Shown: in pieces, positions 1 to 64,000 of the stretch | How the letters are laid out: each line of letters begins with the position of its first letter | How positions within the stretch are numbered: the first letter of the stretch is position 1 | Assembly (NCBI GenBank): GCA_009692065.1 | Contig: SHZY01000006.1 | Location: forward strand, 1 to 64,000 | Direction: 5' to 3' | Source of the DNA: Gemmataceae bacterium | GTDB lineage: Bacteria; Planctomycetota; Planctomycetia; Gemmatales; Gemmataceae | DNA: 64,000 bases | Notes under the pieces: model-generated | What the model was told of the DNA's origin: nothing | The model's input: only the letters and a program-made list of their open reading frames with translations | Database searches by the model: none | Translations under genes and position numbers: made by a program

Positions 1-156
1 GACGATATCGCTGGAGGGTGGCTTGGAAGAGTTGCGTGAGTTCTTCTTCGCGGCGGCAAGTTCCGCCTCCACTTGCGCAAACCGAGCTTGGAGTTCCTTA
101 AACTGTTGTTCCAGCCTGGCGCATCCTGCGCACGGTAGCGTCCCTGCGGGGATCAT
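1..156 (-). CDS. IS66-family transposase, N-terminal part (truncated by window edge)
   Basis: Reading leftward from an ATG at 154-156, the frame stays open to the window edge for 52 codons. It begins with a Cys pair (CAGC), then a short coiled-coil-like stretch (LEQQFKELQARFAQVEAEL), then KNSRNSSKPPSSDIV. A coiled coil followed by NSSKPPSSD is characteristic of the N-terminus of IS66 (TnpC-type) transposases, before the zinc-binding and DDE domains. Only the N-terminus is visible, so it is not known whether the element is intact. The frame lies immediately beside a truncated DUF1963 gene, which suggests this element interrupted it. Confidence 0.6.
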   Translation of the reverse strand, partial: MIPAGTLPCAGCARLEQQFKELQARFAQVEAELAAAKKNSRNSSKPPSSDIV

Positions 157-222
157 AACGCGACATGATAAGCAGTGGCCGAAAACCGGGCAAGCCGAAG
201 CCAGCTGCCCGTGAAGGGCTAC
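1..222 (-). mobile_element. Left-edge part of an IS66-type insertion sequence
   Basis: The transposase start at 1-156 and its 5' leader up to about 222 look like one end of an IS66-family element that continues off the left of the window. The inner boundary is inferred. The DUF1963 reading frame coming from the right stops exactly where the sequence changes character, at a TAG at 219-221. No terminal inverted repeat or target duplication can be confirmed because the other end is missing. Confidence 0.5.
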
Positions 223-425
223 CTTGTACCGGACCATCGGGGCCACCTGACGTCCTTTGGCAAGTCGGGGACGCCGCCAATTCTGGATGCGCCGATCGGT
301 AATTCTTCCATAGGAACACGAGTTGCATCAATTAGTACGGACGAGCGCAGCTCTTTGATGATGCTGTCCCTGCGTTCGCCCAACTCGGAGCTATTGATCA
401 GCGCAACGGCCTCTTCGCGGGTCAT
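219..425 (-). pseudogene. DUF1963 (YwqG-like) protein, N-terminal fragment cut by an insertion
   Basis: ATG at 423-425 lies 10 nt after the trpB stop and has a GAGGAG ribosome site. About 68 codons follow. The end of the frame reads IGGVPDLPKDVRWPRW, the typical motif of the DUF1963/YwqG family (S-x-IGG-x-P-x-LP-x-x-x-WP), whose members are usually about 250 residues. Here the frame stops right after this motif at 219-221, where an IS66-type element seems to begin. The rest of the gene, if it survives, lies beyond the window. It was probably co-transcribed with trpB. The function of the family is poorly known. Confidence 0.5.
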
Positions 426-435
426 GGCAAGCTCC

Positions 436-1647
436 TCATTCCTCAATCTCCTCACCCATCAACCGCGCCACCTCGAAGCAATCCTTGTCGCCGCGCCCCG
501 AAAAACACACCACCACCACATCCTCGTGGCTGCGCTTCGCCGCCATCCTGACGGCTTCGACGATAGCGTGCGACGTCTCCAGGGCCGGCAAGATGCCTTC
601 GAGCTTGCTGCACAGGGAGAAGGCTTGCAGGGCGTCGGCATCGCTGACGTGGGTGTAAGTGACGCGCTTGCTGTCCTTCCAGTAGCTGTGTTCGGGGCCG
701 ACGCCGGGGTAATCGAGGCCGGCGGAGACCGAGTGAACGTTGGCGGTTTGGCCGTCCTTGTCTTGCAGGACGTAGCTCATGGACCCGTGCAAGACGCCGG
801 GCTTGCCTTGACTTAACGTGGCGGCGTGATCGCCTTCCTTGTCGCCCTTGCCGCCGGCTTCGACGCCGATCAGCTCGACATCGTGATCGCCGACGAAGGG
901 ATAGAACATTCCCGCGGAGTTACTGCCGCCGCCGACGCAGGCGATGACGACGTCGGGGAGTCGGCCGATCTGCTCGTGGCACTGCTGTTTCGTCTCGTTG
1001 CCGATGACTGACTGGAAATCGCGGACCATCATCGGAAACGGATGCGGGCCGACGACGCTGCCGATGATGTAGTGGGTGTTTTCGACCGAGGCCATCCAGT
1101 CGCGCATCGCTTCGTTGATGGCGTCGCGCAAGGTTCGGCTGCCACTCGTGACCGACACGACCTCTGTTCCCATGGCGCGCATCTTGAAGACGTTGAGCTT
1201 TTGGCGGCGCACGTCCTCCTCGCCCATGTAGACCTGGCACTGGAACCCGAAGAGAGCGGCGGCAGTTGCGGTCGCCACGCCGTGCTGCCCTGCCCCGGTC
1301 TCGGCGATGATCCTCGGCTTGCCCATGCGTTTGCACAGAAGGGCTTGGCCGAGGCAGTTGTTGATCTTGTGTGCGCCAGTGTGATTGAGGTCCTCACGCT
1401 TGAGAAAGATACGGGCGCCACCGGCATATTTCGTCAGTCGCTCAGCAAAGTACAGTTGGGACGGCCGACCAACGTAGTGCCGCAGGTAGTAATCGAGGCG
1501 CTTCTGAAACTCCGGATCGGCACGGGCGGCGTCATAGTGCTCGGACAGTTGCCGCAACGCGTGCATCAGAGTTTCGGGAACGTAGCGTCCGCCGTAGGGG
1601 CCGAATCGGCCATGTTGATCGGGGACGGGTTGGATCGTGTTTGACAT
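436..1647 (-). CDS. trpB: Tryptophan synthase beta chain
   Basis: 403 residues, full length for TrpB, which condenses indole with serine to give tryptophan using PLP. The PLP lysine is K94 in [11 protein letters not shown]. The phosphate-binding loop GGGSNS and the C-terminal GRGDKD motif are present. The chosen ATG at 1645-1647 gives the normal N-terminus ([16 protein letters not shown] about 12 residues in). The upstream in-frame extension overlaps mutM and was rejected. No trpA or trpC lies beside it. It is divergent from mutM, with only 43 nt between the starts, so the two promoters must share this gap. A DUF1963 fragment follows 10 nt downstream. Confidence 0.97.
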
Positions 1648-1690
1648 ATGATATTCATTGTAACAACGTCCCGAACGGGGAGGAGCCATC

Positions 1691-2515
1691 GTGCCGGAAT
1701 TGCCGGAGGTCGAAACGGTGGTGCGCGATTTGCGCCCGCTGCTGGTCGGCCGATCGTTCATCGAGATCACGGTCAGCAAGAAAGCGCTGCGCCGTAAGTG
1801 GTCGCGCTCCTGGGAAGTGCATCTGCTAGGCCAGCGCACCCGCGCGATCCATCGCCGCGGCAAATGGATTCTGATCGACCTGGGCGAGCCGTGGCTGCTC
1901 GTCCACCTCGGCATGACCGGACAGTTTACCGTGGTCTCGGCCAAGGTGCCGCGCGAAACGCACACTCATGTCGTTTTCTCGCTCGATGACGCCAACGAGC
2001 TGCGCTTCCGCGACGTGCGCCGCTTCGGCAGCGTGACCTATTATCCGTCGCGCGTAAAACTCGACGCGCACTTCCTGCAAAAGGGCCTCGGTCCGGAGCC
2101 GTTCGACCTTGATCCGGATTGCTGGGGCGAATCCTTGCGGAACACACGGCGCAGCCTCAAGGCTATCCTGCTCGATCAGACTGTTGTTGCCGGCGTCGGC
2201 AATATTTACGCCGACGAATCGCTCTTCGAGGCGCGCCTGCATCCGACCCTCGTCGGCCAAACGCTCAACCCGAAACAGGCCGAGCAACTGCGGCTCGCGA
2301 TCGTCAGCGTTCTCACGCGCGCGATTGAAAAGCGCGGTTCCAGCATCCGCGATTACGTCGGCGGCTCGGGATTGAGGGGGCAAATGCAGGACGAATTTCG
2401 CGTCTATGGCCGAACGGGCGAGCCGTGTGTGCGCTGTCGCACGGAGATCGAGAGGATCGCGCTCGCCGGGCGCTCGACGCATTTTTGTCCGAAGTGCCAG
2501 CGGAAACGGGTGTAG
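1691..2515 (+). CDS. mutM: Formamidopyrimidine-DNA glycosylase (Fpg/MutM)
   Basis: 274 residues. It removes oxidised purines such as 8-oxoguanine and nicks the abasic site in base excision repair. The GTG start at 1691 follows a GGGGAGGAGCC ribosome site and gives [11 protein letters not shown], in which Pro2 is the Schiff-base nucleophile and Glu3 the catalytic acid. The conserved lysine lies near residue 58 (RGKWIL) and the HLGMTGQF motif at about 72-79. The C-terminal zinc finger is complete with C246, C249, C266 and C269. All key residues are present, so it should be active. A family B palindrome separates it from the downstream sensor kinase. Confidence 0.97.
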
Positions 2516-2544
2516 GCAGCGCGCTCTGGTTTCGGGTACAATTC

Positions 2545-2606
2545 GTGGGACAGGACTCCGATCCTGTCCTTCAGCTGAAGAGGACAGGATTGGAATCCTG
2601 TCCAAC
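2545..2606. repeat. Palindromic repeat, family B
   Basis: Imperfect inverted repeat whose arms read gtgggacaggactccgatcc and the reverse of its relative ending cctgtccaac. It lies between mutM and the kinase gene. The same family recurs at 28425-28480, where it sits inside smc. Confidence 0.85.
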
Positions 2607-2623
2607 GGTCAACAGGGAAATCG

Positions 2624-4297
2624 ATGTCGTACCGCGCCTTCAAACGATTGCTGGGCGAGACCAGCCTCGAACGCAAGTGCCGATTCTTGTTCGGCGGCGG
2701 CGTCGGGGTCCTCATCATGCTTAGCTTTTGGCTCTACGCTTACCAGACCGAGCATGTGGCGTATGACCAGGCGGTCATGACGTGCCGGCTGCTGGTCGCC
2801 CCGACGTTCGATCGGCACCATATGCCACTGGTCATGCAACATCTGCAACAACTCCCCGATGCGAAGCAGCCAGGCAGCCTCGACCACGTCATCCTCAAGG
2901 AGCCCGGCAAGGAATACCAGTATCACTTCCTCAGTGCGCAGTTCGACGACAGCTTTGAACAGAATCTTTACAAGGAATTCGATCGCCCCGATGCCAAGCT
3001 CGAGGATTGGCGCCGGCGCGACAGCGACCAGGTGCTGCTCTACTACGCGCCGATCCGTGCCGGCGCCGGTTGCATGAACTGTCACCAGGCCCTCGCGAAA
3101 AAGAAGGGCCGGGACGCGCTGGCGGAGAACGACTTGCTCGCCATGGTCCGCATCCGCATGCCGACCAGGTCGATCGAAGAAGGCGTACACTGGAACCGCG
3201 CAATTCTGGTGACGACGGCGATCGGCACCGCCATCCTCATCATGGTCGGCAGCTGGATCATCGTGCGTTATATCATCGTCAAGCCGGTGACGCACTTGAA
3301 AGAGGTCTCCGACGCCATCGCCGCCGGCGAACTGAACGTGCGTAGCGAGATCCAGACCGGCGACGAGTTCGAGGACCTGAGCCATGCCTTCAACCGCATG
3401 TTGCGCCACCTCGTCGCCATGCAAGATCAATGGCGTAAGGTCAACGCCGACCTCGATCGCAAGGTCGATGAACTCGCCCAGACCAACCTCGCTCTCTTCG
3501 AGTCGAACAAGCTCAAGGGCGAGTTTCTCACCACCATGAGCCATGAGCTGCGCACGCCGCTCAACAGCATCCTCGGCTTCAGCGACGTGCTCCTCTCCGG
3601 CGATGTCTTGACCGAGAAGCAGCGGCGCTGGGTCGTAAACATTCAAATGAGCGGGCAGAAGCTGCTCAATCTCATCAACGACATCCTCGATCTGGCCAAG
3701 ATGGAGGCGGGCAAGATGCAAGTGAGGCTCGAAGCGTTCAACCTGCACGATGTCTGCGATGGCGTCTTGAACATGTTCCGCCCGGTTGCCGAGAAGAAGA
3801 ACATCGACTTGCGCAGCCAGATGGAGCCCGACATCCCGACGCTGCGGCAAGACATGACGAAGCTGCAGCAGATCCTGCAGAATCTCTTGTCGAACGCGAT
3901 CAAGTTCACGCCTGAAGGTGGCCGCGTGGCGCTCAAGGCGGAGGCGGACACGAAGTATGTGACGATCTCCGTGTTGGACACGGGCGTCGGGGTCGCCGCG
4001 GAGGAGCAGGACCTGGTGTTCCAGAAGTTCCGCCAGTCAGGCAACCCGCTGACGCGCGAACATGCCGGCACCGGCCTGGGTCTGTCCATCGTGCGTGAGC
4101 TCTGCAAGCTGCTCGGCGGCGAGGTGACGCTGCAAAGCGAGCTGGGCCGTGGGAGCACGTTCACCGTGCGCTTGCCTTTGCAATTGAACGAGGAGCCGCG
4201 GCTGGAGTTCGATCTCGCAGCTGAGCAGGTGGACCTGGCGCGAGCCCAGCGCGTCGATGCGCGCGTTTATGCGAATGCGCCGCCGCCGACCGTGTAA
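2624..4297 (+). CDS. Membrane sensor histidine kinase with a heme-c type DUF3365 sensor
   Basis: 557 residues. One membrane helix at about 21-43 and a second at about 193-217 enclose a periplasmic domain of the DUF3365/Tll0287 type with a C150-M-N-C153-H154 heme-c attachment motif. A HAMP linker follows (about 216-265), then a HisKA domain with H307 in MSHELRTPLNS, and a HATPase domain with the G1 box DTGVGV and a G2 box GTGLGLS. This suggests covalent heme sensing of redox state or a diatomic gas, transmitted to a cytoplasmic kinase; the ligand is inference. No response regulator is adjacent, so its partner is encoded elsewhere. Confidence 0.9.
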   Translation: MSYRAFKRLLGETSLERKCRFLFGGGVGVLIMLSFWLYAYQTEHVAYDQAVMTCRLLVAPTFDRHHMPLVMQHLQQLPDAKQPGSLDHVILKEPGKEYQYHFLSAQFDDSFEQNLYKEFDRPDAKLEDWRRRDSDQVLLYYAPIRAGAGCMNCHQALAKKKGRDALAENDLLAMVRIRMPTRSIEEGVHWNRAILVTTAIGTAILIMVGSWIIVRYIIVKPVTHLKEVSDAIAAGELNVRSEIQTGDEFEDLSHAFNRMLRHLVAMQDQWRKVNADLDRKVDELAQTNLALFESNKLKGEFLTTMSHELRTPLNSILGFSDVLLSGDVLTEKQRRWVVNIQMSGQKLLNLINDILDLAKMEAGKMQVRLEAFNLHDVCDGVLNMFRPVAEKKNIDLRSQMEPDIPTLRQDMTKLQQILQNLLSNAIKFTPEGGRVALKAEADTKYVTISVLDTGVGVAAEEQDLVFQKFRQSGNPLTREHAGTGLGLSIVRELCKLLGGEVTLQSELGRGSTFTVRLPLQLNEEPRLEFDLAAEQVDLARAQRVDARVYANAPPPTV

Positions 4298-4312
4298 TGC
4301 CCCGAATTCGTC

Positions 4313-4362
4313 GCTTGCGGCTTAGCGTTCGCGAGACGCCACGCGAACGCTAAGCCGCAAGC
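4313..4362. repeat. Palindromic repeat, family A, copy 1
   Basis: Perfect 21-bp arms (gcttgcggcttagcgttcgcg) around an 8-nt loop, 16 nt after the kinase stop codon. It has no T-tract, so it is not a classic intrinsic terminator. Confidence 0.92.
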
Positions 4363-4389
4363 GGCAAACTGCGAAACGGGGATATTGCA

Positions 4390-6468
4390 ATGTCCACGGT
4401 CTCATCAAAATCACTCGACGAATCCGTCCAGTTCCTCAAGGGCGTCGGCCTCGCGCGCGCCGACCTGCTCGCCAAGCTGGAAATCCGCACCGTCGGCGAT
4501 CTGATCTTTCACTTCCCGCGCTCTTACGACGATCTCACCAACGTGCAATCGATCGATAGAATCGAGGCCGGCGTTCTCCAGACCGTGCAGGGCGAAGTCG
4601 TCGAGATCGAAGGCAAGGAGCTGCCCGACGGCCGGCGCATCACGCAGGTTGTCATCGCCGACAGCAAGGGCAAGTGCGTCGCGGGCATCTGGTTCAACTC
4701 GCTCATGATCGTTGGCAAGGTGCACTATGGCCAAAAAGTCGCCTTCAGCGGCAAGCCGAAGTGGTATCGCGACTACTGGCAGATGACCCATCCGCGCGTT
4801 CAAGTCCTCGAGGGCGACGAGGCCAAACTCGAAGTGGTTCCCGTGTACCCGTTGACCGAGGGGCTGCGCCCGGAGCACCTGCGGGCTGCCATTCGTTCCG
4901 CACTTGAGAAGGCCGCCCAGGACGTTTCGGAAAACCTTCCGACGCCCACGCGCGTCAAACGCGAGTATCCGCCGGTTGCCGAGGCCCTTTGGCAAGTCCA
5001 CTTCCCCGAGGTGTTGCCGCAGGGCGTCCACGCCCGGCGCCGGTTCATCTACGAGGAGTTCCTGATCCTGCAAGTCGCACTCGCGGCGCGCCGCCGCAGC
5101 GTGCGCGATCGCCAGCTGGCGCCGAAGCTGGTGACGTCGCCGGCGATCGATCAGCACATCCGCCGGTTGTATCCGTTTGCGCTGACCGCCGACCAGGACC
5201 GGGCGGTTGCCTCGATCGTCAAGGACCTGGCGAGCGACCGCCCGATGCAGCGCTTGCTGCAAGCCGACGTGGGCGCCGGCAAGACCGCGGTCGCCGTCTA
5301 TGCCCTGCTCGTCGCCGTCGCCAACAAGCATCAGGCGATTCTGATGGCGCCGACGGAAGTGCTCGCCCAGCAACATTGGCAGACTTTCGAACAATATCTG
5401 GCCAAGAGCCGCGTGCGCCGGGCCTTGCTGACGGGGAGTTTGTCGCCCAAAGAGAGGGAGCGGACGCTCAACGGAATCAAATCCGGCGACATCGATCTCG
5501 TCATTGGCACCCAGGCGTTGATTCAGGACGACGTCGAGTTCGCCAAGCTCGGCCTGGTGGTGATCGATGAGCAGCACAGGTTCGGCGTCAACCAGCGGGC
5601 CCGTGTCAAGAAGCTGGGCGTCGATCCGCACTATCTCGTGATGACCGCGACGCCGATCCCGCGCACCATTGCCCTCAGCGTCTTCGGCGATCTCGACACG
5701 TCCACCATCAAGCAACTCCCGCCGGGCCGACAGCGCGTGCTGACGCGCTGGCACGCCGAGACGCAGCGCGAGCGCGTTTATCAACGCTTTCAGGACGAGA
5801 TGAAGAAGGGCCGGCAGGCGTTCATCGTCTGCCCGCTTGTCGAGGAATCCGAAACGCTCGATCTCACCGCCGCCACCGAGCAATGCGAGATCTTGAGCAC
5901 CGGCCCGTTCAAGGACTTTCGCGTCGGCTTGTTGCATGGCCGACTGTCGGACGATGAAAAACAGCGCGTCATGAACGAGTTCCGCGACCGCCAGCTCGAT
6001 CTTCTCGTCACGACGGTCGTCATCGAAGTCGGCGTCGATGTTCCCAACGCGACGCTGATGATCGTCGAGCACGCCGACCGCTTCGGCCTGTCGCAACTCC
6101 ACCAGCTGCGCGGCCGAGTCACGCGCGGCAGCGTCGCCGGCGAGTGCTATCTCTTCGCCGGCATCGCGACCGAGGAGGCACGCCAGCGCCTGCGCGCGAT
6201 TTGCCGCACCAGTGACGGCTTCGCCCTTGCCGAGGAGGACGCGCGCCTGCGCGGCCTCGGCGAGTTCTTCGGCACCCGCCAGCACGGCCTGGGCGACCTG
6301 CGCTTCGGCGATTTGCTACACGATTTCGACCTGCTGGAAATGGCCCGGCACGACGCAATCGAAATCGTCGGTGCTGACGCAGGCTTGAAGCAGCCGGAGC
6401 ACGCGGCCTTGCGCCACGCGGTGCTGGCCCGCTATGGGACGACGCTGGACCTGGCGGCGATTGGGTGA
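4390..6468 (+). CDS. recG: ATP-dependent DNA helicase RecG
   Basis: 692 residues, normal for RecG, the branch-migrating helicase that remodels stalled forks and Holliday junctions. The N-terminal wedge with an OB fold covers about 1-200 (VQGEVVEIEG, VAFSGKPKWY). The helicase core follows: Walker A DVGAGKT near 295, motif II DEQH near 391, TATPIPRT near 417, then the second RecA lobe with LLHGRLSDDEK, VVIEVGVDVPNAT and QLRGRVTRG. All helicase motifs are present. The ATG at 4390 has only a weak upstream GGGG. It stands alone, and a dispersed 36-bp repeat begins about 10 nt after its stop. Confidence 0.97.
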   Translation: MSTVSSKSLDESVQFLKGVGLARADLLAKLEIRTVGDLIFHFPRSYDDLTNVQSIDRIEAGVLQTVQGEVVEIEGKELPDGRRITQVVIADSKGKCVAGIWFNSLMIVGKVHYGQKVAFSGKPKWYRDYWQMTHPRVQVLEGDEAKLEVVPVYPLTEGLRPEHLRAAIRSALEKAAQDVSENLPTPTRVKREYPPVAEALWQVHFPEVLPQGVHARRRFIYEEFLILQVALAARRRSVRDRQLAPKLVTSPAIDQHIRRLYPFALTADQDRAVASIVKDLASDRPMQRLLQADVGAGKTAVAVYALLVAVANKHQAILMAPTEVLAQQHWQTFEQYLAKSRVRRALLTGSLSPKERERTLNGIKSGDIDLVIGTQALIQDDVEFAKLGLVVIDEQHRFGVNQRARVKKLGVDPHYLVMTATPIPRTIALSVFGDLDTSTIKQLPPGRQRVLTRWHAETQRERVYQRFQDEMKKGRQAFIVCPLVEESETLDLTAATEQCEILSTGPFKDFRVGLLHGRLSDDEKQRVMNEFRDRQLDLLVTTVVIEVGVDVPNATLMIVEHADRFGLSQLHQLRGRVTRGSVAGECYLFAGIATEEARQRLRAICRTSDGFALAEEDARLRGLGEFFGTRQHGLGDLRFGDLLHDFDLLEMARHDAIEIVGADAGLKQPEHAALRHAVLARYGTTLDLAAIG

Positions 6469-6478
6469 GTCTCTGAAA

Positions 6479-6514
6479 ATGACTTGCTTTGCGCTTGCGA
6501 GTTTCACACACACA
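6479..6514. repeat. Dispersed 36-bp repeat, copy 1
   Basis: Begins atgacttgctttgcgcttgc and continues into cgagtttcacacacacac. A nearly identical inverted copy lies at 22324-22358. The rest of the 6469-6729 gap shows no coding sequence. Confidence 0.75.
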
Positions 6515-6729
6515 CGCTGACACACCCACCCCGCGCAACGAAAAACCATGCGATAGGCGTAACACTACACAGAGTAATCAGTTAATTCGTTGCGTGTCGA
6601 ATGGCGCTGAGACAGACCCACTCTGGGGTAATCACCGAGCGATAGACCTTTCCCAGCTTGCCGTTGCCCATCTTCCCAACCCAACCGATTCGTTCCCGAT
6701 GATTGGCGAAACTCGCCGATATTGGGAAC

Positions 6730-8004
6730 ATGCTGCGCATTCGTTGGCTATGGCTGCTGCTCTTTCTCGTCCCGGCATGCGCGCCGAAAGCGCCGCCGGC
6801 GGTTTCGGTTGAGCAGGCGGCTACCGAGGCGCTCGAAGCGCCGGCACTCGAACGCAAAGCACACCTTGCCAACCTTGGCGTCTTGCACTGGCATCAAGAC
6901 GGACGGCGCGGCGACGGCGTCAAGATTGCCGTCCTTGACAGCGGGTTTCGCGATTACCGCAAGTTCCTCGGCAAAGGGCTGCCCAAGAGCGTCAAGACGC
7001 GCTCCTTCCGCGCGGATCGCAATCTCGAAGCGCGCGACAGCCAGCACGGCATCCTCTGCGCCGAGGTGCTGCACGCGCTGGCGCCGGACGCGGAGATCCT
7101 GCTCGTCAACTGGGAGCCCGACAGCCCGCAGGCGTTTCTCGATGCGGTTCGTTGGGCCACGGAGCAAGGCGCCAAGGTCCTGTCGTGCTCGCTCATCATG
7201 CCGAGCTGGTCGGACGGCGAAGGCGGCGGCGAGGTGCATCGCGGGCTCGCCCCGTTGCTCAAGGATGCGCTGTTCTTCGCCAGTGCAGGCAACACCGCCC
7301 AGCGGCACTGGTGCGGCCTTTACGCGCCCGACGACTCCGGTTGGCATCGCTGGCGTGATGAGGAGGCGAACAACACGCTCACGCCGTGGGGCAAGGAACG
7401 CGTCGCCGTCGAGTTCTACGGGCCGACGCATAGCGTTTTTGAGTTGTCGATTCACGAGCGTGCCAGCGGCGAGGTGATCGGGCGCTCGATTTTGCAAGTG
7501 GATGCGACAAAACAGGTGGGCCGTGCCGTCGTCCGTTTCGAGCCAGATCCCGGCGCGACGTACCAGGTGAACGTCCGCTGCGTCGATGCACCGGTCACGA
7601 AGATGGAAGCGTTTCATCTGGTGGTGCTGGGAGGTTCGTTGGAGCACACGACGAGCCGGGGGAGCATTCCGTTTCCGGGCGACGGGGCGGATGTGCAGGC
7701 GGTCGGCGCCGTGGATGCGGAGGGGCGGCGGATCTACTACAGCTCATGCGGGCCGAACTCACGCTTGCCGAAACCCGACTTCGTGGCGACGGTGCCGTTC
7801 CCGAGCCTGTGCCGGGAGAGGCCGTTCACGGGTACGTCGGCGGCGGCACCGCAGGCAGCGGGGCTGGCGGCGCTTCACTGGTCGAATCGGCCGACCTGGA
7901 CGCCGTATCAAGTCACGCGTGCGCTGCGCGAAGCGGCGCTCGATCTGGGGCCGCGGGGGCACGATCATGAGATGGGGTATGGGCTGATTGGGTTGCCGCG
8001 TTGA
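6730..8004 (+). CDS. Subtilisin-like (S8) serine peptidase, probable lipoprotein
   Basis: 424 residues from the ATG at 6730; the upstream in-frame ATG at 6703 would bury the signal peptide. The N-terminus MLRIRWLWLLLFLVPAC is a lipoprotein signal with Cys17 in the lipobox, so it should be anchored in a membrane. The S8 catalytic triad is complete and in order: D70 in VLDSG, H106 in SQHGILC and S370 in GTSAAAPQAAG, with the oxyanion Asn188 in ASAGN. An insertion of about 100 residues lies between Asn188 and the Ser motif (about 200-310) and resembles a beta-rich domain. The substrate is unknown. It is convergent with an M48 peptidase. Confidence 0.88.
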   Translation: MLRIRWLWLLLFLVPACAPKAPPAVSVEQAATEALEAPALERKAHLANLGVLHWHQDGRRGDGVKIAVLDSGFRDYRKFLGKGLPKSVKTRSFRADRNLEARDSQHGILCAEVLHALAPDAEILLVNWEPDSPQAFLDAVRWATEQGAKVLSCSLIMPSWSDGEGGGEVHRGLAPLLKDALFFASAGNTAQRHWCGLYAPDDSGWHRWRDEEANNTLTPWGKERVAVEFYGPTHSVFELSIHERASGEVIGRSILQVDATKQVGRAVVRFEPDPGATYQVNVRCVDAPVTKMEAFHLVVLGGSLEHTTSRGSIPFPGDGADVQAVGAVDAEGRRIYYSSCGPNSRLPKPDFVATVPFPSLCRERPFTGTSAAAPQAAGLAALHWSNRPTWTPYQVTRALREAALDLGPRGHDHEMGYGLIGLPR

Positions 8005-8011
8005 GCCTATG

Positions 8012-8065
8012 CCGCTTGCCGTTTAGCGTTCGCGTGGCGCCGTGCGAACGCTAAACGGCAAGCGG
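8012..8065. repeat. Palindromic repeat, family A, copy 2
   Basis: Arms of 22 bp (ccgcttgccgtttagcgttc plus gc) fold perfectly. The element fills the whole gap between two convergent genes, 8 nt from one stop and directly against the other, and could act as a two-way 3'-end hairpin. Confidence 0.92.
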
Positions 8066-9295
8066 TCACGGTTTCCATTCGCGCGCCATGCGGATGCGTT
8101 CCACCGTCGGCGGGTGGCTTGAAAAGAGCCACACATTCCACGGCGCGGGCGCCACGTTCGATTTGTTGACCTTCGCCAGTTTCAATTCGGCGGCGATGAA
8201 TGCTTCCGTCTGCCCCGCCAGTTCCAGTGAGGCAGTGTCCGCCTGACGCTCGAAATATCGCGTGACGGCATTGGTGACGGGCATCGTAATCCAGCTGCCG
8301 AGAAAGATCAAAAGCATGACGAGCGGCAACCCCGCGGGATCGGCAATGCTGTGCAGATGCCACGGCGCTCGGCCGATCGCGGCGAGCAAACAGCGATCCA
8401 GCACAAAGCAGCCAAGCAGGGCCGCGAGCGTGCCAAGCAGGATGCCCTTGTTGATGTGGTCCAGTTGCCAGTGCCCCAGCTCGTGCCCCAGGATCGATTC
8501 GATCTCGGCATCGGTGTGGTTCTTGAGCAGCGTATCGTAAAGGACGATCCGACGCGTCGGACCGAAGCCGGTGAAGTAGGCGTTGGTGTGGTTGCTTTGC
8601 CGGGAGGCGTTCATGACGAGGATTTCCTGCACCGGCACCTTGGCCTTGTCAATGAGGTCCTGCACGCGTGGCTGTTGATGGCGCCATTGAGTTTCTTCCA
8701 GCGGCGTAAACGTATTGAACAGGGGGTTGATCCAGATCGGCGCAAGGAATGCATAAGCGATGCCAAGCGCGCTCAAGCCGAGCGGCGCGATCAGCCACCA
8801 GACGCGCGGCAATAGGATCAGCAGCGCGTAGAAGCCCACGACGACGATGACTTCCCCGATGAGATTGATGCCGTAGGCCAGATAACGCTCGCGAAACCAA
8901 TCGGCGAGATCGAGGTTGGACATGCCCCAGGCGCGCGCATGGTACCAGCGCGCGACGCCAAGCGGTACGAACAAGACCTCATGCAGTGCCAGATAAACCA
9001 AGCCGATGGCAAGAACCGCATAGATTCGGCCTAGGTGAGGCCACGCCAGAAACCGATCCGCCCAGCGGCGCGACCAGCCAGTCAACGCCAAAAAGCAAAG
9101 CAATCCCAGTTCCAGCAGCGTCGCGCCCCAAAAGAAAAAGCGGCGTTCAAAGGTGAGTTGCAGCCCGTTGGCGATGTCGCTGGAATCAAAGCCGGCGGCG
9201 TGCGCTTCCTGGATCGCGCCAGGGAAGGGAACGAAGGTGGTGAGCACGAAGAGCAGAAAGAAGCAACTCGCGATCAGCAGCACGGCGGTTTTCAT
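8066..9295 (-). CDS. M48-family (Ste24-like) membrane zinc metallopeptidase
   Basis: 409 residues. The family comprises integral membrane zinc peptidases such as Ste24 CAAX protease and HtpX. The zinc motif H271-E272-L-G-H275 is present, with a downstream candidate Glu ligand in the region RYFERQADTASLEL. Hydrophobic segments lie at about 5-25, 55-72, 90-112, 145-185 and 290-330, matching the multi-helix Ste24 topology. ILVMNASRQSNHTNAYFTG is the conserved strand before the active site. Its likely role is membrane protein quality control; CAAX processing is not expected in bacteria. Confidence 0.9.
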   Translation of the reverse strand: MKTAVLLIASCFFLLFVLTTFVPFPGAIQEAHAAGFDSSDIANGLQLTFERRFFFWGATLLELGLLCFLALTGWSRRWADRFLAWPHLGRIYAVLAIGLVYLALHEVLFVPLGVARWYHARAWGMSNLDLADWFRERYLAYGINLIGEVIVVVGFYALLILLPRVWWLIAPLGLSALGIAYAFLAPIWINPLFNTFTPLEETQWRHQQPRVQDLIDKAKVPVQEILVMNASRQSNHTNAYFTGFGPTRRIVLYDTLLKNHTDAEIESILGHELGHWQLDHINKGILLGTLAALLGCFVLDRCLLAAIGRAPWHLHSIADPAGLPLVMLLIFLGSWITMPVTNAVTRYFERQADTASLELAGQTEAFIAAELKLAKVNKSNVAPAPWNVWLFSSHPPTVERIRMAREWKP

Positions 9296-9332
9296 GGGAT
9301 TTCTCTATGGCCGCGACACCCAAGGACGGCAA

Positions 9333-9580
9333 ACCACCGATCACACGGATGGCACGGATGGGAGAAAATGCGATGCGCGATTGCGATTACAAACTGGGCG
9401 ACTCGTGCTCTGTCACAGTTTAATTGTCGGGTGACCGGGAGGGCGAGGCTCCTGCCGAGCCTTGCACTTTCAGCGGCGCTGCGGCTCGGCAGGAGCTTCG
9501 CCCTCCCGCCATTTTACCTGTGACAAAGCAATGCCTAGATCCTTGCAGGCCCTCTCCTATCCGTGTGATCCGTGGTTTCT
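9333..9580. repeat. Nested inverted repeats: family E arms around a family D palindrome
   Basis: The outer arms at about 9333-9361 and 9555-9580 carry the ATCCGTG-type family E unit (cacggatggcacggatggga against tatccgtgtgatccgtggtt). Between them a family D palindrome at 9437-9507 has arms gggagggcgaggctcctgcc and its complement. Nothing else is seen in the 9296-9584 gap. Confidence 0.8.
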
Positions 9581-9584
9581 TGGA

Positions 9585-10235
9585 TCACGCGCCAGGCGTC
9601 GAGGAGGTGGTTTGCATCGGCACCGGCGCCTGAGTGACGCTGGGTTCGGCCTTCACCGGTTCGGTCACGAAGAACGAATGCACCAGCAGCGTGCCGGCGC
9701 CGCAGACCAAGCAGGCGTCGGCGATGTTGAAGTCAGGCCAAGGGTGCGTGTCGTAATAACAGTGCAGGAAATCGCGCACGCCGCCGAAGACAACGCGGTC
9801 GTACAAGTTGCCGAGCGTACCGCCGAGGATCAGCCCCAGCGCAAGGCACAGAAAGCGGTCGTGCGCAACCGAGGGGCGCATCGCCCAGATCACGATGAAG
9901 CACGCCGCGAGCACGCTGACTATTGCGAAGAACCCGTTCATGCCGCCCGATTCGGGATCGCCGTTGCCGATGCCAAATAGGGCGCCGCGATTGACGTGTG
10001 GCAACCGATCGGTGCGTAGAAACGACAACACGTCGTCGCCGGGATCGCGCTGGTGCGTGTAGGCCGTGCGCAGCTCGAAATAGCCGGGGATGACTTCAAC
10101 CTTGGTCTCCCATTCGGTGTCGGCGGGGTATAACTTGGCGAAGACCACGTACTTGCTCGCCTGGTCGGCGACCAACCCGACGACCGCGAGCGTGGCGAAG
10201 AGCCAAAGGAACGGGCGTTTCGTCGATTCTTGCAT
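9585..10235 (-). CDS. lspA: Lipoprotein signal peptidase (signal peptidase II)
   Basis: 216 residues from the ATG at 10233-10235; the longer frame lacks support because its extra N-terminus adds a spurious hydrophobic stretch. LspA cleaves lipoprotein signals before the lipid-modified Cys. The catalytic aspartates are D146 in GNLYDRV and D173 in FNIADACLVCG. The NxGAxFG-like motif reads VNRGALFGIG (about 81-90). Four hydrophobic segments fit the family topology. An insertion of about 25 residues at 50-80 and a C-terminal tail of about 25 residues make it longer than E. coli LspA (164 residues). It serves lipoproteins such as those at 6730 and 23530. Confidence 0.94.
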   Translation of the reverse strand: MQESTKRPFLWLFATLAVVGLVADQASKYVVFAKLYPADTEWETKVEVIPGYFELRTAYTHQRDPGDDVLSFLRTDRLPHVNRGALFGIGNGDPESGGMNGFFAIVSVLAACFIVIWAMRPSVAHDRFLCLALGLILGGTLGNLYDRVVFGGVRDFLHCYYDTHPWPDFNIADACLVCGAGTLLVHSFFVTEPVKAEPSVTQAPVPMQTTSSTPGA

Positions 10236-10404
10236 AAGGTCCCCTTGGCAAGCGCGGCAAGTCAGACAATGTACGATAACGGAGACGGCGAAACCCGTCA
10301 AGAAGAGGTGGGGTATAGCAAAAACGAGCGGGCACACAAGGCGGGTTTGATGTCGCCCGTGGACGCCGAGGGTTAAGGTACTCCGAATCCCTCGGCTTTC
10401 AAGG

Positions 10405-12189
10405 TTATTTCGTCTTCACCTCAACCTGGGCCGCTTGCAGGATCTCGCGCGTGATGTCGTCCTGCACAAAGGCGATCACGCGCAGTTGACTGAGGTCGAG
10501 CGGCCGGGCCGGATTGAAGAACGGGCGGACGTTGGCCTGGTAATCGTCGAGGTACTTGGTGAGGGAGCCGCGCAGCTCGGCGAGGTTGATCGACGCCTTG
10601 TGCCGGGAGGCGGCTTCGGTCAATGCCATGCCGGCCACGCCGCTGGGGAACGCGCGGACAACGTTGTGGTGCATGCGGATCTTGTTGCTGCCGACGTAGC
10701 GAACGGTTTCCTCGGCCAGCAGAATGCGCAGCTTCTTGTTCGGGTCAGGCTCGGCGAGATCGGCGACCTTGACGAAGATTTCGATGCGATCGCCGTCGCG
10801 CCGGGCCTGGGCCGAAATCTTGGCGCCCGAGGGCTCTTCGAGCAGCGGATCGATGACGCCGCGGTAGTCGCCGTACTTCTTTTCTGCGTTGGCGATGCCT
10901 CCTCCTCCGCCGGATCGCGGCTTGCCATTGAAGATGCTGGAGGGGACGCCGCGGACTTCCTTCGGATACGCCTTGGTGTAGTAGGCCCAGCGGGCTTCGG
11001 TGTCGGGGTTGGTCAGCGGATCAGCGCCGGGAATGTGCAGGTGATACTGGATCAGCACCAGCTCGCTCGGCTTGTACGATTTTTGCAGCACATCGAACGC
11101 CAGATCGGCGGCGACACACGGCGGGCACATGGCGCCGGTGAATAGCTCCATGAACACGGCCCGGTCGCTCTTGGTCTTGCGGCCCTCAAACACGGCCCCC
11201 TTGAAGCCTGGCATCTTGGCGAGGTACTCACGATCGAGCACGTCATCGAGCTTCGCGATGCGGCCGTCGAACTTCTTGGCTTCGTCGTCCGCCCCGGTTT
11301 TCCGCAGCGCCCACGCCAACAAGCTGAGCACGCGGACCTGGTCGGACGCGGACGACTGCGGATTCAAGGAGCGCTCCGCCTGGCGCGCATACTCGACGGC
11401 AAGAGTCGCATGTCCATCCTGGCCGAGCAGCGCGACGGCGACCTGGGCCGCCATCTCGCCTTGCCAGCGCGAGCCGTAACCTTTCGCCGCGCTAGAGGCA
11501 GCGGCGGCCCAGGCTTTCACGTCTTCCGATTTCGCACCGCTGGATTGGGCCGCGCGAATCAGGATGAGGGCGGCTTCGGACGCGGCAGGGCTATCCGCGT
11601 GCTTGGCGAGCACCTCGCGGTAGAGCTTCGGTGTTTCGGCCTTGGCGGTCTTGTCAGCGTCGGCGGCTTGCCTGAGCAAGTCTTTCTTCTTCTCGGGATC
11701 CTTGGAGAGCTGGGCTTGAATTCGCAGCGTATTTGCACGGTTGGCGAGCGTACGGGCCTGCTGCATCGGCGGGCAGTCGAACAGGCGCACCGTGGACTTG
11801 GCGTCGAGCGTCGCCTCGTCGGTAGCGGACAGCCAGGCGGGATATAGCGTGCTATCGATCGCAACGACGCCTTTGAGATGCTTGCCGACTTCCTTGGGCA
11901 CGGCTGTTTCGAAGACCATGTCCACGGCTCCGTTGTTCAAGACGACCCTCAGAAGGCTGCCGTCTTGCCCGACGGATTTGAGTGTCAGGTTGAGCAGGCG
12001 CGGGTTGCCGGCCACGAGCTCGCCGGTGGTCTTGTCGCCGTCGCGCTTCAGCTTGATGATGGCGGTGGTTTGCTCGAAGGCGCCGTTGGTGACGTAACTC
12101 AGTTTCCAGGTGCCCGATACATCCTGGGCGGCGACGGGTGCGCTGGCCGCAAGCAGCAGCGCGATGCCGACAACGAATAGTTTGCACAT
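10405..12189 (-). CDS. Secreted protein with a thioredoxin-like CxxC domain
   Basis: 594 residues from the ATG at 12187-12189, which begins a clear signal peptide (MCKLFVVGIALLLAASAPVAA). The N-terminal domain (about 25-130) resembles a lipocalin-like DVSGTWKL fold. A helical repeat region (about 135-320) follows. A thioredoxin-like domain carries C355-P-P-C358 in FTGAMCPPCVAADLAFDVL, and a beta-rich C-terminus follows. The active-site pair suggests a periplasmic thiol-disulfide oxidoreductase or a sensor of oxidative state. Similar large proteins are common in planctomycetes but their substrates are unknown. The longer upstream frame was rejected because it lacks the signal peptide. Confidence 0.75.
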   Translation of the reverse strand: MCKLFVVGIALLLAASAPVAAQDVSGTWKLSYVTNGAFEQTTAIIKLKRDGDKTTGELVAGNPRLLNLTLKSVGQDGSLLRVVLNNGAVDMVFETAVPKEVGKHLKGVVAIDSTLYPAWLSATDEATLDAKSTVRLFDCPPMQQARTLANRANTLRIQAQLSKDPEKKKDLLRQAADADKTAKAETPKLYREVLAKHADSPAASEAALILIRAAQSSGAKSEDVKAWAAAASSAAKGYGSRWQGEMAAQVAVALLGQDGHATLAVEYARQAERSLNPQSSASDQVRVLSLLAWALRKTGADDEAKKFDGRIAKLDDVLDREYLAKMPGFKGAVFEGRKTKSDRAVFMELFTGAMCPPCVAADLAFDVLQKSYKPSELVLIQYHLHIPGADPLTNPDTEARWAYYTKAYPKEVRGVPSSIFNGKPRSGGGGGIANAEKKYGDYRGVIDPLLEEPSGAKISAQARRDGDRIEIFVKVADLAEPDPNKKLRILLAEETVRYVGSNKIRMHHNVVRAFPSGVAGMALTEAASRHKASINLAELRGSLTKYLDDYQANVRPFFNPARPLDLSQLRVIAFVQDDITREILQAAQVEVKTK

Positions 12190-12613
12190 GACGACACTCT
12201 CCTGAATGGAAATAAACGTGTTTTCGATGGCTGCCCATACGCTATCCGCACACTGCCGTGGATGCCATGAAATTCGCGAAATCCGAGCACCTTCCGCGCC
12301 CTCGCTGGCGCTCGGGCGCGGACTCATAATCGCTTTCACTCGAATAACCCGGATTCCTGGCATTTCCCGTTTTCGAGAGCTATCAATTGTATGAGCAACC
12401 TGATTGCTCAAGCGTTCCCAGATAAATCCTTGAAAAAGCCGAATCTGCCGCGAGCTAGCCCGCATTTTTCACCGGTGCTTGGTTGAGGCGTGCTTCTCGA
12501 ACCGGGAGCGCGTGGGGGCGGAGATGGCGCCGACGGAAGCCTGTGTCGCGCACACCGCCCCCTTTTTCCCCCAAGCAATTCTTGCTTCGGGCCAGCGCTG
12601 CGCCGGATTGTCG

Positions 12614-12653
12614 AGGGGTTAGCCCACGGGCGTGGAACCCCGTGGGCTTTTTT
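12614..12653. repeat. Hairpin with T run, family L
   Basis: The stem agcccacggg...cccgtgggct is followed by TTTTTT, an intrinsic-terminator shape. No gene reads into it from the left, so a terminator role is doubtful. A diverged direct copy lies at about 12857-12898. Confidence 0.6.
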
Positions 12654-12667
12654 CATGCGCAAAATCT

Positions 12668-12797
12668 AACCACAGCGACACAGCGACACAGAGAAAGCCA
12701 AGAGAAGTACTGAATCAACTTGACTTCTCGACCAGTAAGAAGGGGCCTGTTCTCTATCTATTCCTCTCTTCTCTGTGTCACTGTGTCTCTGTGGTTC
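12668..12797. repeat. Palindromic repeat, family F (GACACAGC tandem arms)
   Basis: The left arm (aaccacagcgacacagcgac, then acagagaaag) and the right arm (ctctgtgtcactgtgtctct, then gtggtt) are complementary and built from 8-nt tandem units. The loop is about 60 nt. Confidence 0.85.
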
Positions 12798-12905
12798 AAA
12801 TCTTCTTGCCTGAATAGGCCGGGTCATGGCGCACTCGCGGGATCAAGCAGCAGCCGGCCGCCCCACAGGCGTGGAAGCTGTAGGCTTTTTTCATTCAATA
12901 GCGGC

Positions 12906-14675
12906 ATGCTCACGACCCGTGGCTTCTGGTTCTTCCTCGTCAACGTTGCCCTCCTGGCGACGGCGATTCTGCTCGGCGCGCTGCAGCTGACGCTTGTATG
13001 TACGACGCTGCTCCTGTGGTTCTTCGGGCAATGGATCCTCTTTCATCTGCGGATTCGGCTCAGCCTGCGCCGGCTGTCGGTCGAACGCGCGCTCTCCACT
13101 TCGCGCGGCGACGTCCGTTCGCTCTGGGCCAGGCAAAAAGTGGACGTCGCGGTCACGCTGAAGAGCGCCGGCGTCTTGGCGCTTCCCTACGTCGTGATGA
13201 CGGAGCGTCTGCCGGCCCTGGCGCGCATCGAAAAGGGGCTGCTTTGCATCGACGGCGCGGTGTCGGCGGGAAGCCCGATGACGATCGCCTATTCAGTGGT
13301 GTGCCAATCGGCGGGCTGGTTGCGATTCGAGGGGATCAAGATTCAGATGGCCGATTTACAGGGCTTCTTCAGCTATGCTGCCTTCGTTCATGATCTGCGC
13401 GAATACCGCGTGTTGCCGGGCCTCGCGGTCGAGGCATCTCACGCGTCCTTCGTCAAGCAGCACAACACGCTGCCGCTTTTAGGCACGCATCGGCACGCCC
13501 GTCCCGGCGGATCGAGTGAACTGCTCGATCTGCGCGATTACATCCCCGGCGACCCGCCCAAGGCGATTGCCTGGAAGATCTCCGCACGGCGAGATCGCCT
13601 CATCACCAAGGAGTTCGAGAGCGAGGTGCCGATCCGCTGCACGCTGTTTGTCGATACGTCGCACTCGGTGCGCGTCGGCCCGGTCGGCGAGACCGCGCTG
13701 TGCCGGTTGGTGGAGATTGCCGCGGCGGTCGCGCAGACGAATGCTTCCGAGCGCGATTTGACCGGGCTGTGCCTGTTCGATGGGACCGGCGCTACGGAGT
13801 CGATGAAGCCGGGGCGCGGGTCGAAGCATCTCTTGCGGATGATCTCGCTTCTGACCGATGCGGCTGGCCTGATCCCGTACACGCCGCGGGCGACGGTGCG
13901 TGACGTCGTGCCGGTCGCATTCGGCCTGGCGCAGGACCTGTATCCGGAATGGCTCGACCGGGACGTCAACTGGTTCCCGTCGTGGCTGCCTTACTGGTCG
14001 CCGCAGCCGCGCTGGACGATCCCGCGCGATGCCCCGCGCTATTTCTCGCGCTTGTCCAACGCTCTCCATCAGGAATATCGCTGGCGCAAGCAACTCGCGG
14101 CCATCTGCGCCGTGCGCTATCAACTTGGCCCGAATGGGCTGGCCATGCTGCTTGAGGATGACGAACGCTGCGTTCATTATCTGCAGCGATTTCTGATCGA
14201 ACATCAGGTTGCCTTCCCATTCCCCTTGTACAATGGCCGCGGCGAGTACCTGTTCGCGGAACCCTGGAAGCCGCGCATTCTTGCCGATTTACTCTTGCAA
14301 GCGGTGACGCGCGGCAAGGACAACGAGCTGTTCGTCTTGTGCGTCGATCTGCTGGAAAACACAGAGCAGCTCACGCCGCTGGCGCGGACGATCTCGGTCG
14401 CCAAGGCGAGGCATCATCAAGTGATTGTCATCTGCCCCTGGCCGACCGGCGTCGCGGTCCCCGGCACGAAGCCGCGCGAACTTGGCCTGTCGCTGCGAAT
14501 GCACTCGCTGCTGCAACGTCTGAACGCTGCCGAGCTGCACGAGGCCTTCGCCGCGGTGAAGCGCGAGTTGGGCCGGCTCGGTGTGCCTGTGTTTTGTGCG
14601 GCCCAGCGGGACAGCGTGAATTGGATTTTGCACCGCATGCGTCGGCTGCGCATCCAGGAAAGGGGGGTGCGATGA
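12906..14675 (+). CDS. DUF58 domain protein with two N-terminal membrane helices
   Basis: 589 residues from the ATG at 12906. Two hydrophobic helices lie at about 8-26 and 28-48. The DUF58 signature LRDYIPGDPPKAIAWKISAR starts near residue 209, followed by a vWA-like start VPIRCTLFVDTSHS with a D-x-S metal site. DUF58 proteins usually pair with MoxR AAA+ ATPases and act in folding, secretion or metal insertion; no MoxR gene is visible here. The rest (about 330-589) is a divergent vWA-like region with a second possible lobe. The stop overlaps the next start (ATGA), so the two genes are translationally coupled. The longer frame beginning at 12720 lies inside a repeat and was rejected. Confidence 0.85.
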   Translation: MLTTRGFWFFLVNVALLATAILLGALQLTLVCTTLLLWFFGQWILFHLRIRLSLRRLSVERALSTSRGDVRSLWARQKVDVAVTLKSAGVLALPYVVMTERLPALARIEKGLLCIDGAVSAGSPMTIAYSVVCQSAGWLRFEGIKIQMADLQGFFSYAAFVHDLREYRVLPGLAVEASHASFVKQHNTLPLLGTHRHARPGGSSELLDLRDYIPGDPPKAIAWKISARRDRLITKEFESEVPIRCTLFVDTSHSVRVGPVGETALCRLVEIAAAVAQTNASERDLTGLCLFDGTGATESMKPGRGSKHLLRMISLLTDAAGLIPYTPRATVRDVVPVAFGLAQDLYPEWLDRDVNWFPSWLPYWSPQPRWTIPRDAPRYFSRLSNALHQEYRWRKQLAAICAVRYQLGPNGLAMLLEDDERCVHYLQRFLIEHQVAFPFPLYNGRGEYLFAEPWKPRILADLLLQAVTRGKDNELFVLCVDLLENTEQLTPLARTISVAKARHHQVIVICPWPTGVAVPGTKPRELGLSLRMHSLLQRLNAAELHEAFAAVKRELGRLGVPVFCAAQRDSVNWILHRMRRLRIQERGVR

Positions 14676-15463
14676 GCGAACCCGCCAAGTCGACTTTGAC
14701 GCCTCCCAAGATTACTGTGCGCCACTATCAGGCTCTGTGCGGGCTGGCGCTGGCGGCCATCTTGCTGTTATTGTTTCAGCAATCGTCGCGATCGATCTTG
14801 AATCCCGCGGTGACCACGTTCATCCATGTGATGATTCTTCTCATCGGCGTGGTGGGGATTCTCTATCCGGTGCGGCTCAGCCCGATGCTGGTCTTATTCG
14901 GCATCGCCGCGCCGATGGCGCTCGAGCAGTTCTATTCGAACCGGGCCTTAGGTCCGGATCTGCGTGCCGGGCGAATTCTCGACCTCGCCGACATGCTGAT
15001 GTGCATGGCGGGGCTGGTGTTCTTTGTCGGCTACTACCGCTTGCACGGCCTGTGGTTTGGCGTCTTGCCCGCGGACCGCAGGCAGCCCAGCGGTATGTCG
15101 GGGCCGCCGAAGCGGCGTTCCGAGGATTCGTTGAGCCTGGCCGAACTGGCGCCGCTCGTCATCACCGTGCCGGCGTTCGCACTGTTGGCGGAATTCGCCT
15201 GCATGGTGCTCAAGCTACGGTGGACCGTGGTCGATCTGCCGCCGCAGTGGCAGCAGGGGCAGCAACTGTTGCTGGCGGCCTGGACCATCCTGCTCGGCCT
15301 GACCGTGGGGGCTCAGTCGTTTCGCTACTGGCGCCGGGTGCAGATGGACCGCACCACGGCGCTCTTGATGCTACAGGACGTCCTCTGGAACGAAACGCGC
15401 GGCGAACAGCGAAGGCTGCAACGCTGGCTGGCGTGGCGAAGGCTGCGCGAGAAGAAGAGTTAG
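14672..15463 (+). CDS. Multi-pass membrane protein coupled to the DUF58 gene
   Basis: 263 residues. The ATG at 14672 overlaps the preceding stop by ATGA and has a GGGGGG ribosome site. Helices are predicted at about 22-40, 46-64, 68-90, 105-123, 158-178 and 195-215. The C-terminus is highly basic (WRRVQMDRT, RRLQRWLAWRRLREKKS). No domain is recognised. The coupling suggests that it forms a complex with the DUF58 protein. A family D palindrome begins 12 nt after its stop. Confidence 0.75.
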   Translation: MSEPAKSTLTPPKITVRHYQALCGLALAAILLLLFQQSSRSILNPAVTTFIHVMILLIGVVGILYPVRLSPMLVLFGIAAPMALEQFYSNRALGPDLRAGRILDLADMLMCMAGLVFFVGYYRLHGLWFGVLPADRRQPSGMSGPPKRRSEDSLSLAELAPLVITVPAFALLAEFACMVLKLRWTVVDLPPQWQQGQQLLLAAWTILLGLTVGAQSFRYWRRVQMDRTTALLMLQDVLWNETRGEQRRLQRWLAWRRLREKKS

Positions 15464-15474
15464 CGGCTGAGAAC

Positions 15475-15559
15475 GGGAGGGCGATGCTCCTGCCGAGCCG
15501 GAGGTCGCAATGCATCGGAGATAATCACAGGCACTGGCTCGGCAGGAGCCTCGCCCTCC
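15475..15559. repeat. Palindromic repeat, family D
   Basis: The arms gggagggcgatgctcctgcc-gagcc and ggctc-ggcaggagcctcgccctcct pair with few mismatches around a 36-nt loop. It is the same family as the one nested at 9437-9507. Confidence 0.88.
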
Positions 15560-15580
15560 TAATGAGCATTGAGGTGCAAC

Positions 15581-15841
15581 ATGTTCCGCTTCTGGTTTCG
15601 CGAATTGATGGGCTGGGTGCTCGTTCTCCTCGGCCTGGGCATATTCTATGTCTGCCTGGCGTTCTTGCTCGTCGAGGGTCGCATCCTCGAAGCGCCGGTC
15701 ATTGCCGCCATCGGCGTCTTCGTCTTCCGCGGCGGCATCCACTTGCTGAAGGTTGCCGTCGCCGCGCGGATCGCCATGCAGGTAGCGAAGGGAGCAGCCC
15801 CTCCGGCTCGGAAGCAGGCATCGGTTCCGCTGGACTGGTGA
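15581..15841 (+). CDS. Small membrane protein of unknown function
   Basis: 86 residues from the ATG at 15581, with GAGGTG about 7 nt upstream. Two hydrophobic helices lie at about 8-31 and 38-60, followed by a polar Ala/Lys-rich tail ending SVPLDW. No family is recognised. It ends 12 nt before the UbiD start, so the two are likely co-transcribed. Confidence 0.6.
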   Translation: MFRFWFRELMGWVLVLLGLGIFYVCLAFLLVEGRILEAPVIAAIGVFVFRGGIHLLKVAVAARIAMQVAKGAAPPARKQASVPLDW

Positions 15842-15853
15842 CACGGAGCTTCC

Positions 15854-17710
15854 ATGGGTTACGCCAGTCTACGCGCCTGTGTGTCGGACCTCGAACGGAC
15901 GGGCCAGCTCGTGCGCATCGACGAGGAGATCGACGCGCGCCTCGAGGCCGCCGAGATCCAGCGGCGCGTCTATCAGGCGAAAGGCCCCGCTCTCCTCTTC
16001 ACACGCGTCAAGGATTGCCGATTCCCGATGGTCTCCAATCTCTTCGGCACCCTCGAACGCACGCGCTTCCTCTTCCGCGACATGCTCGATGCCGTTCGGC
16101 ATCTCGTTGAGCTCAAGATCGATCCGGGCAACTTCTGGAAGAACCCGTGGCGCTATCGCGATGTGCCGCGCACGCTGTGGTTTCTGCGGCCCAAGTTCAT
16201 GCGCTCGGGGCCGATCCTCGAAGCAACGGCTTCGATACGCGATCTGCCGCAGCAGGTGTCGTGGCCCAACGACGGCGGCGCGTTCATCACGTTGCCCCAG
16301 GTCTACACCGAGGACGCCGATCGCCCGGGCTGGCGGCATTCGAATCTCGGCATGTATCGCGTGCAGCTTTCGGGGAACCAGTACGAGCCGAATCGGCAGG
16401 TCGGCCTGCACTACCAGATCCACCGCGGCATTGGCGTGCATCACGCGGCGGCGATTCGCAAGGGGGTGCCGTTCCGCGTCAGCATTTTCATCGGCGGCCC
16501 ACCGGCCATGACGCTCTCTGCCGTGATGCCGTTGCCTGAAGGCATGTCGGAGTTGACGTTCGCGGGCGCATTGGGAGGCCGGCGTGTGCGCTTGATCTCG
16601 CGTGAAAGCCCAGGGACGGCCGTCCCTGGGCTTTCAGCAGAGGAGAGAACGATGGTGATCGCCGCCGATGCGGATTTCTGCATTACGGGGACAGTGGACC
16701 CCGATTTGCAACTCCCCGAAGGTCCGTTCGGCGATCATCTCGGCTATTACAGCCTGGCGCATCCGTTTTCGGTCCTGAAGGTCGAGCAGGTGTTTCATCG
16801 CAAGGACGCGATCTGGCCGTTCACCGTGGTCGGCCGGCCGCCGCAGGAAGACACCAGCTTCGGCGCGATCATCCACGAAATCACGGGGCCGATCATCCCG
16901 ACCGTCGTGCACGGCGTCCACGCGGTTCACGCCGTCGATGCGGCGGGCGTGCATCCGTTGCTGCTTGCGATCGGCAGCGAGCGCTATGTGCCGTATGCGC
17001 CGTTACGGAAGCCGCAGGAGTTGCTGACGAGCGCGAACGCGATCCTCGGTCAAGGTCAGTTGTCGCTGGCGAAGTACCTGTTGATGATCGCGAAGGAAGA
17101 CGCACCGGACTTGGAGATCCACGACATCCCGCGCTTTTTCGCGCACCTCTTGGAGCGCATCGACTGGGCCAACGACGTGCATTTCCAGACGCGGACGACG
17201 ATCGACACGCTCGACTATTCGGGATCGGGCTTGAATGAAGGCTCGAAGGTGGTGCTGGCCGCCGTCGGCCCGCCGCGCCGCAAGTTGCCGACGGAATTGC
17301 CGAGCGATTTGCGCCTGCCGGACGGATTCAGCGATCCGCGCTTGTGCCTGCCCGGAGTAATAGCAATCACGAGCCGCGACCGTAAGGGAGCGGAGGATTT
17401 CTGCGCTTTCTATCGACCGACCGATGCGATCAACGCGTTCCCGCTGATCGTGCTGGTCGATGACGCCGAGTTCACGGCTCGCACGCTCAACAACTTCCTG
17501 TGGGTGACGTTCACGCGTTCCAACCCCGCGGCCGACATCGCCGGCATCGGCGCGTTCGTGTCGCAAAAGCACTGGGGTTGCCGGGGATCGCTGGTGATCG
17601 ACGCGCGAATCAAGCCGCATCACGCGCCGCCCTTGGTGGAGGATTCGGAAGTGACGAAGCGCGTCGATGCGCTCGGAGCGCCGGGCCGGCCGCTACATGG
17701 CATTATTTGA
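15854..17710 (+). CDS. ubiD: UbiD-family prenylated-FMN decarboxylase, carrying an in-frame palindrome
   Basis: 618 residues. UbiD enzymes are (de)carboxylases that use prenylated FMN made by UbiX; no ubiX gene is in view. Family motifs visible are FIGGPPAMTL, EGPFGDHLGYYS and the C-terminal SQKHWGCRGSLVIDAR. In this group the enzyme often acts in quinone synthesis, and mqnD lies nearby in the window, so a futalosine-pathway (MqnL-like) role is possible but unproven. About 14 residues around 248-262 (SPGTAVPGLSAEE) are encoded by a perfect 32-bp palindrome at 16604-16635 and have no counterpart in the expected family pattern, where the strand before would run directly into MVIAADADF. Confidence 0.88.
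   Translation: MGYASLRACVSDLERTGQLVRIDEEIDARLEAAEIQRRVYQAKGPALLFTRVKDCRFPMVSNLFGTLERTRFLFRDMLDAVRHLVELKIDPGNFWKNPWRYRDVPRTLWFLRPKFMRSGPILEATASIRDLPQQVSWPNDGGAFITLPQVYTEDADRPGWRHSNLGMYRVQLSGNQYEPNRQVGLHYQIHRGIGVHHAAAIRKGVPFRVSIFIGGPPAMTLSAVMPLPEGMSELTFAGALGGRRVRLISRESPGTAVPGLSAEERTMVIAADADFCITGTVDPDLQLPEGPFGDHLGYYSLAHPFSVLKVEQVFHRKDAIWPFTVVGRPPQEDTSFGAIIHEITGPIIPTVVHGVHAVHAVDAAGVHPLLLAIGSERYVPYAPLRKPQELLTSANAILGQGQLSLAKYLLMIAKEDAPDLEIHDIPRFFAHLLERIDWANDVHFQTRTTIDTLDYSGSGLNEGSKVVLAAVGPPRRKLPTELPSDLRLPDGFSDPRLCLPGVIAITSRDRKGAEDFCAFYRPTDAINAFPLIVLVDDAEFTARTLNNFLWVTFTRSNPAADIAGIGAFVSQKHWGCRGSLVIDARIKPHHAPPLVEDSEVTKRVDALGAPGRPLHGII
16604..16635. repeat. Palindromic repeat, family C, inside ubiD
   Basis: Perfect palindrome with 16-bp arms gaaagcccagggacgg and ccgtccctgggctttc. 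The same sequence occurs intergenically at 55083-55118. Here it is translated. Confidence 0.92.
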
Positions 17711-17717
17711 CCCTACG

Positions 17718-17739
17718 CCCGCAGGCGAAAGCCTGCGGG
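17718..17739. terminator. Possible 3'-end hairpin with GAAA tetraloop
   Basis: A 9-bp perfect stem (cccgcaggc/gcctgcggg) is closed by a GAAA loop. It lies 8 nt after the UbiD stop and 14 nt from the end of the convergent membrane gene. There is no T-tract, so true terminator activity is uncertain. Confidence 0.55.
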
Positions 17740-17752
17740 ATCACGCCCCGCC

Positions 17753-18217
17753 CTACACCTGCGTCTCGGCTTCTTTCTTCTTCCGCGCGATGCGGGCATC
17801 AATAAATGATTTCACGCACAGCCCAAGAAAAATGAGGCACAGCACCGCCATCGTGGCTTGGCCGCCGTGCCGGATCGGCTCGAATTCCGAGCCGCGAATC
17901 AGCACATTGCCAACCATGTAGGCGGGAATGGCGAAGCCGAGCAAACCGACCAGAGCGGCGCCGTGCATCGCATGCATGCGCAGTTTCTCATTACGCGCCA
18001 CCACGCCCAGAATGATCAGGACGATGCCAAAGCCAGAGGGGATCAACGCGGTCAAGCTCCGCTCGTCGGCGGTGGATAGAGAATAGAGGGCGGGGCCGAG
18101 CAGGGCGAGCAACAACCCGAAAACGATTGCGAGGCGTAACGCGGGAAGCTGCGCGTAGAGGATGGGGAGGACGAGCAGGGCGAGCAACAACCCGAAAACG
18201 ATTGCGAGGGGGGCCAT
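17753..18217 (-). CDS. Membrane protein with an internally duplicated helix
   Basis: 154 residues from the ATG at 18215-18217, 11 nt after the stop of the propeller gene upstream. Hydrophobic helices lie at about 3-22, 26-45, 57-74, 84-104 and 120-139. The first two are near-identical because a 38-bp DNA segment occurs twice in frame with a 75-bp period (18097-18134 and 18172-18209), repeating AIVFGLLLALL. The rest resembles an uncharacterised planctomycete membrane protein. The C-terminus is basic (ARIARKKKEAE). It is probably translated in an operon with the propeller gene. Confidence 0.65.
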   Translation of the reverse strand: MAPLAIVFGLLLALLVLPILYAQLPALRLAIVFGLLLALLGPALYSLSTADERSLTALIPSGFGIVLIILGVVARNEKLRMHAMHGAALVGLLGFAIPAYMVGNVLIRGSEFEPIRHGGQATMAVLCLIFLGLCVKSFIDARIARKKKEAETQV

Positions 18218-18227
18218 CAAAAAACTC

Positions 18228-19358
18228 CTAATTCTTGGTGCCAAGACAATACAACAATCCATCCGTCGTGCCGATCACCAGGCAGCCATGCGCCACCGCC
18301 GCCGACGCGGTGATGCCCTGCCCCAGCTCCAGGCTCTGCACTTGCATCCCCTTGTCGAGATCGAGGACGTGCAGTGTGCCGTCGGTTGAACCGAAGTAGA
18401 CGCGCTTGCCGACGATCACCGGCGAACTATCGACGCGCCCCTTCGCCGTGAAGGTCCAGGCGACTTCGCCGGTGGCGCGATGGACGGCGTGAACATGGCG
18501 ATCGCGGCTGCCGGCCACCACGAGCTTGTCGGTGACCGCGGCCGAGCTGTAGAACGGCTGGGCGCGATTGGGGGCGTAGGACCACTGCACGTCCTTCTTC
18601 TTCAGGTCGATGCCTTGCATCTCGCTGTTCATGTTGCCGACGTAGAGTTTATCGCCGAAGACCGCGGCCGTCGCCGCAGCCTGGCCGGACAGCTCGATCT
18701 TCGCCAGTGTCGTGCCCTTGGCCAGCTCGATGATGTGCAGATGGCTGTCGCAGCCGGCGACAAAGGTCTGTCCCTTGGCGACGACAGCGGAGCCATTGAC
18801 GGGACCTTCGGTCTTCACTTTCCACAGCAGTTCCTTCGACTTGATCGATAGGCAATAGAGCGTCGAGTCGTGAGAGCCGAAGAGGACCTTGTCGCCGTCG
18901 AAGTTGGCGCCGCCGGTGATCTCGCCCGCGGTCTCGAAGTCCCAGATTTTCTTGCCGGTGATTGCATCGACGCAGTAGAACATGCCGTCCTCGTCGCCGA
19001 CAAAGACTTTGTCCTGGTAGACGCTCGGCGGCGCCTTGATCGGCCCGAGCTTGGTCTTCCATTTGAGCTGGCCGGTCTTGAGATCGTAGGCGTGCAGATG
19101 GTCGTCGTAGCAGCCGACGTACACCGTGCCCTTGACGATGGCGGCTGTCGATTCGATCCCTTTCTTGAGATCGATCTTCCAGCGAATTTCCAGCTTTTCA
19201 GGCAGCTTGCCCTTGGCGACGCCGGTCTGCAGCGGATCGCCGCGGAAGAGCGGCCAATCGGCGTCTTCCGCCGCCGGCTGGGCGGAAGTCGGCAGCTGGG
19301 TGTGCGAGAGGAACACTAGTAAAGTGCAACCGATCAGGATCGTGAAGGCGCGAAGCAT
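18228..19358 (-). CDS. Secreted PQQ-like beta-propeller protein
   Basis: 376 residues from the ATG at 19356-19358. A signal peptide (MLRAFTILIGCTLLVFLSH) is followed by DADWPLFRGDPLQTG, the usual N-terminal motif of PQQ-like (BamB/outer-membrane biogenesis type) WD propellers. At least seven repeats of the form VYVGCYDDHLHAYDLKTGQLKW follow. No catalytic Asp/Cys pair typical of quinoprotein alcohol dehydrogenases is seen, so it is more likely a structural or binding propeller in the periplasm than an enzyme. The longer frame upstream of 19358 lacks the signal peptide. Confidence 0.85.
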   Translation of the reverse strand: MLRAFTILIGCTLLVFLSHTQLPTSAQPAAEDADWPLFRGDPLQTGVAKGKLPEKLEIRWKIDLKKGIESTAAIVKGTVYVGCYDDHLHAYDLKTGQLKWKTKLGPIKAPPSVYQDKVFVGDEDGMFYCVDAITGKKIWDFETAGEITGGANFDGDKVLFGSHDSTLYCLSIKSKELLWKVKTEGPVNGSAVVAKGQTFVAGCDSHLHIIELAKGTTLAKIELSGQAAATAAVFGDKLYVGNMNSEMQGIDLKKKDVQWSYAPNRAQPFYSSAAVTDKLVVAGSRDRHVHAVHRATGEVAWTFTAKGRVDSSPVIVGKRVYFGSTDGTLHVLDLDKGMQVQSLELGQGITASAAVAHGCLVIGTTDGLLYCLGTKN

Positions 19359-19600
19359 CGGGTCAACTCCCAGGGCCGGCCGAGGTTCCTCGTCTATTGT
19401 AACGAGCAAACGCCAGCGCGCACAAAAATCCTCGCTCGGCGTCTTCCGAACGGCAGAGCGCGGCGTACGCCCATTTACTTTGATTTGGGAGCGTCCTTCG
19501 CCTTGGGCGCGTCGGACTAGCGGATGTAGCCGAGGGGGTTGGGGTCGTTTTCGGTGATGATGCAATTTCTGAGAAGGAGCTTCGTGCCTGTGACGGCTGA

Positions 19601-20230
19601 TTAACTCCCCGTTTTTCGTAACTCAAGCGCTCGACTGCCGAACCGAACCTCGCCGCCCGGATACCACAAGTGAGCCCTTTCCCGCTTAATGAGGTATAAC
19701 CTCGTCAGCGGGGTATGCCACTGCTTTTCCACAGTCAAGAGTTCCTGATTCTCAAACCATGGTTCGTTGAGGATTTTAGCGAGCGACCCTGCTTCAAGGG
19801 TTGTTTCGATTGAGAATTTCTTTTCCACTGCATCGCGGCCGGCGGCGATTGACCTGTGCTTTTGCGTTTCACTTATTTCCAATGGCCACTTCGGAACGCT
19901 CGTGTATTCACTCTCGCCCACCAAAAATAGAAAATTCGCGCAAAGTACCACCGCTGCCGCCACAAGGAAGCCGCGCATCCACGTCAAGACCCGATCGGAA
20001 CGACAACTTAGGGTCAATATGCCCGTTACAGCAGCCGGGAGAATCCACTCGAGCGTAGGAAAGCCATTAGCGTTCATCAATAACACTGACACAGCCCCGA
20101 TGAGCAAAAAGGGGCTCATGAAAATGGCGACTTGCGCCAATGAGCGGCTTCGTCGCCACTGAAACGGTAGTAGACCGAAAGGCGTGAGGATGACGCCTGC
20201 TTGTAGAACAACATGAAGCCAGATGAGCAT
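19601..20230 (-). CDS. Hypothetical membrane protein
   Basis: 209 residues. Four hydrophobic segments (about 5-22, 32-52, 62-76, 86-104) are followed by a soluble C-terminal domain of about 100 residues (ETTLEAGSLAKILNEPWF). Its base composition looks less G+C-rich than its neighbours, which could indicate acquired DNA. No family is recognised. Downstream, in the same frame after its stop, an open stretch reads LLLRNCIITENDPNPLGYIR (about 19510-19590) and may be a gene remnant. Confidence 0.55.
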   Translation of the reverse strand: MLIWLHVVLQAGVILTPFGLLPFQWRRSRSLAQVAIFMSPFLLIGAVSVLLMNANGFPTLEWILPAAVTGILTLSCRSDRVLTWMRGFLVAAAVVLCANFLFLVGESEYTSVPKWPLEISETQKHRSIAAGRDAVEKKFSIETTLEAGSLAKILNEPWFENQELLTVEKQWHTPLTRLYLIKRERAHLWYPGGEVRFGSRALELRKTGS

Positions 20231-20329
20231 ATACTTTTTCCAGCCGTTTATGCGTCCGGAACAACGTTAAACCGAGCGGGAGGATTTGCAAGTGAAATTC
20301 AATCCCCCCTCCCGGCGAATGGCCAAGGT

Positions 20330-21895
20330 TCACCGCGTAACCCCAATTATCCATGCCGTCCCGGGAATACCGATGGCATAACGAATTGCACCAGTACAAC
20401 GAGTGCCATTACCCAAAGCCTGCTGAACGCGAGCAGCGAAATCCGCGGTATAACAGCCTCGGAAACGGATAGTCGAAGTGTTGTCCGTCACTGATTGCAA
20501 CAGGGCGGTGATATCGGTGCCAAAAAAGCCCACCCCCATTTGTCCGTTGACGTTGGTAAATGTGGACAACGTATTTTGGTCGCTGCCAACTTGAATTCCG
20601 CCGCCACCGGCGTGACCCTTAATGATGAGCAGCTCCACGGTTTGGCCGGCCGCCCGAATTGCACGAAGATTGTCGAGCATTTGTGCTGAGGTGTCAGGCT
20701 GGTAAATAGCGCCAGTGTTTGTCTCGATGTAGATCGCATTCTGGGGAATCCAATCAGTAAAGATATTTAGGGTAAAGTTGGAGGCGTCCTCTAATGTTCC
20801 ATCCGTGACGCCCACTGGCAAAACATATTGTGTGCCGTTCGTGGCGTTGGGATTGAAATAGCCGTTCAGGCCTGCTGCGTTTGCGACTACCACTTTTCCG
20901 TCGGAAGTAACGGTCAAGAAATTCGCTGGATCATTCAAGGAGGGCGAACCCGGCGTCGTGTAGGTGAGGGGGTCGTTATCCGCGTCGGTGGCGTGCAGTT
21001 GGCCGAGGACCATGCCGTTGGTGAAGAATGAGGTTCCGTCCGGCACGTCGTCGTCGGCGATGGCTGGCGAAGTAAACGTGATAGGGTCAAACACCGGAGG
21101 ACTGTTCGCTACGGTCACCGATGCCGCTACGGCGGCGCCGCTGGCGGCTGCATCAATCGGCGTCACGCTAACCGAAATCATGTCCCCCTTGTTGCCGTTA
21201 CCGGGCTGGCTGAGATCCAAGGAATCTGTCGTGTTTGTCGTAGTGGTAGTTCTCACGACTTGGCCGTTCACGGACCAGACAAATTGGAATGTAATTGGAT
21301 CGCCATCGGGGTCCTGAGCGTTCAGGACTTGAGCCGTAACCCGATCGTTGGTCTTTGGCACTGATGTGTCGAGCATAACGCTGCCAATCGTCGGCGCATG
21401 GTTGACCGACGAGCCGCCACCGCTGCTGGGCTGTAACGTCATCGTTTTCGCGCTCGGATCGGTGTCCACGCCGCCGTCGGCGGTGCCGCCGTTGTCCTGG
21501 ACCTGAAACGTCAGGTAGGCCGAGCCGTTGCCCATCAGATCGGGCGAGTACACCAGATGGTTGGCAGCAATGTCGGCAACGCTCACCGACGTGCCCATGC
21601 CGACGGGCATGCCGTTGTTGTTGAGAAATCCAGCGGTCGGCAGCGTCGTGATTCTGACGGCCGAGAAATTATTCGCCGGCATGTCGTTGGGATCGGTGAA
21701 GCCGAAATCGGCCGTGGCAAGCGTGTAGGGCTGGCCCTGCGGAATCGTCAGCGTCACCGCGGTTCCAATCGGCGCGTGGTTCGCTGGCACGCAGCGGTCC
21801 TCCAAACTCTCCACATGCAAACGAATCCGATTCCGTTTCCTGGTGACCTGAGAATTGGTCGGCAACATTCCGCGAATCCAGCTGGGCGATCTCAT
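20330..21895 (-). CDS. Secreted surface protein with LEDRCVPA motif, cadherin-like repeats and a DUF4347-like C-terminus
   Basis: 521 residues from the ATG at 21893-21895, which has a GAAGGAG ribosome site. The N-terminus RLHVESLEDRCVPA is the planctomycete LEPR/LEDR motif found at the start of extracellular proteins. Cadherin/Ig-like modules follow (about 35-375, for example YTLATADFGFTDPNDMP and IGSVMLDTSVPKTNDRV). The C-terminal domain (about 395-521) contains IKGH428AGGGGIQVG and IRFRGC481YTAD, an arrangement close to the His and Cys regions of DUF4347 domains; a clan-CD-like dyad is inference. A run of 12 G lies in the leader (21958-21969), so expression may be phase variable. Confidence 0.75.
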   Translation of the reverse strand: MRSPSWIRGMLPTNSQVTRKRNRIRLHVESLEDRCVPANHAPIGTAVTLTIPQGQPYTLATADFGFTDPNDMPANNFSAVRITTLPTAGFLNNNGMPVGMGTSVSVADIAANHLVYSPDLMGNGSAYLTFQVQDNGGTADGGVDTDPSAKTMTLQPSSGGGSSVNHAPTIGSVMLDTSVPKTNDRVTAQVLNAQDPDGDPITFQFVWSVNGQVVRTTTTTNTTDSLDLSQPGNGNKGDMISVSVTPIDAAASGAAVAASVTVANSPPVFDPITFTSPAIADDDVPDGTSFFTNGMVLGQLHATDADNDPLTYTTPGSPSLNDPANFLTVTSDGKVVVANAAGLNGYFNPNATNGTQYVLPVGVTDGTLEDASNFTLNIFTDWIPQNAIYIETNTGAIYQPDTSAQMLDNLRAIRAAGQTVELLIIKGHAGGGGIQVGSDQNTLSTFTNVNGQMGVGFFGTDITALLQSVTDNTSTIRFRGCYTADFAARVQQALGNGTRCTGAIRYAIGIPGTAWIIGVTR

Positions 21896-22586
21896 GGCGG
21901 CTCCTTCGAGGTGAGAACTATCGAAATATCCCGCAGAATTGAACCGCCAGTATTCTGCCCCCCCCCCCCTCACCTTGCAAGAGCCAAACAGCAATTAGTG
22001 GAGGGATTTCTCAAAAAACCACTTCCGACAGGTCCGGAATTATCGCCGAACAGTAATTTTCATCTGTGGCAAGAAAAAATTCCCTCGCCGGCAGGGCAAG
22101 GTCCCCCGTTTTTTCCATCGGAGCTTCACCAGCTGCTCACCGCGCGATTGACCCGCCGCAGCCAATTGTCAAACTCAGTTGTCCTCTTTTCGCCATGCCA
22201 ACTTTGGCCCCGTACTGCTTGCCTCCAGGGCAAACGCCGCTGCGGGAAGTAGCAGCCGAATCGGTTGTGCTTTCGTGGCATGCAAGTAGTGCCTGTCATT
22301 TGCGGGTGGGGCGGGGGGTGTTGGTGTGTGTGAAACTCGCAAGCGCAAGGCAAGTCATGGGGCCACGGTAGCCGGGCTTGGCAGGTTTCCCATCTCCCCT
22401 TGCCTTGCCGTCTCGCGCACGGGCCGTCGCTTTCACATCCTGTGGCAACGCCGCACTCAACCGTTTGAATCGCAAGCACTTCCGGCAGTTCCGATGAAGT
22501 GACCGCGCCCGCGTGCCGATACCCTTTTTGTCAAGCCCAGTCGCGACGAAAAACGACCAATCCTAGAGCGAGCCGGGAGAATGCGA
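21896..22586. other. Intergenic region with a C12 tract and a dispersed repeat
   Basis: About 690 bp between divergent genes. It contains a run of 12 C on the plus strand at 21958-21969 and the second copy of the 36-bp dispersed repeat at 22324-22358. No convincing coding sequence was found. Confidence 0.6.
22324..22358. repeat. Dispersed 36-bp repeat, copy 2 (inverted)
   Basis: Reads gtgtgtgtgaaactcgcaag followed by cgcaaggcaagtcat, the reverse complement of 6479-6514 with one or two changes. Confidence 0.75.
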
Positions 22587-23348
22587 ATGATCGGCGAAGA
22601 AACTCTCACCCCTGTAAGCGAGACGGAACAACTGCGCGAACAACTGCTGCGCGCCCAGCGCTTGAGCAGCGTCGGCACCCTCGCCTCCAGCGTCGCTCAT
22701 GAGTTCAATAACATTCTCACCACGCTCATCAACTACGCCAAACTCGGCCTGCGTCCCGAATGCACCGACGCGACCAAGCAGCAAGCCTTCGAGAAGATTC
22801 TGAAAGGCAGCAACCGGGCCGCGGTCATCATTGCCAGCATGCTCGGGTTTGCCCGCAATGGCGCGACGCGGAAGGAAACGACCGACCTGGTCGCGCTGAT
22901 CGAAGAGGCGCTCGTCCTGACCGACAAGGACCTGAGCAAGCATCAGATCAAGATCGACAAGCGTTTCGCCGGCCGGCCCAAGGCGCCGGTCGTGCGCGGG
23001 CAGATCGAGCAGATTCTTCTCAACCTCATCATCAACGCGCGCCAGTCCATGTCCACCGGCGGCAAGCTCACCATCGACGTGCGCGAGAATCCGAAGACGC
23101 AAATGGCCGAGATCGCGATCTGCGACACCGGCGTCGGCATCCCCCCCGAACAGCTCCGACTCATCTTCGAGCCGTTCTACACCACCAAGACACCCGACGA
23201 GCAAGGCCATGGCGGCTCCGGCTTGGGCCTCAGCGTTTGCCGACAGATCATCGAGCAGCACCATGGCCGCATCCGTGTCGAGAGCGTCATCGGCAAGGGG
23301 TCGAAGTTCACCGTCAAGCTGCCACTCGAAGTTTCGACAGAGAATTAG
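22587..23348 (+). CDS. Soluble NtrB-type histidine kinase without a sensor domain
   Basis: About 253 residues. The ATG at 22587 is preferred over 22581 because it lies 7-8 nt after GGGAGA. The H-box SVAHEFNNILTTLINYAKLG is near residue 40 and the N box near LLNLIINARQSM, followed by G1 DTGVGIP, F box FEPFYTTK and G2 GSGLGLS. There is no PAS, membrane or receiver domain, so the input must come from a partner protein. No regulator gene is adjacent. A family G palindrome starts directly after the stop codon. Confidence 0.88.
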   Translation: MIGEETLTPVSETEQLREQLLRAQRLSSVGTLASSVAHEFNNILTTLINYAKLGLRPECTDATKQQAFEKILKGSNRAAVIIASMLGFARNGATRKETTDLVALIEEALVLTDKDLSKHQIKIDKRFAGRPKAPVVRGQIEQILLNLIINARQSMSTGGKLTIDVRENPKTQMAEIAICDTGVGIPPEQLRLIFEPFYTTKTPDEQGHGGSGLGLSVCRQIIEQHHGRIRVESVIGKGSKFTVKLPLEVSTEN

Positions 23349-23350
23349 AC

Positions 23351-23447
23351 GGGGAGACAGGGAGACAAGGAGGCGGGGAGAAAAATGCTCGCCTTCTCCC
23401 CTTCTCCTTGTCTCCCTGTCTCCCCATCTTCTTGTCTCCCCTTCTCC
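23351..23447. repeat. Palindromic repeat, family G (GGGAGACA tandem arms)
   Basis: The arms ggggagacagggagacaagg and ccttgtctccctgtctcccc are made of 8-nt units. It begins 3 nt after the kinase stop codon. A relative lies at 31198-31298. Confidence 0.88.
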
Positions 23448-23529
23448 GACATCAATCTTGACAAAAAAAAACGCCGCCGTATCGTCTGCCCCCAATCGAG
23501 ATTCCGAACGAAGCAGCGAGGGGCCGGCC

Positions 23530-25320
23530 ATGTTGCGAACTATTGGAGCGCTGGGTATATCGTGCCTGTTCTTGGTGGGATGCGTCGATCCGCAGAAACG
23601 CCTGGAGATCGCCGAGCTTGCCGAGCAGAAAAAAGATCTCGCCGTTCCCATCGTCGCCGACGTCGCCAACTTCGACAACACCGGACCGCTCAAGGTGCAA
23701 GGCGTCGCTCTGGTCACCGGCCTGGCCGGCACTGGGCATTGCCCCACCGGATATTATCGCAACCTCATGGAGCAATACCTGCTCAAGAACAGCGGCCCGC
23801 GTGGCGGCGAGATGCCCAATGTCCCCACCGAACAAAACGTTCGGCAAGTCCTCGATAATCCCAACAATTGCCTCGTGATCGTCACCGGCTTCATCCCGGG
23901 GGGCGCCCGCAAGGGAGATCGCTTCGATGTCGATGTGACGCTCCCGGACGGCAGCAAGGCCAGCAGTCTCGCCGGCGGCACGCTCAAGCTCAGCTTGCTG
24001 CGCGTCTACGAGGCAACGGCCAATATCAGCAACAATCCGAACAATCAAAACAGTAGCCAAATTCTCGGCGGGCACATCTTCGCACAGGCCAAGGGCCAGC
24101 TCGTCGTCGGCTTCGGCAACAACGCGGATGCGACCGAACTCAAGCGCGGCAAAGTCTGGTACGGAGGCGAATCGCGCATCCATCGGCCCTATGCTCTCAT
24201 CATGCGCAACGACGCCAAGTCGATCCGCATCGCCAACGACGTCGCCCAGCGTCTCAACTTCATGTACCAGGAAGATCCCCGCAGCCGGGCACTGCACGCC
24301 GATTTCAACGATGCCCAAAAGCAGATCCTGCTCAACGGTTCCGTGACGCAACAACTCAACCAGGCGCACGATCCCTCCGGCATGGGCGCAACCGAAATGG
24401 CGAAGGCCGCGAGCAAGGATGTGATCAACGTGCGCGTCCCGTTCGGCTATCGCCTCGATCACGATCGCTTCCTGCACGTTGCCTCGGTAACGCCGCTGCG
24501 CAATGGCGACCCGAACATGACCGGCTATCGGCAGCGCTTGCAAAAGATGCTGCTCGATCCCCGCGATACGCTGCTGGCGGCGCGGCGGCTCGAAGCCTTG
24601 GGCCGCGACAGCATCCCCAGCCTCAAGCCCGGCCTGGAGAGCAAGCACCCGATGGTCCGTTTTGCCAGTGCCGAGGCGCTGGCGTACCTGGGCAGCACCC
24701 TCGGCGTCGAGGGGCTGACCGAACTGGTCCAGGAGCACTCGATCCTTGCCAAGAACGGCACCATGGCGCTGGCGAATCTCGGCGAATCGATTTGCCGCGA
24801 CAAGCTCGCCGTCCTGCTCACCAGCGACGACCGCGCCTTGCGTTGTGCGGCCTTCCATGCGTTAACGCTGGTCGATGAAAGCGATCCGCGCATGGGCGGC
24901 CTGTTCCTCAATGACACACTCTGGCTCTATCGCATTCCGAACGCCCCCAGCCCGATGGTCTACTATTCGACCAGCCAGCGCCCACAGGTCGCCCTGTTTG
25001 GCCGCGGCATTGTGCTTTCGCCTGAAACGCGCACCATCATCCGCGCGGACTACACCGTGGTGCATGAAAAGAACGACGGGAAATTCTACGTGAAGCGCAT
25101 CACGACCCGCGGTGAAGAGAAACGCGTCTGCTCGAACCGTCTGGACGAAGTGTTGACCGCGCTGACCGAACTCGGTGCAACCTATCCGGACATCGTTGAA
25201 TTCCTGCGCGTCGTTGACGATCGCCAGTACGCCAACTGCCCAATCGTCAACTGGACCGTTCCCGAGGTGACTTTATTGTCGCTCATCGAATCGGGTAGGC
25301 TGATGAAAAATGGTCAGTAG
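23530..25320 (+). CDS. Lipoprotein with a flagellar P-ring (FlgI)-like domain and HEAT repeats
   Basis: 596 residues from the ATG at 23530. The signal MLRTIGALGISCLFLVGC carries a lipobox Cys. The N-terminal domain (about 40-320) resembles FlgI: VALVTGLAGTG matches the GLVVGLNGTG strand, and GDRFDVDVTLPDGSKASSLA-GG-TLKLSLL matches the FlgI DV-SLGDA-SL-GG pattern. The second half contains HEAT-like repeats (about 345-440, LLAARRLEALGRDSIP). No flagellar genes are nearby, so this is probably not a P-ring but a secretion-ring-like envelope protein. The stop codon TAG lies inside a family H repeat. Confidence 0.75.
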   Translation: MLRTIGALGISCLFLVGCVDPQKRLEIAELAEQKKDLAVPIVADVANFDNTGPLKVQGVALVTGLAGTGHCPTGYYRNLMEQYLLKNSGPRGGEMPNVPTEQNVRQVLDNPNNCLVIVTGFIPGGARKGDRFDVDVTLPDGSKASSLAGGTLKLSLLRVYEATANISNNPNNQNSSQILGGHIFAQAKGQLVVGFGNNADATELKRGKVWYGGESRIHRPYALIMRNDAKSIRIANDVAQRLNFMYQEDPRSRALHADFNDAQKQILLNGSVTQQLNQAHDPSGMGATEMAKAASKDVINVRVPFGYRLDHDRFLHVASVTPLRNGDPNMTGYRQRLQKMLLDPRDTLLAARRLEALGRDSIPSLKPGLESKHPMVRFASAEALAYLGSTLGVEGLTELVQEHSILAKNGTMALANLGESICRDKLAVLLTSDDRALRCAAFHALTLVDESDPRMGGLFLNDTLWLYRIPNAPSPMVYYSTSQRPQVALFGRGIVLSPETRTIIRADYTVVHEKNDGKFYVKRITTRGEEKRVCSNRLDEVLTALTELGATYPDIVEFLRVVDDRQYANCPIVNWTVPEVTLLSLIESGRLMKNGQ

Positions 25321-25475
25321 TCCGTGGTCAGTAGTCCGTAGCAAAACGCCAACTCCGCTTGTGGTTTTGGGCTCGACTTACGACAATATCCAAGGGCAGC
25401 TTCGGCTGCCCGTTTTCCTAGCCATGGGTTACGGATCGCCGGCTACGGACTACTGACCACGGACTACGGACCAAG
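25312..25475. repeat. Palindromic repeat, family H (AGTCCGT heptamer arms)
   Basis: The left arm ggtcagtagtccgtggtcag and the right arm ctgaccacggactacggacc are 7-nt tandem arrays. The loop of about 100 nt contains a smaller hairpin (gggcagcttcggctgccc, about 25395-25412). The left arm supplies the stop of the upstream gene, and smc starts just after the right arm. Confidence 0.88.
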
Positions 25476-25478
25476 GAC

Positions 25479-28400
25479 ATGCTCAAGCGCCTGGAACTCG
25501 TCGGCTTCAAGAGCTTTGCCGACAAGACCGTGTTCGAGTTCGGCGACGGCATCACCGCCATCGTCGGACCCAACGGGTCGGGCAAGAGCAACATCGTCGA
25601 TGCCGTCCGCTGGATCCTTGGCGAGCAATCCGCCAAATCCTTGCGCGGCGGCGAAATGGCCGACGTTATCTTCAACGGCTCCTCGTCGCGCCGCAGCCTC
25701 GGACTCGCTGAAGTGACGATGACGTTCGATAACCGCAAACGCCAGCTCGCCACCGAAGCCGAGGAAGTGCAAATCACCCGCCGCGTCTATCGCACCGGCG
25801 AAGGCGAATACCTCATCAATGGCCAGGCCTCGCGCCTCAGGGACATCAAGGAAATGTTCCTGGGCTCCGGCGCGGGCAACGACGACCTGTGCATCATCGC
25901 CCAGGGCAAGGTCGATGTTCTTTTGCAGGCGTCGAACAAGGACCGCCGCACCATCTTCGAAGAGGCCGCCGGCATCAGCCGATTCAAGGCCAAGAAGACC
26001 GAAACCCTCCGCACGCTCGAACGGGTCGATCAGAACCTCTCTCGCGTCAAGGACATCATCGAGGAAATCGAAAAGCAGCTCCGCTCCGTCAAGTTGCAGG
26101 CCTCGAAAGCCCAGCGTTACCAGGAGCACAGCGACCGCCTCAAGGAGCTGCGCCTCACCCTTGGCCTGACCGAGTATCGTGAGTTGACACAGAAGCTCGA
26201 CGCCGAGACGCAGGCGCTGGACGATCTGAAGGCCGAGCTGGACCAGCGTGCGGCCCGCGCCGGCGCGTGTGAAGCGGAAGCCGAGCGGCTCGAAATCGCG
26301 CTCGCCGATCTCGACGATCAACTGCACGAGGAGGAAGCAGCCCTGGCCAAGCGGCTGCAGCAAATCCAGTCCGAAGAGACGACGATTGCGCATGAAAGCA
26401 CCCTCACGGGCGACCTCGAAGCCGAGTTGGCCCAAACGCGCAAGCGCCTGGCCGACCTGACCGTGCGCGTCCGCACGCTGGCCGACACGACTAGCGCCGC
26501 CGAGGGCGCTCTGCAAGAAGCGGCCACGCAGGCCGAGCACGATCGGCTCGAAGTCGAGGTCCACGAGGCCGAGCTGCAAGCGACGATTGCAAGGCTTACG
26601 GCGCTGCATGAGCAGGTTGCCGCCGACAAGGGGCGCCACTTCGAGGAGATGCGTCGCGCCGCTCATCTGCAAAACGAAGCGGTCGCCAGCAAGGCGCAGG
26701 TCGATAATCTGCGCCGTGAGCGCGATCGCCTGCGCCAGCGCTCCGACACGGCTGCGACCAGCCTCGCTTCACTCGACGTCGAGCTGCAAGAGCTGCTCCA
26801 GGCCGAAGCGCAACTGGTCGATCGGCTCCAGCACGCGCGTCAAGTATTGCAGGAGCAAAAGCTCGAACAGGAACGCTTGCGCACCCTGCGTGACCGCACG
26901 CATGAACGCCTCGCCGAGATGCGCCAGGAGCGCAGCGCGCTCGCGGGCCGCATCGAGGTACTCGCCGGTCTGATCAAGAGCCATGAGGGGCTCGGCACCG
27001 GCGTGCGCGAGGTCATTGCGCTGATCGAACAACCGGACGCGGGGCCGTGGTCCTCCGTGATCGGCATGATTGCGGACTTCTTGACGGTGAAGCTCGAATA
27101 TGCCCCGCTGATCGATCTCGCCCTGGGTGAGTGGGCGCAGCGCTTCGTGGTGCGCGATGTGCAGCTCTTCGAGCAAGCGCTCGCCGAACATGGGCAGACG
27201 TTTTCGGGCCGAGTCAGCTTCTTGCCGCTCACGTCGATTCCGAAGGATGCCGACCCTGCGGTGCAAGAGTTGAAGCAGAATCGTCTTGTGCAGTTATCGC
27301 TGATGAGTCGTCTCAAGGAGCCGGACGGGCCGACGCCGGAGCACGCTGGGCTGGTGGCGCCGGCGGATCAGCTGGTGTCGTGCGAGCATCCGGAGCTGGC
27401 CGATCTGCCGGCACAGCTTTTGGGCCGCACGTTGATTGTGCGCGATCTGGCGACTGCCCGCGTCATTGCCGAACACGCGCCGGGTTTTCGGCTAATCACG
27501 CTGCAAGGCGATTTGCTGGAACCCGATGGCACGCTTACCATAGGCGCCCACCATGCTGAAACCGGGGTGCTGTCGCGAAAAAGCGAATGGCGTGAATTGA
27601 CGGAACAGCTGGCAGCGCTCGAAGTTCGCATTCTTGAAATCGAAGGCGAGGAGCAGAACCTGCGTGACAAGCTGCAAGGCTCCGAGGCCGCCAGCCAGGA
27701 GCAGCAGGAAATCGTCACCGTCCTCGCAGAGCAGTGTGCCGATCTGCGCGGGCGCGTCCAGCGCCATCAGGACCGCCGGCAGGGATTGCACGAGGAAGTC
27801 ACTGTTAGCCGCGATGAGATTCAACGCATCGAGCAGGAAGTGCAAACGCTCGAACAAGCCTGGCGGCAGAACGAGGCGCAGGCGGCGGAGGCCGAAGCGC
27901 TGGTGCAAACGCTCCATGGCCGACTGCACGAGGCGGACGAGGAAATACACGTTCGCGAGGACCAGCGCCAGCTCGTCCAGCAAGCCTGCACTCAGGCGCA
28001 GGTGACGTTTGCCCAGGTCGAGGAACGCCTGCGCGGGTTGCAAACGCAGTACAGCCAGGCGTCGCGCGACTACCAGCAGCGGAATCAGGAGCTCTTGCAA
28101 AATCAAGAGAGCGTCGGCAACCTCAAGGCCCGCTTGCTGGAAAGCCAGCGGACGATGCTGCACGCCTCTTCGCTGTTGGCGCACGATTACCTGGCCAAGG
28201 AGCACGCTCAACGGCAAGTCGCCGCGATGCTCGAACAGCGCGAGCGCAAACGCAGCGAGCGTGCCCGCCTCACACAGCAAGCCCAGACAGCCCGCACCGA
28301 GTGGCGCACCCATCAGGAAAGCGTGCATCAGCGCGAGCTGGAAGCAGCGAACCTCCATCATCAACGCGACACGCTGGTGCAGCGCCTGCGCGACGATTAC

Positions 28401-29165
28401 CAGATCGAGCTGGCCGACTTATCCGTGGGACAGGATTCCAATCCTGTCCAACCAACGACAGAATTGGAGTCCTGTCCCACACCGTTCGACCCCGCGGCTA
28501 CCCAGCAAGAAATCGATGAGTTGCGTCGCAAGCTCGGCCGGCTCGGCAACGTGAACCTGGCCGCGCTCGAAGAACTGCAAGATCTCGAACGCCGGGCCAC
28601 CGAACTGCGAACGCAGTTCGACGATCTGACGTCCGCCAAGAAATCTGCTGAAGAGATCATCGCCAAGATCAACGTGGATAGCAAACGCCTATTCATGGAA
28701 ACGTTCGCCGTGGTGCGCACTCACTTCCAGGAGTTGTTCCGCAAGCTCTTCGGCGGCGGCATGGCGGATGTTGTGCTGGAGGACGAAAACGACGTACTCG
28801 AGTCCGGCATCGACATCATCGCCCGCCCGCCCGGCAAAGAACTGCGCAGCATCACCTTGATGTCGGGCGGCGAGAAGACGCTGACCGCCGTCGCGCTCTT
28901 GCTCGCTGTGTTCCGCTCGAAGCCCAGCCCGTTCTGCCTCCTGGACGAAGTCGATGCCGCTCTGGATGAAGCGAACATCGCGCGCTTCACCGCGGTCCTG
29001 CGCGAATTTTTGGAGCTGTCGCAATTCATCATCGTCACGCATTCGAAGAAGACGATGGCTTGCGCCGACACGCTCTACGGCATCACCATGCAGGAATCGG
29101 GCATCTCCAAACAAGTGACGATCCGCTTCGAGGATTGGGTGGAGGAGAAGGCGCAGGCGTCGTGA
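25479..29165 (+). CDS. smc: Chromosome segregation protein SMC with an in-frame palindrome
   Basis: 1228 residues, typical for bacterial SMC, the condensin ATPase that forms loops and segregates the chromosome. Walker A is GPNGSGKS at 30-37. A long coiled coil runs to a hinge around 500-650 ([19 protein letters not shown]), a return coiled coil follows, and then the C-terminal head with signature LMSGGEKTL near 1128 and Walker [12 protein letters not shown]. Residues about 982-1001 ([10 protein letters not shown]...) are encoded by a family B palindrome at 28425-28480, at the end of the return coiled coil near the head. The frame stays open, so the protein should be full length. ScpA/ScpB genes are not in view. 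Confidence 0.96.
28425..28480. repeat. Palindromic repeat, family B, inside smc
   Basis: Inverted repeat gtgggacaggattccaatcc ... ggagtcctgtcccac of 56 bp. It is homologous to the intergenic copy at 2545-2606. It is translated in frame and adds about 19-20 residues. Confidence 0.92.
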
Positions 29166-29199
29166 TGAATCAACGTAGATCCAACCAAAGGGTTCAACC

Positions 29200-29508
29200 A
29201 TGATCCATGTCATCGCCACGATCACCGTCAAGCCGGGCAAGCGTGATGCTTTCCTTGCCGAGTTTCATCGTATCGTGCCGCTGGTGCATGCCGAGGCGGG
29301 CTGCATCGAGTACGGCCCGACCGTCGATGTGGCGAGCGGCATTTCCGTGCAGGGGCCGCTGCGTGAGAATGTCGCCGTGATCGTCGAGAAATGGTCGAGC
29401 CTGGACGCGCTCAAGGCTCACACGCAGGCGGCGCACATGGCGGACTATCGCGTGCGCGTGCAGGACCTGGTGGAGAGCGTGACGTTGCAGATCTTGGCGC
29501 CGGCGTAA
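29200..29508 (+). CDS. Antibiotic biosynthesis monooxygenase (ABM) domain protein
   Basis: 102 residues, the usual size for a single ABM ferredoxin-fold domain (YgiN-like quinol monooxygenases and relatives). It begins MIHVIATITVKPGKRDAFLAEF, with the conserved AGCIEY motif at about 32-37 and EKWSSLDALKAH at about 65-76. It probably oxidises a small aromatic or quinol and works as a dimer; the substrate cannot be read from the sequence. A GTAGATCC leader gives little ribosome-site support, but the start agrees with the family. A family A palindrome follows 6 nt after the stop. Confidence 0.85.
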   Translation: MIHVIATITVKPGKRDAFLAEFHRIVPLVHAEAGCIEYGPTVDVASGISVQGPLRENVAVIVEKWSSLDALKAHTQAAHMADYRVRVQDLVESVTLQILAPA

Positions 29509-29513
29509 CTCCT

Positions 29514-29568
29514 GCCGCTTGCGGCGTAGCATTCAAGTGGCATCCAGGAGCGCTACGCTGCAAGCGGC
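29514..29568. repeat. Palindromic repeat, family A variant, copy 3
   Basis: The arms gccgcttgcggcgtagc and gctacgctgcaagcggc pair around a loop of about 21 nt. It fills the gap between two convergent genes. Confidence 0.88.
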
Positions 29569-29571
29569 GAG

Positions 29572-30099
29572 TCATTTCCTTTCCTGAATCGCCTTCATCA
29601 ACTCCACCACGAACGCAGGCAGGTCGTCGGGCTTGCGGCTCGTGATGATGTTGCCGTCGCGCACGACCTCGGCATCGACGTAGTTCGCGCCGGCGTTGAC
29701 GACGTCGTCCTTGATCGCGAAAAAGCAGGTCGCCTTTTTGCCGCGCAAGGCGGGCGTCGAACACAGCACCCAGGGGCCATGGCAGATGGCGGCGATCGGC
29801 TTGCCTTGCTCAGCGATATGGCGCACCAGCTTGATGACGGCTTCATGCCGGCGCAGGAAGTCCGGGGCGAAGCCGCCGGGGATGACCAGCGCGTCGAAAT
29901 CGTCAGGGCTGACGTCCTTGGCGGCCTTGTCGCTTTTCGCAGGATAGCCAAGCTTGCTCGGATAGGTGGCGCCGGCCTCGGGGCCGACCAGCGTCACCTT
30001 GCAGCCAGCCTCGCGCAGGCGAAAGATGGGGTACCAGACCTCCATCTCCTGATACTGCTGTTCGACCAAAACCGCGACACGGGCTTGCTTGAGGTCCAT
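29572..30099 (-). CDS. DJ-1/PfpI family protein
   Basis: 175 residues from the ATG at 30097-30099. The family covers intracellular PfpI/YhbO/YajL-type proteins with protease, glyoxalase or deglycase activity. The nucleophile elbow AICHGPW (Cys near 112) is present with the catalytic His following it, and the strand motif DALVIPGGFAPD holds the usual acidic residue nearby. Substrate specificity cannot be decided. The longer in-frame start lies within the J repeat and was rejected. Confidence 0.88.
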   Translation of the reverse strand: MDLKQARVAVLVEQQYQEMEVWYPIFRLREAGCKVTLVGPEAGATYPSKLGYPAKSDKAAKDVSPDDFDALVIPGGFAPDFLRRHEAVIKLVRHIAEQGKPIAAICHGPWVLCSTPALRGKKATCFFAIKDDVVNAGANYVDAEVVRDGNIITSRKPDDLPAFVVELMKAIQERK

Positions 30100-30116
30100 G
30101 GTGGTGGGTCTCCGGT

Positions 30117-30194
30117 TGGTGAGTGGTGAGTGGTGAGTGGTGAGTGGTGAGTAGTAAATCAAGCTATCATTACCACTCACCACTCACCACTCAC
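30117..30194. repeat. Palindromic repeat, family J (GTGAGTG heptamer arms)
   Basis: The left arm repeats ggtgagt five times (30117-30156) and the right arm repeats actcacc (30169-30194). It provides the TGA stop of the epimerase gene. Confidence 0.88.
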
Positions 30195-31180
30195 GCATTC
30201 TTCTTGTACCAATCCATCGTCTCGCCGATGGCTTCCTCGAAGTTCACGCGCGGGCGGTAACACAGCTCGGTCATTGCTTTCTCGATGCTAAAGTCGAGGT
30301 TATAGCCCATGAACTTCAGGCGCGTGAAGTTAAACAAGGGCGCTTCATTGGCGCCCTTCATTCTCGCCAGCGTCTCGGCAAACCACGTCACGGTCCACGC
30401 AAACCACATCGGCGGCGTGCGTGTCGGGAACGGCAGGCCCATCGCCTTGGCAATCGACTCGATGAATTTGCGCTTGGGCACGAATTCGCCATCGGTGAGG
30501 TTGAAGACCTTGCCGACCGCGTTTTCATTCTCAGCGGCCAGGAAGACGGCATCGACGAGATTTTCAACGAAAATCGTGTTGAGCGCCGAGTTCCCGCCGC
30601 CTGGATAGCGCAGCCGGCCCTGGCGCAGCCCGTCGATGATGCGCGGCATCACAGTGCGGTCGCGCGGGCCATAGACGAAGCCGGGCCGCAGCACCACGAC
30701 GGGGATGTCGAACTCCTTGTAGTAGCTCAAGGCAAGTTGCTCGGCTTCGACCTTGGATTGCGAATAGCTGTCGCGATGCGTGCTCGGCAGCGGCTCGGTT
30801 TCGTCGGTGCCGTGGTGGTGCCGGGCCGCGTAGACGCCGAGGCTGCTCATATGGATGAAGCGTGGGAAGAGCCCCTGCCCTTTGCAGGCGTCAAGAAGAA
30901 CGCGCAAGCCCTCGACGTTGACCTGGCGATATTCGTCGATCGGCCCCCAGTCGCCGACCTTGGCAGCGCAGTGGACGATGACGTCCGCCTCGCTGACAGC
31001 TTGCCGCACCAGGTTCGCATCGCTCAATTCGCCGCGATAGAGGACAGCGCCCAGTTTCTCCAGTTCGCGCACATCGCTGGTGGGCCGCACGATGGCGCTG
31101 AGCGCCTGTTCTTTGCGGACGCACCTTTCAGCGAGATGTCCGCCGACGAATCCCGTGGCGCCGGTGATGAGATAACGCAT
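30191..31180 (-). CDS. NAD(P)-dependent epimerase/dehydratase (extended SDR)
   Basis: 329 residues. The Rossmann dinucleotide motif is GATGFVGG at 7-14, and the active site has SSLGVY and YSQSK (Tyr and Lys near 143-147), followed by LRPGFVYGPRD. The overall pattern is that of extended SDR sugar-nucleotide epimerases or 3-beta-hydroxysteroid-like dehydrogenases. Which applies cannot be decided, although NSDHL/HpnA-like members are common in planctomycetes. The last codons read YKKNA, followed by a TGA belonging to the GTGAGTG repeat array, so the repeat seems to have set the end of the gene. Confidence 0.88.
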   Translation of the reverse strand: MRYLITGATGFVGGHLAERCVRKEQALSAIVRPTSDVRELEKLGAVLYRGELSDANLVRQAVSEADVIVHCAAKVGDWGPIDEYRQVNVEGLRVLLDACKGQGLFPRFIHMSSLGVYAARHHHGTDETEPLPSTHRDSYSQSKVEAEQLALSYYKEFDIPVVVLRPGFVYGPRDRTVMPRIIDGLRQGRLRYPGGGNSALNTIFVENLVDAVFLAAENENAVGKVFNLTDGEFVPKRKFIESIAKAMGLPFPTRTPPMWFAWTVTWFAETLARMKGANEAPLFNFTRLKFMGYNLDFSIEKAMTELCYRPRVNFEEAIGETMDWYKKNA

Positions 31181-31197
31181 GTGGCTGTTCTACCGAA

Positions 31198-31298
31198 AGG
31201 GAGAAAGGGAGACAGGGAGGCAAGGAGACAGGGAGACAAGGAGAAGCCGAATTTGGCGCGGGGCCTTCTTTCTCCTTGTCTCCTTGCCTTCTTGTCTC
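31198..31298. repeat. Palindromic repeat, family G, copy 2
   Basis: The arms agggagacagggaggcaagg ... and tctccttgtctccttgcctt are complementary 8-nt tandem arrays with a loop of about 20 nt. It lies between divergent genes, upstream of both starts. Confidence 0.85.
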
Positions 31299-31392
31299 GG
31301 TTCCTTGGGCTTGACAGCCGCCTGGACATGGGCTATCTCGCTCGCTTCCAATGGAATGCGCACACGCGTATCAACGATTCCGAGGATGCCCC

Positions 31393-33759
31393 ATGAACGG
31401 GACGAGCGGAGCAAACAAAGCGAAGGTCTCAGCCAGCCGGTTCATCCTGGTGCTGCTGGGCCTGGCTGCCTTGTGGCTGCCGGAACGAGTTGGCATCGCC
31501 CAGGCCCCAGCCCGGCGCGAGGTCGTTGCCGAGGTCCGCTTCGAAGGAATACGCAATATTCCTGAAGAAAAGGCGCTGCTGTTGGTGCGTACCAAGCCGG
31601 GCCGCGAGTTCTCCGATGCCGAGGCCCAGGCCGACATTAACCGCCTGGCCGCCTCGAACCTGTGCCGGCCGATCGCGGTAAGGCTCGATCGCACCACCGA
31701 TGGCCGGGTGATTGTCATCTTCGTTGTGCGCGAATACCGCGGCGTCGTGCGCGAAGTGATCTTCAAGCATGCCAAGCATGTCGATACCAAGGAACTGCAA
31801 AACCTGACGCGCGTGCGGCGCGGCATGCCTCTGGATAAAGGTCTCAATCAGCTCGCTTGCTACACGATCCAGGAGCATCTGCAAAAACAGGGCTACTACT
31901 TCGCCAACGTCACTCTCGAAGAAGGCTACGACGAAGGCCACGAACGCGTGGTCTTCAACGTCACCGAAGGTCCGCTGGTGCGCGTGCGGAACGTTGATTT
32001 CGTTGGCCAGAAGGAACTGGCAGGCGCGGAACGCTTGCGCACGCAGATCGATACCAGCCGAGCTTTCCTGCAAACCTGGGGCGGCAAGTTCAATCCCGAA
32101 ATCGTCAACAACGACGTCGCCAAGCTGGCGGAATACTATCGCAACAACGGCTACCACAAGGTCGATGTCTCCCGCGAGCTGCGCTTCAGCGACGACTTCC
32201 AGTACGTGGACATCATCTTCCACATCCGCGAATCCGAGCGCTTTCGCATCCATGATTCCGTCGTCGTCGGCTCCAAGAATTTTTCCGCTGAACAGCTTTC
32301 GAGCGTCGTCACCAACAAAAAAGGCGAGTTCTTCAACTCGAAGGTCGTCAACGAAGATCTGAGCTACTTGACCCAGTACATCGGCTACCGCGGCTATCAG
32401 GCGGACGTCCGCGAGGTCATCACCGAGGTGCCCGACAACCCAGGCTTCGTCCGCGTGCAGTATGTCGTCGAGGACAGGCCGATGGCGTACGTCGGCGGAG
32501 TGCACATCGTCGGCAATACGGTCACGCAGGATCGCGTCATTCGCCGCATGTTGCAGGAGCTCCAGCCCGGCCAGATCTTGCGCTATCCCGAATTGGGCTA
32601 TGCCGAGCGAAACCTGGCCCGGCTCAGCATCTTTGAGATGAATCCGGAGCTTGGCATCCGCCCGACCGTGCAGGCGCTTGACACGCCGGGACCGTACAAG
32701 GACATCCTGGTCAAGGTGCAGGAAACCCGCACCGGCAGCCTGATGCTCGGTGCCGGCCTCAACTCGGACTCAGGCATCGTCGGCAGCATCGTCCTCAACG
32801 AACGCAACTTCGACATCTTCCGCTTCCCGACCAGCTTCGCCGACCTCTGGGAAGGCAAGGCCTTCCGCGGCGCAGGCCAGGAACTCCGCATCGAAGCGGT
32901 CCCCGGCACCTACGTCCAGCGCTACAGCATCAGCGTCCGCGAGCCGTTCCTGTTCGATCGGCCTTACAGCTTGCTCACCAGCCTCTATTATCGCGACCGC
33001 ATTTTCGATGAATACACGGAAGGCCGCTTCGGCACGCGCCTCAACCTCGGCCATCAGTTCAATAGGGAATGGGGCGCGAGCGTCGGCATCCGCGCCGAAA
33101 ATGTCAGCGTCAGCAATGTCGCCTTTGGGGCGCCGGTCGACTACACGTCCGCCGTCGGCCATAGCAACATATTCGCCCCCAGCTTCACCGTGGCTTATGA
33201 CACACGCGATTCCTTCATGCGGCCCACTGAGGGCGGTAAGGTGGAATTCACGTACGAACAGGTCTTCGGCACCAATGTGTTCCCGATTTTCAACCTCGAG
33301 GCGAGCCGCTACTTCACGACCTGGCAGCGCCCCGACGGCTCGGGCAAACACGTCCTGGCCATGCGCAGCCAGGTCTCATGGGCCGGCGACAACGCACCGG
33401 TCTACGAACGCTTCTTCGGCGGCGGCTTCATGAGCGTGCGCGGCTTCGAATTCCGCGGCGTCGGCCCCAACACCAACGGCTTCATGGTCGGCGGCCAGTT
33501 CCAGTTCATCAACAACATCGAGTACCAGATCCCGATCAAGGCCAACGACAATCTCTACTTCGTCGCCTTCCTGGATTCCGGCACCGTCGAGAGCAAAGCC
33601 GGCATCAACGACTATCGCGTGTCCGCGGGCTTCGGCCTTCGCATCACCGTGCCGATGATGGGCCCGGTGCCGATCGCCCTCGACTTCGGTTTCCCGATCG
33701 TCAAGGGTTCCACGGACCGCACGCAGCTTTTCAGCTTCGGCATTCAAATGTCGCGATAA
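31393..33759 (+). CDS. bamA: Outer membrane protein assembly factor BamA (Omp85)
   Basis: 788 residues from the ATG at 31393. A signal peptide covers about 15-37 (RFILVLLGLAALWLPERVGIAQA). Five POTRA domains of the EVRFEGIRNIPEEKALL type cover about 40-440, and the C-terminal 16-strand barrel follows. The conserved L6 motif VRGF lies near 682 in SVRGFEFRGVGP, and the C-terminus ends in a beta-signal-like QLFSFGIQMSR. BamA inserts barrel proteins into the outer membrane, which supports a diderm envelope. The start at 31351 was rejected because it delays the signal peptide. Confidence 0.94.
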   Translation: MNGTSGANKAKVSASRFILVLLGLAALWLPERVGIAQAPARREVVAEVRFEGIRNIPEEKALLLVRTKPGREFSDAEAQADINRLAASNLCRPIAVRLDRTTDGRVIVIFVVREYRGVVREVIFKHAKHVDTKELQNLTRVRRGMPLDKGLNQLACYTIQEHLQKQGYYFANVTLEEGYDEGHERVVFNVTEGPLVRVRNVDFVGQKELAGAERLRTQIDTSRAFLQTWGGKFNPEIVNNDVAKLAEYYRNNGYHKVDVSRELRFSDDFQYVDIIFHIRESERFRIHDSVVVGSKNFSAEQLSSVVTNKKGEFFNSKVVNEDLSYLTQYIGYRGYQADVREVITEVPDNPGFVRVQYVVEDRPMAYVGGVHIVGNTVTQDRVIRRMLQELQPGQILRYPELGYAERNLARLSIFEMNPELGIRPTVQALDTPGPYKDILVKVQETRTGSLMLGAGLNSDSGIVGSIVLNERNFDIFRFPTSFADLWEGKAFRGAGQELRIEAVPGTYVQRYSISVREPFLFDRPYSLLTSLYYRDRIFDEYTEGRFGTRLNLGHQFNREWGASVGIRAENVSVSNVAFGAPVDYTSAVGHSNIFAPSFTVAYDTRDSFMRPTEGGKVEFTYEQVFGTNVFPIFNLEASRYFTTWQRPDGSGKHVLAMRSQVSWAGDNAPVYERFFGGGFMSVRGFEFRGVGPNTNGFMVGGQFQFINNIEYQIPIKANDNLYFVAFLDSGTVESKAGINDYRVSAGFGLRITVPMMGPVPIALDFGFPIVKGSTDRTQLFSFGIQMSR

Positions 33760-33768
33760 ACTGATCTT

Positions 33769-33806
33769 CGTTTAGCGCTCGCGCGGCGCCATGCGAGCGC
33801 TAAACG
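33769..33806. repeat. Palindromic repeat, family A, copy 4
   Basis: Shorter arms cgtttagcgctcgc and gcgagcgctaaacg. It fills the gap between two convergent genes, about 10 nt from each stop. Confidence 0.9.
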
Positions 33807-33816
33807 CAAGCCAGTT

Positions 33817-34725
33817 TCATTCCACAAACTCCACCTTCATCGGCTTCGGTATCACCCCCGCACGATTGGCTTCGTCCAGCAACCTCGCTACGGCGGCACG
33901 GCCGCGCGGGCCGTAGTCCAGCGTCCAGTCGTTCACGTACATGCCGACGAAGCGGTCCGCGAGATCGCGATCCATGTCGCGCGCATAGTTGAGAGCGTAG
34001 CTCAGCGCGTCCTGGCGATGATCGAGACTGTACTGGATGCTCTCCTTGATCAACCGGCGGACGTTGCGGATCGTATCGCTGCCCAGATCGCGCCGTACCA
34101 CATTGCCTCCCAGCGGCAACGGCAATCCCGTCTTCTCCTGCCACCACACGCCGAGGTCAATCACCAGGTGCAACCCCTGGTTCTGGAAGGTAAGCTGCCC
34201 CTCGTGAATGATCAGCCCCGCGTCGAACTTGCCCGCGGCGAGCGCGGGGATGATCTCATCGAAGGGTATCACCTCGTAGCTGAACCCGACATTTCTCCCC
34301 TCGCCACCCGTGAGAGGGGCCGGGGGTGAGGGGGGAGTTTCCAGTGCGCCACCCAACAGCAATCGCAGCGCCAAGAACGCCGTCGTCATCGTGCCGGGGA
34401 TGGCGATCTTGATCGATTTCAGATCGCCGACCGTCATCGGCTTGCGTGCGACGATCATAGGGCCATAGCGGTCTCCCATGCTGCAACCGCTCGGCAGCAG
34501 CGCGTATTTGTCGAGCAGAAACGCCAGGGCGTGAATGCTGACGGCGCTGACCTCCAACTCGCCCTTCAGCGCGCGGCGATTGAGCGTCTCGATATCTTGT
34601 AGCTCGTGCCGAAAGACCAGGTCGCCGGTATCGATCTTGCCGTGCGCCAGCGCGTAGAACATGAACGCGTCATCGGGATCGGGACTATGGCCGACGGTGA
34701 TTACTTGCTTGGTCATGGATGGCAT
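33817..34725 (-). CDS. mqnD: 1,4-dihydroxy-6-naphthoate synthase (MqnD) with an in-frame palindrome
   Basis: 302 residues. MqnD converts cyclic dehypoxanthine futalosine to 1,4-dihydroxy-6-naphthoate in the futalosine route to menaquinone. The N-terminal signature SPDPDDAFMFYAL and the core motifs IPGTMTTAFLALRL and FDAGLIIHEGQLTF are present. About 16 residues near 128-143 (ETPPSPPAPLTGGEGR) are encoded by a family I palindrome, between the LALRLLLG helix and the FSYEVIPFDEIIPAL strand where relatives have only a short loop. The alternative start at 34716 is possible. It supports menaquinone as a quinone in this organism. Confidence 0.9.
   Translation of the reverse strand: MPSMTKQVITVGHSPDPDDAFMFYALAHGKIDTGDLVFRHELQDIETLNRRALKGELEVSAVSIHALAFLLDKYALLPSGCSMGDRYGPMIVARKPMTVGDLKSIKIAIPGTMTTAFLALRLLLGGALETPPSPPAPLTGGEGRNVGFSYEVIPFDEIIPALAAGKFDAGLIIHEGQLTFQNQGLHLVIDLGVWWQEKTGLPLPLGGNVVRRDLGSDTIRNVRRLIKESIQYSLDHRQDALSYALNYARDMDRDLADRFVGMYVNDWTLDYGPRGRAAVARLLDEANRAGVIPKPMKVEFVE
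34295..34336. repeat. Palindromic repeat, family I, inside mqnD
   Basis: Imperfect inverted repeat ctcccctcgccacccgtgag and its complementary ggggccgggggtgagggg. It is homologous to the intergenic copies at 36626-36660 and 36797-36833. It is translated in frame. Confidence 0.85.
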
Positions 34726-34792
34726 CTTTCTCCCCTCGGATTGTTACCTTCACTAACCGCAGAGATCGGTGTTACATAACGAACGCCGCTCT

Positions 34793-34832
34793 TCGTTTAG
34801 CGCCCGCGCGGCACCCCGCGGGCGCTAAACGA
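34793..34832. repeat. Palindromic repeat, family A, copy 5
   Basis: The arms tcgtttagcgcccgcg and cgcgggcgctaaacga, with an 8-nt loop, lie 12 nt from the stop of the ABC permease gene. The CC/GG at the centre compensates the TT/AA of other copies. Confidence 0.9.
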
Positions 34833-34843
34833 GGAAAGGACGA

Positions 34844-35734
34844 TTACAACGGCGCCGGCAGATCACGCCGACAGAACGTGACCCACGCAAACAAATAGCC
34901 GATCGCGCCGACGCCAAGCAGCACCAACAAGTGTAGCCAGGCATTCGCGGACCCATACCAGTCATCGTGCAGAATCATGCATTGCGGCAAATAGTGGTAG
35001 TGGACCGTATAGGGCCTAATCCAACCCAGCGGCTCTTCCCAGATCTGCCCGAGAACGTTGAGCAGAAACATGCACAAAAAGATCGTGATCGCCCATCCCC
35101 AGACGCGCGGGCGGTGGCGGCCCAGTGAGGAGATCCACATCGTCACGCCGCTGTGGGCAAAAAGCAGCCCGAACACGCACATGAGTGCAGGCAAGAAGTG
35201 CAGCGGATCGACGCGTTGATTCCCCAAGGCTTGCAAGCCCATCCACCAGGTGCCGCAGTAGGTGCCCAGCCACAGGACCAGGCAAAGCGCTGGAAAAACT
35301 ATCGCATCGACCACCAAATGCGCGACGATTACCTGCGTGCGCCGGATCGGCTGCGCGAGCAACAGCTCCATCGTGCCTCGGTCGATCTCGCCGGCAATCG
35401 CATTGGCGGCCCGGCCGATCGCGAAGATGCCCAGGATCGTCAACGGCAGGGGATGGACGTACGAGATCGACATGAAGTTGTCGGGCCTGTCCAGCCGGAT
35501 TTGTTCGCCGCCGAGGATGGCCTGCACCATTTGTCCCAGAAATTCTTTACCGAGCAAGACCTCCTGAAGAACCTCGAGCGATACCCCGGCGCCTTGCAGC
35601 GCGGTGAGAATCTGCGTCGTCACGCGACTCGTCACCCGGGCCCAGAGGATCTGGAAAAGAAACGTCAGCGTCGCCACGACGATCCACGCGACGCGAACAT
35701 CCCGCAGCAGTTTTCTCGTTAGTGCCCAGGTCAT
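34844..35734 (-). CDS. ABC transporter permease (ABC-2 type)
   Basis: 296 residues from the ATG at 35732-35734. It overlaps the stop of the ATPase gene by ATGA, so the two are translationally coupled. Hydrophobic segments lie at about 14-34, 98-120, 140-165, 180-205, 225-245 and 268-288. A conserved stretch IAGEIDRGTMELLLAQPIRR near 115-135 is typical of ABC-2 type permeases of the NosY/Gld type. Together with the ATPase it should form an exporter; the substrate is not visible. Confidence 0.88.
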   Translation of the reverse strand: MTWALTRKLLRDVRVAWIVVATLTFLFQILWARVTSRVTTQILTALQGAGVSLEVLQEVLLGKEFLGQMVQAILGGEQIRLDRPDNFMSISYVHPLPLTILGIFAIGRAANAIAGEIDRGTMELLLAQPIRRTQVIVAHLVVDAIVFPALCLVLWLGTYCGTWWMGLQALGNQRVDPLHFLPALMCVFGLLFAHSGVTMWISSLGRHRPRVWGWAITIFLCMFLLNVLGQIWEEPLGWIRPYTVHYHYLPQCMILHDDWYGSANAWLHLLVLLGVGAIGYLFAWVTFCRRDLPAPL

Positions 35735-36618
35735 GACGAAGTTCCGTTCAAGCGGTGATATTTTTGATAGATCTCGGACAACCCCATCGGCTCCATCTTC
35801 AAGTCCGCGACGGGCAGCTGGGCCAGCCATTGCAATAATTCGGGCAACGGACCGCGGTGCTGAAAGTGCAGGTCGCTGCCGTGGTTCTCCAGCGCTGCCA
35901 CATTCTCCGGCGCCGCGAGGTTGGCCACTGGCTGGCTGAGCGTCACGCGGACCCGGCGGACCTCGCGCAGCTCGCGCATGTTCTGCCAGTGGACCAGCCG
36001 GCCTTGCTGCAAGATGGCCACCCTGTCGCAGACGTGCTCGACTTCGGTCAAGACGTGCGAGGAGAACAACACGGCCTGGCCGCGCTGCGCCGACTCCACC
36101 AGCTGGCCGAGCAGATGATCGCGCATGTTCGGGTCGAGCGTGTTGGTCGGCTCATCCAGGATAACCAGCGGCGTCTCGGGCAGCAGGATTTGCATCAGCG
36201 TGATCTTGCGCTTCATGCCGGAGGACATCTGTGCCAGCGGCCGTTCGATGTCGATATCGAAGAGCCGCTGGAGTTTTTGCAAGCGATCGGTGGGCTTGTA
36301 GTTGCGCAAGCGCGACAGGAAGTCGATGAGCTGCACGCCGGTCATGTTTTCATATAGCCGCAGCTCGCCCGGCAAATAGCTGACGAAGCGGCGCGCGTTG
36401 ACGCTGTCCGACCAGCAATCGTGCCCGTTGATGGAGGCCCGTCCGGAAGTTGGCCGCAGGAATCCGAGCAGGAGCCGCAGCGCCGTCGATTTGCCTGACC
36501 CATTCGGCCCGAGGATGCCGACGATTTCGCCGGGGACGACTTCGAGATCGAGATGATCCAGGGCCGTGATGGCGCCGTAGTGTTTCGTGAGTTGTTCGGT
36601 GCGAAGGAGCATTACCAT
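35731..36618 (-). CDS. ABC transporter ATP-binding protein
   Basis: 295 residues from the ATG at 36616-36618 (36612 is equally possible). Walker A is GPNGSGKST near 40-48, the ABC signature reads MSSGMKRKI, Walker B is LVILDEPTNTLDP and the switch His is in SSHVLTEVEH. The C-terminal extension (about 220-295) is typical of CcmA-type exporter ATPases. It is coupled to the permease by a 4-nt overlap. The ribosome site GGAGGAAG is part of the family I repeat just upstream. Confidence 0.92.
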   Translation of the reverse strand: MVMLLRTEQLTKHYGAITALDHLDLEVVPGEIVGILGPNGSGKSTALRLLLGFLRPTSGRASINGHDCWSDSVNARRFVSYLPGELRLYENMTGVQLIDFLSRLRNYKPTDRLQKLQRLFDIDIERPLAQMSSGMKRKITLMQILLPETPLVILDEPTNTLDPNMRDHLLGQLVESAQRGQAVLFSSHVLTEVEHVCDRVAILQQGRLVHWQNMRELREVRRVRVTLSQPVANLAAPENVAALENHGSDLHFQHRGPLPELLQWLAQLPVADLKMEPMGLSEIYQKYHRLNGTSS

Positions 36619-36619
36619 C

Positions 36620-36840
36620 TTCCTCCCCTCTCCCCTCTGGGGGAGAGGGGCCGGGGGTTCGGTGGGGGGGCATGGAGTATTGACAATTAGCAATTGACAA
36701 TTTCCAATTGCCAATTGACGGAAGGACCCGCTTCGGTCTTCGCAAATTGGCAATTGGAAATTGTCAATTGCTAATTGTCAATTGTAAATACTGATCCCCT
36801 CGCACCCCAGCCCCTCTCCCCCAAAGGGAGAGGGGTGACT
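36620..36840. repeat. Nested palindrome: family I arms around AATTGAC heptamer arrays
   Basis: Outer arms (tctcccctctgggggagagg at 36626-36660 and agcccctctcccccaaaggg at 36797-36833) enclose an inverted array of AATTGAC-type heptamers: ttgacaattagcaattgaca on the left, near 36679-36719, and its complement at about 36745-36786. The whole block forms the region between divergent starts. Confidence 0.85.
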
Positions 36841-36897
36841 GTTCGCTGCGCTCATCCCAGGGCTTGCGTGCATATATTTATATGGGAGGACAGCTCA

Positions 36898-37800
36898 ATG
36901 TCGGTGCAGTTCCACGTCCTGGCCAGCGGCAGCTCCGGCAATGCTTGCGTTCTCGACGTCGGCGGGTTCGGCGTCTTGCTCGATTTCGGCCTGTCGCCCC
37001 GCCAGCTCGCGCCGCGAATGCAGCGTGCGCGTATCTCCTGGGACCGCATTCACGCCGCGGTCTTAACCCATACGCACACCGATCATTGGCAGAGCTCGAC
37101 GCTCGCGCATCTCGCCAAGCTGCGGCTGCCCGTTTACTGCCATGAGGAGCACCTGGCGTCATTCGATCCCGCCAGTCGGGCAGTCTCGGCTCTGTCGTCC
37201 GCCGGATTGATCCGCCACTATGAGCATGGCAAACGCTGGGCCTTGCATCCTGACTGCGAATGTACGCCGATATCGCTGCCGCACGACGCAGCGAAAACGT
37301 GCGGCTTCCGCTTCGAGGGCCGATCCTGGGCGATCGGCTACGCGGCCGATCTTGGTTCCTGGAAGAGCGAGATCGTCCGCCAGCTGAGTGACGTCGATCT
37401 GCTGGCTCTGGAATTCAATCATGACGTTGCGATGCAAGTGAAGAGTGGCCGACATCCGACGCTGATCCGGCGGGTTCTTGGTGACTCCGGGCATCTGTCG
37501 AACGACCAGGCGGCGGCGCTATTCTCCGAAATCCTGAAACGCTCGGAGCCAAACCGGCTGAAGTATCTCGTTCAGCTGCACCTTAGCCAGGAATGCAACC
37601 GTCCGGAACTGGCACAGGCCGCCGCCAGTCGGGTACTGGAACGCGTCGGCATCGAGATGGCGATTCGCACGGCGGTGCAAGGCAAGGCCGGGCCGACGAT
37701 CCGCCTGGGTCAAGCGGCGACCAAATCCAGGAGACGTGCCGGCAGGGCCGAGCCCGCGTTCTCGCAGCCGCTTCTGCCGTTCGGGCGCGATGGTGAATAG
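36898..37800 (+). CDS. Metallo-beta-lactamase fold hydrolase (YycJ/WalJ-like)
   Basis: 300 residues from the ATG at 36898, preceded by GGGAGGA. It begins VQFHVLASGSSGNACVL, the usual start of YycJ/WalJ-type MBL proteins. The zinc motif THTHTDHW lies near 57-64, and further metal residues follow in LPHDAAKTCGF and DLLALEFNHDV. The family includes exonuclease-like and cell-wall-coordination proteins. The C-terminus (about 270-300) is basic and probably unstructured. The upstream repeat block supplies its promoter region, and an A+T-rich box catatatttatat lies just before the ribosome site. Confidence 0.85.
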   Translation: MSVQFHVLASGSSGNACVLDVGGFGVLLDFGLSPRQLAPRMQRARISWDRIHAAVLTHTHTDHWQSSTLAHLAKLRLPVYCHEEHLASFDPASRAVSALSSAGLIRHYEHGKRWALHPDCECTPISLPHDAAKTCGFRFEGRSWAIGYAADLGSWKSEIVRQLSDVDLLALEFNHDVAMQVKSGRHPTLIRRVLGDSGHLSNDQAAALFSEILKRSEPNRLKYLVQLHLSQECNRPELAQAAASRVLERVGIEMAIRTAVQGKAGPTIRLGQAATKSRRRAGRAEPAFSQPLLPFGRDGE

Positions 37801-37873
37801 GACACGAAGGGAATCGCGATTTCCCTTCGGTTTTCCCACGGGTGTGGTAGAATACCAAAACTGGAGGCAGGCG

Positions 37874-38488
37874 ATGGCGTTACTCATTCGCGATAAATCG
37901 GTTAGCCGAGCGTTGATTAGAAAGCGCAAAAGGCTCGGTCACGACCGTTACGACGAGGTCTGGAATGGAGTTTACGTCATGCCGCCGATGCCGAATGATG
38001 AACATCAACAGATCGTCACACGCTTGACGGCCATCATGCAGGACGTGATCGGCTGGCCTGGACTTGGAGAGGTCCGCCTAGGCGTCAATATCAGTGACCG
38101 TCCGACGAACTGAAAAAAAAACTATCGCGTTCCCGATGTGGCAGTGTTCTTGAAAGAATGTAAAGCCGTCAATCACCACACGCATTGGATTGGCGGCCCC
38201 GACTGGTTGGCGGAGGTACTTAGCCCCGACGATAAGTCGCGCAAGAAGCTCGATTTCTACGCCAAGGTCGGCGTCTGCGAAATCTTGCTCATCGACCGGG
38301 ACCCCTGGGCCATCGAGCTTTATCAACCGCAAGCCGAAGAGATGGTGTTGGTCGGCGAATCCAGCCTCGAACGACCCGATCATCTGCAAAGCGAGGTGCT
38401 TCCCTTGACGTTTTGCGTGGTTGCTGGTGTCGGTCGGCCCGTCGTTGAGGTCCAACACGCCACCGATGCCCGCAAATGGCACGTTTGA
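37874..38488 (+). pseudogene. Uma2-family endonuclease-fold gene with an in-frame TGA
   Basis: The Uma2 (DUF820) frame reads MALLIRDKSVSRAL... up to NISDRPTN, then TGA at 38111-38113 (codon 80). It continues in the same frame without any shift as KKNYRVPDVAVFLKECKAVN, with EVLSPDDKSRKKLDFYAKVGV and EILLIDR. Relatives normally have Trp at this position (N-W-x-x-NYRVPD), so a single TGG to TGA change explains it. All PD-(D/E)xK fold motifs (PDVAVF and EVLSP, K in KLDFY) are intact. It is either a fresh pseudogene or read through. A run of nine A follows the stop. Confidence 0.8.
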
Positions 38489-38661
38489 CGCCGAAATCCT
38501 CCTCCTCGGCCATCGGCATGCCGAGAATCTTTTTCGCGAAACCCACTTTCCCCTTGGCACTCTCGCCGCCGCTTCATAAACTGCATTCAACCAATGTGTT
38601 GTGTGTCGAAAAATGTGTCCAGGCAGAAAAGTAGTAGGCAGCGGAGGTGGTGAGGACCGGT

Positions 38662-38931
38662 ATGGCAGTCACAAAAGATCGCAAAACTGAGTTGATTGAT
38701 ACCTATCGGCGCCAGGCCAACGATACCGGCTCGCCCGAAGTGCAAGTCGCATTGCTCACCGAGCGCATCACGCAATTGACCGAGCATTTGCGCACGCACA
38801 AGAAGGATCACGCGAGCCGGCGGGGCCTCCTGATGATGGTCAGCAAGCGATCCGGACTTCTCAATTACTTGCGCGATATCGATCGCAGCCGTTATCTCAC
38901 CGTCATCAACAAGCTGGGCTTGCGCAAATAG
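38662..38931 (+). CDS. rpsO: 30S ribosomal protein S15
   Basis: 89 residues from the ATG at 38662; the in-frame ATG at 38647 would add five unusual residues. It is the 16S rRNA-binding S15, recognised by [17 protein letters not shown] and [29 protein letters not shown] ribosome site precedes it. It lies about 97 nt before pnp, the conserved rpsO-pnp order of bacteria. Confidence 0.97.
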
Positions 38932-39028
38932 GCTCACCGCTTAGCCGCACGCCTTTGGCGCGCGGGCTGGCCCCCCTCGCATCCATCTCCGCGCCGACTT
39001 TTCTGCCGCCAGCAATGAGGTACGTTCC

Positions 39029-41188
39029 GTGCAGTTCTGTCGTGTAGAAATCCAGCTAGGCGGCCAAACACTGTTTCTTGAGACCGGCAAAATCGCCAAA
39101 CAAGCCCACGGCTCCGTCGTGGTCGGCCTCGGCGAAACGGTCACTCTCACCGCGGCCTGCGAAGGCCCTCCAATCCCGGGGCGAGACTTCTTCCCGCTCA
39201 TGGTCGATTATCGTGAAAAGACCTACGCCGCCGGTAAATTCCCCGGCGGGTTCATCAAACGCGAAGGTCGGCCGACCACCAAGGAGACGCTGACTTCCCG
39301 GCTCATCGATCGCCCGATTCGGCCCCTCTTTCCGCCGACCTATATCAACGAAGTTCAGGTGCTGACGTCGGCCCTGTCGTTCGATCGCGAAAACGATCCA
39401 GACATCCTGTGCATGATCGGCGCCTCTGCCGCCTTGCACGTTTCGCACATCCCGTTTTTGAAGGTCACGGGATCGATCCGCGTTGGCCGAATCCGCAATG
39501 AATTCGTCGCCATGCCGACCGTCACCCAGATGGAAGACAGCGATCTCGACCTGATCGTCGCCGGCACGACCGATGCCATCACGATGATCGAAGGCTTCTC
39601 TCGCGAGATGTCCGAAGCCGACATGGTCCAGGCTATTCTCTTTGCCCACGACCAGATTCGCCGCATCATCGGCGCGATTGCCGAACTGCGCGTCAAGGCC
39701 GGGCTCTCCGAGAAAGTATTTCCGCCGCCGGCGCCCGTGAATCCTGCCAAAGAATTCCTGAAGCAGAAATACGGCGCTGAGTTCCGCGAACTCAAGCAGA
39801 CCAAGGGCAAACTCAACCGCAAAGAGGCCATCGCCGGCCTGCGCGACCGCGTCTTCACCGAACTCGTCCCCGAGGAAGGCGAAGGTAAATTCACGCCCGA
39901 ACAGGTCGCCAAGGCGTTTGAATGGCTCGAAGAGAGCGTCGTCCGCGGACTGATTCTCGAAGGCAAGCGCATCGACGGCCGCACGCCGAAGGATATCCGC
40001 GCCCTTTCCTGCGAAGTCGGCGTCATCCCCCGCGTCCACGGGTCCGCCATCTTCACCCGCGGCGAAACCCAGGCGCTGTGCACGATCGTCTTGGGTACCT
40101 CCGAAAATGAACAGCGCGTGGACGGGCTGAACGAAGAGTACTCGAAGAAATTCATGCTCGACTACAACTTCCCGCCGTTCAGCGTCGGCGAGTGCAAGCC
40201 GATCCGCGGCCCCGGCCGACGTGAAATCGGCCACGGTGCTCTCGCCGAGCGCAGCCTCAAGCCGGTCATCCCCGGCCCGGATAAATTCCCGTACACCATC
40301 CGCCTCGTCTCCGACATCCTCGAATCCAATGGCTCCTCCAGCATGGCGAGCGTGTGCGGCGGCACCTTGGCGTTGATGGACGCCGGCGTGCCGATCTCGG
40401 ACCCCGTCGCCGGCATCTCGATCGGCCTCGTCAAAGAACCGAGCGGCTGGACCCTCCTCACCGACATCATGGGCGACGAAGATCACTTCGGCGACATGGA
40501 CTTCAAAGTTGCCGGCACCGTGCGCGGCATCACCGGCATTCAGCTCGACCTCAAGATCGACGGCATCTCGGACGAAATCATCCGCGCCACCCTCGATCAG
40601 GCCCGTGACGCACGCCGCGAAATCCTCAAGGCAATCGTCACCTGTTTGCGCTTCCCGCGTGCCGAGACCAGCCGTTACGCTCCGCGCATGCTGAGTGTGA
40701 AGATTCATCCGGAAAAGATCGGCCTCTTGATCGGCCCCGGCGGCAAGACGATCCGCGCCATCCAGGAAGCGACCGGCGCCAAGCTCGATATCCAGGAAGA
40801 CGGCACCGTCGAGATCGCCCACGCAACGGCCGAAGGCGCCGAGGCGGCCAAGGCTCGCGTCGAATCGCTGTGCGAGGAAGTTCGCGTCGGCAAGATCTAC
40901 GAAGGCCGAGTCGCCTCCGTCAAGGATTTCGGCGCCTTCATCGAGATCCTGCCCGGCCGCGACGGACTTTGCCACATCAGCGAGCTGGATGACAAGTACG
41001 TCGAGCGCGTGGACGCCGTCTGCAAGATCGGCGACATCATGAAGGTCAAGGTCATCGCCATCGACGACCAGGACCGCGTCAAGCTGTCCCGCAAGGCCGT
41101 GCTTCGCGAAGAGCGCGGCGGACAGCCGCCGCCGCCGCAGGGCGACAAGCCGCCCCAGGGCGATCGCCCCCCGCCCCGCGATCGATAG
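39029..41188 (+). CDS. pnp: Polyribonucleotide nucleotidyltransferase (PNPase)
   Basis: 719 residues, GTG start. PNPase phosphorolyses RNA 3' to 5' and is a component of the degradosome. Two RNase PH domains cover about 5-230 (TYAAGKFPGGFIKREGRP) and 320-550 (PRVHGSAIFTRGETQAL, DAGVPISDPVAGISIGLV). A KH domain (IGPGGKTIRAIQEATGA) lies near 570-600 and an S1 domain (GRVASVKDFGAFIEILPGRD) near 625-690. The C-terminal 25 residues are rich in Pro, Gln and Arg (QPPPPQGDKPPQGD) and unstructured. It may be read through from rpsO. A family A palindrome lies 8 nt after the stop. Confidence 0.97.
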   Translation: MQFCRVEIQLGGQTLFLETGKIAKQAHGSVVVGLGETVTLTAACEGPPIPGRDFFPLMVDYREKTYAAGKFPGGFIKREGRPTTKETLTSRLIDRPIRPLFPPTYINEVQVLTSALSFDRENDPDILCMIGASAALHVSHIPFLKVTGSIRVGRIRNEFVAMPTVTQMEDSDLDLIVAGTTDAITMIEGFSREMSEADMVQAILFAHDQIRRIIGAIAELRVKAGLSEKVFPPPAPVNPAKEFLKQKYGAEFRELKQTKGKLNRKEAIAGLRDRVFTELVPEEGEGKFTPEQVAKAFEWLEESVVRGLILEGKRIDGRTPKDIRALSCEVGVIPRVHGSAIFTRGETQALCTIVLGTSENEQRVDGLNEEYSKKFMLDYNFPPFSVGECKPIRGPGRREIGHGALAERSLKPVIPGPDKFPYTIRLVSDILESNGSSSMASVCGGTLALMDAGVPISDPVAGISIGLVKEPSGWTLLTDIMGDEDHFGDMDFKVAGTVRGITGIQLDLKIDGISDEIIRATLDQARDARREILKAIVTCLRFPRAETSRYAPRMLSVKIHPEKIGLLIGPGGKTIRAIQEATGAKLDIQEDGTVEIAHATAEGAEAAKARVESLCEEVRVGKIYEGRVASVKDFGAFIEILPGRDGLCHISELDDKYVERVDAVCKIGDIMKVKVIAIDDQDRVKLSRKAVLREERGGQPPPPQGDKPPQGDRPPPRDR

Positions 41189-41195
41189 GCAGTTT

Positions 41196-41228
41196 GTTTA
41201 GCCGCTCGCCAATGGCGAGTGGCTAAAC
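41196..41228. repeat. Palindromic repeat, family A, copy 6
   Basis: Short copy with arms gtttagccgctcgcca and tggcgagtggctaaac directly abutting. It lies 8 nt after the pnp stop. Confidence 0.88.
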
Positions 41229-41248
41229 GTGTTTGTCGGAATAACGCC

Positions 41249-41977
41249 ATGTCTGCAACACCTCCGCAGGCCGCTGACGATTACGCCGCCCTGGCCGAAC
41301 TGGCGGGCGGCTTCATCCACGAAATCAAGAACCACCTCAATACGCTCAACCTCAACCTCCAGCTCCTGGGTGAGGATTTCGCCAATCCCGAAAACCAGCG
41401 TGAGCGGCGCGCCTTGACCCGCGTGCAGAAACTCCAGGGCGAATGCCAGCGGCTCGTCGATCTCTCCAACGACTTCCTGCGTTTTGCCCGTATCAAGGAC
41501 GTGTCGCTCGAACCCGCCGACCTCGGCAAGCTGGTCGAAGAGATGCTCGATTTCTTCACGCCAACCGCGCGGGCCGCCAATATCGACATCAAAACCTACC
41601 TCCCCGCCGACCTGCCGACGCTTCAACTCAACAAGGAGATGATGCGGCAAGCGCTCTTGAACCTGATGCTGAATGCCGTGCAAGCAATGCCTGCCGGCGG
41701 CGAGTTGACGGTGCAGGCGTCGATCGAAAATAACCACGTCGCGTTGAGCCTGATCGACACCGGCACCGGCATTGTGCCGGAGGTATTGCCGAAGATCTTT
41801 CGGCCGTTCTTCTCGACCAAGTCGAACGCCGGCGGCTCGGGCCTGGGTTTGCCGATAACCAAGAAGATCATCGAATCCCACCACGGCACGATCGACGTGC
41901 AGAGCGAACTTGGCAAGGGGACCAAGTTCACGATCCGGCTGCCGGTACCCTTGGCCGCGGCAGTCCCGGCGAGCTAA
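41249..41977 (+). CDS. Soluble histidine kinase (NtrB-like)
   Basis: 242 residues from the ATG at 41249. The H box reads AGGFIHEIKNHLNTLNLNLQ near residue 25, then N box LLNLMLNAVQAMP, G1 DTGTGI, F box FRPFFSTK and G2 GSGLGLP. No sensor, membrane or receiver domain is seen, like the kinase at 22587, and no regulator is adjacent. The two kinases are about the same size but differ in sequence around the H box. Confidence 0.88.
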   Translation: MSATPPQAADDYAALAELAGGFIHEIKNHLNTLNLNLQLLGEDFANPENQRERRALTRVQKLQGECQRLVDLSNDFLRFARIKDVSLEPADLGKLVEEMLDFFTPTARAANIDIKTYLPADLPTLQLNKEMMRQALLNLMLNAVQAMPAGGELTVQASIENNHVALSLIDTGTGIVPEVLPKIFRPFFSTKSNAGGSGLGLPITKKIIESHHGTIDVQSELGKGTKFTIRLPVPLAAAVPAS

Positions 41978-41990
41978 GGGCGCCTCAAGA

Positions 41991-42126
41991 AATGAACCAC
42001 GGATAACACCGATAACACGGATAGCAAGAGAAGGAATGTTGGGCGTGTGACGATGTGCCAGAGAGAAGTGTCACTTGATTTTCTTATCCGTGCCATCCGT
42101 GCCATCCGTGTTATCCGTGGTTCATT
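41991..42126. repeat. Palindromic repeat, family E (GGATAACAC 9-nt units)
   Basis: The arms aatgaaccacggataacacc and ggttatccgtggttcatt-type sequence are complementary with a loop of about 55 nt. It lies 14 nt after the kinase stop. Confidence 0.87.
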
Positions 42127-42168
42127 GTATTGGACGCTCCAAATAGGAAATTCGAGGACACGATTGCC

Positions 42169-43020
42169 ATGAACCCGCTCGCCAACCTGCACGGCAAGAT
42201 CCTGCCGCTCGATGAAGTCACCATCTCGCCGCTGGATCGCGGCTTCCTCTTCGGCGACGCCGTCTACGAGGTGCTGCGCATTTATTCCGGCAAGCCCTGG
42301 CTCGAACAGGAGCATTTCGACCGCTTCGAGCGAAGCATTGCCGAGATCCACATCAAGGGGCCGGACATGGCGGTGCTGCGCAAGCGGATGGTCGAAACCA
42401 TCCAGGCCGGCGGATTCACGGAGGCGATTTGTTATCTGCAAGTCACGCGCGGGGCGGCGGCGCGCAAGCATGCGTTTCCGAAGGATGTCGTCCCGCTCGA
42501 ATTGCTCTGGGTGCAGGAGTATCCCGACAGCTATCGGCCGCTGTGCGAGACCGGCTGCGGCGTCATCACGTTCCCCGACCTGCGCTGGCACCGGGCCGAC
42601 ATCAAATCGACCAACCTCCTGGGCAACGTGCTTGCCAACCAGGCGTCCGCGGAGGCCGGCTGTGCCGAGGCGATTCTCTACTTGCCCGACGGCACCCTCA
42701 CCGAGGCGTCGCATTCGAGCTTCTTCGCCGTCAAGAACAAGGCGCTCCACACGACCCCGCTGAAGGCAAACGTGTTGCCGAGCATCACCCGCGCCTACAC
42801 GCTGAAGCTGGCGAAGCAAGCCGGCATCGAAGTGGTGGAACGCAATCTGATGCGCAACGAGCTTGACACGGCCGACGAGCTATTCCTGGTCGGCACGACC
42901 TGCGAAGTGTTGCCGATCGTCAAGGTGGACGGCAAGCCGGTGCAGAACGGCCAACCCGGCCCTGTGACGCGCCGTTTGCAGGCGGTCTACACCGAGAACG
43001 TGCGGGCGTTTCTGGCGTGA
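42169..43020 (+). CDS. Class IV aminotransferase (D-amino-acid/branched-chain type)
   Basis: 283 residues from the ATG at 42169, preceded by GAGG. PLP-dependent fold type IV: the lysine is K146 in DIKSTNLLGN and the glutamate in LTEASHSS is E179. The pattern FLFGDAVYEVLRIYSGKPW near 26-44 matches D-alanine aminotransferases (Dat), although branched-chain and aminodeoxychorismate lyase members share these motifs. Possible roles are D-alanine/D-glutamate supply or branched-chain amino acid synthesis. Confidence 0.87.
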   Translation: MNPLANLHGKILPLDEVTISPLDRGFLFGDAVYEVLRIYSGKPWLEQEHFDRFERSIAEIHIKGPDMAVLRKRMVETIQAGGFTEAICYLQVTRGAAARKHAFPKDVVPLELLWVQEYPDSYRPLCETGCGVITFPDLRWHRADIKSTNLLGNVLANQASAEAGCAEAILYLPDGTLTEASHSSFFAVKNKALHTTPLKANVLPSITRAYTLKLAKQAGIEVVERNLMRNELDTADELFLVGTTCEVLPIVKVDGKPVQNGQPGPVTRRLQAVYTENVRAFLA

Positions 43021-43115
43021 TGTTCGTGGTCTCGTTTCATGCGTTCACGACACCTGTACCCCAATGGGACGAATGAAACGAATGCAATGAAATGCGGCAG
43101 CCCTAGAATGCGATT

Positions 43116-43475
43116 GTGTCTCATGCATCCCGCCACACCCCCAGGCAACAGAGATGCATGAGATTCATGAGACGCAATGGCAAGAAACTCGCCCGAATTG
43201 GCTGCCACTTCCAGCGGCAGCGCTCGCCCAAATCGCATTTTTACTGGCGGATCTACACAGATCCGATGCACGCGCGAAGTTGTTTGGCCGAGTTTCGCGG
43301 CCGTTACAATTGTTTTCGTCTGCACTGGGCGTTGCGGCCGGAGGAGTGAGGCGATCCGCTGGTGCCCGAGGCGTTCTATGGCCAGGGCCAGGGCCGCGTG
43401 ACGCAGTTGCCGCGTTGGCAAGGGTGGGCGAAAGCAGCGAAGGAGAAATTGGACAAGATGATGGGAGCAGCCTGA
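43116..43475 (+). pseudogene. Transposase/integrase-core remnant with an in-frame stop
   Basis: One frame runs 120 codons with a single TGA at 43347-43349. Around it the sequence reads EFRGRYNCFRLHWALRPEE (stop) GDPLVPEAFYGQGQ ... PRWQGWAKAAKEKLDKMMG. This resembles the end of integrase-core transposases (YN-x-x-RPHWAL, GGDPL-P). The N-terminal catalytic part is not recognisable, so it is a decayed fragment. The surrounding 43021-43962 region contains no complete gene. Confidence 0.5.
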
Positions 43476-43962
43476 GGCGCGGAGCGAAGCGACATCGTGT
43501 CAAGATTTCGCCGCATCCGTGCTAGCTTCGGCGGGTCGGACCGACGCGCGCGGTTTGGTGATGACGCAGTTGCCGAAACAGCAGCAAGCCGAGCATCCGA
43601 CACCCGACCGCGGGCGCACCCTAGCGTACCGGTCCGTGATCGCGGCAAGTCATTTCAGGAAGAAGCAGAGCCGGAAACTGTGCCTGACGATCTGTGCGCC
43701 CTGGCTGCCGGCAGGCAAGGCAGCAGGAACCCATGAAAACGATTGCCCCTTGGGACCGCTAGTCCAACGTGCAAGGCGTGCTATCGTGTTTAGCAACCCC
43801 TTGAGCCTGCGACGTCCAGAGCGATCGGCCAAGATTTCATAACTGCATATGAAATCATTCGTTACGTCTTTCATCGAAGAGCGGGCAGGCAGCGGCATCC
43901 AATTTGCTGCGTCCTCACGCTAGCTTGGTGGGCGTTAGCAGAACGTTGGAGAAATTGCAAAC
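43476..43962. other. Intergenic region without a recognised gene
   Basis: About 490 bp between the transposase remnant and the nitrate transporter gene. Short open frames are present but none shows a recognisable domain. It probably contains the promoter of the nitrate module. Confidence 0.4.
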
Positions 43963-45228
43963 ATGAGCCTTCGCGAGTTCCGCAAGGTCGGGCATTGGCC
44001 TACCTTGCTCTGCGCGTTGTTATACTTCGCCATCAGTTCCATGATATGGGTGCTGGTTGGGGCGTTGGCCAATAACATCGTGGTGGACTTCCCGCTATCG
44101 TCGTTTGAGAAGGGGATTTTGGTTGGGATGCCAATTCTTTGCGGTGCCGTATTTCGCCTCGCGTTCGGATGGATGGCGGATCGTATTGGGGCCCGCCGCA
44201 CGGCCATCATCGGGATGGTTTTTACGATTGTGCCACTTTTGGCGGGGTGGTTGTGGGCCGACAGTTTTGGCGAGCTTCTCGTGGTAGGCCTACTGTTGGG
44301 TGTGGCCGGGGCGAGCTTTGCAGTCGCGCTGCCCCACGCCAGCCGTTGGTACAAGCCGCAGCAACAGGGGTTCGCCTTGGGGATCGTCGGCGCGGGCAAC
44401 TTTGGCACATCTCTCGCCGCTCTAATCGGGCCATGGCTGGCGGGGCAATTCCACTGGCACGCGGTCTTTGGTCTGGCGCTGATTCCGCTGGGTATCGTCC
44501 TGGGCTTTTTTGTCCTTTTCGCCAAGGATAGCCCCAACCAGCCACCTCCGAAACCGCTGACGGATTACGTGGCGGTTCTGGGCCTGCGTGACACCTGGAA
44601 TTTGTGCCTGTTCTACGCGGTCACCTTCGGAGGCTTCGTCGGGTTTGCCAGCTTCCTCAGTATTTTCTTTCACGATCACTACAGCTTGGGTTCTGTGCAG
44701 GCTGGTGCTTTGGTTGCCCTTTGTGTCGGTGCCGGATCCTTGCTGCGCCCCTTGGGTGGCTACCTGGCGGACCGCGTCGGCGGCATTTCTCTGCTCACGA
44801 TCATTTATGTTGCGGCAGGCATTATCCTGCTTGACCTAGTGACCGCGCCGCCATTGATCTGGGGCGTGATTCTCTTCGTGACTCTCATGGGCTTGCTCGG
44901 CCTCGGCAACGGAGCCGTCTTCCAACTGGTGCCGCAACGCTTCCCTAAGGAAATCGGCGTGGTAACGGGCATCGTCGGCGCGGTTGGCGGCGTCGGCGGC
45001 TTTGTCTTGCCAACCTTGTTCGGCGGCGTACATCAACTGACGGGGAGCTACGCCTTTGGGTTCTTCTTCATCGCCTTGATGGCGTTTGGTTGTGTGGCCA
45101 TGCTCTTCCATATCAGCAACGCGTGGGCCGGGAGCTTCATTACCAAGGAAGGGCTGGCGGCCGCGGCGGTGCATTCTGCGCCCGCCCCTCAGCTCGAGCC
45201 TGAAATGGCCGGCGCTAGAGCGAGCTAA
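43963..45228 (+). CDS. narK: Nitrate/nitrite transporter of the NarK/NasA (MFS) family
   Basis: 421 residues with 12 hydrophobic segments. Nitrate-signature-like glycine-rich motifs are visible: GAGNFGTSLAALIG near 145-158 and GAVGGVGGFVLP near 343-354, and LVPQRFPKEIGVVTG matches the NarK family. It would import nitrate (or export nitrite) for the reductase two genes downstream. The start ATG at 43963 lies about 10 nt after GGAG. It is separated from the following gene by a family A palindrome but reads in the same direction. Confidence 0.9.
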   Translation: MSLREFRKVGHWPTLLCALLYFAISSMIWVLVGALANNIVVDFPLSSFEKGILVGMPILCGAVFRLAFGWMADRIGARRTAIIGMVFTIVPLLAGWLWADSFGELLVVGLLLGVAGASFAVALPHASRWYKPQQQGFALGIVGAGNFGTSLAALIGPWLAGQFHWHAVFGLALIPLGIVLGFFVLFAKDSPNQPPPKPLTDYVAVLGLRDTWNLCLFYAVTFGGFVGFASFLSIFFHDHYSLGSVQAGALVALCVGAGSLLRPLGGYLADRVGGISLLTIIYVAAGIILLDLVTAPPLIWGVILFVTLMGLLGLGNGAVFQLVPQRFPKEIGVVTGIVGAVGGVGGFVLPTLFGGVHQLTGSYAFGFFFIALMAFGCVAMLFHISNAWAGSFITKEGLAAAAVHSAPAPQLEPEMAGARAS

Positions 45229-45235
45229 CATCCAT

Positions 45236-45295
45236 TTGCCGCTTGCGGCTTAGCGTTCGCAAGGCGCCACGTGAGCGCTAAGCCGCAAGCGGCAA
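45236..45295. repeat. Palindromic repeat, family A, copy 7
   Basis: The arms ttgccgcttgcggcttagcg and cgctaagccgcaagcggcaa enclose a 20-nt loop. It lies 8 nt after the transporter stop and 20 nt before the next start. Confidence 0.92.
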
Positions 45296-45314
45296 GGGTG
45301 AACTGAAGAGAATC

Positions 45315-46385
45315 ATGAGCAAGGAGAAACTCAAGGCCAACATCTGGGCGTTCGTCGTCACCGCGATCCTCGCCCGACTCATCACCTTGGGTTCCGGTAA
45401 TCTGGATCGCTTTGATGCCGCGCTGGTGGGATACACGTTCGCCACCTTGTTCGCCGCCTTCGGCATCACCCGTCGTTATGCTCTCTGGCTCCAGCGTCCC
45501 CCTACGGCCATGTATTGGACACGGGGCTGGAAGGTCTTTTTCCTGCTGCTGCATCCCCGTCATATCGTGAGCAATCTGTTCCGATTCTTCCAGCGTTTGT
45601 TCGTTCACTATGCTTTCAACGATTTCATTTGGCGGCGCGGCCGGATGCGCTGGCTGGCGCACTGGTACATCATGTGGGGGTGCGTCATTGCAGGGGGGAT
45701 CACCTTCCCTTTGGTCTTCGGCTGGGTCCATTTCGCCAGCGAACCGGACAACCTGGAGTGGTATCGGGTTCGCCTGTTTGGTTACCCGACGGTGGCATTC
45801 CCCATTCGTTCGCTGGTTGGCTTTCTTACCTTTCATGGCCTCGTGTGGTCGTCCATCTTGGTCATCATCGGCGTCTTGCTGGCGCTGCGGCGACGGCTGC
45901 ACGATCACGGGGCGGCGGCCCTGCAGGAGTTCGGCGAGGACATTCTGCCGCTGTTTCTCCTCTTCGCCATCAGCGTCACGGGCCTGATGCTCACGGCCAG
46001 TTACACTTGGATGAAAGGTTACGGCTACGATTTTCTGGCCATTCTGCATGCCCTGACGGTCATCTTCACGCTGCTATGGCTTCCGTTCGGCAAATTCTTC
46101 CACATTTTTCAGCGCTCCGCCACGGTCGGCGTCGCGTTCTATCAAGACGTGGGCAAACAGGGCGAGCAGGCAAAGTGTCGACGCTGCGGCGAAGAATTTG
46201 CCTCACGCATGCATGTGGAGGATTTGATCACGGTGGAGCAGCAACTCGGATACCACTACGAGATGCCTGATTCGCCGGTAGAACACTATCAATGGATCTG
46301 TCCCCGCTGCCGGCGTGTCTTGCTCGGGCTGGCGCAGGGGCAACTGTGGTCAGGAGTCAGGGATCAGGAGTCAGGAATCAGTTAA
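45315..46385 (+). CDS. Cytochrome-b-like membrane protein of the nitrate module
   Basis: 356 residues. Five or six hydrophobic segments (about 10-28, 35-50, 110-135, 170-195, 215-232, 245-265), with histidines in helices ([28 protein letters not shown]) that could bind b-type heme, resemble NarI/HdrE-like quinol-oxidising subunits. A C-terminal region has two CxxC pairs ([18 protein letters not shown]), probably zinc or iron binding. It likely passes quinol electrons to the iron-sulfur proteins encoded downstream; this is inference. The last 12 residues ([12 protein letters not shown]) are encoded by a heptamer repeat array. Confidence 0.75.
46348..46382. repeat. Heptamer tandem array at the end of a coding gene
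   Basis: Five 7-nt units (ggtcagg, agtcagg, gatcagg, agtcagg, aatcag) end directly before the TAA stop of the cytochrome-b-like gene. They are translated. Confidence 0.85.
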
Positions 46386-46402
46386 GCGAACTTCCCGATT
46401 TT

Positions 46403-46458
46403 GCCGCTTGCGGCTTAGCGTTCGCGTGGTGCCTTGCGAACGCTAAGCCGCAAGCGGC
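46403..46458. repeat. Palindromic repeat, family A, copy 8
   Basis: The arms gccgcttgcggcttagcgtt-cgc and its exact complement enclose a 10-nt loop. It lies 18 nt after the preceding stop and 13 nt before the reductase start. Confidence 0.93.
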
Positions 46459-46470
46459 CGAGAGAACAGC

Positions 46471-48717
46471 ATGGCCTCCCAACCTGTCCTGGATTTGCCG
46501 ATCATCGAAAAGTTCGGCCCGCATCGAAACTATTCGAACGGGTTGCTGCTAGAGTCCGGTGTCGAACCGGACAAGTTAGTAAAAACCCACTGCTGCTTCT
46601 GTGGCATGCAATGCGGCATTCAACTCAAGGTCAAAGACGACCAGGTGATCGGTTTTGAGCCCTGGGAGGAATTTCCTTTCAACCAGGGCATGCTCTGTCC
46701 CAAAGGCGTGAAACGCTACTTGCAAGGTGCCCACCCCGATCGGTTGCTCAAAGCCTACCAAAGGGATCCCGACGCGCCGGCGGGATTTCGCGTGCTCGCC
46801 TACGAGGACGCGATCCAGCGTGTAGCCGAAGAAATTCAGAAAGTTCAGACCACCTACGGGCCGGATTCCTTCGCGGTGTTCGGCGGCGCGAGTCTGACCA
46901 CAGAAAAGGCGTATCTGCTGGGAAAATTCGCCCGCATGGGGCTGAAGACGTCCAATATCGATTACAACGGCCGGCTGTGCATGGTCAGCGCGGCGGCGGC
47001 CAACAAGAAGGCGTTCGGGATCGACCGGGCCGCCAATCCCTGGGCCGACATTCTCAAGGCCGAAGTGATCTGGATCGCCGGCGCCAACATCGCCGAATGC
47101 TTCCCGATTCTGACGAACTACATTTGGCAGGCAAGAGAGAATGGGGCGAAGATCATCGTGGTCGATCCGCGCATCACGCCCATCGCCCGTACCTGCGATT
47201 TGTTCCTGCCGGTCAAGCCCGGACGCGATATCGCCCTGTTCAACGGCATCTTGCACTTGATGATCGAAAAGGACTGGCTCGATCACGACTTCATCGCCAA
47301 CCACACCGTCGGCTTCGCGGCGGTGGCCGAGCATGTCAAGGAATGGACGCCCCGACGCACCGCCGAGGTCACCGGAATCGCCGAAGGATCAATACGCAAG
47401 GCCGCCCAGTGGTGGGGAACCGCCAAGAGCAGCTTTCTCATGCACGCCCGCGGCATTGAGCATCACACCCACGGCGTGCAGAACTGCCTGGGGGCGATCA
47501 ACATCGTGCTGGCGTCGGGCCGCATCGGTCGTGAGGGGTGCGGCTATGCCACCATCACTGGACAGGGCAACGGGCAAGGCGGCCGGGAACACGGGCAAAA
47601 GTGCGATCAACTCCCCGGCGGCCGCGACATCGAAAACCCGGAGCACCGCGTCCATGCCGCCAAGGTCTGGGGCATCAGCCCCGATGAGCTTCCCCGCGCC
47701 GGCGTGGATGTCTACGAGATGTTCCAGAGGATCGAGCGTGGCGAGATTCGCGGTCTGCTCAACATCTGCTTTAACCCCGTCGTCTCGTTGCCGCACAACG
47801 CCTACATCAAGTGGATGCTCGAACGTCTGAAGTTCTTTGTCACCATCGATTTCTTCATGAGCGAGACAGCCCGTTATGCTGACATCGTCCTCCCCGGCTC
47901 GCTGCACGAAGAGGATGAAGGCATCGTCACCACGGCCGAGGGACGCGTTGTCAAGATCAATGCGGCGGTCTCGTGCCCCGGCGACGCACGTCAGGACTGG
48001 CGCATCATTCAGGATATCGCGCGCGCGCTCGGGCGCGAAAAGGGCTTCACCTTCGCCAATCCACGTGAGATCTTCGAGGAGTTGCGCGTCGCTTCGGCCG
48101 GGGGGATTGCGGACTATTCTGGCATCACCTATGAAAAAATCGAAAAGGAGATGGGCGTGTTCTGGCCGTGTCCGAGCGAAGATCATCCCGGCACGCCGCG
48201 CCTCTTCGAGCCCGGTTCCTCCAACCCGATAGCCAAGGGCAATGGCCCTTTCTACTTTCCCGATGGCAAGGCCCGCTTTAACGTAGCTCCCTATACCCCG
48301 CCCGCCGAAGATGTCGATGACGAATTCCCCGTTATCCTGACCACGGGCCGCGTGGTCAGCCAGTATCTCAGCGGTACCCAGACCCGCCGCATCGGTCCCC
48401 TCGTGGATCAGTATCCCGAGCCCCTCATCGAAATGCATCCCCAATTGGCCGATCGGCACTACATCAAGGACGGCGATTGGGTGCGCATCGAGGGCCGTCG
48501 CGGAATATGCACGCTGCGTGCCAAGATCGTCACCACGATTCGGCCCGACACCATCTTCGTTCCTTACCACTGGGGCGGAGGGAAGAGCATCAATCAGGTG
48601 ACAATCGCCGCACAGGACCCGATTTCCAAGATCCCCGAGTACAAGGTTTGTGCCGTGCGAATCCTCAGGCAGTATGGCCCGCCGGCTAATGCCACGGGGC
48701 TTGAGCCGCAGCAGTAA
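46471..48717 (+). CDS. narB: Molybdopterin oxidoreductase, probable nitrate reductase (NarB/NasA type)
   Basis: 748 residues. The N-terminal [4Fe-4S] motif is C41-x2-C44-x3-C48-x27-C76 ([10 protein letters not shown] ... GMLCPKG). The molybdenum ligand is Cys170 in [20 protein letters not shown], like NarB-type nitrate reductases. Bis-MGD binding regions are visible in [34 protein letters not shown] and the C-terminal [20 protein letters not shown]. It lacks a twin-arginine signal, so it should be cytoplasmic. The neighbouring NarK transporter supports nitrate as substrate; formate dehydrogenase is the main alternative, but the Mo-Cys context favours nitrate. Confidence 0.88.
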
Positions 48718-48720
48718 ATT

Positions 48721-48776
48721 GCCGCTTGCGGCTTAGCGCTCGCCGGGCGCCACGCGAACGCTAAGCCGCAAGCGGC
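48721..48776. repeat. Palindromic repeat, family A, copy 9
   Basis: The arms gccgcttgcggcttagcg and cgctaagccgcaagcggc start 4 nt after the reductase stop and end 15 nt before the ferredoxin start. Confidence 0.92.
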
Positions 48777-48790
48777 GAAAACGGAGCGAC

Positions 48791-49441
48791 ATGTACCTTC
48801 CTAACCAGAACGAATTCTTCATCGATCCCGCGCGGTGCATTGGATGCGAGGCGTGCGTGCAGGCTTGCAGCGAGTGCGACACCCACAAGGGACACGCGAT
48901 GATTCACCTGGAACATGTGGACCGTGGGCAGTCCACCCAGACGGTGCCGGTGGTTTGCATGCACTGCGAATCGCCCACCTGTGCGGAAGTCTGCCCGGCG
49001 GACGCGATCAAGAAGACCGACGACGGGGTGGTACAGAGCGCACGCAAGCCGCGCTGTGTGGCCTGCAACAATTGCGTTCTCGCTTGCCCGTTCGGCGTGC
49101 CGAAGATGATCACGGATTTCGAACTGATGATGAAGTGCGACCTGTGCTACGACCGCACCTCGGCGGGCAAGAAGCCGATGTGCGCCTCTGTCTGCCCCAG
49201 CGGCGCCCTTTACTTCGGCCCCCGCGCGCAGATCGAGCAACTTCGACCGCGCAGCACGCCGGTGAACAAATTCCAATTCGGCCGCCAGACTGTCGCGACC
49301 AAGGTCCACATGATGGCGCCGAAAGGCCCCGCCAAGGCCCAGTACGTGGATGTAACCGATGCCATGAACGAGACCGGCCGGGGCCAGCGGATTTCCTTGG
49401 ACATTCTCTCGACGATGTATGTGAGCGAGGAGCAACCATGA
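48791..49441 (+). CDS. Ferredoxin-type electron transfer protein with four [4Fe-4S] sites
   Basis: 216 residues. The first cysteine motif is [11 protein letters not shown] near 16-26, then [14 protein letters not shown] near 56-69, [12 protein letters not shown] near 89-100 and CDLCYD...CASVCPSG near 115-136. This is the four-cluster layout of NrfC/HycB/DmsB-type subunits. No signal peptide is seen, so it is cytoplasmic and probably passes electrons from the membrane and Rieske components to the reductase. The stop overlaps the next start by ATGA. Confidence 0.92.
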
Positions 49442-50007
49442 ATCAACCCGACCCAGAACAACGAACCACGGCCCCGGACGGTCAGCCTGAACCATCGCAA
49501 CCGGACTGGCGACGCGAATTCCCGATCGACACGGTTCAGGATAACGAGGTGGCCCGGCGCGACTTCACGACCTTCATGGTGCTGACGAGCCTGGCCTTCG
49601 TGGTGGGGCAGTTCTGGATCGTCGTCCAGAACCGCTTCCGCGGGCAAAAAGACCCGCCCGCCGAAAAGGCGATTGCCCGCGTGAACGAGATTCCGGTCGG
49701 TGGGACCAAGCTGTTCCACTATCCGGGCGAGCATGATCCTTGCATTCTGCTACGAGTGCCAGCGGAGCCGGGGGCCGCGCTCGAAAAGACGATCCTCGCT
49801 TACGACCAGAAATGCACGCACCTCTCTTGTGCGGTGGTGCCGGATTTGGAGCAGGGATGCCTCCATTGCCCCTGCCATCACGGCTGTTTCGACCTGCACT
49901 CGGGCCGCGCGATTGCCGGTCCGCCGCGCCGTCCCTTGACGCGCATCACGCTGGAAATCCGCGCCGGAGTCATCTTTGCCACGGGCATTGAACTGAGGAC
50001 CGTATGA
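49438..50007 (+). CDS. Membrane-anchored Rieske iron-sulfur protein
   Basis: 189 residues. A polar N-terminus of about 40 residues is followed by one helix (about 44-63, [20 protein letters not shown]) and a Rieske domain with C126-T-H128 and C144-P-C146-H147, plus the likely disulfide partner C131. It would carry a [2Fe-2S] cluster. Together with the b-type membrane protein it is suggestive of a bc1-like quinol-oxidising unit feeding the nitrate reductase. It overlaps both neighbours by ATGA, so the last three genes are translationally coupled. Confidence 0.92.
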
Positions 50008-50252
50008 AGCACCATACCCGCAAACAGCGCAGCACCATTGTCTACGGGATCCTTTGCCTGGTTCTCCTGTTGGTGGTGATGCAGTTATGGTTGCTCTCCG
50101 CGACCATGAATGCCTACCTGGGTGGCGATGAATCGGTCATCTGGCCCGCCGCATTGGCCAGCACCGTCTGTTTCCTGTTCAACGCTCGTTTGCTCTACTT
50201 CGTAAGAACGATGAAGGAACCCACTAACGGAAACTCTGCCAGCGACTTTTGA
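50004..50252 (+). CDS. DUF6755-like small membrane protein
   Basis: 82 residues with two helices (about 12-34 and 46-66). Its start overlaps the Rieske stop by ATGA. It resembles DUF6755 proteins that follow Rieske or nitrate-module genes in planctomycetes; it is probably an assembly or anchor subunit. No cofactor-binding residues are apparent. Confidence 0.75.
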   Translation: MKHHTRKQRSTIVYGILCLVLLLVVMQLWLLSATMNAYLGGDESVIWPAALASTVCFLFNARLLYFVRTMKEPTNGNSASDF

Positions 50253-50566
50253 CCCACGTGACGACCAACTCTGGTCGAGATTCCCTGTCCTCCGCGTCTG
50301 CCGACATCGACAGGCATGGGCACAAGGAATAGTGGGGAAAATGCAATCCACGGATGGACCGTCAGCTTGCCGAGGCATCCGCACGTCGATTGGCCGATCC
50401 ATCCTTGATAATCGCTAACTGCGGCAAAGCATGTGAACACGGCGAAAATAGTCGCCCAGCTGATTGACGCATAAAGTCCTGACCAGATCCAAAACGCGAG
50501 ACGAATCTCCAAGCTGATGATTGCAACCTGAACTGCCGGCAATGAGAAAAACCCCATCCGTTGCAC
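50195..50566 (-). pseudogene. MauE/DoxX-like membrane protein, truncated remnant
   Basis: The frame contains SLPAVQVAIISLEIRLAFWI, two further helices and QSTCGCLGKLTVHPW, a pattern known from MauE/DoxX-like planctomycete proteins (CGCFG ... VNPW). Upstream in the same frame, FIAAALKLYDRAFDPVQRMG is readable but no good start remains before a TGA. The 3' end overlaps the DUF6755 gene by about 58 nt on the other strand. It is likely a decayed gene. Confidence 0.5.
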
Positions 50567-50841
50567 GGGATCGAAGGCACGATCATAGAGCTTGAGCGCA
50601 GCCGCGATGAAAAGGGGAGCCCTATCCCGGCTTATTCATGGCCAACCGTGCCATCGTCGCAAGTGCTTGTGTGTAGATGACTTGAGAAAATTAGGCAAAG
50701 CGCACTATGTTTTCGCGGTCCCAGGTAAATACGGCCCTTCGCTTGGGTCATGAATAATCCGGGCTAAGTGGGATATATTTGCGGAATTGAGCCAAATTAT
50801 TTTTTCATTACGACTGCGGCACGAGTTTTCGCGCGGCAGCA
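50567..50841. other. Intergenic region without a recognised gene
   Basis: About 275 bp. The only recognisable part is the N-terminal remnant of the MauE/DoxX-like frame up to about 50630. Confidence 0.4.
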
Positions 50842-51765
50842 TCAAAAGGTTCGCGGCTTCGGTTTCGCCGCCGGCGCTTTGCCGTCGAGTTGCGGCAGGA
50901 GCCAATCGAGGCCGTGGAGGTTGTCGCGGAGGCGGTCCTCGGCGTCGTCCTGGGTGTGGCCGAGGATGCCGATGGGGCCGCGGTAGCCGCTGGCGCGGAT
51001 TGTTTTGAGCAGGCCGAGATCGAGATCACCCTGGCCGAGCGGCAGGATTTTTTTGCCGAGCTTGTCGCCGTTCTTGACCATGCCATTGAGATTGAGCGCA
51101 TAGAGGTGCGGCTGCATCTTCTTGAGCAGGGCGGGGAAGCGGTCGAGATGGTCGTGCCCGTGATGGAGGTTGTAGACGATGCCGACGTTCGGCAGTTTGA
51201 GGTGGGCGATGATGGCGACCTGATTTTCCGGTTCGCCGAACCAGCCGCCGTGGTTGTAGAGGCCCACGGTGCAGCCGATCTTCGCCGCCTCGTCCGCGAT
51301 GGGGCGCAAAATACGCGCGGCCGCCTCGATCTTGTCGGCTTCGTTCTTCGCCTTCGGAGCGGGATCGCCCATGGCGATCCAGAGTTGCGTCTTGATCTGA
51401 TGGCGTTTGAGGAGAGCGAGGATCGTGCGTGCGTCTTGCCCGAGGTTGGCAGGAAACCAGAACGCGTCGAGCTGGATGCCGTGCTTTTTGAGGGCGTCCA
51501 ATTCGCGATCAAGAGTCGGGAGGTGTTCCGCGCGCCAGTCGTAGGCGAAGTGCTTGAAGCCGAGGCGGGCGAGCATGGCGGCTCGCTCTTCCGGCCCGCG
51601 TTTCTTGCCGTCGAAGGGGACGATGCACCAGGCGACCAGGTTGTCGCGCGCGAAGAGCTTCTTGCCGGCGTCGGGTTCTTGTGCCTCATGAAAGGAAGCC
51701 GAGGCCACGAGAAGTGAGAAGCCTGTGAGCGTGATGAAACAAGCCGGTGTCGTTCGCCAGTTCAT
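50842..51765 (-). CDS. Secreted TIM-barrel protein (xylose isomerase-like/AP endonuclease 2 fold)
   Basis: 307 residues. A signal-like N-terminus (MNWRTTPACFITLTGFSLLV) precedes a sugar-phosphate isomerase/epimerase type TIM barrel (about 40-285). Visible motifs include GFKHFAYDWRAEHL, VGLYNHGGWFGEPEN with possible metal residues, VGIVYNLHHGHDHLDRF and GDLDLGLLKTI. Similar secreted proteins are numerous in planctomycetes; the substrate is unknown. An alternative frame in the same place was rejected because it shows no domain. Confidence 0.8.
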   Translation of the reverse strand: MNWRTTPACFITLTGFSLLVASASFHEAQEPDAGKKLFARDNLVAWCIVPFDGKKRGPEERAAMLARLGFKHFAYDWRAEHLPTLDRELDALKKHGIQLDAFWFPANLGQDARTILALLKRHQIKTQLWIAMGDPAPKAKNEADKIEAAARILRPIADEAAKIGCTVGLYNHGGWFGEPENQVAIIAHLKLPNVGIVYNLHHGHDHLDRFPALLKKMQPHLYALNLNGMVKNGDKLGKKILPLGQGDLDLGLLKTIRASGYRGPIGILGHTQDDAEDRLRDNLHGLDWLLPQLDGKAPAAKPKPRTF

Positions 51766-51863
51766 AGTTCTACCTCACAGGAATGTACGTTTCACCGCGT
51801 TCCGAATGATGATAGCATAACGAAAAGGAGAAACGCCGTCTGTCTGTTGACATCGAAACCAAC

Positions 51864-52832
51864 ATGCCCCACGAATTATCGGCACACGAAGTCCTGGCGC
51901 GCTATCCCGCGGCGCTGGGTGGTACGCTCACGTCTCTCGGCAATCACGGCGGGTTCAGCGGCGCTCGGCTCTGGCGCGTCGATGCGACCGCCGGCAGTTT
52001 CTGTCTGAAAGCGTGGCCGACGGATGCACGCGCCCCGGCGGAGCTGGCGTGGATTCACGGATTGCTGCTCAAGGCGGCGCGGCTACCGTGGCTGCCGCGC
52101 GTGGCGCCGACGTGCCACGGAGAGTCCTTCGTTTCGCATCAAGGCCGGCTGTGGGAGCTGCAGACGTGGATGCCGGGCGTCGCCGATTTTGCCAAGGCGC
52201 CATCGGCAGCGCGACTACAATCCGCTTGCGCGGCGCTGGCAGAATTGCATCGAATCTGGGGAACCGGGAACACGAGGACCGGCATCTGTCCCGGGATCGA
52301 GCGGCGCTGGGATTCGTGCCGAAGCTGGTGCGATCTCGTGCATTCGGGGTGGCGCCCAGAATGGTACGCGCTCGACCTGTATGCCGAGGTCGCACAGCCG
52401 CTCTGGCTGCTTGTGGAACGATCCATCGACGACGTGCCGCGCCTGCTGATTCCTTGGCTGACGCGCAGCCTCGCGCTGCAACCGTGCGTGTGCGATCTTT
52501 GGCACGATCACGTTCTTTTCACCGGAGATACGGTCACGGGGCTGATCGACTTCGGCAGCGTCAAGATCGATCATGTCGCCGTCGATCTGGCCCGGCTCCT
52601 GGGCAGCCTGATCGGCAACGACGGGGCGCTATGGGAGGCCGCCTTGGACGCGTATGATCAGCTTCGCCCGCTGTCGGCCGAGGAGCGCGCCCTGGCGCAC
52701 GATCTCGATCGCACCGGCACGATTCTGGCCGCCACGCATTGGTTGCGCTGGTTGTATCACGAGGGACGCGTCTATGAGCGCCCCGCGGCCGTGGTGGAAC
52801 GACTGGCCCATTTGATTCAACGTTTGCGTTGA
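51864..52832 (+). CDS. Aminoglycoside phosphotransferase-like kinase
   Basis: 322 residues with a protein-kinase-like APH fold. Nucleotide-binding motifs are GGFSGARLWRV (about 29-39) and FCLKAW (Lys). The catalytic loop is CDLWHDHVLFTG near 211-222 and the metal motif LIDFGSVKID near 227-236. The usual HGD is replaced by DLWHDH, so the catalytic residue may be the second Asp. It may phosphorylate a small molecule (choline, homoserine, sugar); antibiotic resistance is not implied. Confidence 0.8.
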   Translation: MPHELSAHEVLARYPAALGGTLTSLGNHGGFSGARLWRVDATAGSFCLKAWPTDARAPAELAWIHGLLLKAARLPWLPRVAPTCHGESFVSHQGRLWELQTWMPGVADFAKAPSAARLQSACAALAELHRIWGTGNTRTGICPGIERRWDSCRSWCDLVHSGWRPEWYALDLYAEVAQPLWLLVERSIDDVPRLLIPWLTRSLALQPCVCDLWHDHVLFTGDTVTGLIDFGSVKIDHVAVDLARLLGSLIGNDGALWEAALDAYDQLRPLSAEERALAHDLDRTGTILAATHWLRWLYHEGRVYERPAAVVERLAHLIQRLR

Positions 52833-52843
52833 GGTTGCGTCGC

Positions 52844-53635
52844 TTACGCTTCCGGCTCTGACATGCGTTCCTGGATGCGCCGGATTGCAAGTGCGTGACC
52901 CGTGGCGGGATCGACTTCGACAATCGCGCCGGAGAGGCGCAGGTCGCCGGTGGCCACGTCGAACGCCGTCGGTACGAAATTCAGGGCGTGGGCCAGTACC
53001 CGATCGACGCGACGGCCGAGGATGCTGTCGTGTGGCCCCGTCATGCCGACGTCGCTGATGAATGCCGTTGTTCCCAGGAGCTGTTCGTCGGCAGTCGGCA
53101 CGTGTGTGTGCGTGCCCAGCACGGCGCTGACGCGGCCTTTGAGGAAGTGGCCCATCAGATACTTGTCGGAGGTCGCCTCCGCGTGCATATCGACGACGAT
53201 CACTTTTGCGCGATCGCCCAGCTCCGCCAGCACGCGCTCGGCTGCTTGGAACGGACAATCAACGGGCCGCATGAACGTGCGGCCCAAGAGCGCGAAGGCC
53301 GCCACCGTGATCCCGTTGCGGGCCGGCGCGAGAATCAACTCACGTCCCGGTGATGTGCGCGGGAAGTTGGCGGGCTTGCAGATACGATCCTCGTCCGCGA
53401 GCACCGAGAGAATCTCGCTGCGGCGATAGACGTGATCGCCCATCGTGATCAGATCAACGCCGGCGCTGCGTACCTGGCGATATTGCCGCGGCGTCAACCC
53501 GGAGCCGCTGCAGACGTTCTCCGCGTTGGCGATCACCAGGTCGAGCCCTTCGGCGGCGATCAGATTCGGCACCAGCACGCGCACCGCGTCCACGCCGGGT
53601 TGGCCAACGATATCGCCGAGAAAGAGGATCTTCAT
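52844..53635 (-). CDS. YmdB-type metallophosphoesterase
   Basis: 263 residues from the ATG at 53633-53635. YmdB-family 2',3'-cyclic nucleotide phosphodiesterase: metal residues D8 in FLGDIV, E39-N40 in NAEN, H68, DMHAEATSDK and GTHTHVPTAD are present. Position 67 is Asp (MGDH) where the B. subtilis enzyme has Asn (MGNH), a metal-proximal change that may alter activity. It is roughly full length. It is convergent with the APH-like gene. Confidence 0.88.
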   Translation of the reverse strand: MKILFLGDIVGQPGVDAVRVLVPNLIAAEGLDLVIANAENVCSGSGLTPRQYRQVRSAGVDLITMGDHVYRRSEILSVLADEDRICKPANFPRTSPGRELILAPARNGITVAAFALLGRTFMRPVDCPFQAAERVLAELGDRAKVIVVDMHAEATSDKYLMGHFLKGRVSAVLGTHTHVPTADEQLLGTTAFISDVGMTGPHDSILGRRVDRVLAHALNFVPTAFDVATGDLRLSGAIVEVDPATGHALAIRRIQERMSEPEA

Positions 53636-53718
53636 GGTAGTCGAAGGATCTAATCCGCAAGAAAAAAAGTGCAGGTACGCCACGTGCACTTGAGGATGAT
53701 AGCATTCCTTCGCGCGCG

Positions 53719-54123
53719 TTACCTCGCCTTATCAGCCTTCCGCGCGGCGTCTTCCAGATCGCGCAGCGCATTTTCAACCGCCCGCGCCACATTGGGCTTG
53801 TCGATCACGAGGGGCGCGATGATGATTGCACCGCTGATACACGTAAACAACAACAGGAGCCCGGCAATAACCCAAAGCGCGCCACTCGGGGCGAGGGTGT
53901 ACTGAAGGCTTACCTTGAACCCACCGTCCGTCTGCCGGATTCTTGTGTCGATGGTCAATGTGGACATAAAGGACACGAGCGCGGCTTTGGGCGAGATATC
54001 GATCACTCCGCTTTCCCTGAAATTCACTCTTCCCAGCAAATCCAGAGCATCACAGACTCTCTTGCCAAACTCGCGCTCGTCAAGACTTGTTTCAATCGTG
54101 GCCTGCTCTTCACCGCCAAACAT
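53719..54123 (-). CDS. Small protein with a C-terminal membrane region
   Basis: 134 residues from the ATG at 54121-54123. The first 85 residues are soluble (EEQATIETSLDEREFGKRVC). One hydrophobic stretch (about 86-113, SGALWVIAGLLLLFTCISGAI) is followed by a charged tail (LRDLEDAARKADKAR). It lies just after rplC and may be co-transcribed. No family is recognised. Confidence 0.6.
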   Translation of the reverse strand: MFGGEEQATIETSLDEREFGKRVCDALDLLGRVNFRESGVIDISPKAALVSFMSTLTIDTRIRQTDGGFKVSLQYTLAPSGALWVIAGLLLLFTCISGAIIIAPLVIDKPNVARAVENALRDLEDAARKADKAR

Positions 54124-54148
54124 GGTAACCCCCGGCGTTGCTGTGTGG

Positions 54149-54940
54149 TTACTTCTTCTTTTCGACCTTGACGCCCTTGCCCTTCTTCTTGGCCTTCTCG
54201 GCGGCGGCGCGGGCCTCGTCGGTGGGGATGTCCTTCTTGTTGGTGGGGCGCACGACGACGAGACCGCCGTTCGGGCCGGGAATGGCGCCACGCACCAGCA
54301 GCAAGTTGTTTTCCTTATCGATCTTGACGACGTCGAGGTTGCGGATGGTGACCTGGGCATTGCCGTACTGCCCGGCCGCCTTGTGGCCTTTCTTGGGTCG
54401 GCCCGAGCCGCGGTTGGAGGCCATCGAGGCGGTGCTGCCGGCCTGGCGATGGACCTTCTTGGCGCCGTGGGCGGCGGGCATGCCCTGGAAGTTGTGCCGT
54501 TTCATGACGCCGGCGTAGCCTCGCCCCTTGCTGGTGCCGATGACGTCGATGTGCTGGCCTTCCTTGAAGATCTGGTCCGCGGTGAGGATCGCGCCGACCT
54601 TGATGTCGGCGGGGGGCGGGGCGTCGAGACGGAATTCTTGGATGTAGCGCTGCGGCTCACAGTCCGCTTTCTCGAGGATCTGCACGCCGGCCTGCTTCAT
54701 GCCCTCGCGGCGTTTGGAAACAAACTCAGCGGCTACGTGCCCGCGCTCGGCGCGAATCGCCTTGCGGCGAGGCTTGTCCTTGAAGCCGAGCTGGACCGCG
54801 TGATACTTGTCTCGCTCTTGGGTGCGAATTTGCAAAACAGGGCAGGGCCCAAGTTCGATGACGGTGACCGGGGCCATCTTCCCAGCGCCGTCAAAGATTT
54901 GTGTCATGCCCACTTTGGTTCCGAGTAGACCGAGTGCCAC
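54149..54940 (-). CDS. rplC: 50S ribosomal protein L3
   Basis: 263 residues from the GTG at 54938-54940, which follows AAAGGAG. L3 folds 23S rRNA near the peptidyl transferase. The start LGLLGTKVGMTQIF, the motif VIGTSKGRGYAGVMKRHNF and the conserved GSTASMASNRGSGRPKKGHK are present. The C-terminus is extended by a Lys-rich tail (KAKKKGKGVKVEKKK). Unlike the usual S10 operon, neither rpsJ upstream nor rplD downstream is present. Confidence 0.95.
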   Translation of the reverse strand: MALGLLGTKVGMTQIFDGAGKMAPVTVIELGPCPVLQIRTQERDKYHAVQLGFKDKPRRKAIRAERGHVAAEFVSKRREGMKQAGVQILEKADCEPQRYIQEFRLDAPPPADIKVGAILTADQIFKEGQHIDVIGTSKGRGYAGVMKRHNFQGMPAAHGAKKVHRQAGSTASMASNRGSGRPKKGHKAAGQYGNAQVTIRNLDVVKIDKENNLLLVRGAIPGPNGGLVVVRPTNKKDIPTDEARAAAEKAKKKGKGVKVEKKK

Positions 54941-55082
54941 GTTCAACTCCTTTGGCCATGCGGCAAGCGCAGCGGGCCGTCTTGGGGGGCGTCCCCGGGC
55001 GCCGGATATTGGCTGGAGGGGAACAGTTATTATGCGGGCGGCTGCGGATTCGTCCAGGGGAAACGAATTGAGTTGCAGGGTT

Positions 55083-55118
55083 CCGAAAGCCCAGGGACGG
55101 CCGTCCCTGGGCTTTCGG
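55083..55118. repeat. Palindromic repeat, family C, intergenic copy
   Basis: Perfect palindrome with arms ccgaaagcccagggacgg and ccgtccctgggctttcgg. It is the same core as the one translated inside ubiD. Confidence 0.92.
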
Positions 55119-55206
55119 GCCAGCAGTTTCTCCATTGTTTTTCGGCCCACTTGCTTGATAATGCAAGGATGCCCGCGGGCGTTCCGGGGGCGGCGTGGAG
55201 TGGGAC

Positions 55207-56262
55207 ATGGATCGCGCTTCGTCGTTGATCTTTCCCGGGGGTCGGACCCTGGCCGGGTGGTGGCGCCAGCTCTCGCCCTTGCAGCCCGCTGGGTTGTGGA
55301 TTGGCTACGGGTTTGTGCACCGCGTCGAGGTAGCCGTCCATGTCCGCTGTGAACAGCCGATCGATTCGTTCGCCCATCTCGTCTTGCAAGCCCTCCATCT
55401 GGAAGAGACCGTCGCCCCGAACCACGTCCCCGGCGTGAGCCTGGCGGTCCTGGAGGAACGGCTGTGTTTGCCAGGCGCCGTCGTCCTGCACGTGCTGGCC
55501 GGCATGTGTGCGGATGGGCTTCTCACGCGCGAGGCGCCGGAACGCTGGCAGGCAAGCGAACTCGGCCGTTACGCGCTGGAAAAGCGCGCCTTGCCTGTTC
55601 GTCTGCAGAAGCGCCGCACCTTTCCTTTTCTCGAGCGCGTCGATTCATCCGGCGAGCGCATCGGCGCGCCGCACTTCTTGCCGATCGCGGAATGCGCTGT
55701 CGCCTCGTGGTCGGTGGGAGAGCCGCATCGCTTCGACATCGCCTGTTTGCGCGGCTCCATCGAGCAGTCGGCCGCGTGGAAACAAGCGGCCGCCTTTCCA
55801 CTTGAAGTCGAAGCGCTTGCAGACGGGGTTGTGGATGTCTGGCAGCAAGTCGTCGTCGATCGGCCTGAGCGTGTGATGCTGGCGCTGGTAGTCGTCAACG
55901 CACAAGGGACGCGTAAAGTGCTGGGCTTTGCCGTCAAGGTGGACGGCTGGGCGCTCCAGGACCGCGCACCGGTGCTGCGCGTCCCCGCGCCGGCCGACTC
56001 CCTTTGGCCTGAAATCGCCCAGCAGCCGACGATGCCCGTTTGGCAAGACGTGTGGCGGAGCTGGTGCAAGCAGCGGCAGTTGCCGACGAATGAAGTCGAG
56101 CTTTGTGCCCTGAGCTATCACGCGCCGCGTCTAGAAGTCCAGGCGCCGCCGCGCCTGGTACAGCGCCTGCACGCAGCCAAGAGCGACCTTTTCAAGGGCG
56201 AGGCCTGGCTCTTGGTCGGCGACGGTTATTGCCGCACGGCGGTGCAACTGGCGATTCGTTAG
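55207..56262 (+). CDS. Protein of unknown function with a winged-helix-like segment
   Basis: 351 residues from the ATG at 55207. Residues about 75-115 (VSLAVLEERLCLPGAVVLHV) look like a winged-helix turn. The rest is soluble with several Trp-containing segments (QPTMPVWQDVWRSWCKQ). No family is recognised and no catalytic motif is obvious. It ends directly against a family H repeat and is convergent with the NPCBM gene. Confidence 0.6.
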   Translation: MDRASSLIFPGGRTLAGWWRQLSPLQPAGLWIGYGFVHRVEVAVHVRCEQPIDSFAHLVLQALHLEETVAPNHVPGVSLAVLEERLCLPGAVVLHVLAGMCADGLLTREAPERWQASELGRYALEKRALPVRLQKRRTFPFLERVDSSGERIGAPHFLPIAECAVASWSVGEPHRFDIACLRGSIEQSAAWKQAAAFPLEVEALADGVVDVWQQVVVDRPERVMLALVVVNAQGTRKVLGFAVKVDGWALQDRAPVLRVPAPADSLWPEIAQQPTMPVWQDVWRSWCKQRQLPTNEVELCALSYHAPRLEVQAPPRLVQRLHAAKSDLFKGEAWLLVGDGYCRTAVQLAIR

Positions 56263-56328
56263 ATTAGTCCGTAGTCCATGGCTCATTGCGCTGCCTGTTC
56301 TGGACAACTGACCACGGACTACGGACCA
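56262..56328. repeat. Palindromic repeat, family H, copy 2
   Basis: The left arm attagtccgtagtccatgg and right arm tgaccacggactacggacc contain the AGTCCGT heptamer. It lies between convergent genes, and the right part is translated as the tail of the NPCBM gene. Confidence 0.82.
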
Positions 56329-57559
56329 ATCGCGCCTTGGCCCAGTTCACGTTCGCTTGCACGTCGCCGAAGGCGCCCAGCTCGACGATCAGAGTTAGAA
56401 TGCGGGCGCCTGCGACGTTCAAGCGCATTTCCACCGGCGCGGTTTCACTGGTCAATTCCTTGCCGCCGTTGAGTTCGCTGCGATTGCCGTCGATCTCGAC
56501 GGCTGCTTTGGCCCGGCCGCGGCGTGACGTGACGCTGTCTATGCCGACGATTGCGTCGAAGCGCTGATACTTGCCATCTAGGGCGTAGGTGACCCGGCAC
56601 GGCGCGTGGGTGCCGAGGCCCTTTTCGTAAGTGCTGCCGAATAGGCGCAACGGATGATTGTCGGCGGCAGCGTCCTTGACGAGTGGCCAGGCCGCGCCCA
56701 GATAGGGGCGGTGCTCGTAGCGAACCGGGGTCAAGTCAGAGAGATCAACCGCCGGGCCCTGGCGCACATCGAGCGCGAGCAGGCTCGCCTCGGGCAGTTC
56801 CAGGGTACTGCCGAACTGGGTCTTGCCGAGCCAGCCCCTGGTTTTTTCCTCGAAGCGGACTTCAAGGAAGTTGACGCGGGCGCCGCCGTCCAGCACCGCG
56901 CGGGAATAGGTTTTCTTGGTGCGTAAGCGGGCCTGCCGATCGGTGTTCCAGGCGATGCCGGCGAGCTGCGACCAGGGCGTTTGCACCTTGCGGGCGGCGG
57001 TGGCGATCGTGCAGCCGGTCTTGGCGTCGAGGGCGACCAGCGTCCCTTCGATGCGGTCGCCGTTCTTCAGATAGACGGCGTCGCGCTTGCGCGGCTGTTT
57101 TTCCAGCTCGGCGAAAAACAAATCGGCGTCGTCCGCGCCCTCCGGCAGCGACCAGAATAGCAGGACGACATTCGGCGCAAACAAGTTCAGTCCCTTGGCG
57201 CGCAAGCTCGGCAGCGATGCGGCGGGCCAGACTTGCAACCGATTCTCCGCGAGACTGGCCGACGCTTCGGGATCAAGCGGGACTCGGTCGCCGTTGGTCA
57301 GGAGGACGAAGTTGCGGGATGGCAGCGCCGGCAGCTTGCGATTCTCCTGGCGCAGCTCGATGAACGCCGGGAGCTTGCGGCGCCCGCCCGCCTCTTCGAT
57401 CTCGAGCGCGCCGGCAGCATCGAGAGCGGCCAGCGCAACGCTCGGATGGGCCGCGCCCAACGTTTCCACATGAAATCGCAGCGGACCTTGAGCGCGAGAA
57501 AAAGACGAAGCGCCAAGCCAGAAGAGCAGAACCAAGAGCAAGCGGATGTGAATCGGCAT
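56264..57559 (-). CDS. Secreted protein with a C-terminal NPCBM/NEW2 domain
   Basis: 431 residues from the ATG at 57557-57559, which starts a signal peptide (MPIHIRLLLVLLFWLGASSF). The middle part repeats short beta segments of unknown type (VYLKNGDRIEGTLVALDAKT). The C-terminal domain (about 285-410) contains YEKGLGTHAPCRVTYALDGK, matching the NPCBM/NEW2 carbohydrate-binding domain. The final 20 residues, starting [12 protein letters not shown], are encoded by the family H repeat and are not part of the domain. The longer upstream start was rejected. Confidence 0.8.
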   Translation of the reverse strand: MPIHIRLLLVLLFWLGASSFSRAQGPLRFHVETLGAAHPSVALAALDAAGALEIEEAGGRRKLPAFIELRQENRKLPALPSRNFVLLTNGDRVPLDPEASASLAENRLQVWPAASLPSLRAKGLNLFAPNVVLLFWSLPEGADDADLFFAELEKQPRKRDAVYLKNGDRIEGTLVALDAKTGCTIATAARKVQTPWSQLAGIAWNTDRQARLRTKKTYSRAVLDGGARVNFLEVRFEEKTRGWLGKTQFGSTLELPEASLLALDVRQGPAVDLSDLTPVRYEHRPYLGAAWPLVKDAAADNHPLRLFGSTYEKGLGTHAPCRVTYALDGKYQRFDAIVGIDSVTSRRGRAKAAVEIDGNRSELNGGKELTSETAPVEMRLNVAGARILTLIVELGAFGDVQANVNWAKARLVRSPWSVVQNRQRNEPWTTD

Positions 57560-57658
57560 AGAAAAAGAACCACCAGGAAAAACAGGCAAGGAAGAAATGC
57601 AATTCTTGTCTTCCAGTGGCATTTCCCCCCGTGCTCCCCGTTTTCCCCCGTGGTTCAC

Positions 57659-58744
57659 TTACCGTTGCAAGATCGGCAAATAATTGTTGGGCACCTGCAG
57701 AATGATGAGGGCCATCGCTGTGCAGTAGTGCGAGCACATCAGACCTTGCCGCCAGCTGCCGTCGGCGACCACACGGCTGGCGAGCAGTTCGTTACGAATG
57801 GCAGGGTACCACTGCCGCCAGTAGTCGCCCCCGGCAATCCACATGGCCTGGACCGCGTAGTAATGGCCGTAGAAGTAGTGCATCTGCACCTCGGCGTTGG
57901 CGACCCCGCCCGCGGCGCCGCCGGGGCGGAAGCCCTTGAGATAATCGAGGCCGCGCTTGACCGAGTTGTCGTCGTTGTAGAGCCCGGCGCTGTTGAGGGC
58001 GACGACACCCGCGGCGGTACGGGCGAATCCCGGAGTGCCGCCGAAATGCTGATAGGTAAACCCTCCGCTTCGCTGGTCCTGGCAGCGCTTGACGTAATCG
58101 ATGCAGCGGTCTCGATTGGCCTTCGGCACGGCGATCCCGGCATTGCGTGCGGCTCTTAATGCGTTGATCTGGCAGATGGTTACCGATAGGTCGGCGTCGG
58201 CGGGGTGCGGTTGATAGCGCCAGCCGCCGTCGCGGTTTTGCGCCCGCAGGATCAACGCGACCGCCCGGCCCAGGACGCCGCGCAGCTCGGTGCGCAGAGC
58301 CGGCTCGTTGACCATGCCGTAGACTTCGGCGAGGAACAAGGTCGCGAAGCCATGCCCGTACATGGGGCCGTGAAAGCCGTTGCGGCGGCTGTTGAGGAAA
58401 CCGGGCTGCGTGGGGTCCTCGCAGCGCAGCATGTAGCGGACGGTGCGCGTGACATGTTCGCCATACCGCCCGCGGCCCGGCTGGTAGCCGCCGGCCATGA
58501 AGGCGAGCCCGGCGAGGCTGGTGATGGCGACGTTGCCCGCGTACTGCCCGGTGCCGAAGGAACCGTCCTGGTGCTGCTGTCCGGCGAGCCAGCCGAGGCT
58601 GCCGTCGATCGCGGTCTGGGTGTTTCTGTCGATCATGCCCGCGGCCTGGTTGCCGTCCTGGGCGAGGCCGCGCCACACCATGCCGCCTGCTGACAGACCC
58701 AGGAGGGCCCCGGTGCCGCGGGTCAAGAAGCTGCGTCGGTTCAT
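57659..58744 (-). CDS. Tat-exported protein with a terpenoid cyclase/prenyltransferase toroid fold
   Basis: 361 residues. The signal MNRRSFLTRGTGALLGLSAG is a twin-arginine type, so it is exported folded. Alpha-alpha toroid repeats follow (LGWLAGQQHQDGSFGTGQYA, ALILRAQNRDGGWRYQP, YVKRCQDQRSGGFTYQHF), each with a QxxDGSF/GGW-like motif as in squalene-hopene cyclase and prenyltransferase beta subunits. The DxDD cyclase acid is not found, so it is probably non-enzymatic or binds a ligand. It is common in planctomycetes but functionally undescribed. Confidence 0.82.
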   Translation of the reverse strand: MNRRSFLTRGTGALLGLSAGGMVWRGLAQDGNQAAGMIDRNTQTAIDGSLGWLAGQQHQDGSFGTGQYAGNVAITSLAGLAFMAGGYQPGRGRYGEHVTRTVRYMLRCEDPTQPGFLNSRRNGFHGPMYGHGFATLFLAEVYGMVNEPALRTELRGVLGRAVALILRAQNRDGGWRYQPHPADADLSVTICQINALRAARNAGIAVPKANRDRCIDYVKRCQDQRSGGFTYQHFGGTPGFARTAAGVVALNSAGLYNDDNSVKRGLDYLKGFRPGGAAGGVANAEVQMHYFYGHYYAVQAMWIAGGDYWRQWYPAIRNELLASRVVADGSWRQGLMCSHYCTAMALIILQVPNNYLPILQR

Positions 58745-58771
58745 GGCGGGTTCTCCTTGTCAGGAGTCAGG

Positions 58772-59344
58772 TTATTGGCGTTTTTCGGCCGGGCTGCTCT
58801 CGGCCAAGGCGCGATAGTACTCTCGGAGTATCTCATTGTAGTTTCGGATGAAGCGCTCGCGCAAATGCGCATCGATCTGATCGCGATGTCGTGGCGGCAG
58901 GTTGGGCCAGAAGCCGCTGTCTGATTGTAGCAGCCGCATGTCTTCGGGCGTGCTCGGTGTCTTGCCGGTGCTCTTGGCGAGATCGGCTACGTTCTTCGGC
59001 TTAGGCGTCGGATTTGCGATTGGTTCCATTGGTTTGGGCGGATTCTTCGCGCTAGGTGGGGTCTTGCTTTTGTTGGGTTCGGGCTCGTCCTGCTCCAGGA
59101 GCTTGTCGATGCCGTCGAGGATGCGCTGCTGGGCTTTGCGGGTTTCGGCGCCGGGCTGTTGTTTCTCGAAGTCGCTGCCGACGCGGTCGAAGTTCAAGCG
59201 GAGCTCCTCGATGATCTTTTGCGGGGTGTCGGGCGCCGGTTTTTTTGAATCGGGAGAGCCGCCCGCGCGGAATGGCGTGGCCGTGCGCGCTGGAGCCACA
59301 ACGAAGAGGCCAATCGCTGCGATGAGCGTAAGCGTGCGGAACAT
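58772..59344 (-). CDS. Secreted protein, paralogue of the downstream poly-Gly protein
   Basis: 190 residues from the ATG at 59342-59344. A signal-like N-terminus is followed by a helical block (about 42-88, QKIIEELRLNFDRVGSDFEK) and a C-terminal block (about 145-185, WPNLPPRHRDQIDAHLRERF and NEILREYYRAL). Both blocks match the protein at 59489-60331, and the middle is Pro/Lys rich. The pair arose by duplication. The function is unknown; the position beside the DUF4175 gene suggests they act together. Confidence 0.7.
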   Translation of the reverse strand: MFRTLTLIAAIGLFVVAPARTATPFRAGGSPDSKKPAPDTPQKIIEELRLNFDRVGSDFEKQQPGAETRKAQQRILDGIDKLLEQDEPEPNKSKTPPSAKNPPKPMEPIANPTPKPKNVADLAKSTGKTPSTPEDMRLLQSDSGFWPNLPPRHRDQIDAHLRERFIRNYNEILREYYRALAESSPAEKRQ

Positions 59345-59372
59345 GTAAAAGCCCTCAGATTCGGTCATACTT

Positions 59373-59450
59373 GCGAGCCACGGGGTTTATCCCCGTGGTG
59401 CAGCACCATGCAAGGGACACTCTGCCACGGGGATAAACCCCGTGGCTCGC
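59373..59450. repeat. Palindromic repeat, family K (arms themselves palindromic)
   Basis: The arms gcgagccacggggtttatcc-ccgtgg and its complement have a loop of about 26 nt. Each arm folds on itself as well, giving a possible cruciform. Confidence 0.87.
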
Positions 59451-59488
59451 GGTGGCAAAGTTGGGCGCTTGCAGCATAGCCGCGGCGG

Positions 59489-60331
59489 TCAATCCCCGTC
59501 CTTGCGTCGGCCGCTCTCGGCGATGTTGCGGTAGTACTCTCTCAGCAACTCCTCGTAGCGAGGCAGGAAGCGTTCGCGGGCGAAGGCGTCCATTTCCTTG
59601 CGGCGGTTCAGGGGGAGATGGCCCCAGACGTCGCCTTTTTGATTGGCGATGGTGTTCTTCTCTTTTTTGGAGTCATCGCCCTTGCCTGCGACGCCGCCGC
59701 CCTTGTCGTCTTTTTTGGCGTCGCCTTTGCCGTCCTTGTCGTCTTTTTTATCCTTTTGATCGCCGTCGTCTTTCTTGGCAAGTTTGTCTTCTTTCTTTTT
59801 GCCGTCGTCTTTCTTGGCGTTGTCCTTGCCGCCGTCCTTGTCGTCTTTCTTGTCTTTGTTATCGCCGAGGCCCATGGGCTGCTTTTGGCCAGCGCCGCCA
59901 CCCCCGCCACCCCCGCCGCCTCCACCACCACCGCCGCCTCCACCACCACCCTTACTGTCGTCGTTCTGGTCGAGCAGCTTGTCGATGTCGTCGATGATCT
60001 GCTTTTGCTTCAGGCGGGTGTCCTCGCCGGGGTCTTTCTTCTGGAGCTTTTCGTCCACGGTTTCGAAGTTCTTCTTCAAGCGATCGATGATGACCTTGGG
60101 ATCTTCCGCCGCCACTTCGGGCCCGCCGTCTTTCTTGGCGTCGGGCGCGTCTTTGCCATCGACCTTCTTGGGATCGACTTTCGCATCAGCCTTCTTGGCG
60201 TCGGGATCGGTCTTCTCGACCTGCGTCTCGGCCGGGGCTTTCTTCTTGGGCGCGGGGGTCTTGTCCTGGGCCACGGCGAGCATGACCAGGCAAGCGAAAC
60301 ATGCCAGGCTGATGGCGAAGTAGCGGGTCAT
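59489..60331 (-). CDS. Secreted Lys/Asp-rich protein with a poly-glycine tract
   Basis: 280 residues. A signal peptide (MTRYFAISLACFACLVMLAV) is followed by a charged KKAPAETQ region, a helical block (about 78-125), about 20 consecutive Gly (59895-59951), a long KDDKKDG region and the C-terminal block WGHLPLNRRKEMDAFARERF shared with its paralogue. The start overlaps the stop of the DUF4175-like gene by ATGA, so the two are coupled. The Gly run comes from near-identical GGC/GGT repeats and may vary in length. Confidence 0.7.
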   Translation of the reverse strand: MTRYFAISLACFACLVMLAVAQDKTPAPKKKAPAETQVEKTDPDAKKADAKVDPKKVDGKDAPDAKKDGGPEVAAEDPKVIIDRLKKNFETVDEKLQKKDPGEDTRLKQKQIIDDIDKLLDQNDDSKGGGGGGGGGGGGGGGGGGGAGQKQPMGLGDNKDKKDDKDGGKDNAKKDDGKKKEDKLAKKDDGDQKDKKDDKDGKGDAKKDDKGGGVAGKGDDSKKEKNTIANQKGDVWGHLPLNRRKEMDAFARERFLPRYEELLREYYRNIAESGRRKDGD

Positions 60332-63300
60332 TTCGGGTCTCCTTCTTTCGGCATGGGCTGCTGCGGCGGGAATAGACCGCGGAAGAGGTCGTGGATGCGC
60401 TCCTGTTCCTGGGACAATTCGGCCAGTTCACGCTGTTGCTCTTCGGTCAGTTTCGTCAGATCGGGATTCCGCTTGGCGAAGTCCTCGGTCTTCTGGTTGA
60501 GATCGACCTGCTCGGCACGCAGCACCTTGAGCTGGGCCGTCGGCGGGATGCCGTCGCGGTCTTGCATGCCTCCTTGCGACTCTTTGGGTTCATCGTCGCC
60601 CATCGGGTCTTTCTGGGCAAGCTGCTTCTTTGGCTTCTTGATTTCGTCCTTGAGTGCATCGAGCAAGCGCTCGATTTTCTGCAGCGCGACCTTTTGATGC
60701 TTGACGGTATCGGCGTGCCATTCGTTTTCGTCCTTCAATTCCATGTCATCGAATTTGTTTTCACGGCGATTCAAACCTTCCTCGCGGCGGGTATCCATGA
60801 CCTTGACCGCTTTATCCATCGCTTCCTTGGCTTTTTCCAGGAGGCTGTGGAAGACCTTGGCTTCTTTGAGCTTGTCCTTGAAGACGTCGGTTTCCTCGGC
60901 GATACCCTTCTGGGCCTCCATGTTGCCTTCGATGGTGTCGAGGAAGGCATCGGTCCAGATTTTTTTCTTCATGATCTTGGCGTGCAGGTTCTCGGAGCGT
61001 TCGATGGAGCCGATCTCGCGGATCTTGATCGCCTCCAATTGATCGTGAATCTTGATCAAGAGCTCGCGGGCCAATTCTTCCTCGGCGTCCTGCAATTCTT
61101 GCTTGGCGCGCTGAACTTTCTCCTTGGCCTCTTTCTGTGCTTGATCGGGGTTGGCTCCGTCCTTGATGTCGTTGCCTGCCTTTTCGAGGTCCTTGGCCGC
61201 TTCGTTCAACGCGTCGGCGGCGCGCTGTTCGTTGAGGCGGGCCAGCTGGTGGCGCATCTTGTTGATTTCGTCCTGCAGCTCGGCGTGTTTCTTGGCGAGC
61301 TCTTCCTTGGCCTTGAGGCGTTCTTCCTTGTTCTCGATCTTGTCGATCTTCTTGGCTTCGTTCCTTAGCTGCTCGATCTTCTTGGTGATCTTGTCGAGTT
61401 CCTTCTCGGTGTCCTTGCGGTCCTGGATGTCCTGCTTGGTGGCGTCCTCGCTGCGGCCTTCCAGCGCCTTGGCCACCTCTTCGAGGTTCTTCTGAATTCG
61501 TTCTTGCTGCTGGAGCGTTTTCTGCGGCGTCTCGGTCTTGCCATCCAGTTGCTCGGCGACGTTTTTCATCTGCTGGGTGATCGGTTTCTTGTCAGGCTGC
61601 TTGGGATCGAATTTCGGCTCGGCCTGCTGGATGGCTTGCTCCACTTTCTTGGCATTGGCGTGATCGTCTTCTTTTTCGAAGGTCTGCTTGGCCGCCTTCA
61701 TCTCCTGGAGGAGCTTGTTCATCTTGTTTTCCAGCTCTTGCTGATCCTTGCGCTGCTCATTGATCTGGTCGCGCAAAATGTTCTCGTTCGTCTTGCGTTT
61801 CTCCGGCGTGAGTTGCGGGTCTTCGTCGAGCACGCGTTTGAGGTTGTTCAGCTCTTCGAGCTTTTGCCGAATTTCTTCTTGCTTGCCGATCAGGTCCTGC
61901 ACTTCCTGTTTGAGTCCCTGCATCTTGGCCTGGGGGTTGATATCCTTGATGAGGCCATTGAGGGCGTCGCGCACGCTTTGCTGGCGTTTTGCGATTTGTT
62001 CGAGATTCGCCTTCGTCTTGTCGGGGTTCTTGTCGTTCTGGGCCAGGTCGGCATTGGCCTCGGCGAGCTTGGGCTCGATCTCCTGCAGTTCTTGCTGCGC
62101 GATCGCGTCGAGCGTCCCCTTGATCTTGGTGGCCTCGCGGTAGGCTTGCGTGCCGGTGAGCCGGTTCTCTTCCAACGTGCGCTTGATTTCGCCGACATCG
62201 CGGCGCAGGCCTTCCTTGGCATCCTGGCCGATGTGGTCGCGCACTTCGCGCTGCTGCTGGACCCCTTTCTCGATGAAATTGTCGCGGACGCGCTGGTCGA
62301 TTTTGTCTTCTTTCCTGGTGTCCTTGACGGCATCCTGGGCGTTGTGCTGGATCTTCTCGATCGCCTGGATCTTCTTGGCGATCTCGGCCAGCTGGTTCTC
62401 GATCTTGCTCGTGAGGTCTTGCTTGCCGATGATGCGCAGCTCGATCGCCTGGCTGCGGCCCGGCTCGCGGGTCGGGTAGATGTCGCAGAAATCCTCGGCA
62501 CAAATTTCGACCGAGATGATGTCGCCATTCCGGAAGTCTTGCGTGCGCAGGGACCAGACGACGCCAAACTCCAGCTTCTTGTAGCGCAGCCGCAGGTCCG
62601 CTGCGGGGCGCGCGGCGCCGGTCAGCTGGGAGACGAAGATCGGCACAAGTTTGCCGTGGTCGAGGGCTTCGTAAAGGGGAACGCGATCCAGTGTCTCCCA
62701 CGGCTGGCCGTCGGCGCCCTTCTTGCGGTATTCGACATAAACCCTCTTGATCGCGAACAGCTCGTCGGTGACGAGGAACTTGAAGGCAACATCGGCCGTC
62801 GGCAGGGCGGTGGCGCTGGAGCCGGGCTGGAGCAGCTTGATCATCGGCAGCGGGTCGAGGTTGACTTTCAGGTCGGCGACGTCGGGCGAGCTTTCGAGCT
62901 TATCCTTGTCGCGCAGGTGGAGCGTGTAGCTGCCGGTGATCCAGGGGGTGAAGTCGATCTGGAAGACCGATCGATCGGCTTCAAACCTGGCGGGGACCTT
63001 GCCCCAGACGGCACTGCCGCCCACTACCTGGGCGACGGCTTGCAGCGGATTGGTCTGTCCTAAAAGTGTCAGCACCGACGCCGGCGCGATCAGGGCGCCT
63101 TCCGGGCGGTATTCGATCCACGCCTGTTCGAGCGGGCGACTCGCCTTGGCACGCAAAACGACATGGCTGCCCGCGGTGAGGTTCAGGTGGCGCGTGCCGG
63201 GTTCCAGGACGCTCGGCGAAAGATCGGTGTACGCCGGCGGGTAGACGGCGAGCTGCGGCGACGGCAGGCCGTTCAGCTTCACGAGCGTTGGGGGCGGCAG

Positions 63301-64000
63301 CACTTCGACCAGGTGCCAGCTGCCAGCGCGCGGCGGAAACGCGCCGTCGTTGGCCAGCACGCGGAAGCGGAAGTTCCCGTACTGCTGCGTCATGTCGATG
63401 CGGGCCTCGAAGCTCCCCGACTCGCCGTCCTGGCTCCGCTTGATTTCGTAGGTCTGGTCGGTGCGGATCTGTCCATCGATCTCGACTCTGGCGTTTTTCG
63501 GGATTTGACCCTTGAGGTTGACCCGGATCGAATACGGCCTGCCCTTGGCGATCACGTCGCCTTTTCGGCTGCGCGGGTCGAGCTTGGCCCAGCCGCTGTC
63601 GTCCCCCTGCTGATCGACCAGATCGAGCGGCGCCTTCTTGGCAACGCTGATGCGCGTCCAGGTGTGCTCGCCGAACGGCTCGACGAAACGCCAAAAGGCA
63701 ATCTGCGAGTACGAAGGAGTCTTCCAGGCCACCAGCCCGGCCAACAGCAGAGCACAAAACGCGCCGGCGCCAAAGAGCGCAGCAGCGCGGCGATCGAGGA
63801 TGCGTGCGAAATCGAACCTGGCCGCCTTGTCGATCGTCTCCTTCATGGTCTTTTGCCGAAGTGCCTCGGAGCCCCCCAGGCGCTCTTGCTCTTCCGGCCC
63901 TTGCGTCAAGAATTGCACGGTGCTGGCCAGGGCGTCGTTGAGTTCGGGGTATTCTTCCTCGATGCGCAGCGCCAGGCTCAGGTCATCGCACGGCTTGGCG
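60328..64000 (-). CDS. DUF4175-like coiled-coil membrane protein (N-terminus beyond window)
   Basis: At least 1223 residues and still open at the right edge, so the apparent start at 63918 is not real. One hydrophobic helix lies near FGAGAFCALLLAGLVAWKTP. A beta-rich extracytoplasmic region follows (for example FRFRVLANDGAFPPRAGSWH), then about 600 residues of coiled coil rich in Lys, Glu and Gln (LEQIAKRQQSVRDALNGLIK). This layout is known as DUF4175 in planctomycetes and alphaproteobacteria. It may be part of a MoxR-linked envelope complex; no MoxR gene is visible here. It is coupled to the gene after it by ATGA. Confidence 0.75.
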   Translation of the reverse strand, partial: AKPCDDLSLALRIEEEYPELNDALASTVQFLTQGPEEQERLGGSEALRQKTMKETIDKAARFDFARILDRRAAALFGAGAFCALLLAGLVAWKTPSYSQIAFWRFVEPFGEHTWTRISVAKKAPLDLVDQQGDDSGWAKLDPRSRKGDVIAKGRPYSIRVNLKGQIPKNARVEIDGQIRTDQTYEIKRSQDGESGSFEARIDMTQQYGNFRFRVLANDGAFPPRAGSWHLVEVLPPPTLVKLNGLPSPQLAVYPPAYTDLSPSVLEPGTRHLNLTAGSHVVLRAKASRPLEQAWIEYRPEGALIAPASVLTLLGQTNPLQAVAQVVGGSAVWGKVPARFEADRSVFQIDFTPWITGSYTLHLRDKDKLESSPDVADLKVNLDPLPMIKLLQPGSSATALPTADVAFKFLVTDELFAIKRVYVEYRKKGADGQPWETLDRVPLYEALDHGKLVPIFVSQLTGAARPAADLRLRYKKLEFGVVWSLRTQDFRNGDIISVEICAEDFCDIYPTREPGRSQAIELRIIGKQDLTSKIENQLAEIAKKIQAIEKIQHNAQDAVKDTRKEDKIDQRVRDNFIEKGVQQQREVRDHIGQDAKEGLRRDVGEIKRTLEENRLTGTQAYREATKIKGTLDAIAQQELQEIEPKLAEANADLAQNDKNPDKTKANLEQIAKRQQSVRDALNGLIKDINPQAKMQGLKQEVQDLIGKQEEIRQKLEELNNLKRVLDEDPQLTPEKRKTNENILRDQINEQRKDQQELENKMNKLLQEMKAAKQTFEKEDDHANAKKVEQAIQQAEPKFDPKQPDKKPITQQMKNVAEQLDGKTETPQKTLQQQERIQKNLEEVAKALEGRSEDATKQDIQDRKDTEKELDKITKKIEQLRNEAKKIDKIENKEERLKAKEELAKKHAELQDEINKMRHQLARLNEQRAADALNEAAKDLEKAGNDIKDGANPDQAQKEAKEKVQRAKQELQDAEEELARELLIKIHDQLEAIKIREIGSIERSENLHAKIMKKKIWTDAFLDTIEGNMEAQKGIAEETDVFKDKLKEAKVFHSLLEKAKEAMDKAVKVMDTRREEGLNRRENKFDDMELKDENEWHADTVKHQKVALQKIERLLDALKDEIKKPKKQLAQKDPMGDDEPKESQGGMQDRDGIPPTAQLKVLRAEQVDLNQKTEDFAKRNPDLTKLTEEQQRELAELSQEQERIHDLFRGLFPPQQPMPKEGDPK

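Follow-up and report, generated by a model that had tools for sequence, protein, structure and literature searches.

The 64-kb stretch of DNA that we analyzed (the window hereafter; contig C246 of the 5.97-Mb draft genome, in 255 contigs, of a Gemmataceae-type planctomycete) carries a gene for a UbiD-family decarboxylase, whose 615-amino-acid product is matched by the Pfam models UbiD_N, UbiD, and UbiD_C. Within this gene lies a perfect 34-bp palindrome with 17-bp arms, no mismatch, and no spacer (Table 1); an earlier sequence-only reading of this DNA had found it at the right place but had made it one pair too short. The RNA of the palindrome is predicted to fold with -41.3 kcal/mol (z -5.9), and the palindrome is read in frame by the UbiD protein as ...RLISR-ESPGTAVPGLS-AEERTMVIAADADF. 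Since the AlphaFold model (six sequences) was poor, with a pLDDT of 35, we placed the loop by alignment to the Escherichia coli UbiD protein (2idb) and to the proteins of congeners. The second, intergenic copy proposed in the same reading is present as well, and codon-usage scoring detected no coding signal on either of its flanks.

Table 1. Features of the window discussed in the text.
Feature	Position	Strand	Remarks
UbiD-family decarboxylase gene	15854..17710	+	palindrome in variable loop before the AADADF strand
Family-A palindrome TGAAAGCCCAGGGACGG/CCGTCCCTGGGCTTTCA	16603..16636	.	translated in phase 1, (E)SPGTAVPGL(S)
Second family-A copy	55083..55118	.	non-coding, 18-bp arms

A search of the genome with the core GCCCAGGGACGNNCGTCCCTGGGC, allowing at most three mismatches, returned 66 sites, while the reversed control pattern returned none. 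These data rule out a chance origin of this palindrome family (family A) and support the proposal that the ubiD palindrome is an inserted, dispersed element. With at most one mismatch, family A is represented by 21 sites in the congener G003 and four in G001 and is absent from the remaining four of the congeners G001 to G006 (the genome under study is G000); five sites were found in G031, a member of another genus. The named relatives with the element are Gemmataceae and other planctomycetes, and Limnoglobus roseus and Fimbriiglobus are among those with exact copies. Among viral contigs, only a single one carries family-A copies; a search for carriage on plasmids gave no match, and none to known structured RNAs in Rfam was obtained within the window. 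A candidate with four mismatches (position 3977 of L082; L numbers denote fetched loci) was dropped as native coding sequence. The copies have in common a unit (AAAGCCCAGGGACGGCCGTCCCTGGGCTTT) of about 28-30 bp, probably 30 bp in length; some G/C is seen four positions outside it, and apart from AAA/TTT and the weak G at -4 the flanks are not conserved.

The stem of family A covaries: across all 56 distinct sequences, two-sided changes were seen in 7 of 13 pairs, compared to 2.2 in shuffled sets. Such compensated changes would also be left behind if template switching at quasi-palindromes, without any transposase, had made or repaired the palindromes locally, and four L. roseus copies with arms 13-18 bp longer than the core and largely specific to their locus could be read in the same way. 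Nevertheless, more than 100 unrelated sites, spread over several genera, share one near-identical core, and a transposase gene of the RAYT type is flanked by family A; together, these facts make a purely local origin highly improbable. The long arms of these copies (L011, L012, L022, and L030) consist of perfectly complementary sequence past the core, as if an insertion in the hairpin loop or fold-back copying had taken place.

For 57 of the 66 sites, we fetched the surrounding DNA and gave each flank a codon-usage score, with gene calls from a home-made codon model trained on long open reading frames. At about 26 of these sites, the copy is contained in a single open frame whose two flanks show coding signal or visible homology. 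According to Pfam, the hosts include IleRS, MutL, aconitase, MnmA, aldehyde dehydrogenase, penicillin amidase, an MFS transporter, galactarate/altronate dehydratase, a glycosyltransferase, and an AIRS-domain protein like ThiL; most inserts are situated within or between the matched domains. In G003, nearly all well-preserved family-A copies are inside genes. By our own count, 22 of the 31 non-coding copies are found no more than 20 bp after a stop codon, and few lie between divergent genes; the same placement of REPs behind stop codons is described by Di Nocera et al. (PMC3733652). Together with the covariation of the stem, this placement would suit a hairpin kept for a function in mRNA or DNA, for instance as terminator, mRNA stabiliser, or site of ribosome pausing at a domain border, so that the intragenic copies would be signals and not passengers. 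Yet the U-tract of 3-4 T is too short for a good intrinsic terminator.

To follow the reading phase of the inserted copies, we scored 118 distinct copies from all genomes examined, leaving the element itself out of the score. Forty-nine of these have coding signal on both sides, and every one of them is in frame, far more than the one in three against which the sequence-only reading had suggested testing them. Grouping by homologous host gene reduces these copies to 40 families, which are divided between phase 1 (SPGTAVPGL; 20 families) and phase 0 (AQGRPSLG; 20 families), with none in phase 2 (KPRDGRPWAF). The chance of finding zero of 40 in phase 2 is (2/3)^40 = 9e-8; shifting the score threshold anywhere between 4 and 15 did not alter this zero, and the palindrome contains no stop codon in any of its three frames. 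The simplest reading of the phase bias is selection on the peptide. If the transposase preferred targets at particular codon positions, such a bias could arise as well, and the codons of the hosts are indeed GC-rich and non-random. We consider this unlikely, since no conserved flank motif other than the AAA/TTT and the weak G at -4 is present, and it is phase 1, not phase 2, that would suffer from stop codons at the junction.

Selection for in-frame insertions, as postulated before from the sequence, is thus in line with the excess of in-frame copies, whereas the argument from which it had been derived (32 bp is not a multiple of three, so that flanking bases or a target duplication must have restored the frame) fails because the common unit is about 28-30 bp long. 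The target duplication itself was sought over 81 copies and was found with no assumed unit length, direct repeats in the flanks showing no excess; isolated low P values in this analysis were as frequent as expected from many tests. Y1 transposases of the IS200/RAYT type are known to leave no target duplication when they insert. The in-frame status of the copies requires only purifying selection and a unit whose length is a multiple of three.

At the ubiD site, the congeners G004, G005, and G006 have the shortest loop and lack the insert, and the alignment with E. coli UbiD exhibits a gap of 12 residues at its position. The previous estimate of about 14 added residues is therefore close, with 12 relative to E. 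coli UbiD and 13-14 relative to these three congeners. A close empty site that would give the exact size of the insertion was not found among the congeners, which are about 80% identical and have diverged loops. In palindrome-free congeners, the UbiD loop is mostly shorter; conservation of the peptide without the palindrome, which would have spoken against an insertion, is not seen in G002, G004, G005, and G006, while the comparison with G001 is ambiguous because its loop, SSPPAPIPG, is similar to the insert peptide in composition and could be a decayed family-A copy.

The ubiD gene of G003 contains an unrelated palindrome (GTTAGCCGGCAGCGCAAGCGACGG...) at the same place. The assembly is broken within this palindrome, which is split over two contig ends (end of L044, start of L043) that overlap by 12 bp; from our own reading of the sequence, a join across it would be in frame. 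This break suggests that genes in draft assemblies are fragmented at the hairpins they contain. The same type of palindrome recurs in frame in three further G003 genes, where it is read as LAGRASDG...PSLARPAN.

Other proteins share this pattern of different palindromes at corresponding positions. For IleRS, the genes of G000 and G003 hold family A, and those of G001 and G002 hold two other palindromes. The aldehyde dehydrogenase gene has family A in G000 and, at a different offset, in G003; a second palindrome occupies it in G001 and G005, and G002 has yet another one. We also noticed a palindrome of 51-55 bp in the aldehyde dehydrogenase genes of two congeners (L102, about 1734-1788; L101, about 1736-1786), read as GQAFQPDxQAGKPDL at the loop that holds family A in G000. 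Among 53 orthologous sites without family A (after removal of one duplicate row), 11 coincide with the strongest inverted repeat of the gene concerned; this is far above chance but should be read as an enrichment, because some of these repeats may be shared by descent and would then not be independent events.

At four sites common to G000 and G003, the element has accumulated only 4 synonymous changes in 33 codons, while its flanks differ at 35-40% of the codons for identical residues (P 0.0015). Either the hairpin is under constraint, or the copies convert one another. Both the low synonymous divergence and the frequency of other palindromes in the loops of sister species can be cited for the role in mRNA or DNA considered above. 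Against it stand the lack of any hairpin at the site in most orthologues, the phase filter, which acts on the peptide and is not predicted by a pure RNA role, and the fact that recent spread or gene conversion also yields intact palindromes; on balance, we regard such a role as the reason for retention as improbable. A bolder combination, in which RAYT-driven palindromes are a standing source of loops in this lineage, unrelated REP families repeatedly refill the same loop of essential enzymes, and a co-translational or mRNA role preserves the hairpin in addition to the peptide, is speculative and in our estimation unlikely to hold.

A candidate for the enzyme that mobilizes family A comes from L. 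roseus. In locus L034, a RAYT-like gene of about 190 codons has a family-A copy at each end: one lies 19 bp before the homologous region, and the other follows that region after 10 bp and is read as the C-terminus of the transposase (ESPGTAVPGLS). Family A likewise borders a RAYT-like gene on both sides in G003 (L185/L206), and on one side in L021. An HxH motif and a Tyr residue are invariant in ten homologues of the transposase. Its predicted structure (pLDDT 75) found 4er8 as the top Foldseek match (E 3.4e-5), a REP-associated tyrosine transposase bound to a REP hairpin; ISDra2 and TnpA of the IS200 type were the next matches. Judged from the invariant residues and this model, the protein possesses the HUH and Tyr elements of the Y1 fold. 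The cognate proteins alone gave no significant match to NCBIfam or Pfam, but a homologue at 40% identity matches the model of the REP-associated tyrosine transposase with 1.5e-9, below the curated cut-off.

Most of the nearer homologues of the transposase lie between strong hairpins of their own. In the 255-contig draft of G000, no close copy of the cognate RAYT was found; the RAYT that is present (C239, L198) is 34% identical and is flanked by sister hairpins, which share the AGCCCAGGG/CCCTGGGCT stem with family A but differ from it at the apex. The wider pattern CCCAGGGN{6,30}CCCTGGG matches 26-136 sites per congener genome, and its reversed control matches none. Hairpins of the form CCCAGGG...CCCTGGG also accompany two IS200-like transposase genes of G003, on both sides in L201 (569-597 and 1148-1176) and nearby on one side in L202 (359-392 and 495-528).

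Since family A flanks a RAYT-like gene whose product has a 4er8-like predicted fold, we class it as a REP that lacks the GTAG/CGTC tag, and the ubiD palindrome is a real, translated copy of this RAYT-linked REP. The family is probably a non-autonomous hairpin spread by a RAYT-like Y1/HUH transposase, with survivors filtered by frame, loop, and peptide. The enzyme would move family A as a single-stranded hairpin, and its insertion would leave no target duplication. Copies outside genes would survive mainly just behind stop codons, and those in genes only if the frame is kept, the loop is tolerant, and the peptide is SPGTAVPGL or AQGRPSLG. The ubiD copy would be one such survivor, presumably moved by the cognate RAYT. 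Dispersal, phase filter, stop-codon placement, and the palindrome-flanked transposase genes of Limnoglobus and G003 are direct observations in this scheme, and the RAYT fold is its predicted component.

REPs and RPEs inside genes are already known as a class. Family A resembles the REP/RAYT (TnpA_REP) systems as a dispersed hairpin in the 20-40 bp range (28-34 bp, 66 copies) that is found behind stop codons and brackets the gene of a Y1 transposase with a fold nearest to 4er8. It differs from them as a perfect palindrome; no unpaired GTAG or CGTC is present at its end, the hairpin being symmetric and its flanks unconserved beyond -4, and its transposase has diverged too far to pass the cut-offs of NCBIfam and Pfam. 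Rickettsia palindromic elements (RPEs), about 150 bp long (PMC10969869), occur in frame in many unrelated functional genes, as also stated in PMC3733652, according to which some RPE types are CGTC-tagged. Like RPEs, family A is present in frame in unrelated genes (40 families in its case), but by comparison with these published descriptions it is shorter, at about 30 bp, and planctomycete. Di Nocera et al. (2013, PMC3733652) also report GTAG/CGTC REPs in open reading frames of several phyla, some in tRNA synthetase or repair genes, and different REPs at about the same site in recB of Xanthomonas campestris and X. oryzae; a quantified same-site reuse or phase filter does not appear in the parts of that paper considered here. 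In contrast, same-site reuse here concerns several proteins, several unrelated palindrome families, and a filtered phase. Perfect inverted repeats of up to 284 bp are translated in mitochondrial genes of Nematomorpha (PMC6649704), whereas family A is short and bacterial, and the target site duplication typical of MITEs of DDE transposons is absent from the 81 copies. As far as the literature considered here shows, neither the untagged family and its link to a RAYT nor the strict phase filter nor the recurrent occupation of the same loops has been described. These findings add an untagged planctomycete family, tied to a specific transposase, to the protein-coding palindromes of Rickettsia and of tagged REPs; with the 0/40 phase result and the loop reuse, the idea that mobile DNA supplies protein loops becomes directly testable by genome comparison.

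The window contains further palindromes. One from another family (GGACAGGATTCCAATCCTGTCC; 28425-28480) lies in an open coding frame and is read as 19 residues, and a related palindrome at 2548-2603 is non-coding. Longer palindromes of the GCCGCTTGCGGCTTAGCG type are located at 4307-4368, 8012-8065, 45236-45295, 46403-46458, and 48719-48778; none was classed as coding within the window, and their stems contain stop codons.
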